DNA from: Candidatus Bipolaricaulota bacterium
Lineage (GTDB): Bacteria > Bipolaricaulota > Bipolaricaulia > Bipolaricaulales > Bipolaricaulaceae
Direction of reading: 5' to 3'
DNA length: 44,923 bases
Assembly: GCA_938083225.1 (NCBI GenBank)
Contig: CALKCH010000029.1
Location: 1-44,923 of the forward strand
Below are positions 1 to 44,923 of the stretch, piece by piece. A model generated the notes under the pieces. That model was not told where the DNA came from, ran no database searches, and was given only the letters and a program-made list of their open reading frames with translations. Each line of letters opens with the position of its first letter. The first letter of the stretch is position 1. Made by a program: the position numbers and the translations under genes.

Positions 1-2
1 TG

Positions 3-812
3 GACTTGGGCGGGAAAACCTTGGTCTTCTACCACATTCCCTTTGTGCACTGGCCTGAGACCATGGCCACCTACGAGGCCACAGAGAAAGCCCTTTTCCC
101 TTGTGACGCGTTCGGAGGCTTTCGCGCTGTGGAGGGCACCATCTTCGCGGACGCCGTGGATTTCCACCTCTACGAGGACGAGGCCCTTCGCTATTTCTCC
201 AACATCGTGGGGATGCATAGCCAGGCGGTACTCAGGGCCATCGAGAAGCTTAAAGGGCTGGCCATCGAGGTGATTGCCCCGGCCCACGGGCTCATTTGGC
301 GGAAGGACCCTCTGCGGATCGTGGAGCTTTACGCACGCTGGGCTAGAAACGAGGGCCAGCCCGGGGTGGCCCTCATCTTCGGCTCCATGTACGGGGAGAC
401 CCGAAGGATGGCGGAGGCCGTGGCCCAGGGCGTGCGGGAAGCTGGCCTTCCCGTGAGCGCTCTCGACACCAGCCGAACCCACGTGAGCTTCCTCATCCAG
501 GAAGCCTGGCGCTACCAGGGGCTGATCCTGGGAAGCCCCACCTACGACACGGGCGTCTTCCCTCCTGTGGAGCAGCTCCTGCGCCTCCTGGAGCGCAAGA
601 GGCTGCGGAACCGCGTGGTGGGGCTCTTCGGCTCGTACGGCTGGCGCGGAGGAGCCAGGGCCAAGCTGGAGGAGCGGGCGCGCGAGCTCGGCTGGGAGCT
701 GGTGGAAAGCCTAGAGTTCGCGGGAGCTCCCACCCCGGAGGATTTGCGCCGTGGCCGTGCTTTGGGCCGGGCCGTGGCCGCACGCGTGGCCCAGGGGGTG
801 GGCCGTGCCTAA
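3..812 (+). CDS. A-type flavoprotein / flavodiiron protein (FDP), 5'-truncated by window edge
   Basis: ORF open to the window start; FDP beta-lactamase-like C-terminal part (MHSQAVLRAIEKL, APAHGLIWR) followed by flavodoxin domain (FGSMYGETRRMAEAVAQGV, GSPTYDTGVFPPVEQLL). Confidence 0.88.
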   Translation, partial: DLGGKTLVFYHIPFVHWPETMATYEATEKALFPCDAFGGFRAVEGTIFADAVDFHLYEDEALRYFSNIVGMHSQAVLRAIEKLKGLAIEVIAPAHGLIWRKDPLRIVELYARWARNEGQPGVALIFGSMYGETRRMAEAVAQGVREAGLPVSALDTSRTHVSFLIQEAWRYQGLILGSPTYDTGVFPPVEQLLRLLERKRLRNRVVGLFGSYGWRGGARAKLEERARELGWELVESLEFAGAPTPEDLRRGRALGRAVAARVAQGVGRA

Positions 813-1212
813 GCGCCTGGCCGTGGTGGACCCCGGCCGGTGTGTGGACTGCCTCCTCTGCGCCCTGGCCTGTTCCCGGCGGTTCGGCGAAGGAGGCCTG
901 GCCCGCTCCGCCATTGCCGTGCGCTCCGTGGGCGGGGTGGAACACGGCTTTGTGGTAATCGTGTGCCGGGCCTGCCCGGATCCGCCCTGTGCCGCCTCCT
1001 GCCCCGTGGGCGCCATCACCAAGGCCACGGTAGGCGTGCGGGTGCATCCCGAACGCTGCATTGGCTGCCGCACCTGCGTCCTTTCTTGTCCGTTCGGCGC
1101 CGTCCACTGGGACGAGGACAACAACAAGCCCGTGATCTGTGTGCATTGCGGGCTTTGCGCCTCGTTCTGCCCCCATGGGGTGATCGCCCTGGAGGAGGTG
1201 GGCGGTGGATAA
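805..1212 (+). CDS. 4Fe-4S polyferredoxin (HycB/CooF-like electron-transfer subunit)
   Basis: Multiple Cys motifs (CVDCLLCALAC, CRACPDPPCAASCP, CIGCRTCVLSCP, CVHCGLCASFCP). GTG start at 805 overlaps the upstream stop by 8 nt; the listed ORF start 751 lies inside the FDP gene. Confidence 0.88.
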   Translation: MPKRLAVVDPGRCVDCLLCALACSRRFGEGGLARSAIAVRSVGGVEHGFVVIVCRACPDPPCAASCPVGAITKATVGVRVHPERCIGCRTCVLSCPFGAVHWDEDNNKPVICVHCGLCASFCPHGVIALEEVGGG

Positions 1213-2983
1213 AGCGCTCACTCGGGTTTTGCGCATCGACCTCACCAAAAAACGCACATGGGTGGAGGAGCGACCCAATCTTTTCGAGAAAGGTTTGGGC
1301 GGGGCCGGCGTGGCCATAGAACTTTTGTACGAGCTTTGCCCTAAGGACGCTGATCCCTTGGGGCCGGAGAACCCCATCATCCTGGCTGTAGGGCCTCTGA
1401 ATCCTTTATTTCCCTTGGCGTCCAAAGCGGTGGCCATGTTCAAGTCTCCCCACACCGGGAACCTCGGGGAATCCCATTGCGGCGGGAGGGTGGCCTTGGC
1501 CCTACGCCTGGCGGGGTTTGGTGCTCTCGCGATCCAAGGGAAAAGCGATGTTCCTGTGTACCTCACCGTGCACCGGGGGAGAGTGCAATTCCGGGATGCC
1601 CGCGCTCTGTGGGGCCTTTCCTCCTCCCTTACGGCAGGGCGTGTGCTGCGGGAGATCGAGCCGGGTTCGGGAGCGCGCACGATCCTGCGCATCGGCCGGG
1701 CCGGAGAGCGGCTCGTCACCTATGCTAACGTCATTGCCGAGACCTACCGTCACTTCGGCCGCCTGGGCCTAGGCGCGGTGTTCGGCAGCAAAAACCTCAA
1801 GGCCCTGGTCATCTCCGGCACAGGAACCATCCCCATCCCCGATCCTCCCCGCTACCAAAAGCTCTACCGGGAACTTTGGGAACGAGCCACCCGGTCCGAT
1901 CACATGCGCAAGTACCATGACCTGGGCACCGCCCAAAACATCCGGCCCTTGAACCAAATCGGTGCCCTTCCGGTGCGCAACCTTTCGGCCACTCGATACA
2001 ACGAGGAACCCGCGTTCTCCGGCGAACGGCTGGCCGAAGGTTTCCTGGGACGGAGGCTAGCGTGTTCCGCCTGTCCTGTGGCCTGTATCCACCTTGCGAT
2101 CCTACGCGAACCCCATCCAGTAGAGCCCTATTTCTACAAGACCACGTTCGTCTCCTACGACCATGAGCCGCTCTACGCTCTGGGCAGCATGTTAGGGATG
2201 GAAAGCCCCGAGGGAGTTCTGAAGCTCATCGATAGCGCGGAGGTATGGGGGCTAGACGCGATCACCACCGGCGTGGTCTTAGCCTGGGCCACTGAGGCTT
2301 TTGCGCGGGGCCTGATTACTGAACAAGATACGGTGGGGGTCAAACCCAGCTGGGGTGACACCCAGGCCTATCTGGAGATGATCAGGCGCATTGCCGATCG
2401 AAAGGGAGAGCTCTACTGGACTTTGGGCCAGGGGGTTCGGGCTGCATCCGAAAAATACGGGGGCCAGGAGTTTGCCCTCCATTTCGGAGGAAACGAGATG
2501 CCGGGTTACCACACGGGACCGGGAGCGCTCCTCACCTATCTTTCCGGAAGCCGTCACTCCCATCTTGACTCGGCAGGTTATGCCTTGGACCAAGATTGTC
2601 TTCGGGCTGGGCAAAATCCTCCGCCGGAGGAGCTGGCGTGCCGGCTTTTCGCGGAAGAAGCTCGCCGGCAAGTCTTGTCCTCCGCGGTGATTTGCTTCTT
2701 TGGCCGCAATCTCTACGATTGGGAAACAATCCAGACCGCGCTGGGGGTGTTGGGCATAGAGAAAAGCAAAGAGGAACTCATGGCCCTCGGGGCGGCTATC
2801 CTCCGGCAAAAATACGCGTTCAAAGTGCGGGAAGGGTTTTCCTTAGAGAAATTGACGGTACCCATGCGCGCGGTGGAGACGCCAACCCCGCTGGGAGTAA
2901 TCTCTGAGGATTACTTGCGAAAGGCGTTGGCGGAAATGGAACAGCTTTTAAGGGGGGATGATGGGCTGGCGGGAGACGCTTAG
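1205..2983 (+). CDS. Aldehyde:ferredoxin oxidoreductase (AOR) family tungsten/molybdopterin enzyme
   Basis: AOR N-terminal motifs (RVLRIDLTKKRTWVEE, GGAGVAIELLYELCP, GNLGESHCGGRVALALRLAGFGALAIQGKSD), C-x2-C-x3-C cluster motif (CSACPVAC), SGSRHSHLDSAGYALDQD. GTG start overlapping the ferredoxin stop. Confidence 0.9.
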   Translation: MDKALTRVLRIDLTKKRTWVEERPNLFEKGLGGAGVAIELLYELCPKDADPLGPENPIILAVGPLNPLFPLASKAVAMFKSPHTGNLGESHCGGRVALALRLAGFGALAIQGKSDVPVYLTVHRGRVQFRDARALWGLSSSLTAGRVLREIEPGSGARTILRIGRAGERLVTYANVIAETYRHFGRLGLGAVFGSKNLKALVISGTGTIPIPDPPRYQKLYRELWERATRSDHMRKYHDLGTAQNIRPLNQIGALPVRNLSATRYNEEPAFSGERLAEGFLGRRLACSACPVACIHLAILREPHPVEPYFYKTTFVSYDHEPLYALGSMLGMESPEGVLKLIDSAEVWGLDAITTGVVLAWATEAFARGLITEQDTVGVKPSWGDTQAYLEMIRRIADRKGELYWTLGQGVRAASEKYGGQEFALHFGGNEMPGYHTGPGALLTYLSGSRHSHLDSAGYALDQDCLRAGQNPPPEELACRLFAEEARRQVLSSAVICFFGRNLYDWETIQTALGVLGIEKSKEELMALGAAILRQKYAFKVREGFSLEKLTVPMRAVETPTPLGVISEDYLRKALAEMEQLLRGDDGLAGDA

Positions 2984-3350
2984 GCGGGAATTTCTCGAGA
3001 CTGACCGAGAATTCGTGGAGGAGGTGCTCCCCATCGGCTTGGTGGACCAGGCGGCCTTCGGCCTCATTGCCGAGGCCACCCGGTACGTGCTGGTGGCCGA
3101 GGGGGAGGAGGTGCACATTCGTCCCGATGTGGCTGCGCTCTCTGAGGTTTTGCGCTCGTTGAGTCGCGGGGGACGCGGTGTTTCCCGGCGGGATGCAGAA
3201 GCAGCGGTGCGGAAGTTTGCGGAGCTTTGGGAGGCCAAAGCTCGGGCGCGCGGTACTTGGGAAGAGGCCGTGCGCCAGGCCCGTCTGGCCGGGGAAATCC
3301 AAGGCGCGAGCCCGCGCAGAAGAAGGAAGTTCTGGCCCTGGGAAAGGTGA
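2958..3350 (+). CDS. Hypothetical protein, 130 aa, translationally coupled to AOR
   Basis: Overlaps the AOR stop by 26 nt, same strand, followed 4 nt later by the ABC ATPase start; acidic N-terminus, basic C-terminus (SPRRRRKFWPWER). No family recognised. Confidence 0.65.
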   Translation: MMGWRETLRREFLETDREFVEEVLPIGLVDQAAFGLIAEATRYVLVAEGEEVHIRPDVAALSEVLRSLSRGGRGVSRRDAEAAVRKFAELWEAKARARGTWEEAVRQARLAGEIQGASPRRRRKFWPWER

Positions 3351-3354
3351 GAGG

Positions 3355-4122
3355 ATGCCAGAAATCGTTCTCCAAGGCGTTACCAAACGCTTCGGCACCA
3401 CGGTTGCTGTGGATGGTCTTACCGCACGCATTTGTAACCGCGAGTTCTTCGTGGTGGTTGGCCCCACGGGATGCGGCAAAACCACTCTCCTCCGCCTCCT
3501 GGCAGGCTTAATTCATCCCGATCAGGGCGAGATCCGGTTCGATGGGGTGAGCGTGAGGGGGATGTCACCCCGGGAGCGCGGCGTGCGCATGGTGTTCCAG
3601 GGCCAGGACTACGCGCTTTACCCTCACCTCGAGGTGTATCACCCCGAACGCTGGTCCAACCTGTCTTTCCCTTTGCGGCTTCAGGGAGAGAGGACCAGGA
3701 GGATTCAGGAGCGCGTACAGAGAGTGGTGCAGAGGCTGGGAATACAGCCCGCGTGGTTCCCCCGCAAGCCGCGGGAGCTTTCCGAAGGAGAAAAGCAGAA
3801 AGTAGCTCTCGGGCGGGCTACAGTTTTGTCGCCCAAAGTTTTTCTTTTGGACGAACCCCTGGCCCACCTGGACCCCCCTGCCCGAGCCAAAGCCCGGGAG
3901 GAGATCCGCCGGCTGCACGCCGAGCTGGGCACGACCACCGTCTATGTGACCCATGATCTGGCCGAGGCGTTCATTTTGGGGGACAGGGTGGCGGTGATGT
4001 GTGCCGGAAAGTTCTTGCAGGTGGGAAGCCCCACAGAGCTCCAGGACCATCCTGCGGACGCCTTCGTGGCCGAGTTCGTGCGGAGTTACCGGGAAGGGTT
4101 GCGGCAAGCCTTTGGTGTATGA
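3355..4122 (+). CDS. ABC transporter ATP-binding protein, MalK/UgpC-like
   Basis: Walker A GPTGCGKTT, Q-loop MVFQGQDYALYPH, signature LSEGEKQKVALGRA, Walker B VFLLDEPLAHLD, H-loop YVTHD. Start taken as ATG 3355 (MPEIVLQGVTKRFG). Confidence 0.9.
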   Translation: MPEIVLQGVTKRFGTTVAVDGLTARICNREFFVVVGPTGCGKTTLLRLLAGLIHPDQGEIRFDGVSVRGMSPRERGVRMVFQGQDYALYPHLEVYHPERWSNLSFPLRLQGERTRRIQERVQRVVQRLGIQPAWFPRKPRELSEGEKQKVALGRATVLSPKVFLLDEPLAHLDPPARAKAREEIRRLHAELGTTTVYVTHDLAEAFILGDRVAVMCAGKFLQVGSPTELQDHPADAFVAEFVRSYREGLRQAFGV

Positions 4123-4126
4123 AAAG

Positions 4127-4155
4127 CCGGACTTCCGTCCGGGAATCTTAAATTT
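4127..4155 (+). terminator. Candidate terminator hairpin downstream of the ABC ATPase
   Basis: Perfect 6-bp stem ccggac-ttcc-gtccgg (4127-4142) followed by an A/T-rich tail gaatcttaaattt. Confidence 0.5.
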
Positions 4156-4228
4156 ACGACGATGCAGACCTTCTGTCAAGGCCCCGGGGGACAGCGGGGG
4201 TTGATCTCTTCTCTCACCCAACAGGAAC

Positions 4229-5170
4229 ATGAAGGACATGAAGGTTGCAGTCCTTTGTGGTGGAACTTCTGCGGAACGTGAGGTTTCCCAGCGCTCTGGA
4301 CGAGGAGTGTTTGCCGCCTTACGGCGCAAAGGTTGGGATGTGGAGCTTCTGGAGATCGACTCCTTCGACGGCCTCCCCCAACGTTTAAAACCCTACCAAG
4401 TGGTGTTCAACATCCTGCACGGTGGTCCCGGCGAAGATGGGACTGTACAGCTTTTGCTTGAGCTCATGGGCAAAGCCTATGTAGGTTCTGGCCCACTGGC
4501 CTCGGCCTTAGCCATGGACAAAGTGGAGGCCAAGAAGGCCTTTTACGGGAAAAACCTGCCCACCCCACCTTGGTTGGTCTATCCGGGCGGAGACCTGGGA
4601 GGATTTGCCGAGCACGTCGAAAAGGGGTTAGGCCTTCCGGTAGTGTTGAAACCGCGTCGGGAGGGCTCGAGCGTAGGGGTAAAGATTGTCCAGGACGAAG
4701 CTACGCTGAGCGAAAACCTCGAAGAAATGGCCAAAAACTATGCGGAGTTCTTCGCGGAAAAATACATCCCTGGCCGGGAAATAACCGCGGCCATCCTGGA
4801 CAAGGGCCAAGGGCCAGAAGTTTTGCCCCTCCTAGAACTACGGCCTAAACGGACGTTTTTTGACTGGATTGCCAAATATACCCCAGGTGAATGTGAGGTT
4901 TTGTGCCCAGCCCCGCTTCTCCCCGCAGAAGAGGAAAGGGCTAAGGAGATGGCCCTCCAGGCCTACCTCCTCCTGGGTTGTCGTGATTTCGCCCGGGTGG
5001 ACATGAGGTTAGACCCCAGCGGCACGCCTTATCTCCTGGAGGTCAACACTCTGCCGGGGATGACCGAGCTCTCCCTGTTTCCGCGGGCTGCCGCTGCGGC
5101 CGGACTCGCCTACGATGACCTCGTGGACCTGCTCCTCCGGCAGGCCCTCCGCCGCTTGCCAAACGCCTGA
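4229..5170 (+). CDS. ddl: D-alanine--D-alanine ligase
   Basis: GGTSAEREVSQRSG, HGGPGEDGTVQ, KPRREGSSVGVKIV, RVDMRLDPSGTPYLLEVNTLPGMTELSLFPRAAAAAG. Confidence 0.93.
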   Translation: MKDMKVAVLCGGTSAEREVSQRSGRGVFAALRRKGWDVELLEIDSFDGLPQRLKPYQVVFNILHGGPGEDGTVQLLLELMGKAYVGSGPLASALAMDKVEAKKAFYGKNLPTPPWLVYPGGDLGGFAEHVEKGLGLPVVLKPRREGSSVGVKIVQDEATLSENLEEMAKNYAEFFAEKYIPGREITAAILDKGQGPEVLPLLELRPKRTFFDWIAKYTPGECEVLCPAPLLPAEEERAKEMALQAYLLLGCRDFARVDMRLDPSGTPYLLEVNTLPGMTELSLFPRAAAAAGLAYDDLVDLLLRQALRRLPNA

Positions 5171-5185
5171 TTTTTCGGATACAGT
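5156..5185 (+). promoter_or_regulatory. sigma70-type promoter for the MBL-fold gene
   Basis: TTGCCA (5156-5161)-N18-TACAGT (5180-5185), then RBS gaggagg (5204-5210) and GTG 5219. Confidence 0.5.
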
Positions 5186-5218
5186 AGAGCGTAAAGATCC
5201 GGCGAGGAGGTGACGACA

Positions 5219-5863
5219 GTGAAAATCCTGTGGTATGGACACGCGTGCTTCCGTATCACTGCCGCCGATGGCACGGTGATCATCACCGATCCGTACGATG
5301 AAAGTGTCCCGTACAAGGCGCCGGTGGGACCCGCTCATATTTTGACCATCTCCCACGAGCACTTCGACCACAGCGCCGTGGCCAGAGTCCAAGGGAACCC
5401 AGAAGTGGTACGCGGCGTGGGGGAGTGGAACATCCGAGGCGTGTCCCTGCGGGGAATCGCCTCCTTTCACGACCAAAAAGGTGGGAGGGACCGGGGAAAG
5501 AACGTGCTGTTTCGGCTCGTGGTGGACCACGTGGTGTTAGCTCATCTTGGAGACCTGGGACATACCCTGACCGCGGAGCAGCTTAAACCCCTGGAGGACG
5601 TACAGGTAGTGATGATCCCGGTCGGGGGCTTTTATACCATTGGTCCCAAGGAGGCCAAGGAGGTCGTGCACGCTTTGCCTAACCTCAAGGTGGTGATTCC
5701 CATGCACTACCGCACGGAAGTGATCAAGGATTGGCCCATTCGACCGGTGCGGGACTTCTTAGAGGCGGTGGACCTCGAGGTCCGGGAAATTAAAGGAGAA
5801 GCGGAATTGACCGAAGGGAGCCTTCCGAAGGCCAAGGAGGTGTGGGTTTTTTCCTATGCCTAA
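5219..5863 (+). CDS. MBL-fold metal-dependent hydrolase (UPF0173-like)
   Basis: WYGHACFRI, SHEHFDHSAV (HxExDH), GDLGHTLT, PMHYRTE. Start 5219 (GTG) fits the RBS better than 5210. Confidence 0.88.
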   Translation: MKILWYGHACFRITAADGTVIITDPYDESVPYKAPVGPAHILTISHEHFDHSAVARVQGNPEVVRGVGEWNIRGVSLRGIASFHDQKGGRDRGKNVLFRLVVDHVVLAHLGDLGHTLTAEQLKPLEDVQVVMIPVGGFYTIGPKEAKEVVHALPNLKVVIPMHYRTEVIKDWPIRPVRDFLEAVDLEVREIKGEAELTEGSLPKAKEVWVFSYA

Positions 5864-7067
5864 TATTTCCGCGCGCAGTTTGGCGGCCCCTGCTTCACCC
5901 ATCCGCCGCTTGTACTCCCTCGCTGTGGAGGCCAAGCGCAAGGGCAAGAAAGTCTACCACCTGAACATTGGGCAGCCCGATATTCCCACCCCCGCGGCGT
6001 TCTTGCGGGGAATCCGGGAAGCCAAAATTGAAGTTCTGGATTATGCACCCTCACCAGGTCTGCCCGAGGCCATTCATGCGGTTCAGGTCTACTACGCCGA
6101 GCTTGGGTTCGATCTCGCTCCTCAAGAGATCCTCATCACCATCGGTGGTTCGGAGGCCATCACCTTTTCCCTGGTGGTGGTTTGCGATCCCGGCGATCAA
6201 GTTCTCCTTCCAGAACCGTTTTATCCCAACTACCTGGGCTACGCCCGCTTGGCCAACGTGGAGATCATCCCGGTGACCACCGATCGTTCCGAGGGATTTC
6301 ATCTTCCGCCCCGCCAGGAGCTGGAGGCATGTCTGACCCCCCGTACCAAAGCCTTCCTCTGTTCTAATCCGGCTAATCCCACGGGCGCAGTCTACACCGA
6401 GGACGAGCTGGATATGCTGGTGGACTTGGCCCTCAAGCACGACCTCTTTCTCATCGTGGACGAGGTATATCGGGAGTTCGTCTACGAGGGACAGCACAAG
6501 AGCATCCTCTCCTATCCTGAAGTTGCCGATCGGGTCATTGTGGTGGACTCCATATCGAAAAGGGTTTCAGCCTGTGGAGCCCGGGTGGGCATGTTGATTT
6601 CTCGCAACAAAGAGGTCATGGCTGCCGCGCAGAAATGCGCCACCATTCGCCTCTCCGCCCCCACCCTCGAGCAGCTAGGCTTCGCTGCATTCATAGCCGA
6701 CCCTCACCACAACGAAACCATAGCCCACATGATTCAGGAATACCGAATACGTCGGGATGCGTTCTGCGAAGAGCTGGCGAAGATCCCAGGGGTCACGTTC
6801 CGCAAACCCGAGGGTGCCTTTTACGTAATGTTCGGCCTTCCAGTCCAGGATAGCGAAGACTTCGTGCGCTGGATGCTCACGGACTTCCCGGGAAAGGAGA
6901 CAGTGATGTTTGCACCAGGTGCGGGTTTCTACGCCACCCTTGGTAAGGGCCATGACGAGGTGCGCGGGGCTTACGTGCTCAAGATGGAGGATCTGCGCCG
7001 GGCCTGTGCTATCCTTGCTGAAGGACTGACCCTGTACAACGCCGCTTTGGCTCGGGCGCAGCGATGA
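5856..7067 (+). CDS. Pyridoxal-phosphate aminotransferase class I/II (aspartate aminotransferase-like)
   Basis: LNIGQPDIPTP, SNPANPTGAVYT, VDEVYREFVY, DSISKRVSACGARVGMLIS (PLP lysine region). Confidence 0.9.
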   Translation: MPNISARSLAAPASPIRRLYSLAVEAKRKGKKVYHLNIGQPDIPTPAAFLRGIREAKIEVLDYAPSPGLPEAIHAVQVYYAELGFDLAPQEILITIGGSEAITFSLVVVCDPGDQVLLPEPFYPNYLGYARLANVEIIPVTTDRSEGFHLPPRQELEACLTPRTKAFLCSNPANPTGAVYTEDELDMLVDLALKHDLFLIVDEVYREFVYEGQHKSILSYPEVADRVIVVDSISKRVSACGARVGMLISRNKEVMAAAQKCATIRLSAPTLEQLGFAAFIADPHHNETIAHMIQEYRIRRDAFCEELAKIPGVTFRKPEGAFYVMFGLPVQDSEDFVRWMLTDFPGKETVMFAPGAGFYATLGKGHDEVRGAYVLKMEDLRRACAILAEGLTLYNAALARAQR

Positions 7068-7849
7068 GGGAGGGAAAAACCCGCCTCGACGTCCTCCTTG
7101 TGGAAAAAGGGCTTGCTCCCTCCCGCGCCAAAGCCCAGGTCCTGATTTTGGCGGGGCAGGTGCGGGTGAACGGCGTTTTGGTGGATAAACCTGGAGTACG
7201 CATCGAGCGCTCCGCCCTTCTAGAGCTTCTCAGCCCGCCCAAGTATGTTTCCCGCGGCGGGGAGAAGCTGGAGGCCGCTCTTGGCGCTTTTCACCTTAAT
7301 CCAAGCGGAAAAATCTGTTTAGACATCGGTGCCTCCACCGGCGGGTTCACGGACTGCCTTCTTCAGCACGGCGCAACCAAGGTGTACGCCGTGGAGGTGG
7401 GGCACGGCCAATTGCATTGGAAACTGCGGAACGATCCACGCGTACTGGTCAAAGAGGGCCTGAACGCCCGCTTCCTTTGCTTTGAGGACATCGGGGAGCC
7501 CGTGGACCTGGTGACGGTCGACGTGTCCTTCATCTCGCTGCGGCTGATCCTGCCGAGGCTGGTGGGCCTCGTACGGGATGCAGGAGATGTGCTGCCCCTG
7601 GTGAAGCCCCAGTTCGAGGCCGGACGGGTGCTCGTGCGCAGAGGCGTGGTGCGAGATCCCAAGGTACATCGAGAGGTCTTGGAAAGACTTGTCCAGTTCA
7701 TCCGCGAGGAGCTGGCTTGGTCGGTGAGGGGAGCAATCGCCAGTCCCCTTCTGGGCCCCAAGGGCAACCGCGAGTTCTTCTTGCACGTGGTGCCCAGAGC
7801 GGACGAAGACCGGGAGCTTCCTTGGGAGGAGCTTGGTTTAGCTCAGTAG
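7064..7849 (+). CDS. tlyA: TlyA-family RNA 2'-O-methyltransferase (S4 + FtsJ-like)
   Basis: S4 domain (RLDVLLVEKGLAPSRAKAQVLILAGQVRVNG), YVSRGGEKLEAAL, CLDIGASTGGFTDCLLQHGA, KPQFEAGR. Confidence 0.92.
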   Translation: MREGKTRLDVLLVEKGLAPSRAKAQVLILAGQVRVNGVLVDKPGVRIERSALLELLSPPKYVSRGGEKLEAALGAFHLNPSGKICLDIGASTGGFTDCLLQHGATKVYAVEVGHGQLHWKLRNDPRVLVKEGLNARFLCFEDIGEPVDLVTVDVSFISLRLILPRLVGLVRDAGDVLPLVKPQFEAGRVLVRRGVVRDPKVHREVLERLVQFIREELAWSVRGAIASPLLGPKGNREFFLHVVPRADEDRELPWEELGLAQ

Positions 7850-8671
7850 CTCCGAGATCACCGCTTTGGCTGCCTCTCGGCCGGCCTCCACCGCCTCCGG
7901 AAGGCGGTGGAAGTCCAGGAGGCCGATGGAGGAAAGCTCGGGCTTCACCAGGATCAGGCGTTCGCCCAAGCGCTCGCGAGCCAAAGAGATCTGGAGCTCC
8001 CGCAAGGTTTGCGCGGTGATGTCATAAGCGCGCAGGGCCACATCCACCAGTGTGGTGGGCTCCGCTCCCAAAGGTACGGTCACGTCCACAGCCACGACCC
8101 GCTCCGCTTTGCTCGTCACTACGGTGACGGGAACATTGTTGACCACGCCCCCGTCGATGAGCCAACGCTCGCGCCAGCGGATGGGCCCCAAGAGTCCGGG
8201 TAGGGCGGCGCTCGCGCCAATCCCCAAATAAGCGGGGCCAACGTTTATGCGCACCTCTTCCCCACTCAAAAGGTCGCAGGCCACGGCAGTGAACGGCGGG
8301 GAGAGCTCCTCGAAGCGCTGTCCCTTGGTGAACAGGCGCAGGAACGCCAGGAAGCGGCTGTTCCGTGGCGCGGCTGTCTCCCACCAGGGCCTACCCCGTA
8401 GTTTCTCCAGGAAGCTTGCGGCCACGGCTTGTTCCACCAGCGTGCGATAGGTTTTGGGGAGTCCGAAGAAGGAGGGGAGGTCAAGGTGAGCGATGATTTG
8501 ACTAATCCGGGCCAGGTCTTGGCCAGCACAGTAAAAACCGCCCACGAGGGCGCCCATAGAGGTCCCCGCCACAGCCTGCGGCCGCAGTCCGTGCTCCTCA
8601 AGCTCCAGCAGAAAACCCAAGTGGGCAAAGCCTCGTGCTCCCCCGCCGCCTAATGCCAGAGCGAAGCTCAT
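7838..8671 (-). CDS. Patatin-like phospholipase / RssA-type esterase
   Basis: LALGGGGARGFAHLG oxyanion motif, GTSMG (GxSxG), DGG-V catalytic Asp (LIDGGVVNNVP). Confidence 0.92.
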   Translation of the reverse strand: MSFALALGGGGARGFAHLGFLLELEEHGLRPQAVAGTSMGALVGGFYCAGQDLARISQIIAHLDLPSFFGLPKTYRTLVEQAVAASFLEKLRGRPWWETAAPRNSRFLAFLRLFTKGQRFEELSPPFTAVACDLLSGEEVRINVGPAYLGIGASAALPGLLGPIRWRERWLIDGGVVNNVPVTVVTSKAERVVAVDVTVPLGAEPTTLVDVALRAYDITAQTLRELQISLARERLGERLILVKPELSSIGLLDFHRLPEAVEAGREAAKAVISELLS

Positions 8672-8674
8672 AAT

Positions 8675-9865
8675 CTAAGCGAGTTTCTCCCGGAGCCGTG
8701 CAGAAGCCCAGTCTAAAAGCCAAACCATGAGGATGATGAGCAGGGTCAACACGGTGGCCTCCTGGAAGGCCCAGCCCCGCAGATACTGGATGAGACGAAA
8801 ACCGATCCCGCCGCCTCCCACCATGCCCACCACTGTGGCCATACGCACATTGATGTCCCAGCGGTAGATGGTGAAGGAGATGTAGGGGTTGATGATCTGG
8901 GGGACGATGGCGTAACGGATGACCTGAAGGCGGTTTGCGCCGGTGGCCGTCAGAGCCTCCACCGGGCCTGGATCAATGGCCTCAAGCTGTTCCGCGTAAA
9001 GCTTCATCAGATCTACAATGGAGTGGACGAGCAGAGCGAGAACCCCCGCAAAGGAGCCGGTACCCACCCAGACGGCAAAGATGATGGCCCAGATGATGGC
9101 GTCCACGGAGCGCGTGAAGCTTCCAATCATGCGGAGCACAGTGTAGATGGGGCGGGCGATACGGCCGCGCATAAGATTGCGCGCGGCCAAAAAAGAAAGA
9201 ATAACCGCAAACGGCACAGCAAACGCCGTAGCCATAATGGCCATGAACAGAGTTTCACCAAGAAGCTTCAGACCCAGACCCAGAAGATCCCAGCGGGGCG
9301 AAGCGATGGCCCGCCAGAACTTGACCGTTTTTTCAAAGCCTGTGATCAGCCGAGAGGGCTCAATCCGCGTCGCGCCCACAGCCACGCCCAATGTGCCCAG
9401 CGCGACGAGCAACGTCAACCATCCCGTTACAGTACGGTGCCACGGGCGGTAAACGACGAGAGCGACCTCGGAGAGGGTAAGACCGGAGAGGAGCTCGGCG
9501 GGCGAGCGCCCTTTGGGATCGAAAAGCGCGGTCACCGCCGCCAAAGGGAAAAGGGGCCAAGCCAGGGCATAGAGCAGCCGCTGGGAGGTTGCACCCTCTT
9601 TGAGCTCGTGGTTCACGACCTTTAAGCCCACGGTTTGGTCCCAGGCGGACCACAGAGCGGCCACGGGCACGATGACAAAGAACATGGTCGTCCAGGGAAA
9701 GAAAGAGTACTGGATGCGGCCAAACCGGAAATAGCTGTAGCTCGCAGAGACTGCGGCCCAAAGGTAGCCCAGCGTTCCCAGGTCAAGCAGCGCGGGCAGC
9801 ACCCGAACCCGTAGACTCTTGACCCAACGGACTAATGCCTCCTGTAAAGCGGGCAAAATGTTCAT
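8675..9865 (-). CDS. phnE: Phosphonate/phosphate-type ABC permease (PhnE-like) with N-terminal RDD-like domain
   Basis: BPD_transp region with EQLEAIDPGPVEALTATGANRLQVIRYAIVPQ and YRWDINVRMATVVGMVGGGGIG. N-terminal RVLPALLD, WDQTVGLKVV, DPKGRSPAELLSGLTL resemble RDD motifs. Confidence 0.88.
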   Translation of the reverse strand: MNILPALQEALVRWVKSLRVRVLPALLDLGTLGYLWAAVSASYSYFRFGRIQYSFFPWTTMFFVIVPVAALWSAWDQTVGLKVVNHELKEGATSQRLLYALAWPLFPLAAVTALFDPKGRSPAELLSGLTLSEVALVVYRPWHRTVTGWLTLLVALGTLGVAVGATRIEPSRLITGFEKTVKFWRAIASPRWDLLGLGLKLLGETLFMAIMATAFAVPFAVILSFLAARNLMRGRIARPIYTVLRMIGSFTRSVDAIIWAIIFAVWVGTGSFAGVLALLVHSIVDLMKLYAEQLEAIDPGPVEALTATGANRLQVIRYAIVPQIINPYISFTIYRWDINVRMATVVGMVGGGGIGFRLIQYLRGWAFQEATVLTLLIILMVWLLDWASARLREKLA

Positions 9866-9868
9866 GGC

Positions 9869-11101
9869 TCAGACAATTCTTTCCCGGACCCAACCGGAGA
9901 CGTAGTCCATGAGCCACACGGTGACCATGAACAGGATGATCACCCCGCCCACAAGCGACCACTGCAGGTCATCCTTGTACTCGAACAAAAGGCGCCCGAT
10001 TCCCCCCCCACCCACGAGGGCGATCACCGTGGCCATACGGAGGTTGATGTCCCAGCGGTACAACGAGAAAGCCAGAAATTGGGGAAGGACTTGAGGCACT
10101 ACGGCATACCGCACAACCTGGATGAGGTTTGCGCCCGTGGCGGTGACTGCTTCCACCGGACCGGGGTCGATGTGCTCCACTTGTTCGGAGAAAAGCTTGC
10201 CCAGCGCGGCGATGGTGTGGATGAAGAGGGCGAGACTCCCAGCAAACGGCCCAAACCCCACCCAAATAGCGAAGATCGCCGCCCAGTAGGTAGACTCTAC
10301 GGCCCGAAAAACGTTGAAGAACCCGCGCACAAGGCCGTACAAGGCCCAGCCCACCGGGTTGCGCGCGGCGATGTTCCGGGCCCCCATGAAGCTCAAGGGG
10401 AAAGCCACGACAATCCCCGTCACCGTGGCCATAAGGGCCATGTACAAAGACTGAATCAAGCCGTCAATGAACGAGAGCTTGATGCGGGGATCAGGTTGAA
10501 ACAGGTAACTGAAATCGGGGTTGCTCAAACCACGCCAAATGCGCATGGACTTGGAAGTGTTGCGCACAAGGCCTCTCACGTCGATTTCCGTGAGTCGCCA
10601 CCCCACCGCCAAGGTCATGGCCACCACAAGCACCGCAGTGAGGCCATACATCGTGCGGTACCAAGGAGGACGGGGGACACCGCGTTCCGGCGAGGGGAGC
10701 GGTTGTAACCGCAGACCGGCCCAGCGTTCATGCCAAGGGTTTTGGGGAGCTAGCCAAACGCCGAACCCTAAGAAAAGAAGCGCCACATGGGAAAAGCCAA
10801 AGTAAGCGATGCGCTGGGCTAGCGTGGGAGGTGCATCCCCTTCTCCCAGCAGGTGCACGCCCAGTGCCCGCTCTCCCAAGCTGGGCCCAAAAGCGCGCGT
10901 GAGGAAGGTGATTTCCAACATCCCCACGAGTACGACCGCCCACTCCCAGGAGGACAAAGAGGGCAAAACCAGCTTCTCCTCGGGCTTCCATGGGCTCCAG
11001 CGGGCGGCAAGGTAATAAAGGGTAAACCCTCCGTAAAGAAGGTAAGCCCAAAGAACAAGGTCAGTGAAAAATGAAAGGAGCCTCGCCCGGAGAAGCCTCA
11101 C
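9869..11101 (-). CDS. phnE: Phosphonate/phosphate-type ABC permease (PhnE-like) with N-terminal RDD-like domain
   Basis: EQVEHIDPGPVEAVTATGANLIQVVRYAVVPQ, YRWDINLRMATVIALVGGGGIG. N-terminal RLLSFFTD, FGPSLGERALGVHLLGEGDAPPTLAQRIAY and NPWHERWAGLRL fit the RDD family. Confidence 0.88.
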   Translation of the reverse strand: MRLLRARLLSFFTDLVLWAYLLYGGFTLYYLAARWSPWKPEEKLVLPSLSSWEWAVVLVGMLEITFLTRAFGPSLGERALGVHLLGEGDAPPTLAQRIAYFGFSHVALLFLGFGVWLAPQNPWHERWAGLRLQPLPSPERGVPRPPWYRTMYGLTAVLVVAMTLAVGWRLTEIDVRGLVRNTSKSMRIWRGLSNPDFSYLFQPDPRIKLSFIDGLIQSLYMALMATVTGIVVAFPLSFMGARNIAARNPVGWALYGLVRGFFNVFRAVESTYWAAIFAIWVGFGPFAGSLALFIHTIAALGKLFSEQVEHIDPGPVEAVTATGANLIQVVRYAVVPQVLPQFLAFSLYRWDINLRMATVIALVGGGGIGRLLFEYKDDLQWSLVGGVIILFMVTVWLMDYVSGWVRERIV

Positions 11102-11865
11102 CGCACCTCCACTTCCTCGGCTTCCTCGCCGTAGATTTCCCTGAATTTTTGGTCGTCGATGGCCTCGGGCAGGCCATCGAACACGATTTCGCCGGCACGC
11201 AAGGCGATGAGGCGCTGGCCATAGCGCCGGGCCAAGGACAGGAAGTGGAGGCTAGCGATGACCGTCACCCCGTCTTCCTTATTGATCTGCTCGATGTACT
11301 GCATCACGGAATGGGACGTGGCGGGATCGAGGGCGGAGACAGGCTCATCCGCAAGGAGCAGTTCTGGTTCTTGCATGAGGGCCCGGGCAATGCCCACCCG
11401 CTGCTGCTGGCCTCCAGAGAGCTGATCAGCCCGCACGTGCATCTTGTCTAAAAGGCCCACGCGGGCCAAGCATTCCTGGGCCCGCTGCAAATCCTTCCTG
11501 GGAAAGCGACCAACCAGTGTGGGCAGGGTGGAATTGTAGCCTAGTCTTCCGGCCAAAACGTTTTGCAACACCGTCGCCCTTTTCACAAGATTGAATTGCT
11601 GGAAGATCATGCCGATTCGCCTCCGCACCTTACGCATGGCCCGCGGGGAAAGCTTTGTAAGCTCTAGTCCATTGAGAAAAATGTGCCCTGAAGTAGGCTC
11701 CACCAACCGATTGATGCAGCGAAGAAGCGTGGATTTCCCTGACCCAGAAAGGCCGATGAGCACTAAAAATGCACCTTTGTCCAAAGAGAAACTTACGTTG
11801 GAGAGGGCGCGCACCTTGCCGCGCTCGTAAACTTTGGTCAGGTTCTCCACCACAAGATGTGGCAT
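11098..11865 (-). CDS. phnC: Phosphonate/phosphate-type ABC transporter ATP-binding protein
   Basis: [75 protein letters not shown]. Start set to ATG 11865 (MPHLVVENLTKVY). Confidence 0.93.
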   Translation of the reverse strand: MPHLVVENLTKVYERGKVRALSNVSFSLDKGAFLVLIGLSGSGKSTLLRCINRLVEPTSGHIFLNGLELTKLSPRAMRKVRRRIGMIFQQFNLVKRATVLQNVLAGRLGYNSTLPTLVGRFPRKDLQRAQECLARVGLLDKMHVRADQLSGGQQQRVGIARALMQEPELLLADEPVSALDPATSHSVMQYIEQINKEDGVTVIASLHFLSLARRYGQRLIALRAGEIVFDGLPEAIDDQKFREIYGEEAEEVEVR

Positions 11866-11872
11866 ATGAAAA

Positions 11873-11898
11873 GAGGGGGGAGCGTCCACTCCCCCCTC
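11873..11898 (-). terminator. Perfect 10-bp hairpin in the phnD-phnC gap (possible attenuator/mRNA stabiliser)
   Basis: gaggggggag-cgtcca-ctcccccctc; on the minus strand it is followed by ttttc just before the phnC start. Confidence 0.6.
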
Positions 11899-11915
11899 AG
11901 CCTTTCACCCTTCCT

Positions 11916-12941
11916 TTACCGCTGGGGCACGGGGTAGCCCGCGAGTTTGCGGTAGGAGTCGTAGAAGGAGTCGTCGATTTCGGCCACATCGTACCACTCG
12001 TAGAACCCCGGCCGGGACCAAAGGACGTAGCCCTCGGGAGAGCGGATGTGGGTTTTGATGGCCTCGACGATCTTGTCCTCAAGGTCCTTGGGGAAGCCCG
12101 CGGCGAAGGCGATGCAGTCGTTGGGCATGGGTCCTACCACATCCACGACCGCCACCTTCCTGACCAGCTCCCAGATGTCACCGTACACCTTGACCTCCGT
12201 GGCGATGGCCCAGCGCAAGTCCCGGCAATGGCCGCGGATGGGCTCCGGAACAAGATCGTCTGTCGTCTTGTCCCAAAGCCACATCTCCGGGTCCATCCCA
12301 TACTCCCACCGCCAACCGATGGACTTAAGGAACGGCTCCAAAGCCGACGGCGGAAGCGGCGGCGAACCATAACCCGTGCAGAAGTCCGCCTGCCCCTCCA
12401 AAACGGCGATCAGCGCATTCGCGTGGGTGCCCACCGCTTTCTCCTCAGCGAAGCTCAGACCCAACTGGTCGAAGTACTTCTTGGGAATCACGTACCCGGA
12501 AGTGGACCGGGTGCTGGCAAAGGCCCACACTTTCCCTTGGAGGTCATACACGGACTTGAACCCCTTCTCGCGGAGGGCGTAGATGGAGGCGAAGTAGTAG
12601 GGGTAACCAGCGCGCACCGCCGCCAATCGGGCATGAACGCCAGGATTCTCCTGGGTGATTCGGGCATACTGATCTGTCGTGGGAACGCCAAACATGTCCC
12701 CCTTGGCGGCGATCATGGCCTCGATGAACGCCGCGTAGTCCGCGGCGATCACGGGCTTGATCACCAGGCCCGTCATCTGGGAAAGGGCTTCAGCGATCTT
12801 CGGCCCCACCTCCTGGATCACGTCCACCTTCACGGAGGGCACAAACAGCATGACAATCGGCCGCCCCGGAGTCCCCACCTGGGGGAACCCCAGGAACCCC
12901 ACCAGAATGAACCCACAAATCGCCGCAATGACCCGTTTCAC
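11916..12941 (-). CDS. phnD: PhnD-like phosphate/phosphite/phosphonate ABC substrate-binding protein
   Basis: Signal peptide, then IVMLFVPSVKVDVIQEVGPKIAEALSQMTGLVIKPVIAADYAAFIEAMIAAKGDMFGVPT, RSTSGYVIPKKYF. GTG start with RBS gaggagg. No lipobox Cys. Confidence 0.88.
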   Translation of the reverse strand: MKRVIAAICGFILVGFLGFPQVGTPGRPIVMLFVPSVKVDVIQEVGPKIAEALSQMTGLVIKPVIAADYAAFIEAMIAAKGDMFGVPTTDQYARITQENPGVHARLAAVRAGYPYYFASIYALREKGFKSVYDLQGKVWAFASTRSTSGYVIPKKYFDQLGLSFAEEKAVGTHANALIAVLEGQADFCTGYGSPPLPPSALEPFLKSIGWRWEYGMDPEMWLWDKTTDDLVPEPIRGHCRDLRWAIATEVKVYGDIWELVRKVAVVDVVGPMPNDCIAFAAGFPKDLEDKIVEAIKTHIRSPEGYVLWSRPGFYEWYDVAEIDDSFYDSYRKLAGYPVPQR

Positions 12942-12962
12942 CTAACCACCTCCTCAAACTTC

Positions 12963-12968
12963 ATTATA
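12963..12968 (-). promoter_or_regulatory. Candidate -10 element of the phn operon
   Basis: Perfect TATAAT on the minus strand between the upstream permease stop and the phnD RBS; no good -35 at 16-18 nt. Confidence 0.4.
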
Positions 12969-12989
12969 GCGCCAGGGAAGGGGCCTGGG

Positions 12990-13889
12990 CTACTCCCGGC
13001 GATAAGGGACGCCCAAAGCTTTAGGAAACCGCACGCGGCCGATGGCCCCGGCCACCACCAGCAGCGTAGCCACATATGGGATCATGGAGATGAATTGCCA
13101 GGGGACCGTCTCCTTCACCCCCGGCAGGGACTGGATCCAGGTGGCCAAGGACTCGAAAAAACCAAAGAGGAGGCCTCCAGCCAGGGCCAAAAGGGGGCGC
13201 AATCCCGAAAAGACCACGGTGGCCAAAGAGATGAACCCCCGGCCAGCGGAGATCTCTTTCGTCACCGAGCCGAGCCAGGACACGGACATGTAGGCGCCGG
13301 CAAGACCCGCCAAGGCCGCGCCGGCCATCGTGGAAAGAAGTTGGGTCAACTCCACGGGAATGCCGGCCACGTCTGCCGCCTCCGGATTTTCCCCCACCGC
13401 CTTGATCCGGAGACCCGCCCGGGTGTGGTTCAAGATCCCGTGGATGAGAAACGGCAGAAGTAGGGCCACGGGAATGAGGGGAGAAAAGGCTCCCACAGGT
13501 GTGCGGATCGGCGGAAGCTGTGCCGCTCTGGGCACAGTGTAGAACCCAGGCGAACCCAGGACCTGAAGACCGAAGGCCACAAATCCCAAGGCGAACAAGT
13601 TGATCCCCACCCCAGCCACCATTTGGCTTCCCTTCCAATAGGCACAGATGAGCCCGAACATGAAACCAATGCCCATGCCTGTGGCCAACCCGAGAAGGAG
13701 TCCCACGAGAGGACCGCCGGTTCGCGCGCCCAACGTCCCGGTGAACGCGGAGAGAAGGAGGATCCCTTCAAGGCCAATGTTGAAAAGCCCCGCGGACTCG
13801 CCGATGACCTCGCCCACAGCGGTAAGGGTGATGGGGACCATGGCGTGAAGCGAGATGGAAAAAAGACTCCAAAAATAGGCCCAGTTCAC
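12990..13889 (-). CDS. ABC transporter permease, BMP/nucleoside (YufQ-like) family
   Basis: TAVGEVIGESAGLFNIGLEGILLLSAF, AGVGINLFALG, GENPEAADVAGIPV, multiple TM helices; 4-nt overlap with the upstream permease. Confidence 0.88.
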   Translation of the reverse strand: MNWAYFWSLFSISLHAMVPITLTAVGEVIGESAGLFNIGLEGILLLSAFTGTLGARTGGPLVGLLLGLATGMGIGFMFGLICAYWKGSQMVAGVGINLFALGFVAFGLQVLGSPGFYTVPRAAQLPPIRTPVGAFSPLIPVALLLPFLIHGILNHTRAGLRIKAVGENPEAADVAGIPVELTQLLSTMAGAALAGLAGAYMSVSWLGSVTKEISAGRGFISLATVVFSGLRPLLALAGGLLFGFFESLATWIQSLPGVKETVPWQFISMIPYVATLLVVAGAIGRVRFPKALGVPYRRE

Positions 13890-14950
13890 GCGGCGCTCCT
13901 TCTCGCCCTCCAGGTCCGGAGGAAAACCTTGAACATCCGGGTCAGCTCGGGCAGAGCCAGGGCTAGGACAATAACGCCCTGTACGGCCCGCACCATCTCA
14001 AACGGCACCCCGGCTTCCATTTGCATGAGGCGGGCCCCAGCCTGCAGACCGCCGTAGAAGACGGAAGCGGGGATGATGCCCAAGGGGTGAATGCGACCGA
14101 TCATGGCCACGCCGATACCGTCGAAGCCAAATCCGGCGATGTTGGTGAGCCCGCTGTACACGGCGAACGTGGGCGGGCGGCCCATCACCTCCACCGCGCC
14201 AGCCAACCCTGCCGCAGCCCCGCCCAGCGCGAACACCAAAAGCACAGTCCTTTGGGGCGAAACCCCGGCATACCGGGCCGCGTGGGGATTGGCTCCGGCC
14301 GCACGGAGTTCGTAACCAGTTACCGTATGCCAGAGAAACAGGTACACCAGCGCGGCCAGCACCACCGCCACCGCGATCCCCAGAGAGAGGTCGGTGCCCC
14401 GGATCAAGAGAGGAAGGCGACTGGTGCGAGCCACAGAGAGCGTTTTTTCCGCGCGCACAGGATCAACTAGAACATTGGCCACAAGGTAAAAGGCCAAGAA
14501 GTGGCTGAGCCAGTTGAACATGATGGTGGAAATGACCTCGTGCACGCCGCGGTAAGCCCGGAGCAAAGCGGGCACCAGGCTCCACAGGACACCTCCGGCC
14601 GCAGCGCAGAGGAGGGCCACCAGAGTGTGCAAACCCGAGGGAAGTCGCGCAAAGCTCAGGGCCACGGCACTCAAGGCTCCCATGTACAGCATGCCCTCGG
14701 CACCGATGATGAACAGTCCAGCCCGCGCTCCCACCGCGAACGTCAGCGCTGTGAGAATCAGGGGGGTAGCGTTGGCCAAGGCGCCGGCCAGACCGTAACT
14801 GCTCCCGAAGCTTTCCCGAAACAGAGCGGCATAAGCCGGCCAGGGATTATAGCCCCAGGCCCACATGATGAGGGCGCCCGCCCCGAGGCCGATGGCACCG
14901 GCCAAAATGGACTCAAGGATCGGTCGCAGACCCCGCCAAGCCCAGCTCAT
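13886..14950 (-). CDS. ABC transporter permease, BMP/nucleoside (YufP-like) family
   Basis: ANATPLILTALTFAVGARAGLFIIGAEGMLYMGAL, EVISTIMFNWLSHFL, GANPHAARYAGVSP; ATGA overlap with the ATPase stop sets the start at 14950. Confidence 0.88.
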   Translation of the reverse strand: MSWAWRGLRPILESILAGAIGLGAGALIMWAWGYNPWPAYAALFRESFGSSYGLAGALANATPLILTALTFAVGARAGLFIIGAEGMLYMGALSAVALSFARLPSGLHTLVALLCAAAGGVLWSLVPALLRAYRGVHEVISTIMFNWLSHFLAFYLVANVLVDPVRAEKTLSVARTSRLPLLIRGTDLSLGIAVAVVLAALVYLFLWHTVTGYELRAAGANPHAARYAGVSPQRTVLLVFALGGAAAGLAGAVEVMGRPPTFAVYSGLTNIAGFGFDGIGVAMIGRIHPLGIIPASVFYGGLQAGARLMQMEAGVPFEMVRAVQGVIVLALALPELTRMFKVFLRTWRARRSAA

Positions 14951-16497
14951 TCCCCACTCGCTTTCACGCCGCCCATCCACAGCCCGATTTTTTCGGGGGT
15001 GAGTTCCACGGGTCGGGCTGTGCCCACAAACGCGCCCTCGTACATGAAACCCACCCGATCCGCAAGGGCCAAAACCTCGTCCAAATCAGCGGAGATGAGG
15101 AGGATGGCTCGCCCCTCGTCGCGCAGGCGCACCAAGAGGTCCCGGATAGATTGGGCCGCGCCGATGTCCAAACCCCTCGTGGGTTGGGCCGCCACCACCA
15201 CCTTAGGGTCCTTGGAGAGCTCCCGCCCCACAATGAGCTTCTGCTGATTGCCCCCGGAGAGGCTCTTCACCGGGGCGGTGACGCCCGCGGTTTGGATCCC
15301 GAACTCCTGCACCAACTTCAGGGCATGGCTCCGCACCCGCCAGGATCGCATGAGGCCAGCCCAGTGAAACATGGGCTCCCGTTGTATTCCCAAAATCGCA
15401 TTCTCCGCTACCGTGAAAGACAGGATAAGCCCGTGCTTCCAACGATCTTCCGGGATGTGGGCCAGCCCGAGGCGGTATAACTCCGGTGGGGAACGCCCCG
15501 TCACGTCTCGGCCCAACAGCCATACTTTGCCGGCCTCCGGCCGGCGAAGGCCACACAGGGCCTCGACGAGCTCCGTTTGGCCATTCCCTTCCACCCCGGC
15601 AACGCCGAAGATCTCCCCGGGATAGACGGCGAAGGAAAGGCTACGCACAGCAAGCTCACCGGTGTCCGAACGCACACGCAGATCCTGCACCACCAATGCT
15701 GGTTCATGACCAGAAGCGCGGCGGGATTCAACTTGAGCTTCTCTCTCCAAGGCCAACTCCACCGCGCGGCCCCCTCGAAAGTCCACCGCGGCTCCCACCA
15801 TCAGTTGGGCCAGCTCCCCGGCGGTGGTGTCTTTGGTCTGGACCTCGCCCGCCACTTTGCCCCGGCGCAAAACGACCACGCGATCCGTGACGGCCAAAGC
15901 TTCCTCGAGCTTGTGGGTGATGAACACCACGGTTTTTCCCTGCTCCCGCAAGTTGCGCAGGAACTGGAAAAGCTCCGCGGTCTCCACAGGCGTGAGGACG
16001 CTCGTGGGCTCGTCCAGGATGAGAAGATTCACATGGCGGGCGAGGACTTTGAGGATCTCCACGCGCTGGCGCTCCCCCACCGCGAGGTTCTCCACCGGCA
16101 CATCGAGGGGCACCCGAAGACCCGTGCTTTCGATCAAGTGTTCCAATCTTTGGCGCAGGACAGGAAGAGGTATCCCCCGCATGCCCAACGCCACGTTTTC
16201 CAAAGCGGTGAACGTGTCCACCAGGGCGAAGTGTTGGTGGACCATGCCGATGCCCAGTTCCAAGGCCTCTTTGGGGGAGCGGAATCGCACAGGGCCTTTG
16301 GGGGTGAGAAGCCGGCCAGAAGTAGGAGAAAGAAGGCCGGACAAGAGTTTCGTGAGGGTCGTTTTGCCTGCCCCGTTCTCTCCCAGAAGTCCAACGACTT
16401 CCCCTGCTTTTAAGGTTAGGTCCACCCCGGCGAGGGCCACAGTGCCGTCAGGGTAAACCTTGGTCAGGTTGTCGCCCCGCAGTATGAACTCATTCAT
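14947..16497 (-). CDS. Duplicated-domain ABC ATPase, BMP/nucleoside (YufO-like) family
   Basis: Two ATPase domains (GENGAGKTTLTKLLSGLL; GVEGNGQTELVEALCGL; LSGGNQQKLIVGRELS). Start set to ATG 16497 (MNEFILRGDNLTKVYPDG). Confidence 0.9.
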   Translation of the reverse strand: MNEFILRGDNLTKVYPDGTVALAGVDLTLKAGEVVGLLGENGAGKTTLTKLLSGLLSPTSGRLLTPKGPVRFRSPKEALELGIGMVHQHFALVDTFTALENVALGMRGIPLPVLRQRLEHLIESTGLRVPLDVPVENLAVGERQRVEILKVLARHVNLLILDEPTSVLTPVETAELFQFLRNLREQGKTVVFITHKLEEALAVTDRVVVLRRGKVAGEVQTKDTTAGELAQLMVGAAVDFRGGRAVELALEREAQVESRRASGHEPALVVQDLRVRSDTGELAVRSLSFAVYPGEIFGVAGVEGNGQTELVEALCGLRRPEAGKVWLLGRDVTGRSPPELYRLGLAHIPEDRWKHGLILSFTVAENAILGIQREPMFHWAGLMRSWRVRSHALKLVQEFGIQTAGVTAPVKSLSGGNQQKLIVGRELSKDPKVVVAAQPTRGLDIGAAQSIRDLLVRLRDEGRAILLISADLDEVLALADRVGFMYEGAFVGTARPVELTPEKIGLWMGGVKASGE

Positions 16498-16512
16498 GCT
16501 GCAGTCAGGAAA

Positions 16513-16549
16513 AGGGCCTGAGGCCATGCGGTTCAGGACCCCAGGCCCT
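16513..16549 (-). terminator. Hairpin between the BMP binding-protein gene and the ABC ATPase (possible attenuator)
   Basis: 8-bp perfect stem agggcctg / caggccct with a 21-nt loop; followed by ttttcc on the minus strand. Confidence 0.45.
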
Positions 16550-16565
16550 CGCCTCCGCCTGAGGG

Positions 16566-17723
16566 CTAGCGAGAAAGCGGGTATTGGGCCCGCACCGCGA
16601 GCATTTCCTCCCGCGTCTCCGGCTTGGGCACCACGATTTCTCCGGCCAAGATCTTGGACTCCAGCTCGTCCACCGCTTCCCAAATCCACGCGGGAATAGC
16701 GGCGCGCATGGCCTCCCAATTCGCGATGATCCGGGCTCGATCAGCTTCAGTGATGGCTCCAGCCTTGATGCCGAAGTCGATGAAGTCCAGAAGGTCCGGG
16801 TAGCGGCTGATGCCCACGCCTTTATTCTCCAGGCCCAAGGAGAGCACGCCGCCTTGGAATGTCCCTTCGTGCACCATTTGGATAGCTGTGTAGCAGCCGA
16901 CATCCACGCGCTTCATCATTGAGGCCACGACCTTGTTGCCGTCGCCCATCCAGTCCTGGTTAGCGTCCACACCGATCATGAACGGTGGTCCAGCCTCACG
17001 GTTCTCTTTGGCCAATTTTGCGGAAACCGCTTCTAGAATTCCGATGCCCAGTGGGCCCGCCACGTTGTATACCGCCACTGCGCCCTGCTCGAGCTGGGCC
17101 TCCGCCGCAGCCTTCCCCTTGGCAATATCGGAGAACGTCCCAGTGTACACCCAAAGCAACCCCACGGCCGCGGCCTTCCCTGTCACCTCGGCGTACTTCT
17201 TTAAGCCCCAATCGATGCCAAACCGGTATCCGCCCTCAAAGTGGTAGAGGACAGGAATCTCGATGCCGAGGACTACGCCCACGTAGGGGTAGCCGTACTC
17301 GGCAGCGAGCATGCCCGCTAGAGCCCCCACCAAGGCCGATCCCTCCTGCTCCTCAAATACGATGGAAAGCACGTTGGGCTGGGGAACGACCGCGTCGATG
17401 ATGCCGAATTTCTGGTGGGGGAATTCCGGAGCCACAGTGTTGAGAGCGTCAGCCAGTAGGAAGCCTACGCAAATGATGAGGTCGAACTTTCCGGTGCGCG
17501 CGGCGTTGCGAATGTTGGGGAGGTAATCGGCCGAGGTAGCGGATTGAATCTCCACCATCTCCCAGTTGAACGCGGCACAAGCTTCTTCTGTGCCCTTGAA
17601 GCCCATGTCGTTGAAGGAGAGATCCCCGCGGCCACCTACGTCGAGGATGAGAGCCACCCGGCCGGCGAAAACCGGCAAAGCCACCAACACCGCCACCAAA
17701 AAGACAAGACCCACTCGCTTCAT
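16566..17723 (-). CDS. BMP-family (basic membrane protein, nucleoside-type) ABC substrate-binding protein
   Basis: MKRVGLVFLVAVLVALPVFAGRVALILDVGGRGDLSFNDMGFKGTEEA, VGFLLADALNTVAPEFPHQKFGIID, IGVDANQDWMGDGNKVVASMMKRVD. Start ATG 17723 with an RBS. Confidence 0.9.
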   Translation of the reverse strand: MKRVGLVFLVAVLVALPVFAGRVALILDVGGRGDLSFNDMGFKGTEEACAAFNWEMVEIQSATSADYLPNIRNAARTGKFDLIICVGFLLADALNTVAPEFPHQKFGIIDAVVPQPNVLSIVFEEQEGSALVGALAGMLAAEYGYPYVGVVLGIEIPVLYHFEGGYRFGIDWGLKKYAEVTGKAAAVGLLWVYTGTFSDIAKGKAAAEAQLEQGAVAVYNVAGPLGIGILEAVSAKLAKENREAGPPFMIGVDANQDWMGDGNKVVASMMKRVDVGCYTAIQMVHEGTFQGGVLSLGLENKGVGISRYPDLLDFIDFGIKAGAITEADRARIIANWEAMRAAIPAWIWEAVDELESKILAGEIVVPKPETREEMLAVRAQYPLSR

Positions 17724-17781
17724 ACCCAATTCCCCCTCCTTTTGAGAAAGCACCCTTCGGGACAGCCCCGAGAGTTGGCCC

Positions 17782-17810
17782 ATGGTATGGGTACAGGGGG
17801 GAGAAGTCAA
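17782..17810 (-). promoter_or_regulatory. sigma70-type promoter for the BMP operon
   Basis: Minus strand TTGACT (17810-17805)-N17-TACCAT (17787-17782). Confidence 0.6.
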
Positions 17811-17856
17811 GCGGGGTTTGCGGAGGTCCTCTTCCTAAAGGGACTGCATCCCGTCA

Positions 17857-18104
17857 GGGAAAATTCTTTCCCACCCCGGTTCCCCATAGGGAGGAGGGGG
17901 CCCGAGAACGCGTTTGGAATAACCTCGACGGAGCGAGGAGGGGGAGGGGAGTTTTCCCCTCCCCCGGCGAGGAGGAAGGAGGCCAGGAGGGGGTCATGGG
18001 CGTGCCTTGCGCCGATTCGAACGGCCACCCGCCCGCCGGGCTAAAGAAAACCCGAGAGGTAGGGCTGGAAACCCCTTTGGGCTGGCACCTTGCCCCGGCA
18101 CGCC
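17857..18104. other. Hairpin-rich unexplained intergenic region (candidate structured RNA or repeat)
   Basis: gggaaa-attc-tttccc (17857-17872); gggggagggga-gttt-tcccctccccc (17940-17965, 11-bp perfect); 8-bp inverted repeat ggcgtgcc/ggcacgcc (17999-18006/18097-18104) enclosing gccg-attcgaa-cggc (18011-18025). Confidence 0.5.
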
Positions 18105-18194
18105 AGGCCAACACCAACCTAGCCCTCGCCGGATACCACCAACAATGACAAACGCTGCAAAAGAAGGGGACCTTTGCGCTTCTGCAGAGAGACA

Positions 18195-18635
18195 CTAGTC
18201 CGGGAGCTTGGCGATGCGCCAATATTCCCACACCGTGGTGAGGAGGCGGTCGAATTCCTCGGGAGAGGCCGGTTTTTGCAGGAAGCCCGCGGCCCCGGAA
18301 TCATAGGCCCGCACCATGTCTTCCTCATCCGTGGACACGGTGAGCACCACCACCGGGATTTTCCGCAACCTCTCGTCCTTCTTCACCTCCTCCAACACCT
18401 CAAGCCCGCTCTTTTTGGGCAGGCGGAGATCCAAAAGGACGAGGTTCGGCCGCGGAGCTTGGGCGTAATTCTTGCGGCGGAACAAGAAATCCAGAGCCTC
18501 TTCCCCATCTTTGACCCAAAAGAGGTCGTAGCGCACGTTGGCCTTCTCCAGGCTCCGTACGGAGCGCTCGATCAATTCGTAGTGATACGCGTCATCCTCC
18601 ACCACCAGGATTGTCATCCGTCGCTCAATGGGCAT
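18195..18635 (-). CDS. Response regulator, single receiver domain (Rcp1-like)
   Basis: ILVVEDDAYHYELI, LVLLDLRLPKKSGLEVLEEVKKDERLRKIPVVVLTVS, FLQKPASPEEFDRLLTTVWEYWRIAKLP. Confidence 0.92.
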   Translation of the reverse strand: MPIERRMTILVVEDDAYHYELIERSVRSLEKANVRYDLFWVKDGEEALDFLFRRKNYAQAPRPNLVLLDLRLPKKSGLEVLEEVKKDERLRKIPVVVLTVSTDEEDMVRAYDSGAAGFLQKPASPEEFDRLLTTVWEYWRIAKLPD

Positions 18636-20445
18636 TGCTCTCCACCCCTTTTCTCACGGGCAGCCGCGGCAGGGTGAAGTAGAACGTGGCCCCCTGCCCA
18701 CCCTGCGACTCCGCCCAGATCCGGCCGCCGTGCTCCTCCACAATGCGGCGACATATGGCCAAGCCCGCACCGGTTCCCTCCTTCGTGCGATCCAATTGCT
18801 CAAACAACTGAAAGATCTTGTCCAAATACTCAGGAGGAATACCAGGACCATTGTCCCGCACCCAAAAGAGGTAGGTATCTCCGCGATGGGGCTTCCATCC
18901 CACTTCCACCACCGGTTTGGGCTTGTCACTGAATTTCACAGCGTTGTGGATGAGGTTGGAAAAGAGCTCGCTCAGAAGGCTGGGCCGGCCGTAGACGTGC
19001 GGCAGATCCGGCGAAATCCGCACTTCCACTCCGGTTAGCAAGGACCCCAAATCCACACATACATCCGTGAGAAGCTTGTTTAGGTCAACGGGCTCGAATT
19101 GGGAGGGATCCAGACGCATCTTGGAATAGCGAGAAAGATCCTCCAGCATGCGGTCCATGCGTTCCAGCCGGCCCCGGGCCAGCTCCAGGTCCCGCCGCAC
19201 CTCCAGCGGCAAAAGCCCATCGTGCTGGGCCAAGATCATCTGCACGTAGCCCAAGGCAGCGCGCGTGGGATTGCGCAGGTCGTGGGAGACAGCAGCGTTG
19301 AAGGACCGCAGGCGCTCGTTGGCCTCTTCCAAAAGCCCTTTTTGTTCGCGCAGCTCGGCCTCCAACTTCTTCAGGGCCGTGACGTCGGCGAAATAGTCCA
19401 CCCGGCCACACCGCCCACGGGCCCCAGCCAGGGGAACGCTGGAATACTGCAGCGTCCGCTCCTCCCGGCCCTGGCCAGGCCGGACACACACGATCATCCC
19501 CTCGAGACCGGTCCCAGCCTGATAGCTCTCGCGTACCGTCGCGAAGAAATTCTCCCCTTCCTCCAACACCATTCCGATGCGTTCCAAGAGGCGCAACACC
19601 GGGCGGCCAATCCAGGTATCCCGGTCCAAACTGAAGAACTTGCTCAGGGCCCGATTGGCCCAAAGCACCTGCCCTTTGGCATCCACGAAGATGACCCCGA
19701 TGTCCAACGCATCAATGCCATCCTCGATGAGATGCCGATAGCGTGCCCGTTCCTCCGCCAGTTCCAGCTGAAGCTTTTGTAGATCGGAGAGGTCTCGAGC
19801 CTCCAAAACCGCGAGCTTTCCCGTAACCCGCCGGGCCTGGACTTCCACGCTCAAAAAGCTTCGATCCTCTTTGAGGAAACGCACCCGGACTTCCCGGATT
19901 TCTCCGCGCTCGAACAGCCTCTCTAGGTCCAGCCGAAAATGCCCGAGATCTTCGGGATGCAAATACTCGGTGACGTGCAAGGTGCGCCGATACGGCCAGC
20001 CCAAAAGCTCAAGGGAGCGGCGATTGCGACGCAGCACGTTTCCCTCCCGGTCGATCACGTGCAAGATGTTCAGGGAGTTCTCGAATACCTCCACACCGTA
20101 GGCGAGTTCTAATTTGCGTTGCGTCTGGCGGTGGGAAGTCTGGCGGCGCACGAGATGGCCCGCTCCGCATCCCAGGAAAGTCACCCCGCCCAAAAGGAGG
20201 GCTTCCGCGAGGAAAATGGGGAGCGGCTGAGTCCAAAGGGCGGGAGCAGCCAGAGCTAAGGCCGCCAGCGGCGCAACCAAGGCCCACGGCCAGCGTACAG
20301 CCAAAACGGCAATGAACACCCACCCACCAGTGAGGACCGCAAGGAAAAGGGGCTCATGGGCCAACCCCAGTTCCCAAAGGAACAAGGCACAGAGCAAAAA
20401 TGTGCCCACCACCCAAGGCCAGCGCACCAAGCGCAAACGCTTCAT
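18625..20445 (-). CDS. Membrane PAS-domain sensor histidine kinase
   Basis: N-terminal TM helices, PAS segments (LNILHVIDREGNVLRRNRRSLELLG; DALDIGVIFVDAKGQVLWANRALSKFF), H-box FNAAVSHDLRNPTRAALG, N/G boxes LFSNLIHNAVKFSD, FWVRDNGPGIPPEYLDKIFQLFEQL, GTGAGLAICRRIVEEHGG. Confidence 0.92.
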   Translation of the reverse strand: MKRLRLVRWPWVVGTFLLCALFLWELGLAHEPLFLAVLTGGWVFIAVLAVRWPWALVAPLAALALAAPALWTQPLPIFLAEALLLGGVTFLGCGAGHLVRRQTSHRQTQRKLELAYGVEVFENSLNILHVIDREGNVLRRNRRSLELLGWPYRRTLHVTEYLHPEDLGHFRLDLERLFERGEIREVRVRFLKEDRSFLSVEVQARRVTGKLAVLEARDLSDLQKLQLELAEERARYRHLIEDGIDALDIGVIFVDAKGQVLWANRALSKFFSLDRDTWIGRPVLRLLERIGMVLEEGENFFATVRESYQAGTGLEGMIVCVRPGQGREERTLQYSSVPLAGARGRCGRVDYFADVTALKKLEAELREQKGLLEEANERLRSFNAAVSHDLRNPTRAALGYVQMILAQHDGLLPLEVRRDLELARGRLERMDRMLEDLSRYSKMRLDPSQFEPVDLNKLLTDVCVDLGSLLTGVEVRISPDLPHVYGRPSLLSELFSNLIHNAVKFSDKPKPVVEVGWKPHRGDTYLFWVRDNGPGIPPEYLDKIFQLFEQLDRTKEGTGAGLAICRRIVEEHGGRIWAESQGGQGATFYFTLPRLPVRKGVESNAH

Positions 20446-20503
20446 AACCCTTAGGTTTCTATCCCCGCAGCGCTTCCCCGCCAAGGACAGAGGTCACAAA
20501 GAC

Positions 20504-21178
20504 TCAGATAATGATGGCCTTGTCGATTTCCAAGGCGAAGGGCTCGGCCAAACGTCGGAGGTAGTCCTCTTTGATCACGGTGATGCGGCGGTTGTCCACA
20601 CTGATAATCCCCCGCGTTTCGAGCTCACTTAAGGTCCGAATCGCCGTTTTTGAGGAGACACCAGCCATCTCCGCAAGCTCCGCCCGCGAAAGCTCCAAGC
20701 CCAATCGGTCTAAGGCCAGGATAAGCCGAGCCAGCCGCTCCTTGCTGGAGGCGTACGAGCGCTCGGCCAGCTTGTTTTGGAAGGCCTTGAGTTCCAGGGA
20801 AAGGTACTCGAAGAAGCGGAAGATCACCTTCGGGTGGTGTTCCAAGAAAAAGAAGAAATCTCCGCGCTCGATAAAGCCCACGGTGGAGGGGATGAGGGTC
20901 TTGGCATACGCGTTGTGCAGGCCCTTATCAAAGAGGGTGGTCTCGCCCAGAAGCCCGCCGGGCCCGACGATCTTGAGGATCTGGGATTTGCCTTTAGCGC
21001 TGCGCTTTACCAGTTTCACCGCTCCCTTGAAAACTAAATAGAAGCCAAAGGCAGGCGCACCTTCCATGAAGATGAGCTCCTCCTCGCCGTAGTCAATCTT
21101 CCGCAGCTGGGCCTCAATTTTTTGGAGCTCCTCGGGCTTAAGATCCTTGAACACCCGGAAATCTTTAAGTTCAACCAT
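20504..21178 (-). CDS. Crp/Fnr-family regulator (cNMP-binding domain + HTH)
   Basis: EEELIFMEGAPAFGFYLVFKGAVKLVKRSAKGKSQILKIVGPGGLLGETTLFD; HTH LSRAELAEMAGVSSKTAIRTLSELETRGII. Start ATG 21178. Confidence 0.9.
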   Translation of the reverse strand: MVELKDFRVFKDLKPEELQKIEAQLRKIDYGEEELIFMEGAPAFGFYLVFKGAVKLVKRSAKGKSQILKIVGPGGLLGETTLFDKGLHNAYAKTLIPSTVGFIERGDFFFFLEHHPKVIFRFFEYLSLELKAFQNKLAERSYASSKERLARLILALDRLGLELSRAELAEMAGVSSKTAIRTLSELETRGIISVDNRRITVIKEDYLRRLAEPFALEIDKAIII

Positions 21179-21195
21179 ACCCTCACCCAAAACAC

Positions 21196-21225
21196 AGTCT
21201 ACCGCGAGCCTGGCCAAGGCGTCAA
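21196..21225 (-). promoter_or_regulatory. sigma70-type promoter for the Crp/Fnr regulator gene
   Basis: Minus strand TTGACG (21225-21220)-N18-TAGACT (21201-21196), ~17 nt upstream of ATG 21178. Confidence 0.5.
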
Positions 21226-21302
21226 ATCTGAGTCTTCCCCCAACCCCTTCCCCTTGGCCTTCTCCCGTTTCCAACCCTTCTTTTCTTGGCGGAGGATTTG
21301 TC

Positions 21303-21330
21303 TTGACAGGGAGAAGGTGGAACGTAGAAT
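21303..21330 (+). promoter_or_regulatory. sigma70-type promoter for tRNA-Leu
   Basis: TTGACA (21303-21308)-N16-TAGAAT (21325-21330), 10 nt before the tRNA 5' end. Confidence 0.75.
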
Positions 21331-21340
21331 GCCGAGACCA

Positions 21341-21428
21341 GCCGGGGTGGCGGAACTGGCAGACGCGCTGGACTCAGGATCCAGTGGGGTATCCACCCCC
21401 CGTGTGGGTTCAAATCCCACCCCCGGCA
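21341..21428 (+). tRNA. tRNA-Leu (anticodon CAG), CCA not encoded
   Basis: Acceptor gccgggg/ccccggc, D-arm, anticodon stem ctgga-ctCAGga-tccag, long class II variable arm, T-arm gtggg-ttcaaat-cccac, discriminator A, then tttcacc. Confidence 0.95.
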
Positions 21429-21435
21429 TTTCACC

Positions 21436-22842
21436 TTGCGCCCTCGTGACCTTTGTGCATACCGCGAGGCCCTCTCCCGAGGGGAATCTACGCTTACCGA
21501 AGTCGTGGAGGAGCTATACCGCAACATCGCGGAGAAAGAACCGATCATCCACGCCTTTCTATCCCTGGCCCAAAAGGACGAGCTTTTGGCCGAGGCTAAA
21601 GGCCAAGAACACACGGATCTCCAGGGGTTGCCCATCGCCATCAAGGACAACATTTGTACCCGGGAATTCCCCACTACCTGCGCCTCGCGGTTGCTCACTG
21701 ACTATCGTTCTCCCTACGAGGCTACGGCGGTAGCGCGCCTGAAGGCCGCGGGGGCCCAAGTCCAGGGCAAAACGAACCTCGATGAGTTCGCCATGGGTTC
21801 TTCCACAGAGAACTCGGCATTTGGGCCGACCCGTAATCCCTGGGACCCCGCGCGGGTTCCCGGCGGATCGTCGGGAGGATCCGCGGCGGCGGTGGCCGCG
21901 GGCGAAGCTTTGGCCGCGTTGGGATCCGATACGGGTGGCTCCGTTCGCCAACCCGCTGCCCTGTGCGGGGTGGTTGGTCTTCGCCCTACCTACGGCCTGG
22001 TCTCGCGTTATGGCCTCGTGGCCTTCGCCTCCTCTTTGGACATCATTGGCCCCATCACCCGTTCGGTGCGGGACGCAGCTCTGATGCTCTCCCTCATCGC
22101 CGGCTATGACCCCCGCGATTCCACAAGCCTGCGGTTGCCCTCCCAGGATTACTTGCGTGAACTCCAACCGAACCTCGCCGGGCTGCGTCTGGGCCTGCCC
22201 CGGGAATACAGGCCCAAGGAACTCGGCCCTCAGGCTCTGGCTCTGGTGGACCGGTGGTGTGCGGAGGCCGAATCCCTGGGCGCCCAAATCCAGGAGATCT
22301 CCCTCCCCCTCACAGAATACGCCCTTCCTGCCTACTACCTGATCGCCTCAGCCGAGGCCTCGGCCAATCTCGCCCGCTACGACGGGGTGCGTTACACCTT
22401 GCGCGCGCCAGCGCCAGAAGTGGGGGAAATGATTGCCCAAAGCCGAACCTTAGGGTTCGGTCCCGAGGTGAAACGCCGCATCGCCCTGGGTACTTTCGCC
22501 CTCTCCGCTGGGTATTACGATCAGTACTACGCAAAAGCGCAAAAGGTGCGCACCCTCATCGCTCAAGAATTCGCCAAAGCCTTCGAAGAAGTCCAGCTCA
22601 TCTTGGGTCCAACCTCTCCGACCCCCGCCTTTCGACTGGGGGAGAAAGCGGATCCGCTTTCCATGTATCTCTCCGATCTCTTCACCATTCCTTCGGCTTT
22701 GGCCGGGCTTCCGGCCATTTCCATTCCGGGCGGGGCCGTAGACGGCCTTCCCTTTGGCCTGCAGCTCATTGGCCCGCGACTTTCCGAGAAACTACTCCTT
22801 TCTGCGGCCTGGGCATTGGAAGAGGCCCTGAGCACCCGATGA
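21436..22842 (+). CDS. gatA: Asp-tRNA(Asn)/Glu-tRNA(Gln) amidotransferase subunit A
   Basis: Amidase signature: LPIAIKDNICT, PGGSSGGSAAAVAAGEALAALGSDTGGSVRQPAALCGVVGLRPTYG. TTG start 7 nt after the tRNA 3' end. Confidence 0.93.
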   Translation: MRPRDLCAYREALSRGESTLTEVVEELYRNIAEKEPIIHAFLSLAQKDELLAEAKGQEHTDLQGLPIAIKDNICTREFPTTCASRLLTDYRSPYEATAVARLKAAGAQVQGKTNLDEFAMGSSTENSAFGPTRNPWDPARVPGGSSGGSAAAVAAGEALAALGSDTGGSVRQPAALCGVVGLRPTYGLVSRYGLVAFASSLDIIGPITRSVRDAALMLSLIAGYDPRDSTSLRLPSQDYLRELQPNLAGLRLGLPREYRPKELGPQALALVDRWCAEAESLGAQIQEISLPLTEYALPAYYLIASAEASANLARYDGVRYTLRAPAPEVGEMIAQSRTLGFGPEVKRRIALGTFALSAGYYDQYYAKAQKVRTLIAQEFAKAFEEVQLILGPTSPTPAFRLGEKADPLSMYLSDLFTIPSALAGLPAISIPGGAVDGLPFGLQLIGPRLSEKLLLSAAWALEEALSTR

Positions 22843-23966
22843 AGTACGACGTGGTGATCGTGGGGGGAGGGCCAGCCGGGGCCCTCGCTGCACGGGCTTC
22901 CGCTTCGGCAGGCGCAAAAACCTTAGTTTTGGAGCGGGCAGAAAACAGGGTCCCCTGTTGTGCCGGGCTCGTGAGTTTGGCTACGGCCGAGCGCCTTCAC
23001 GTCCCCTCCCGCCAGGTATTGCGGGAAATTCACGGCGTGCGCGTGGTTTCCCCGAAAGGCAAGACCGTGGAACTCCGCGCCGGAAGCCCAAAGGCGGTGG
23101 TGCTGGATCGCAAGGCCCTGGACCGCTGGCTGCGCGAAAAAGCGGAAGACGAAGGAGCAGAAATTTGGTGGATTTCGGCAAAAGGACTCCACGGCACCAC
23201 CCTTCTCACCGATCGCGGTTCCCTGGAGTTCACGGTGCTGGTGGGGGCAGACGGAGCCATGAGTGCCGTGGCCCGGTGGGCGGGGTTGCCGCGGCCTCGC
23301 GAAATCTTGGTCGCCGCCCAGGCCGAGGTCCGTGCTGAACTGGGCGACATGGTGGAAGTACACCTTGGGGTAGTGCCGGATTTCTTCGCTTGGGTCGTGC
23401 CCGCGGACGAGGGGCTAGTCCGCGTGGGTCTGGCCACGGCCGCCGGGCGCACCGCCGGGCCTCGTCTGCAGGAGTTCCTGAACCAGCGCTTTCCCCAAAG
23501 CCGGGTGCTCTCCCTCCGCACCGGCCTCATCCCCTTGGGAAGGCCCGGGGAAATCACGAGGGACCGGGTGGTGCTCGTGGGAAATGCGGCCGGCCAAACG
23601 AAACCTCTCACCGGCGGAGGCCTGGCCTTCCTCAGCCAGTGCGCGCCGTTGGCCGGCGAGCTGGCCGCGCGCGGCCCCGAAGCCTTGGCTCAGTATCCCG
23701 CCCGCTGCCGAGCCCTGCTCGGTGAGGAAGAGGAGTTCGAAGAGCAAACCCGTCGGGTGTTTTGCAGGTTGAGCCCAGAGGCGCTGGAAGAAATCGTCCG
23801 CATACTCGCTCACCCTCATCTCCAAGATCTCTTGGCGAAGGCAGGGGACATCGACCGGTTTTCCTCCCTCCGCACGGAACTCCTCAGGAACCCCCGGGTT
23901 TGGCCCCTTCTTTTCCCTCTGGCCCGCTGGTTTGTCCGATTGGTCAACGAAGAAAGCCGCATCTAA
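22839..23966 (+). CDS. FAD-dependent geranylgeranyl reductase family oxidoreductase
   Basis: MKYDVVIVGGGPAGALAARASASAGAKTLVLE (Rossmann FAD), CCAGLVS, LDRKALDRWLREKAEDEGAE, GADGAMSAVARW, VGNAAGQTKPLTGGGLAF. ATGA overlap with gatA. Confidence 0.82.
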   Translation: MKYDVVIVGGGPAGALAARASASAGAKTLVLERAENRVPCCAGLVSLATAERLHVPSRQVLREIHGVRVVSPKGKTVELRAGSPKAVVLDRKALDRWLREKAEDEGAEIWWISAKGLHGTTLLTDRGSLEFTVLVGADGAMSAVARWAGLPRPREILVAAQAEVRAELGDMVEVHLGVVPDFFAWVVPADEGLVRVGLATAAGRTAGPRLQEFLNQRFPQSRVLSLRTGLIPLGRPGEITRDRVVLVGNAAGQTKPLTGGGLAFLSQCAPLAGELAARGPEALAQYPARCRALLGEEEEFEEQTRRVFCRLSPEALEEIVRILAHPHLQDLLAKAGDIDRFSSLRTELLRNPRVWPLLFPLARWFVRLVNEESRI

Positions 23967-23969
23967 AAT
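23940..23969 (+). promoter_or_regulatory. Promoter for a leaderless O-antigen-ligase-family mRNA
   Basis: TTGGTC (23940-23945)-N18-TAAAAT (23964-23969)-N6-GTG. Confidence 0.4.
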
Positions 23970-23975
23970 TTCGTT

Positions 23976-26153
23976 GTGCCCAAGAAGGCCAAGAGACCGC
24001 AAGCTCCCAAAAAGAAGGGGCTTCCCCTGGGGAGTCGGCTGCGTTTCGCTCTCCTTTTCTTCCTGGTCTTTTCCCAGCCCTTGGTCTTTTCCGCGTGGAA
24101 TACAGAGTACGGGTACACCAAAAGCATCTACACCTTGATCCTCGTGGCCTTGCTCCTGGTCCTCTGGGCCGGGGAGATTTTGGCTAGCCGGGAGACGAAG
24201 GTGGAGCTTTCTTGGCTCAGCCCAGTCCTTCCCGGTCTTCTTCTCGCTGCCCTCCTTTCCCTAACCGGGCGAACCCCAGCGTGTGTGGTGTTGCAATCCG
24301 CTGGTTTAATCCTGTTCTTCGGGCTTCTTTATTTTCTGATCCTCAATGTTCACGAGCGTCACCAACCTTGGCTTTTAGGAGCCTTAGTGGCCTCAGCGTT
24401 CCTCAACGCCCTTTTTGCCCTGTTTCAGTATTTGGGCCTCGCTCCTGGCGGGCCTGGGGGAAAGGGACCGAGCGCGATGGTGGCTACGATGGGAAACCAA
24501 CAGTTTCTCGCGGGATTTCTTGCGTACTCTCTTCTCCCTGCTCTGTCGTTTTTGGAGAGAAAGAGGAGCTGGCCAATCGCGGCTTTGGCCGCGGGCTTTA
24601 ACTTTGCAGTGATGCTCCTCACCCAGCAAATCGGGGTGCGCCTGGGGCTGATCGCGGCTTTGGTGTTTGTGGCCTTCGGGGCGGGTTTCTGGCGGGCAAA
24701 GCTTCTGCCTTGGCCAAAACTCGTGGCCGTGGGGGCTTTGGCTCTCGCCGCTTTGGGCGGAACCCTGGGCCTGGGGGGGCTCCTCGGAGGACTAGTACTA
24801 GCCGTGGGAACGGTGGGCGTGTACTTTCTCGCTCGGGCCCTGCGGCGCTGGTCTTGGCTTTGGACTCTAGTCCTGGCCAGTGTGGTTATGGCCGTGCTCC
24901 TTCTTTTGCCTGTCACCACCCCTATTTCCGCGGTGCGGGACCTTTGGGCGCGCAAGTCCGGAGCCATCCGCGCTTGGGACTGGTGGGTGGGCTATGAGAT
25001 GTGGCGGGATCACCCCCTGTTCGGGGTGGGCCTTGGGGGCTACAAGATCTTCTTCGTGCCCTACAAGCCTAAATTTTTGGCTTCTCCCCGCGGGGAGGGT
25101 TACGCCTTCCCCTTCCCGCGCGCGGATCAAGCCCACAACGAATACGTCCAGGTAGCAGCGGAGCTGGGCACCGTAGGGTTCGCGGTGTTCCTCGGAGGAT
25201 TAGGACTTCTCACGTATCTCGGTCTGGGACGTCTCGGCCGGCTGAAAGAGGCGCAGCGGAAGTGGGAGCTACTCCTTCTGGGAGGGGGGCTCATCACTGT
25301 GTTCGTCCACGCGGCTCCCACTTTTCCTCTCCATCTCCCCGCTTCCAGTTTGGCCTTTGTGGTCCTTTTGGGATTGGCTCTCTCTCCCCGCTATGGCCCG
25401 TTTGGGGATCTTCGTGCGTTCCTGCGCAAAAGGCGGCGCTTGGCCTTGGCCATTCCCCTGAGTGTGCTCGCCCTAGGGGTCGGGGTGCTGGCGGGACGAG
25501 ATATTGTGGCCGACGGGTACCTCCTTTCTGCCCAGGCCGCCTACTATCTGGGCGACCTCAAAGGGGCGGAGGCCCAGATCACCCGCGCGGTGGCTCTGGA
25601 TTTTTGCCCACGCGTGTCTCTTTACTGGTACGGACTCATCAAGGCCGAGCTGGGGAAGATGGAGGAGGCGCGCGCGGCTTTGGAGGGGTGCCTCAACCGC
25701 TATCGGCCAGAAAGCTTGTACTCCAACTTGGCTGCGGTGTATCTGCAGCTGGGCCAGCCGGAAGAGGCCAAAGCCCTGCTTCTCGAGCTTTTGGCCACCA
25801 TCCCGCCCGCAGACATGGCCCAGGACGCGCGCTATTACCTGGCGGTAGCAGAGCTCCAGCGTGGGGACCTCTTAGCGGCAAAAAATTGGCTCGACGAGAT
25901 CCTGCGGGTCAATCCTGAACATGAGCGCGCTTGGATCCTGTTGGGAGAGATCCAACGCCGCCGGTATCTTTGGGCAGAGGCGAAAGATGCGTTCCAGCGA
26001 GCCTTGCGTGTCATCGACGCTAAACTCCAGCGCCTTAATAGTCAGCTTGCCCGGCCTCTTCCCCTCCAGACATACGGGGAGCTCAGGGCGCAGAAGGAGG
26101 GGCTGGAGAAAATGCGTGCCCGCGTGGTACAAGCCCTGAACGAACTCCCCTGA
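23976..26153 (+). CDS. O-antigen ligase / Wzy_C-family polytopic membrane protein with C-terminal TPR repeats
   Basis: Multiple TM helices; WEMWRDHPLFGVGLGGYKIFF-like segment (YEMWRDHPLFGVGLGGYKIFF), RADQAHNEYVQVAAELGTVGFAVFLGGL; C-terminal TPR-like repeats (YSNLAAVYLQLGQPEEAKALLLELL). Confidence 0.85.
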   Translation: MPKKAKRPQAPKKKGLPLGSRLRFALLFFLVFSQPLVFSAWNTEYGYTKSIYTLILVALLLVLWAGEILASRETKVELSWLSPVLPGLLLAALLSLTGRTPACVVLQSAGLILFFGLLYFLILNVHERHQPWLLGALVASAFLNALFALFQYLGLAPGGPGGKGPSAMVATMGNQQFLAGFLAYSLLPALSFLERKRSWPIAALAAGFNFAVMLLTQQIGVRLGLIAALVFVAFGAGFWRAKLLPWPKLVAVGALALAALGGTLGLGGLLGGLVLAVGTVGVYFLARALRRWSWLWTLVLASVVMAVLLLLPVTTPISAVRDLWARKSGAIRAWDWWVGYEMWRDHPLFGVGLGGYKIFFVPYKPKFLASPRGEGYAFPFPRADQAHNEYVQVAAELGTVGFAVFLGGLGLLTYLGLGRLGRLKEAQRKWELLLLGGGLITVFVHAAPTFPLHLPASSLAFVVLLGLALSPRYGPFGDLRAFLRKRRRLALAIPLSVLALGVGVLAGRDIVADGYLLSAQAAYYLGDLKGAEAQITRAVALDFCPRVSLYWYGLIKAELGKMEEARAALEGCLNRYRPESLYSNLAAVYLQLGQPEEAKALLLELLATIPPADMAQDARYYLAVAELQRGDLLAAKNWLDEILRVNPEHERAWILLGEIQRRRYLWAEAKDAFQRALRVIDAKLQRLNSQLARPLPLQTYGELRAQKEGLEKMRARVVQALNELP

Positions 26154-26154
26154 G

Positions 26155-26183
26155 TTGTGAATGGCCGAGGTCAGCCGTATAGT
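26155..26183 (+). promoter_or_regulatory. Promoter for a leaderless secA mRNA
   Basis: TTGTGA (26155-26160)-N17-TATAGT (26178-26183)-N8-ATG. Confidence 0.55.
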
Positions 26184-26191
26184 CTTGGGCC

Positions 26192-28963
26192 ATGCCCGTC
26201 ACTGCCACGCTCACCAAGATTTTCCGGGAATCTAACCAAAAAAAGCTGAAGAAACTCTTGCCCGTTGTGGCCGAGGTCAACCGCTGGTCAGAGAAGGTCC
26301 GGAATCTTTCGGACGAAGAGCTGCGAGGGAAAACGGAAGAGTTCAAGCGGCGTCTGAGACAGGGCGAGACCACGGACGACATCTTGCCCGAAGCGTTTGC
26401 CGTGGTGCGGGAGGTGGCGCGCCGCACCGTTGGGCTTTATCCCTTCGACGTCCAAGTTTTGGGTGCCATTGTTTTGCACCAACGGCGCATTGCGGAGATG
26501 AAGACCGGCGAAGGGAAAACCCTGGTGGCCACCCTGCCCGCTTACCTCAATGCCCTGGTGGGGAAAGTGCACATCGTTACGGTGAACGACTATTTGGCCC
26601 GCCGCGACCGCCACTGGATGGGCCCCATTTACGAGTTCCTGGGTCTTCGGGTGGGCCTCCTTCAGGAGGACACTCCGCCTGAGGAGCGTAAAAACGCGTA
26701 CGGATGCGACATCGTTTACGGAACCAATGCCCAGTTTGGGTTCGATTACCTGCGCGACCACATGGTCCTTTCCCGGGATCACAAGGTCCAAGGGCCTTTG
26801 GACTACGCTATCGTGGATGAGATCGACTACATCCTCATCGACGAGGCGCGGACCCCGCTCATCATCTCTGGAGCCACGGAGGAGACAGCCCGCATGTACC
26901 GGGAATTCGCGCGGTTAGCCCGGCTATTTCGGCCAGGAGAGGACTTCGATGTGGACGAAGAGCACAAGCGCCTTTCTCTCACGGAGAAGGGCTGGGAAAA
27001 AGCGGAAAAACTGTTGAAGTTTGACAACATTGCCGACCCGCGGGCCGCCACCGCCCGCTACCATCTGGAGACGGCTCTCAAGGCCCTTTCCTTCTACAAG
27101 CGTGACCGGGACTACATTGTGAAGGATGGACGGGTCATCATCGTGGACGAGTTCACGGGCCGCCTCATGCCCGATCGCCGCTATTCCGGCGGGCTCCACC
27201 AGGCCATCGAGGCCAAGGAAGGCCTCCCCATTCAGCGCGAGCATCAGACTCTTGCCCAAATCACGATCCAGCACTATTTCCGCTTGTACAAAGGGCTGGC
27301 GGGAATGACGGGAACCGCCAAAACCGAGGAAGAGGAATTCAAAAAGATCTACGGGCTGGATGTGGTCCAGATCCCCACCAACCGGCCCATGATCCGCTAT
27401 CACCACCCCGATGTGATTTTTCGCACGCGCAAGGCCAAGTTCGAGGCGGTGGCGGACAAAGTGGAGGAACTCCATCGCCAGGGCCGGCCGGTGCTCATCG
27501 GCACCACCTCCATTGAGGATTCTGAATATCTCTCGCAGCTTTTGAAGAGGCGAGGCCTACCTCACCAGGTCCTGAACGCCAAATACCACGAGAAGGAAGC
27601 CATGATCGTGGCCCAGGCTGGTCGTTTGGGCGCCATCACCATCGCCACCAACATGGCCGGCCGGGGCACGGACATCCTCCTGGGCGGAAACCCCGAGTAC
27701 CGCGCCCGCCAGGAAGCCGACCCCCAAACGGAACCCGAAAAGTATCGGGAACTTCTCCAGAAGTATCGCGAACAGGCAGAGGAGGAGCGCAAGAAAATCG
27801 TGCAAAAGACCGCCTTGAGCTCTCCTTACGGCCAGTGGGCCCTCGAGCAAATAAAGAGGTGGTGCGAAGAGACGGGAAAAAAGTTTCGGCCTGAGGAGTG
27901 GCAAGAAATCTACCAAGGGGGCCTTTTCGTAATTGGCTGCCAGCGCCACGAAGCCCGCCGCATCGACGACCAGCTGGCCGGGCGGGCCGGCCGGCAGGGC
28001 GATCCCGGCGAGGCCCAGTTCTTCCTGTCCCTGGAGGACGACCTCCTGCGCATCTTCGGGGGCGAGCGCCTCAACAGCCTCATGGAGAGGTTGGGGGTCA
28101 AGGAGGGCGAGGCCATCACCCACAACCTCCTCACCCGGGCCATCCGGCGGGCCCAAAAACGCGTGGAAGAGCAGAACTTCGAGATCAGAAAGCGCCTTTT
28201 GGAGTACGACGAGATCATGGCCAAGCAGCGGGACGCCATTTATGCCTTGCGCGAGCGTTTTCTCCTGCCGGCGCCGGGTGAAACCCCGAACGACAAGGAA
28301 CTGCGCGAACACCTCCTCGGAATGGTCGAGGAATTCGTCGAACTTTTGGGGGAGCGCTTCGTTCCCCAAGGAAGATGGGAAGAGGCCGATCTGGCTGGGC
28401 TTTCCCGCGAGCTGGCCACGGTGTGCGACCCGCCCCCGGAACTTCCGCCCCAGAACTGGGCCGAGCTCCAAAAGACGGTTCAGGAGGCGCTTAAGCAGCA
28501 ATTGGACCGTCAGTGGCACCGGCTGTCCCCGCATTTTCCGGTGGTGGCTAGACTCGTAGTGCTGCGCACGGTGGACGAGAACTGGCGGCAACATCTTTTG
28601 GAGCTCGATGACCTGCGGGAAGGCATCGGGCTTCGGGCCTACGGAGGCACCGATCCTCTTGTGGAATTCAAGCGTGAGGCTCACCGGCTTTTCCAGGAGA
28701 TGCTGGTGCGCAGCGAGGAACAGGTCATGCGGGTGCTCCTTTCGCCGCGGCTGGCGATCCGGGTGGAGGCCGCACCGACCCCGGCGGCCGCGCGGGCGTC
28801 CACCACCTCGACGACCTCGCCCAAGCGGCCTGAGCCCTTGACCCCAGCCCGCTCTCCAACCGCATCCGGCGCCTCGACCCCGCCCAAGAAGGTGGGACGA
28901 AACGATCCCTGCCCCTGCGGTTCGGGCAAGAAGTACAAGCACTGTTGCGGGAAGAAGAAGTAG
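26192..28963 (+). CDS. secA: Preprotein translocase ATPase SecA
   Basis: MKTGEGKTLVATLPAYLNAL, VDEIDYILIDEARTPLIISG, ATNMAGRGTDILLGGNPEY, GRAGRQGDPGEAQFFLSLEDDLLRIFG, C-terminal zinc motif CPCGSGKKYKHCCG. Confidence 0.98.
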   Translation: MPVTATLTKIFRESNQKKLKKLLPVVAEVNRWSEKVRNLSDEELRGKTEEFKRRLRQGETTDDILPEAFAVVREVARRTVGLYPFDVQVLGAIVLHQRRIAEMKTGEGKTLVATLPAYLNALVGKVHIVTVNDYLARRDRHWMGPIYEFLGLRVGLLQEDTPPEERKNAYGCDIVYGTNAQFGFDYLRDHMVLSRDHKVQGPLDYAIVDEIDYILIDEARTPLIISGATEETARMYREFARLARLFRPGEDFDVDEEHKRLSLTEKGWEKAEKLLKFDNIADPRAATARYHLETALKALSFYKRDRDYIVKDGRVIIVDEFTGRLMPDRRYSGGLHQAIEAKEGLPIQREHQTLAQITIQHYFRLYKGLAGMTGTAKTEEEEFKKIYGLDVVQIPTNRPMIRYHHPDVIFRTRKAKFEAVADKVEELHRQGRPVLIGTTSIEDSEYLSQLLKRRGLPHQVLNAKYHEKEAMIVAQAGRLGAITIATNMAGRGTDILLGGNPEYRARQEADPQTEPEKYRELLQKYREQAEEERKKIVQKTALSSPYGQWALEQIKRWCEETGKKFRPEEWQEIYQGGLFVIGCQRHEARRIDDQLAGRAGRQGDPGEAQFFLSLEDDLLRIFGGERLNSLMERLGVKEGEAITHNLLTRAIRRAQKRVEEQNFEIRKRLLEYDEIMAKQRDAIYALRERFLLPAPGETPNDKELREHLLGMVEEFVELLGERFVPQGRWEEADLAGLSRELATVCDPPPELPPQNWAELQKTVQEALKQQLDRQWHRLSPHFPVVARLVVLRTVDENWRQHLLELDDLREGIGLRAYGGTDPLVEFKREAHRLFQEMLVRSEEQVMRVLLSPRLAIRVEAAPTPAAARASTTSTTSPKRPEPLTPARSPTASGASTPPKKVGRNDPCPCGSGKKYKHCCGKKK

Positions 28964-29069
28964 TTTTGCAGAGAGTCCTCCAGCGATAAGTTTCTTTTCC
29001 AAAGCACGGTTTCCAAAACAGGGGGCTCCGCGGCCGGGCATTTTCGCTTTCTTTGCGAAAGAACCAGGG

Positions 29070-29097
29070 TTGACTTTTTTCCCCTCAGACCTATCAT
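29070..29097 (+). promoter_or_regulatory. sigma70-type promoter of the hrcA-grpE-dnaK-dnaJ operon
   Basis: TTGACT (29070-29075)-N16-TATCAT (29092-29097), immediately upstream of CIRCE. Confidence 0.65.
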
Positions 29098-29101
29098 TTG
29101 T

Positions 29102-29128
29102 TTAGCACTCTTCGAAGGTGATTGCTAA
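29102..29128 (+). promoter_or_regulatory. CIRCE operator (HrcA binding site)
   Basis: TTAGCACTC-N9-GATTGCTAA versus consensus TTAGCACTC-N9-GAGTGCTAA (one mismatch), directly upstream of hrcA. Confidence 0.92.
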
Positions 29129-30123
29129 TGAGGGGACGGAGGGCACGCATCCTCGTGGAGGTGGTGGACCGCTACATCCGTACCCACCAGCCTGTGTCTT
29201 CCCAGGACCTGGTCCGGGCCTACCACCACCGCCTGAGCTCCGCCACCATTCGTAACGAACTCCACGCTCTGGAGGAAGAAGGGTACCTCTACAAGCCCCA
29301 CCCCTCCTCCGGTCGGGTGCCCACCGTGCAGGGGTTCCGTTTCTTCGCCCAGTGGCTTTTGGCTATGGTTCAGGACGCCTCCCCGCTCCCCTCGCTCCCG
29401 GTGGAACCCCAGCCCGCCCCGGGCCTTCCCCCTCTTCCTGACCTCCTCCGGCGCACCGCCTTCCTTCTTGCGGGCCTGACGGGAGGATTGGGGTTTGTGG
29501 TGCCGCCCCGACCAGAAGCATTTCGCTGTGCCGGGGTTGTCCTGCGGGAAATCCGGCCGGGGGCACTCTTGGCAGCCACGATCTCCGAATCCGGCCTGGT
29601 GGAAACCCGAATCCTCCTGTGCCCGCCCGATCTGGGCCCGGAGGACCTGCGGGATGCGGAGCAATGGCTGGTCCAACAACTCCGGGGTAACTTGAACGAA
29701 GATACGCTACTTGGACCTTGGGAAGGGCGGGCTGTTCAACTGGCTCACCGGCTTCTCCGTGAACTTCGGGAAGTTCCCCCCCTGTCCTGCCTCCTTGCGG
29801 AAGGGTGGCCCCAGTTCCTTTCCGAGCTGGCGGTGCATTCGCCGGGATGGGCCCTGAAGAAGATTCAAGCCATCCTCCAGCTTCTCCAGGACGAACCGGG
29901 TTTCTTGGAGCTTCTAAGAGACCTCAGGCACGGAGAGTCTGGCCTCATGGCTCACGTGGGAATCGAGCAAATTCCAGAGCTAGAGGACCTCTCTTTGGTC
30001 ACCGCCTCGTACTTCACCGATCGGGAGATCTTGGGAGTGGCCGGGCCCCTGTGGATGGACTACGCCCGGACCTTTGCCGCGGTGCGCTATCTGGCCAGTC
30101 GCCTCCAGTCCTTCCTCCGATGA
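29128..30123 (+). CDS. hrcA: Heat-inducible transcription repressor HrcA
   Basis: ILVEVVDRYIRTHQPVSSQDLV...LSSATIRNELHALEEEGYLYKPHPSSGRVPTVQGFRFF; CIRCE upstream; grpE/dnaK/dnaJ downstream. Start ATG 29128. Confidence 0.95.
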   Translation: MRGRRARILVEVVDRYIRTHQPVSSQDLVRAYHHRLSSATIRNELHALEEEGYLYKPHPSSGRVPTVQGFRFFAQWLLAMVQDASPLPSLPVEPQPAPGLPPLPDLLRRTAFLLAGLTGGLGFVVPPRPEAFRCAGVVLREIRPGALLAATISESGLVETRILLCPPDLGPEDLRDAEQWLVQQLRGNLNEDTLLGPWEGRAVQLAHRLLRELREVPPLSCLLAEGWPQFLSELAVHSPGWALKKIQAILQLLQDEPGFLELLRDLRHGESGLMAHVGIEQIPELEDLSLVTASYFTDREILGVAGPLWMDYARTFAAVRYLASRLQSFLR

Positions 30124-30134
30124 GGAGGTAAACC

Positions 30135-30605
30135 GTGAGCGAGATCCAAACCCCCCAGGGCAAAGGGGAATCTGAGACAAAGCTCCAGGAGGAGCTCCTG
30201 CGCTTGGCTGCGGAGTTCGATAACTACCGCAAAGCGGTGGCCAAGGAGCGGGAGTTCTGGCGAGAGCGGACCGTGGACGAAGTGGTGCTCCAAATCCTCC
30301 CCGTGTACGAGGCTTTGGCCAAGGCTCTGGCCGCCGATCAGGATCCGCAAAACCTGCGGGAGGGTTTGGCCGCAGTGCTCGCTTTCTTCCAGGAGATCCT
30401 CACGCGCCTGGACTGCACTCCCATCCCCACAGTAGAGCAAGACTTCGATCCCCTTTACCACGAAGCTGTTGTGGCTGAGGTTTCTTCCGCTCCGAAAGGA
30501 AAAATCTTGGCGGAAATCGAACGCGGATGGATCCGAAACGGCCGGGTCATTCGCCCAGCCAAAGTCAAGGTGAGCCTTGGTCCCCAAGGAGGTGAGGCCG
30601 CATGA
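30135..30605 (+). CDS. grpE: GrpE nucleotide exchange factor
   Basis: [45 protein letters not shown]; position between hrcA and dnaK. Confidence 0.93.
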
Positions 30606-32377
30606 GCGAAAAAGAAAAAGTGGTGGGCATTGATCTAGGCACCACGAACTCTTGCATTGCCCTCGTGCGGGGAGGTCGGCCAGAAGTGCTCCTCAACGCC
30701 GAGGGCGAGCGCATTACCCCATCCGCCGTGGCCTTCACAGACAACGGGGAGATCCTGGTGGGGCAGCTGGCCAAACGCCAGGCCATCCTCAACCCCAACC
30801 GCACCGTCCTCTCTGTAAAAAGGAGAATGGGCACGGACTGGCGGTTTCGGGTGGAGACGGGGGGTCAGAGCAAAGAGTTCACGCCTGAACAGATCTCCGC
30901 TTTTATCCTGCAAAAGCTCAAGCGCGACGCCGAGGAGCTCTTGGGCACGAAGGTCCAAAAAGCGGTCATCACCTGTCCTGCCTACTTCAATAACCTCCAG
31001 CGCCAGGCCACTAAAGACGCTGGCGTCATTGCCGGGTTCGAGGTCCTGCGCATCATCAACGAGCCCACGGCGGCCGCCTTGGCCTACGGTTTGGACAGGG
31101 AAGGCGAGCAGAAGATCCTCGTGTACGACCTGGGCGGAGGGACGTTCGACGTGTCCATCCTGGACATCGGAGAGGGTGTGTTCGAGGTCATCGCTACGGA
31201 CGGGGACACGCAACTCGGCGGCGACGACTTCGATCGCCGCATCATGGACTGGCTCATCGAGGAGTTCAAAAAGGAAACAGGCATCGATCTTCGCGGCGAC
31301 CCCCAGGCCATGCAGAGGCTGCGGGATGCTGCCGAGCAAGCCAAAAAGGAGCTCTCCACGCGCTTGGAGACCCGCATCTCCCTCCCGTACATTACCGCAG
31401 ACGCGCGGGGTCCCAAACACCTGGAACGCACCCTCACCCGGGCCCAGTTCCTGTCCCTGATCGACGACCTGCTCCAGCGCACGATGCGCATCGTGGACCA
31501 AGCCTTGACCGCGGCCAAGCTCAAGCCCCAGGACATCGACCAAGTCGTGCTCGTGGGCGGTTCCACGCGCATCCCCCGCGTCCAGGAACTGGTGGCCGAG
31601 AAATTCGGGCGCGCCAAGATCAACAAGGACATCAACCCCGACGAGGTGGTGGCCGTGGGAGCGGCCATCCAGGCCGCCATCCTCGCCGGCGAGATGAAAG
31701 AGATCGTCCTCCTCGACGTGACCCCCCTTACCCTCTCCATTGAGACCCTGGGCGGTGTGGCTACGCCCATCATCGAGCGCAACACCACCATCCCCGTGGA
31801 ACGCACCAAAACTTTCACCACGGCTGAGGATTTCCAAACCTCTGTGGAGATCCACGTCGTCCAGGGCGAACGTAAAATGGCCGCGGACAACAAATCCTTG
31901 GGAAGATTCGTCCTCTCCGGAATTCCGCCTGCGCCGCGGGGGGTCCCGCAAATTGACGTGACCTTCAAGATCGACGCGGATGGCATCCTTCATGTCACCG
32001 CCAAGGATCGGGCCACGGGCAAATCCGCTTCCATCACCATCAAGGACACATCCCGCCTTTCTCCCGAGGAGATCGAACGCATGCGCAAAGAGGCGGAGCA
32101 ATACGCCGAGGAGGACCGCCGAAGGCTTGAGCTTGCCGAGACCAAAAACCAAGCGGATAACCTCATCTACGCGGTGGAGAAGTCCCTGGGGGAGCTGGGA
32201 GACAAGGTGGCCCCGGAGAAACGTCGCAGGATCGAAGAGGCCATAAAGGATTTGCGGGAGAAAATGGGCGGGGACAGTGCCGGCGCGATTCGTGCGGCCA
32301 TGGAAGACCTGAAAAAGATCGCTGGCGAGGTGGCTGCTGAACTCTATCGGCAAACCGGGGAAAGCGTCTCCAGGTGA
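30602..32377 (+). CDS. dnaK: Chaperone DnaK (Hsp70)
   Basis: [88 protein letters not shown]. Confidence 0.99.
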
Positions 32378-33498
32378 GGACTGTGTCTGAGGACTATTAC
32401 GAGATCCTCGGCGTGCCCCGCACTGCGAGCCAGGAAGAGATCAAACGAGCGTTTCGCCGCCTAGCTAAGCAGTACCACCCCGATGTGTACAAGGGAGACA
32501 AGAAGGAAGCGGAACGGAAGTTCCGCAAGATCGCCGAGGCTTACGAAGTCCTTTCGGACCCGGTCAAGCGTGCCCAATACGACCGGTTTGGGCATGTGGG
32601 CCCGGAGCAAACCGTGGACTTCGGGGCCGAGGGCTTCCAACGCACGCGGGAGGCCTTCGAGGAGTTCTTCGGACCCTCCGCGTTCGAGGAGATTTTCAAC
32701 CTCTTCTTTGGGGAAGGTCGGCGTGCCCGCCCGGTGAGCCGGGCCCGCCGCGGGGAAGACCTCGAGTACCGGGTGCGCATTACTCTGGAAGACGCGGCCT
32801 ATGGCACCACCCTGCGCGCCACCATCCCCCGCTACGAGCCCTGCCGGGCATGTGGCGGCACTGGTCTTGCTCCGGGCACAGGACTGCGCTCTTGTCCCAC
32901 CTGCCGCGGCTCCGGCCGCATCGAATATCGCCAGTTCTCGGTGTTCGGCACGTTCGTGAACGTGCGCACCTGCCCGGAGTGCGAGGGAGTGGGGGAGATC
33001 CCGGAGGCGCCCTGTCCCGTTTGCCGGGGCAGCGGACGAGTCCGGGAACGCTCGGAAATGGCCTTGGAGATCCCGGCTGGAGTGGAGGATGGGGCTCTCC
33101 TCGTTCTTCCCGGGCGAGGGAACGCGGGGTTGGCGGGCGGCCCTGCAGGCGATCTCCATGTGCTCGTGGAGATCCAGCCCCATCCTGTTTTCGCCCGCCA
33201 GGGCCCAGATCTTTGGGTGGAAGTCCCCGTGCACTACGGCACTCTCGTTTTGGGCGGAAGAATCCGAGTTCCCACGTTGGAGGGCGAGGAGGTGGTGGAG
33301 ATCCTGCCGGGGACGGAACCCCAAACCGTGTTGGTTCTGCGCGGCCGCGGCCTTCCCGGCCCTCGCGGCAAAGGAGACCTCAGGATAAGACTACGGGTGG
33401 TGATCCCCAAAAAGCTCGGTCTCAAAGAGCGGGCGTTGCTTTCGGCGTTCACCGAGAAGCTTCCGCCGCCGGACCCCCCTCGCCGCCCAGATGTTTAG
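32374..33498 (+). CDS. dnaJ: Chaperone DnaJ (J domain + zinc finger)
   Basis: [33 protein letters not shown]; four CxxCxGxG-type motifs ([32 protein letters not shown]). Confidence 0.98.
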
Positions 33499-33534
33499 CC
33501 TCCGAGTGCCAACTCAGACGGAGGAAACGGAGAA

Positions 33535-34140
33535 CTAGGTCAAAAGGTCGGGGTTTTGCCCAAGGACAAGGAGAAGGGGCCGGAGCCCTTCCAGAGCCTG
33601 GCGGCGGTGGGAAAGCGCATTCTTTTCGGCCGGAGATAATTGGGCAAGCGTTCTTTTCTCCCCTGCTGGGATGAAAATTGGGTCATACCCAAAGCCACCG
33701 GTCCCGCGCGGCTCGTACGCGATTTCTCCCGCCAAAATACCTTGACTGGTCCAGAAACGCCCGTCGGGAAGGGCCAACACAGCCACGGTGCGGAAGCGTG
33801 CCCGCCGGTTTTCCGTTCCCCGCAGAAGCGCCAGCAATTTCTGGTTATTGGCGGCGTAATCCTTCTCTTTCCCGGAAAATCGCGAGGAAAGAACGCCTGG
33901 CGCGCCGGCCAACGCCTCCACCTCTAACCCCGTGTCCTCCGATATCGCCGGGAGTCCCGCGCGCTTCGCATAAGCGAGGGCTTTGGTCACCGCGTTCTCT
34001 TCCAGGGTTTCCCCAGGCTCGGGAGGCTCGGGAAGACCAAGGTCGAGGGCGCTGACCCACACGATCCCGGGGATATCCCCCAGGATCTCCCGCATCTCCG
34101 CGAGTTTGGCGGGGTTACCGCTGCCGAGAAGGACCTTCAC
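33535..34140 (-). CDS. rdgB: Non-canonical purine NTP pyrophosphatase (RdgB/HAM1)
   Basis: [74 protein letters not shown]. Confidence 0.95.
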
Positions 34141-35165
34141 GCCACCTTCACGCCCCGCAGGGTGAGCTGAGAGGCGAAGTGGCAGGCCACGTAGTGGCTG
34201 TCGCCCAAATTCGTAAGCTCCGGCGTCTGTTGGGAACAGATCTCCTGAGCATACGAGCAGCGGGGGTGGAATCGGCAGCCCTTGGGTGGGTTCACCGGGC
34301 TGGGCACATCGCCCTGGAGGATGATGCGCTCCGCCTGATAGTCCGGATCGGGCACAGGCACAGCGGAGAGGAGAGCCTCGGTGTAGGGATGCCGCGGCCG
34401 CAGGAACAGCTCCTCCGTCTCCGCCAGCTCCACGATCTTGCCCAAGTACATCACGGCCACCCGGTTAGAGATGTGTTTCACCACCGACAGGTCGTGGGCT
34501 ACGAAGAGATAGGTGAGGCCGAACTGATCCTGAAGGTCCTCGAGGAGGTTGAGGATCTGAGCTTGGATGGAGACGTCCAGGGCGGAAACGGGCTCGTCGC
34601 ACACGATGAGCTGTGGGTTGAGGGCCAAAGCTCTGGCGATCCCAATTCGTTGGCGCTGGCCGCCGGAAAATTCGTGAGGATAGCGACGCATGTGCTCGGG
34701 CTTGAGGCCAACCGCCTCCAAAAGCTCGGCCACCCGCTCATGCAAGGCTTTGCCTCGGGCCAAGTTGTGCACCACCAGAGGCTCGCCGATGATGTCGCCC
34801 ACGGTCATGCGGGGGTTCAGAGAGGAGTAGGGGTCCTGAAAAATGATTTGCATCTCTCGGCGCAGAAGCTTCATGGTCTTTTTGTCGGCGTGAACGACGT
34901 CCACTTCTTTGCCGAAATGCTTGGAACGAAACCAGACCTCGCCGGAGGTGGGCTCAATGAGGCGGAGGACGGAGCGGGCACACGTGGTCTTGCCACATCC
35001 GGACTCTCCCACGAGCCCCAACGTCTCACCTGTGGGGATGAAGAGGTCCACCTCGTCTACGGCTTTGACCCATCCCACAATGCGGCGGAACACGCCCCGT
35101 CGCACAGGGAAATACTTCTTCAGTCGGTTTACCCGGAGCAGAACTGTATCGGCCCTCTCGGTCAT
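34137..35165 (-). CDS. oppF: Oligo/dipeptide ABC transporter ATP-binding protein (OppF/DppF)
   Basis: [83 protein letters not shown]-terminal [14 protein letters not shown]. Confidence 0.94.
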
Positions 35166-35175
35166 CTTTCACCCC

Positions 35176-36156
35176 TCATGCATAGAGCCAGCAGGCGGCC
35201 TCATGGTTCGCGGCCACTTCCCGCAGAGGCGGCATTTCCCGGGTGCAAACCTCCATCACGTGAGGGCAGCGGGGGTGGAAGGGGCAACCCGGCGGCGCAT
35301 CCAAGGGGTCAGGCACGACCCCCTTGATCGGGTCCAGCCGCTTCTTCTTTGTGGCCAGGGACGGAATGGAATTGAGCAACCCCTGAGTGTAGGGGTGCTT
35401 CGGCTCGTGGAACACAGGGCGCACGAGCGCGTGCTCCACCGCCTTGCCCAAGTACATCACCACGACCTCTTGGCACATCTCCGCCACCACGCCCAGGTTG
35501 TGGGTGATGAACATGATGGCCATCTTGAACCGTTGCTGGAGATCCCGCATGAGATCCAAAACCTGGGCCTGAATGGTCACGTCCAGGGCGGTGGTGGGCT
35601 CGTCTGCGATGAGCAAGGAAGGATTGCAGGACAACGCCATGGCGATCATGGCCCGCTGACGCATCCCGCCAGAGAGCTGATGCGGATACTCATCCACCCG
35701 CTGCTCAGGCTCGGGAATCCCCACCTGGCGAAGCATCTCGATGGCTTTTTTACGCGCCTCCTTTTTGGAGACCTTCTGGTGGAGCATGATCGCCTCCATG
35801 ATCTGATAGCCCACGGTGAACACGGGGTTCAGGGAGGTCATGGGCTCCTGAAAGATCATGGCGATCTCTTTCCCGCGGATGGAGCGATATTCCTTGCCCT
35901 TGGGGTGCAGAGTGGTGAGGTCCACGCTCCTTCCGTCGCGATGGAGAAGCACGTGACCGCCCGCGATTTTCCCGGGCGGCATGGGCACAAGCCCCATGAT
36001 GGACAAAGCGGTCACAGATTTGCCGCAGCCGGACTCGCCCACTACCCCCAGGGTCTGTTGCGGCTCGATGCGAAACGTCACGCCATCAACAGCCTTCACC
36101 ACCCCGTCTTCGGTGTAGAAATAGGTCCGCAGGTCCTGTACCTCTATGAGCGGCAC
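35176..36156 (-). CDS. oppD: Oligo/dipeptide ABC transporter ATP-binding protein (OppD/DppD)
   Basis: [95 protein letters not shown]. Confidence 0.94.
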
Positions 36157-36165
36157 GCTCCCTCC

Positions 36166-36396
36166 TTAAAGGAGAACGAGGAGAACACCTAACACGAAAA
36201 ACAACCCCCCGAGCACAGCGATCATGATCTTTTTCGGGTCCTTGCGCACATCCCGGCCGAACACCGTGGCGGACATCCCCGCGCCAAACGCTCCGCCCAG
36301 AGTGGCGTGCTCGGACATGTGCATGAGGACCAACGTCGTGAGGGCAAAACAATCCAAAAAGAACAAAGACAACAACACGTTGCGCAAGATGGCCAT
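36166..36396 (-). CDS. secG: Preprotein translocase subunit SecG (divergent)
   Basis: 76 aa, two TM helices; TLGGAFGAGMSATVFGRDVRKDPKKIMIAVLGGLFFVLGVLLVLL matches the SecG GLGGAFGxxxxxTxFG pattern. Confidence 0.8.
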   Translation of the reverse strand: MAILRNVLLSLFFLDCFALTTLVLMHMSEHATLGGAFGAGMSATVFGRDVRKDPKKIMIAVLGGLFFVLGVLLVLL

Positions 36397-36423
36397 CTTA
36401 AACTCTCCTTATCCCAAAGTACG

Positions 36424-36453
36424 AGTATACAGGGATCGTGCGGTTTGGTGCAA
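36424..36453 (-). promoter_or_regulatory. sigma70-type promoter of secG operon
   Basis: Minus strand TTGCAC (36453-36448)-N18-TATACT (36429-36424); RBS ataaggagag before ATG 36396. Confidence 0.55.
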
Positions 36454-36474
36454 GGCCCTGGGGATTCGTACAAT
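36445..36474 (+). promoter_or_regulatory. Promoter for a leaderless pyrG mRNA
   Basis: TTGGTG (36445-36450)-N18-TACAAT (36469-36474)-N7-TTG 36482. Confidence 0.45.
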
Positions 36475-36481
36475 GGAGCCG

Positions 36482-38071
36482 TTGGCCAAGTACGTCTTTG
36501 TTACGGGCGGAGTGGTTTCGGGCCTGGGTAAGGGTGTGGTGACAGCCTCGCTGGGCTGTCTTCTTCGGGCCCGCGGAGTGCGCGTCACCCTCCAGAAGAT
36601 CGATCCCTACCTGAACGTCGACGCAGGCACCATCAATCCCTACGAACACGGAGAGGTCTTCGTCACCAAGGACGGTCTAGAGACCGACCTGGACATTGGG
36701 CATTACGAGCGCTTTTTGGATCAAGACCTCGGCCGCGCCAATTACCTTACCACCGGCCAGGTGTATTGGTCCGTGGTCCAGAAAGAGCGGCGCGGGGACT
36801 ACCTCGGCCGCACCGTCCAGGTGATCCCCCACGTGACCGAGGAGATCAAAACCCGGATTCGTGGGGCGCTCGAGGCCACGGGAAGCGAGGTGGTCGTGGT
36901 GGAAGTGGGCGGGACAGTGGGGGACATCGAGGGCTTGCCCTATCTTGAGACCATCCGGCAGATGCGCGATGAGCTGCCACACCACGACGTGGCCGTGATC
37001 CATTTGGCTTACGTGCCCATCCTCTCCACCACGGGAGAGCTTAAGACCAAGCCCACCCAGCATTCCGTCAAGGAACTGCGGGCAGCTGGCATTCAACCGG
37101 ATTTCATCGTGGCCCGCTGTCCTATTCCCCTGCCTCCTCCGCTCCGGCGAAAAATTGCCCTGTTCTGCGATGTTCCCGCAGACCACGTGATCGAGGATCG
37201 CGATCTTCCCACCATTTACGAGGTCCCCCTTTGTTTAGCGGAAGAGGGGTTGGACCTAAAGCTTTTGCGTCGGCTGGATTTGGCCCCTAAAGAGAGCGAT
37301 CTTCGTGCCTGGACAGAGTTTGTACAACGCCTGAAAAATCCAAAAAGAACCGTGCGTATCGGCATCGTGGGCAAATATGTTGAGCTTCACGATGCGTATT
37401 TGTCCATCGTGGAGGCCCTGCGCCACGCGGGAGCATCTCTGGGCGCAGAGGTGGAGGTGCAGTGGATTCCCGCTCAACAGGTGGAAGAGGAGGAGGGAGT
37501 TCTAGAAGGAGTGGACGGTCTCCTTGTTCCTGGTGGATTTGGGGAACGAGGAATAGAGGGAAAGATTCGGGCTGCGGATTATGCGCGCCGGAAGAAAGTC
37601 CCGTTCCTGGGGATCTGCTTGGGCATGCAGGTAGCAGCCATTGCCTTTGCCCGCACCGTTTTGGGCCGAAAACACGCGAACTCCACAGAATTTGACCCCC
37701 ACACCCCTGATCCGGTGATCGACCTCCTCCCCGAACAAGCCCATGTGCAGGAGAAGGGCGGCACGATGCGGCTGGGCGAATACCCAGCGGATGTCCTTGC
37801 GGGCACCCAGACACACGCGGCTTACAATGCCTCTCGCATCTACGAACGCCATCGCCATCGCTACGAATTCAACCCCCACTACCTAGAGCTTTTCTCCCGG
37901 GCTGGGTTTGTGGCCTCGGCCCTATCCCCGGATGGCCGGCTGGTGGAAGTTCTGGAACTACGCGATCATCCTTGGTACGTGACAGCTCAGTTCCACCCAG
38001 AATTTCGCTCCCGGCCGCTCAGGCCCCACCCTCTCTTCCTCGGTTTTTTGCGGGCATGCTTATCCTCCTGA
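36482..38071 (+). CDS. pyrG: CTP synthase (start probably TTG 36482; ATG 36473 is the alternative)
   Basis: AKYVFVTGGVVSGLGKGVVTASLGCLLRARG, DPYLNVDAGTINPYEHGEVFVTKDGLETDLDIGHYERF, C-terminal GATase (GGFGERGIEGKIRAADYAR, FLGICLGMQVAAIAFAR, QFHPEFRSRP). Confidence 0.97.
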   Translation: MAKYVFVTGGVVSGLGKGVVTASLGCLLRARGVRVTLQKIDPYLNVDAGTINPYEHGEVFVTKDGLETDLDIGHYERFLDQDLGRANYLTTGQVYWSVVQKERRGDYLGRTVQVIPHVTEEIKTRIRGALEATGSEVVVVEVGGTVGDIEGLPYLETIRQMRDELPHHDVAVIHLAYVPILSTTGELKTKPTQHSVKELRAAGIQPDFIVARCPIPLPPPLRRKIALFCDVPADHVIEDRDLPTIYEVPLCLAEEGLDLKLLRRLDLAPKESDLRAWTEFVQRLKNPKRTVRIGIVGKYVELHDAYLSIVEALRHAGASLGAEVEVQWIPAQQVEEEEGVLEGVDGLLVPGGFGERGIEGKIRAADYARRKKVPFLGICLGMQVAAIAFARTVLGRKHANSTEFDPHTPDPVIDLLPEQAHVQEKGGTMRLGEYPADVLAGTQTHAAYNASRIYERHRHRYEFNPHYLELFSRAGFVASALSPDGRLVEVLELRDHPWYVTAQFHPEFRSRPLRPHPLFLGFLRACLSS

Positions 38072-38658
38072 TCCTCGTTTCCGCGGTAGCTTGGGCTCAA
38101 ACCGCTGTCCTCACGGCGCCCTGGCTTGTGGTCTATGATCCCGAAGGCCGGCCGCGCTGGGAAATTCGCCTGGAAAAGTTGGTGCGGACGAAAGAAGCCT
38201 GGACGGGAGAAAATGCAAGCGTCACCCTCTTCTTCCGAGGTGAACCTACTCTGCGCGTTCGGGCTCCCCGGATCTCCGCGGATTCTTTGGGCCTTCGCTG
38301 GACGCTCTCCGACGGGCTCAGCGGGGACGGCCAGGGATTCACCTTCACCGCTGGGGAAGCGTACTGGGATGGCCGCCTGATCCTGCGCGGTTTTTCTAGT
38401 CAGGGGAAAAACATGGAGCTGAAAGCGGAGGAAGCCCGCTGGGAACTGGCGGGAACCCTGGAACTTTTCTCCGCGGAGGTCCGGGTATCCGTCTGGACCC
38501 TGCGCTTTTCCTACGGAAAGTACGAGGAGCCTTTGCTCACCGCACAGGAGGTAGAAGCGGTGCACCAAGATCTCCTGGTGCAGGCCGAGTATTTCGAGTT
38601 CTACCTCGGGGAGAACCGCGCCAAATTCGTAGGAGCCAAAGTTGTCCGCCGTCCTTGA
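38056..38658 (+). CDS. LptC-like / LPS-transport periplasmic protein (putative)
   Basis: N-terminal TM/signal MLILLILVSAVAWAQ, then WLVVYDPEGRPRWEIRLEKL and beta-rich repeats; overlaps lptB by 17 nt. Confidence 0.55.
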   Translation: MLILLILVSAVAWAQTAVLTAPWLVVYDPEGRPRWEIRLEKLVRTKEAWTGENASVTLFFRGEPTLRVRAPRISADSLGLRWTLSDGLSGDGQGFTFTAGEAYWDGRLILRGFSSQGKNMELKAEEARWELAGTLELFSAEVRVSVWTLRFSYGKYEEPLLTAQEVEAVHQDLLVQAEYFEFYLGENRAKFVGAKVVRRP

Positions 38659-39358
38659 GGGCCGGGGCTTGGTAAAACGCTTCCGCCACATCCGCGCTGT
38701 GGATGGGCTGTCCGTGTCCTTTCGCACCGGGGAAGTGACCGGGCTTCTTGGGCCCAATGGCGCGGGAAAAACCACAACCCTCTACCTTTTGGCCGGTTTC
38801 CTCCGGCCCACGGCGGGAGAAATTTTTCTCTCCGGCCGACGGGTCACGCACCTTCCCTTCTACCGCCGGGCCCGTTTAGGCATCCATTACCTTCCCCAGG
38901 AACCCTCGGTGTTCCTGCGCACCACGGTCGCTGGGAACATCCATCTAGCTTTGAGCGGAATGGGGCTTTCCTGGAACTCGCGTGTGGCTGAAGTGCTTGG
39001 GGATTTGGGTCTCGCTGAGCTTCTCAAACGGCGGGTGACGGAACTCTCCGCTGGAGAGCGCCGCAAGGTGGAGGTGGCCAGGGCCCTCGTGACCCGTCCC
39101 ACTTTTCTCCTTCTGGACGAGCCTTTTTTGGGAGTGGACCCTCTCACCGTGGCCGAGCTGTCGGTTTTGGTGCGGCGACTCGCAGGAAATGGCATTGGTA
39201 TCGTGGTCTGTGACCACAACGTGCGCGACACCCTGCGCATCGTGGACCGCGCCCACCTCATCCAGGCCGGAAAAACCGTGGTGGAGGGAACACCCGAGGA
39301 GATTGTGGCTGATGCCAGGGCCCGCGCTGTCTACCTAGGAGAAAACTTCGCCTTGTAG
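38642..39358 (+). CDS. lptB: LPS export ABC ATPase LptB-like
   Basis: GLLGPNGAGKTTTLYLLAGFLRPTAGEIFLSGRRVTHLPFYRRARLGIHYLPQEPSVFLRTTVAGNI, LSAGERRKVEVARALVTRPTFLLLDEPFLGVDP. Confidence 0.85.
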   Translation: MSAVLEGRGLVKRFRHIRAVDGLSVSFRTGEVTGLLGPNGAGKTTTLYLLAGFLRPTAGEIFLSGRRVTHLPFYRRARLGIHYLPQEPSVFLRTTVAGNIHLALSGMGLSWNSRVAEVLGDLGLAELLKRRVTELSAGERRKVEVARALVTRPTFLLLDEPFLGVDPLTVAELSVLVRRLAGNGIGIVVCDHNVRDTLRIVDRAHLIQAGKTVVEGTPEEIVADARARAVYLGENFAL

Positions 39359-39804
39359 CGCCGCTCCAGGGCCAAAAGCCGCTCCTTCCACGCCAGTCCT
39401 GGGCCGAATCCCCCGATATCACCTTTTCCCACCACGCGGTGACAAGGAACCAAGATGGGCAGAGGATTTTTGGCCATGGCCTGGCCCACAGCCCGGGCCG
39501 CTTGCGGCCCACCCGTCCGGCGGGCTAACTCCCCGTAGGTCACAGTTTCCCCGTATGGAACCGTCCGAAGCTCCGCCCACACCTGCCGAAAGAACGGAGG
39601 TCCCGTGAGCTTCACCGGCACCGTGAACGCTGCTCTTTCCCCTTGGAAATACTGGTCGAGTTCTTGCCTGAGCTCCTGGAGGAGGGGATGGGAAAAAAGG
39701 GTCTCCGCAGGCGGCTTTCCAGGGAAACAGAGGGCCACAAGACCCCGTTCTTCCCAAGCAGCGTAAAAAATTCCCCAGACCGTTGACACCTTTCCCCAGG
39801 GCAC
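39331..39804 (-). CDS. ogt: Methylated-DNA--[protein]-cysteine S-methyltransferase
   Basis: VWAELRTVPYGETVTYGELARRTGGPQAARAVGQAMAKNPLPILVPCHRVVGKGDIGGFGPGLAWKERLLALE (PCHRVV active site). Confidence 0.95.
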   Translation of the reverse strand: MPWGKVSTVWGIFYAAWEERGLVALCFPGKPPAETLFSHPLLQELRQELDQYFQGERAAFTVPVKLTGPPFFRQVWAELRTVPYGETVTYGELARRTGGPQAARAVGQAMAKNPLPILVPCHRVVGKGDIGGFGPGLAWKERLLALERRYKAKFSPR

Positions 39805-39809
39805 AAGAG

Positions 39810-39839
39810 AGCATAAGCCTTGGCCCTTCCGGATACAAT
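39810..39839. promoter_or_regulatory. Overlapping divergent promoters (ogt, minus; DUF protein, plus)
   Basis: Minus: TTGTAT (39838-39833)-N17-TATGCT (39815-39810)-N5-GTG 39804. Plus: TACAAT (39834-39839)-N6-GTG 39846 (weak -35). Confidence 0.4.
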
Positions 39840-39845
39840 GGGGCC

Positions 39846-41165
39846 GTGCGGGCGTTAGCCTTGGGTTGGGACCTCATTGGACCGGATCTGGTCAGTGCCG
39901 ACTTTCCCAGCGCTGATTCTCTTGGGAGCTTCGACGTGGTGCTGTTCGACCCTCTGCCCCTCCCGGCCCTCTGGCAACCCTACGCGGAACTCTCGCCGGA
40001 CGGGACTTATCGCCTCTATCCCCACCGGGATTTTGGACTTTCTCGTGCCCTGGAAAAACTGTTCCAATCTCGCCAACGCGAGGCGGAAGATCTCCTTTGG
40101 CGGGGAGGGGGCATTTTGGTGGTACGTGTACGGCCAGCCGACGAGGGCGTGATCATCGGAGGAAACCCACCCCACAAATTAGAGCCCTACAGTGTTCTTC
40201 CCAAAGCCTCCCTTGTCTCTGGCCCCCACCATCTGGCGTTGCCTCAAGGGCTCAGGTTTTGGCCTCGCCGCGGCTCGGACGTGAAGGTGGTAGACCCCTT
40301 GCATCCCTTGGCCCCCTACCTCCAGCGCTTCTCCTCCCAAGGGTACGAGGCTGTGCTCACCACAGCTCTGGGCGTTCCCCTTTCGGCCTTCGGCCGGGTG
40401 TTGGCCCAAAACCGCGTGGGCGATCCGCTGGCCTTGGACCTCCCCGTGGGTTCAGGGCGGATCCTCTTCCTCCCCGCGTTCTCCGGCGCCGACCCCCGTG
40501 AGGCCTGGGAACTGTTGCGGCCAGGATTGGCGGAACTCCTCTCCCTGCCCTTGCCAGAAACCGCGCCCGCATGGCTTTCTGGCTACGAGCTTCCCGGAGA
40601 AGAAGAGCTGCGGAAGCGCGAGGAAGAGCTAGCCCAGGAGAGGGAGCGGCTAGATCGCCAGGAAGAAGAGGTGGGGGAGGTCCGCCGAAAGTTTTCTCTC
40701 TTCAAAGCTCTCCTTTACCCCCGGGGAAAAGGAGCTCTGGTACACGCTGCTCAAGCAGCGTTTACGCACCTTGGGTTCCAGGTCAGCTCCCAAGCTTTTT
40801 CCGATTCTTTCCCTGCCGAAAGCTCGGAGGAAGCGTTCCACGTGCGGGTGGGTTATTCTCTGTTTGGTCCCGTGGGTCCGGCGGAACATCGGGCCCTCCT
40901 TTTGGCCGTAGATAAATTGCGTCACGAGGAAGGCCGGGAGGTGCGCGGCCTTCTTCTGTGTTTGGCTCAGCCTGAGCTTGATCCGCGGCGTCGCGGGCCG
41001 CAGTGGGAGGAAGCTGTGGAGCGAGCCAGCCGGGATCACCGCTTTGCCTTGGTTTCCGCCTACGATCTTTTCCGAGCAGTGGGTCAGGTCTTGGCCGGCG
41101 CTGACCCCAAGGAAATCCGGAAAGCTTTGGCGGAAGCGGAGGGACCGTGGAAGCCCCGGTTCTAA
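39846..41165 (+). CDS. Uncharacterised protein: N-terminal alpha/beta domain, short coiled coil, C-terminal restriction-endonuclease-like domain (putative, apparently degenerate)
   Basis: GTG 39846 after TACAAT. Coiled coil EEELRKREEELAQERERLDRQEEEV; C-terminal KALLYPRGKGALVHAAQAAFTHLGFQV...EEGREVRGLLLCLAQPELDPRRR...RFALVSAYDLFRAVGQVLAG. Confidence 0.7.
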   Translation: MRALALGWDLIGPDLVSADFPSADSLGSFDVVLFDPLPLPALWQPYAELSPDGTYRLYPHRDFGLSRALEKLFQSRQREAEDLLWRGGGILVVRVRPADEGVIIGGNPPHKLEPYSVLPKASLVSGPHHLALPQGLRFWPRRGSDVKVVDPLHPLAPYLQRFSSQGYEAVLTTALGVPLSAFGRVLAQNRVGDPLALDLPVGSGRILFLPAFSGADPREAWELLRPGLAELLSLPLPETAPAWLSGYELPGEEELRKREEELAQERERLDRQEEEVGEVRRKFSLFKALLYPRGKGALVHAAQAAFTHLGFQVSSQAFSDSFPAESSEEAFHVRVGYSLFGPVGPAEHRALLLAVDKLRHEEGREVRGLLLCLAQPELDPRRRGPQWEEAVERASRDHRFALVSAYDLFRAVGQVLAGADPKEIRKALAEAEGPWKPRF

Positions 41166-42145
41166 GAACTGGGCTCATCCTTGGCCTCCTCGCTTTGCCT
41201 CTTGCCGCCTGGCTCAGCCCAAAAGCTGCGCAAGCCCTGAGAGCTCGGCAACACATCCGGCCCGAAGGTCCGTCCACCCACGGGAAAAAGGCGGGCACGC
41301 CCACCATGGGCGGCGTGGTCCCCCTCTCCCTGGTCCTCCTGGGCACCGGCATCCTTTGGATCCAAGCTGGCCCGGATTGGCCCAGCGCCTTTGCCCTAGC
41401 GTCCACCGTTTTGGGAAGCCTGGTGGGGCTCCTCGATGACCTACGGTCTCAGCGAAAACAGAGTTCTACTGGGTTTTTCCCCCACCAGACCATCCTCGCC
41501 CAATTTTTGGCTGCTCTCTCCCTAGTTTTTTTAGCCACACGCTGGCCGCAAACAGTGCGCTTCCCTTTTTCCAAGCTAAGTGTAATCCTTCCTCTTTGGG
41601 CTTGGATTCCCCTTTTGCTCCTGGGATTCTGGGGTACGGTGAACAGCGTGAACCTGGCCGATGGCATGGACGGTTTGGCCACCGGCCTCTTTCTTCTTGC
41701 CCTCCTGGGCTTGGCTCCGTTGTCCTTGGGTTCAGCAAAGCTCTTGGCCATGAGCTTTTTGGCCGGGGGAGCCGGGCTCGGGTTCCTGTGGGCCAACGCC
41801 TACCCCGCTTCCGTCTTCTTGGGAAACGTGGGGTCCATGGGCCTGGGCGGGTTTCTCTTCGGTTTGGCCTGGAGCTCCGGAGGCATCCTTTTTCTTCCGG
41901 TTGTGGGCGGGGTGTTCGTCATCGAGGCCCTCTCCGACATCCTCCAGGTGGCCAGCTATAAATTGACCGGGGTGCGGCTCCTTAAAATGAGCCCGTTTCA
42001 CCACCACCTGGAAGACGCACCTGTCCCTTGGCCCCATCGCCTGAAAAGTCCGTATTGGCCAGAACCAAAGGTAGTGACGCGCCTTTGGGTTCTGGGAGCC
42101 TTTTTCTCTTTGCTGGGTTTTTTTGCTAGCTTGTGCCGGCCTTGA
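41147..42145 (+). CDS. mraY: MraY-family phospho-N-acetylmuramoyl-pentapeptide transferase homologue with altered catalytic motif
   Basis: HGKKAGTPTMGGVVPL, GLLDDLRSQ, NSVNLADGMDGLATG, YPASVFLGNVGSMGLGG, VFVIEALSDILQVASYKLTGVRLLKMSPFHHHLE. Confidence 0.88.
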   Translation: MEAPVLRTGLILGLLALPLAAWLSPKAAQALRARQHIRPEGPSTHGKKAGTPTMGGVVPLSLVLLGTGILWIQAGPDWPSAFALASTVLGSLVGLLDDLRSQRKQSSTGFFPHQTILAQFLAALSLVFLATRWPQTVRFPFSKLSVILPLWAWIPLLLLGFWGTVNSVNLADGMDGLATGLFLLALLGLAPLSLGSAKLLAMSFLAGGAGLGFLWANAYPASVFLGNVGSMGLGGFLFGLAWSSGGILFLPVVGGVFVIEALSDILQVASYKLTGVRLLKMSPFHHHLEDAPVPWPHRLKSPYWPEPKVVTRLWVLGAFFSLLGFFASLCRP

Positions 42146-43151
42146 GGCGCTGTTTCAGCTCCTGAATGGGACGAACAGGCGTGGGATCCACGCCGTTGAG
42201 GAGAGCCAAATAAAAGCTCACCCAGTCGCCGAAGTGGAGGAGCCAGAGGGCCTGGGAAAGGATGCTCTCGCCCTCGCCCCACACCTCCAGGAACGCCAGG
42301 CCGCGGGAGGAGAGCACCTCCTTCAAAATCTCCACGCGCTTGGCGACCCGAGGATGGTCAAAGGAGGTGCGCAGAAAGATCACGAGTCCTTGGGAGAAGA
42401 GCCTGTCCGCCAGTTCATAGCCCACGATCTCGTTGTGGCAAAGCTCGGGGAGCTCTGCCCAACATGCGGGTTGTTTGGCGTTCTCGTTGATCTGAGTTTT
42501 CCAGCGATAGGCCACGGGCGCGGTTGGCCCAGCTCCGTAAACGACGGGCACTTTGTCCCGCAAAGTTTGCGCTAAATCCAGAGCTAGATTATGTGCGGAA
42601 GTAGGAAGGCAGGCGTCGCGCAGCTCCCGCAGCGGGGCGAGCACAGAAGCAGGATCCTCTCGAATATAGCCCAGTCGGGCAAAGCACCCGAGGAGAGGGA
42701 AGAGCAGGAACGCCAAGGCCGCCCGAGGCTGAAAACCCGGGGGCACGGGCACCCAAGGGATTCCCTCCTCTTCGCACAGGGCGGCCAAGGCTCCGCCGGT
42801 GGTGAGAGCTACCGTCCGCTGCGTGCGTCTCAGCCCTTCCCGAAACGCCCCCAGGGTTTCCTCCGTCTCGCCAGAGTAAGAAATGGCGATGAGCAGAGTC
42901 TCGGTGTTCACCCACGCCGGAAGGCGATAGTCCCGCACCGTGATCACGGGCACTAGGGAGAACTTGGCCAAAATGTCGCCAGCGATAGCTGACCCTCCCA
43001 TTCCCAGGACCACTGCATTTTTGAACCCCTGAAGGTTGTTGGGCACGCGACAAGCCAAACCCAAAGCACGCTCAGCTTGTTCGGGAAATCCGCGCAGCGC
43101 TTGAAGCATGCGCCCTTCATCCAAGCGAAGAAGAGCCTCCAGGTCAAGCAT
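42126..43151 (-). CDS. Bifunctional phosphoglucose/phosphomannose isomerase (SIS domains)
   Basis: VVLGMGGSAIAGDIL, ISYSGETEETLGAF, VPPGFQPRAALAFLLFPLL, KTQINENAKQPACWAELPELCHNEIVGYE. Confidence 0.9.
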   Translation of the reverse strand: MLDLEALLRLDEGRMLQALRGFPEQAERALGLACRVPNNLQGFKNAVVLGMGGSAIAGDILAKFSLVPVITVRDYRLPAWVNTETLLIAISYSGETEETLGAFREGLRRTQRTVALTTGGALAALCEEEGIPWVPVPPGFQPRAALAFLLFPLLGCFARLGYIREDPASVLAPLRELRDACLPTSAHNLALDLAQTLRDKVPVVYGAGPTAPVAYRWKTQINENAKQPACWAELPELCHNEIVGYELADRLFSQGLVIFLRTSFDHPRVAKRVEILKEVLSSRGLAFLEVWGEGESILSQALWLLHFGDWVSFYLALLNGVDPTPVRPIQELKQRLKAGTS

Positions 43152-43157
43152 GAGCTA

Positions 43158-43186
43158 AGTTTACCAGGTTCCCGGGGAACATTGAA
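43158..43186 (-). promoter_or_regulatory. Candidate leaderless promoter for the Pgi/Pmi gene with palindrome in the spacer
   Basis: Minus TTCAAT (43186-43181)-N17-TAAACT (43163-43158)-N6-ATG 43151; spacer contains gttccc-n-gggaac (43168-43180). Confidence 0.35.
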
Positions 43187-43191
43187 GCCTT

Positions 43192-43761
43192 CTAAATTCC
43201 CAGCCCGAGGAACGGAAGCTCAGCAGGAGGGAGTTTTTCCAGAAGCTCCGGCTTGAGGACGACCCAGGGCTTTGGCGCGAGAACAATGGCGCCAGGAGGC
43301 ACATCCTCTCGGACCACGGCTCCTGCCCCGATGCGTGCTCCTTTTCCGATGCGGACTGGCCCCAGCACCGCCGCATTTGCCCCGATGATCACCCCATCCT
43401 CCACCGTGGGATGGCGCTTTTTCTTCTCCGTGGATACACCGCCTAACACCACTCCCGAATACATGTGCACGTCGTTTCCGATCTCCGCGGTCTCGCCGAT
43501 CACCACGCCCATCCCGTGGTCGATGGTCACTCGCCTTCCCAGCTTGGCGCCGGGGTGGATTTCTACCCCGGTGAAGAGGCGCACAAGGTGCGCCAAGAAT
43601 CGGGCCAAAAGCCGCAGGCGGTGCTGCCAAAGCAGGTGGCTCACGCGATGGGCCCAGACCGCGTGCATTCCCGGGTAAAGGAGGAAAACCTCCAGGCTGC
43701 TGCGCGCCGCAGGATCCCGGACGAGCACAGCTTTTATATCCTCACGGATTCCCCGGAACAT
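43192..43761 (-). CDS. cysE: Serine O-acetyltransferase
   Basis: [67 protein letters not shown]-type hexapeptide repeats (text as in [37 protein letters not shown]). Start ATG 43761. Confidence 0.95.
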
Positions 43762-44695
43762 GGGCGCCCCCTTGGTGGTTTCCGAAAAGGCCGGTGGAGA
43801 GGTAACGCTCCCCGGTGTCGGGAAGGACGACGACCAGGATTTTTCCCGCGGACTTCGGCCGGGCGGCCACCTTGAGGGCTGCGGCCACTGCGGCACCCGA
43901 GGAGATCCCGACCAAAAGGCCCTCCTTCCGCGCAAGTTGCCTGGCCGTCTCCGCGGCTTCCTCGTCGGTCACAGTGATGATTTCATCGATCACCGAGCGG
44001 TCCAAAACTTGGGGGACAAAGCCAGCACCGATGCCCTGAATGCGGTGCCGCCCAGGTTTTCCTCCGGAAAGAACGGGCGAGGCTGCAGGCTCCACGGCGA
44101 TCACCTTCACTGTGGGTTTGCGCGCTTTGAGGACCCGGCCGACTCCGGTGATCGTCCCGCCCGTTCCCACGCCAGCTACAAAGATGTCCACCTGGCCGTC
44201 CGTGTCCTGCCAGATCTCCTCGGCCGTGGTCTCCTCGTGGATCTTGGGGTTGGCGGGGTTTTCAAACTGCTGGGGCATGAAGGCGTGGTAACGTTTGGCG
44301 AGCTCCTGAGCGGCGCGCACCGCCCCCGACATCCCCTCCTCTGCCGGGGTAAGCACGATCTCCGCACCCAACGCCTGGAGGATAGCCCGGCGCTCCAGGC
44401 TCATCGTCTCCGGCATGGTGAGGATGAGGCGATAGCCGCGAATAGCGCAGACAAAAGCTAGACCAACGCCGGTGTTTCCGGAGGTGGGTTCCACCACCAT
44501 GCTTCCGGGCCGAAGCAAACCGCGTTCCTCCGCATCGCGGATCATGGCCCAGGCGATGCGATCCTTCACGCTTCCCAAGGGATTTTTCGCCTCAAGCTTC
44601 CCCAAAATTTCGCAGGAAAGACCGGTCCCCAAGCGCGCAAGTCGCACAAGGGGCGTATTTCCAATGAGCTCAATCGCGCTTTCCGCTACCCGCAT
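43742..44695 (-). CDS. cysK: Cysteine synthase (O-acetylserine sulfhydrylase)
   Basis: [105 protein letters not shown]. Confidence 0.96.
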
Positions 44696-44777
44696 TTTCT
44701 CCTCCTTGAAGACCAACGGGGTTCAGGCCTAAAAAACCACCGCGAACCTGAAAAGGGGCTAAACCTGAAAAAGCGGG

Positions 44778-44864
44778 TTAGCGGCTACACAAAGGGGCGA
44801 AGATCCACGGACCCATAAGCTTTTTCCACTTCCACAAACCCGTCGCGGTCATCATGACCTTCAC
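44778..44864 (-). CDS. Candidate 28-aa leader ORF upstream of cysK
   Basis: GTG 44864 (or ATG 44855) to TAA: MKVMMTATGLWKWKKLMGPWIFAPLCSR; just downstream of a strong promoter. Confidence 0.35.
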   Translation of the reverse strand: MKVMMTATGLWKWKKLMGPWIFAPLCSR

Positions 44865-44880
44865 CCCCGCGTTAGGTGCT

Positions 44881-44909
44881 ACTATAGTGCGCACGGTTCA
44901 GCCCGTCAA
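44881..44909 (-). promoter_or_regulatory. sigma70-type promoter of the cysK-cysE operon
   Basis: Minus strand TTGACG (44909-44904)-N17-TATAGT (44886-44881). Confidence 0.65.
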
Positions 44910-44923
44910 TACCCCCTCGCCTT

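Follow-up and report, generated by a model that had tools for sequence, protein, structure and literature searches.

The window analysed here, a 44,923-nucleotide contig of a Candidatus Bipolaricaulota bacterium, encodes an MraY in which two mutually contacting catalytic residues have been replaced together: the Mg2+-binding Asp of the GDxGS motif by Asn (Asn227) and a conserved Lys by Thr (Thr115), the contact between positions 115 and 227 being inferred from the Aquifex structure paper. The variant is real, clade-wide and out of the ordinary, and represents a novel form of an enzyme already known rather than a system of a new kind; no description of such an MraY was found in the open-licence literature searched. 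MraY proteins with Asp at position 227 are called D-type below, those with Asn N-type. This protein, an orthologue of the D-type MraY found in related genomes, is probably the MraY that works in this organism, with a rewired charge pair at the Mg2+. Coordinates are collected in Table 1.

Table 1. Features of the mraY locus in the window (aa, amino acids).
Feature	Position	Strand	Remarks
hyp460	39783..41165	+	460 aa; immediately precedes mraY in three families of the phylum
N-type mraY	41147..42145	+	332 aa, GTG start; TIGR00445, PF00953, AlphaFold2 model
Asp97-Asp98, DD motif, retained	41435..41440	+	from the alignment
ACC codon, Thr115	41489..41491	+	Lys or Arg in canonical MraY (Aquifex K133, B. 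subtilis K116)
Asn169, retained in all sequences	41651..41653	+	Aquifex N190, DPAGT1 Asn185
AAC codon, Asn227	41825..41827	+	Mg2+-coordinating Asp in canonical MraY (Aquifex D265, E. coli D267, B. subtilis D231)
His285-287, loop E HHH motif, retained	41999..42007	+	from the alignment

The mraY reading frame encodes a membrane protein. The motif at codon 227 reads VFLGNVGSMGLGG and the segment following the DD motif reads STGFFPHQTILAQF, with codon 115 in the context GFFPHQT. Alignment to solved MraY chains, combined with the published numbering, places Asn227 at E. coli D267, Aquifex D265, B. subtilis D231 and human DPAGT1 D252, and Thr115 at Aquifex K133, B. subtilis K116 and DPAGT1 K125; both replacements had been noticed by an earlier, sequence-only reading and both hold, as does its remark that the other motifs are intact (DD 97/98, N169, D172, D175 and H285-287). 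Eight residues are catalytically important in B. subtilis MraY (D98, D99, K116, N171, D174, D231, H289 and H290; PMC5039524), two of which, at positions 227 and 115, are changed in the window protein, while the other six are intact and are invariant across the aligned sequences. In loop E (42011-42060), HHHLE is followed by about 11 residues that MraY of other phyla lacks. This insertion is common across Bipolaricaulota, and its presence in D-types too led us to reject it as the cause of the N-type change.

As judged by the equivalog model, the predicted fold and the gene order, the protein is still an MraY. It scores 194.2 bits against the NCBIfam equivalog TIGR00445 (cut-off 192.05) and, with the other N-types of family f1 scoring between 192.3 and 197.2 bits, the cut-off is passed by the window protein and three other N-types; the independent N-type of genome G082 falls slightly under it, at 184.8 bits. 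A match to PF00953 is present, MraY signature 1 (KxGTPTM) is recognised by PF10555 at 20.6 against 20.1 bits, and the HHH motif is invariant. The AlphaFold2 model (pLDDT 88.6) has an MraY as its best match in the PDB (entry 9zno, TM-score 0.83); the top 24 matches are all MraY, with DPAGT1 next, so that the model has the MraY fold. NCBIfam, Foldseek and the motifs all place the protein with MraY rather than with WecA/TagO or DPAGT1-like transferases. The three-Asp set formed by the DD and GDxGS motifs is incomplete, the DD being retained and the third Asp being Asn227, and the protein is therefore called an MraY variant; it is kept as MraY because orthology, fold and model agree and because this Asp is not strictly required in DPAGT1. 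As a working MraY it would make lipid I from UDP-MurNAc-pentapeptide and C55-P with Mg2+.

The solved MraY structures of Aquifex aeolicus (PDB entries 4J72, 5CKR and 8CXR), E. coli (8G01) and Hydrogenivirga (9ZNO) share the fold, ten-helix layout and pathway position of the window protein, as well as the DD, NxxDGxDG and HHH motifs, but have the Mg2+-binding Asp and a conserved Lys/Arg where the window protein has Asn and Thr, and are without the extra residues after HHHLE, which the D-types of the phylum also have. The D-type MraY proteins of sister Bipolaricaulota genera (for instance those of G016, G020 and G029) are orthologues that lie after the same upstream gene and are 45-57% identical to the window protein, yet retain Asp227 and Lys115 in every case. 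Human DPAGT1 (GPT), of the same superfamily, is about 15% identical by fold alignment and provides in its D252N mutant the laboratory equivalent of Asn227 (PMC6218659); unlike the window MraY, it keeps its Lys (Lys125) and has a CL9 domain, and its substrates are UDP-GlcNAc and dolichyl phosphate.

The closest named match to the window is a MAG of Candidatus Acetothermia, the former name of Bipolaricaulota. MraY loci were gathered from the phylum and aligned together with 79 loci from outside it, chosen by similarity, giving 166 sequences in all. Within the phylum, Asp with Lys is found in 62 sequences, Asn without Lys in 24, Asn with Lys in one and Asp without Lys in none; outside the phylum all 79 loci have Asp, accompanied by Lys (43) or Arg (36). 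Of the 24 sequences with Asn and no Lys, 19 have Thr in place of the Lys, 3 have Met, 1 has Leu and 1 has Asn, while the sole sequence with Asn and Lys is that of G051, of family f7. Within the window's genus, each of the seven genomes that yielded the gene has the N-type, as have ten genomes of genus g5, including the closed genomes G011 and G021, and genera g4, g6, g7, g11 and g12 of the same family, so that the pair of changes extends over the window's genus and six other genera of one family; genera g2, g3, g8, g9, g10 and g13 of this family are D-type. In G017 (genus g11) the Asn and the Thr are located on two separate contig fragments, and the states of G082 and G051 are each known from one draft genome. 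Counted over the phylum, Asn is present at position 227 in 25 other Bipolaricaulota genomes, encoded by AAC as well as AAT; of the genes with an unbroken reading among them, 23 lack the Lys as well. The sequence-only reading had named Asn being a common functional variant in this clade as an outcome that would count against it; common it is, and presumably functional. Two irregular cases were encountered. G028 (95% complete) contains no mraY, but a selective loss was rejected, since the adjacent gene hyp460 is absent too, which points either to a gap in the assembly or to the segment having been lost in its entirety. G090 contains two D-type mraY genes (L183 and L184) on different contigs, each beside hyp460, either a duplication or a strain mixture.

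A salt bridge links D265 to K133 in Aquifex MraY (PMC9768162), and both residues adjoin the proposed lipid-phosphate site (PMC4790310). In DPAGT1 a single Mg2+ is ligated by Asp252 and Asn185; the D252N mutant is five times as active as the wild-type enzyme, which its authors credit to a more electropositive Mg2+ and a more electrophilic beta-phosphorus, while D252A retains 7% activity and mutation of Lys125 to Ala, Glu or Gln leaves less than 2.2% (PMC6218659). These figures lead to the prediction that Asp with Lys and Asn with Lys are allowed, Asn without Lys is conditionally allowed and Asp without Lys is disallowed, compared with observed numbers, over all 166 sequences, of 141 (Lys or Arg), 1, 24 and 0, respectively. 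The DPAGT1 result may not transfer to MraY, because E. coli MraY D267 mutants are reported to be fully inactive and B. subtilis D231N has only a small residual activity (PMC4902027). Even so, the statement in the sequence-only reading that the Asp is essential or nearly so proves too strong in view of D231N and of DPAGT1 D252N. Of the options it had listed, an altered mechanism is the best supported. With both charges lost, the local net charge would be kept; the side-chain oxygen of Asn227 and the conserved Asn169 would still hold the Mg2+-pyrophosphate, and C55-P would attack UDP-MurNAc-pentapeptide directly, in one step. Asn without Lys would be allowed if the gain from the Asn offsets the loss of the Lys. 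On these grounds we infer that the N-type enzyme is catalytically active and electrostatically compensated.

A scan of all well-conserved positions showed 227 and 115 to be the only ones altered throughout the N-types, with G051 as the exception at 115. Among the 42 positions with a conservation of 97% or more in D-types, the independent N-type G082 (family f2) differs at these two only; had its departure besides 227 fallen at random on the other 41, the chance of its hitting position 115 would be about 1 in 41. When the two columns are left out of the alignment, the resulting tree requires three changes for the group with Asn and no Lys. The tree of the adjacent gene allows a single origin of the f1 N-types, with weak support (63/33), and such an origin is not rejected by the MraY data (p-AU 0.263). 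There were thus at least two independent double changes, perhaps three, plus the single change in G051; the third could instead be a reversal in g2, g3, g9 and g10. An independent-pairs test (three pairs agreeing, none opposing, one not differing, p 0.25) is consistent with coupling, with too few events for significance. The expected order of events would be Asp to Asn first, tolerated with the Lys present, followed by loss of the Lys, Asp without Lys being the forbidden state. The same order is open to another reading, to which we give a minor but real share of probability, namely that the MraY works but its residue pair decays with no compensation involved, Asp changing to Asn and the partnerless Lys then drifting to any neutral residue. 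The four different replacements (Thr, Met, Leu and Asn) do resemble a released site, and the Asn with Lys of G051 is a possible first step; however, Thr is uniform over 19 sequences from three genera, and in DPAGT1, where K125 mutants have less than 2.2% activity (PMC6218659), the importance of the Lys does not depend on the Asp.

Other positions are altered in parts of the N-type clade only: T171, which becomes Ala or Ser, and E260 and V264, both in helix TM9. E260, the counterpart of E. coli E287, is otherwise invariant but is replaced by Met or Thr in eight genomes of g5, while V264 is Asp in all seven g1 genomes; because no other N-type has it, V264D was rejected as a general compensating acid. 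Such additional clade-specific changes would fit an enzyme whose specificity has shifted, for example to another sugar donor, lipid carrier or metal, with the residue pair following. We hold this to be improbable, since the uracil- and sugar-side residues K48, T53, D172, D175 and the HHH motif are retained and the pathway around the enzyme is kept: the relatives, closed genomes included, contain at least four Mur-ligase-type proteins (MurC-F type), MurG, one transpeptidase and MurJ, and same-family D-type sister genera have the same pathway and the same place for the gene. The different substrate suggested by the sequence-only reading accordingly finds no backing. G000, the window's own genome, which is incomplete (87%), contains MurJ and two Mur ligases only, MurG and the transpeptidase not being found in it. 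Only one PF00905 transpeptidase is present in each of G001, G004, G011, G012, G016, G021 and G082, so that their penicillin-binding sets are unusually small. The lineage keeps its peptidoglycan pathway, and the N-type appears to be the cell's only MraY.

Since both of the lost residues are regarded as catalytic in B. subtilis MraY (PMC5039524), the gene might also be an inactive relic or a paralogue, with lipid I being made by another enzyme. This is very improbable: the window mraY is the sole PF00953 gene found in G000 (a draft of 61 contigs, 0.92 Mb), and the search for a second, canonical MraY found none in that genome or in the closed relatives G011 and G021. The hypothetical gene hyp460, which overlaps the mraY start by 19 nucleotides, adjoins it upstream in families f1, f2 and f7, in D-types and N-types alike, and this common neighbour marks the N-type as the orthologue rather than an additional copy. 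For hyp460 itself, searches of Pfam and NCBIfam gave no match; it is a possible partner in peptidoglycan synthesis. The location of mraY outside a mur/fts cluster, pointed out by the sequence-only reading, is correct but not unusual, as mraY follows the same gene in the D-type relatives too; moreover, in the closed genome G021 the cluster reads murD-ftsW-murG-murC-murB-ftsQ-ftsA-ftsZ from its open reading frames (murG and two Mur ligases confirmed by search), without mraY, so this arrangement is normal in these bacteria. Many genomes of the same family contain a second PF00953 protein, DPAGT1/AglH-like and not an MraY (for example G021:C1:609271), with AGFNG replacing DGLDG; both the Asp (FIGDVGT) and the Lys (WVKALLP) are retained in it, which makes the change specific to MraY. 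In G021 and G004 (L134 and L138) this protein has an AGFNGLE motif and is nearer to eukaryotic and archaeal GPT than to WecA. The dN/dS values are 0.10-0.50 in N-type pairs and 0.27 in D-type pairs, which supports a working gene under purifying selection, and the remaining motifs are intact over many genera. We therefore read the N-type MraY as neither a dead enzyme nor a paralogue nor a new substrate class.

A base-calling or assembly error at codon 227, conceivable in a draft genome, is refuted by the recurrence of the Asn in 25 other genomes, closed ones included, with both codons. Deamidation of the Asn to Asp in the cell has a negligible likelihood, given that it leaves the coupled loss of the Lys unexplained.

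MraY is an essential antibacterial target, the mechanism of which is debated between a two-step reaction, with this Asp as nucleophile, and direct attack in a single step. An MraY that lacks the Asp by nature and is conserved in that state would speak against a nucleophilic role for this residue. The odds seem to us even that peptidoglycan synthesis throughout the clade is carried out by an MraY needing neither the Mg2+-binding Asp nor its Lys partner, the pair having been swapped as a unit in two steps to give a second natural catalytic configuration of the superfamily. If true, the Asp would be excluded as a covalent nucleophile, and inhibitors contacting D265 or K133 (tunicamycin, mureidomycins, sphaerimicin) would be weakened more than capuramycin and carbacaprazamycin, which are reported to have no D265 contact. 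A double-mutant prediction follows for the well-studied enzymes, in which Asp to Asn would relieve the loss of the Lys. The finding suggests that the antibiotic contacts at D265 and K133 are not evolutionarily fixed, and the N-type MraY offers a natural experiment on the working of this antibiotic target.
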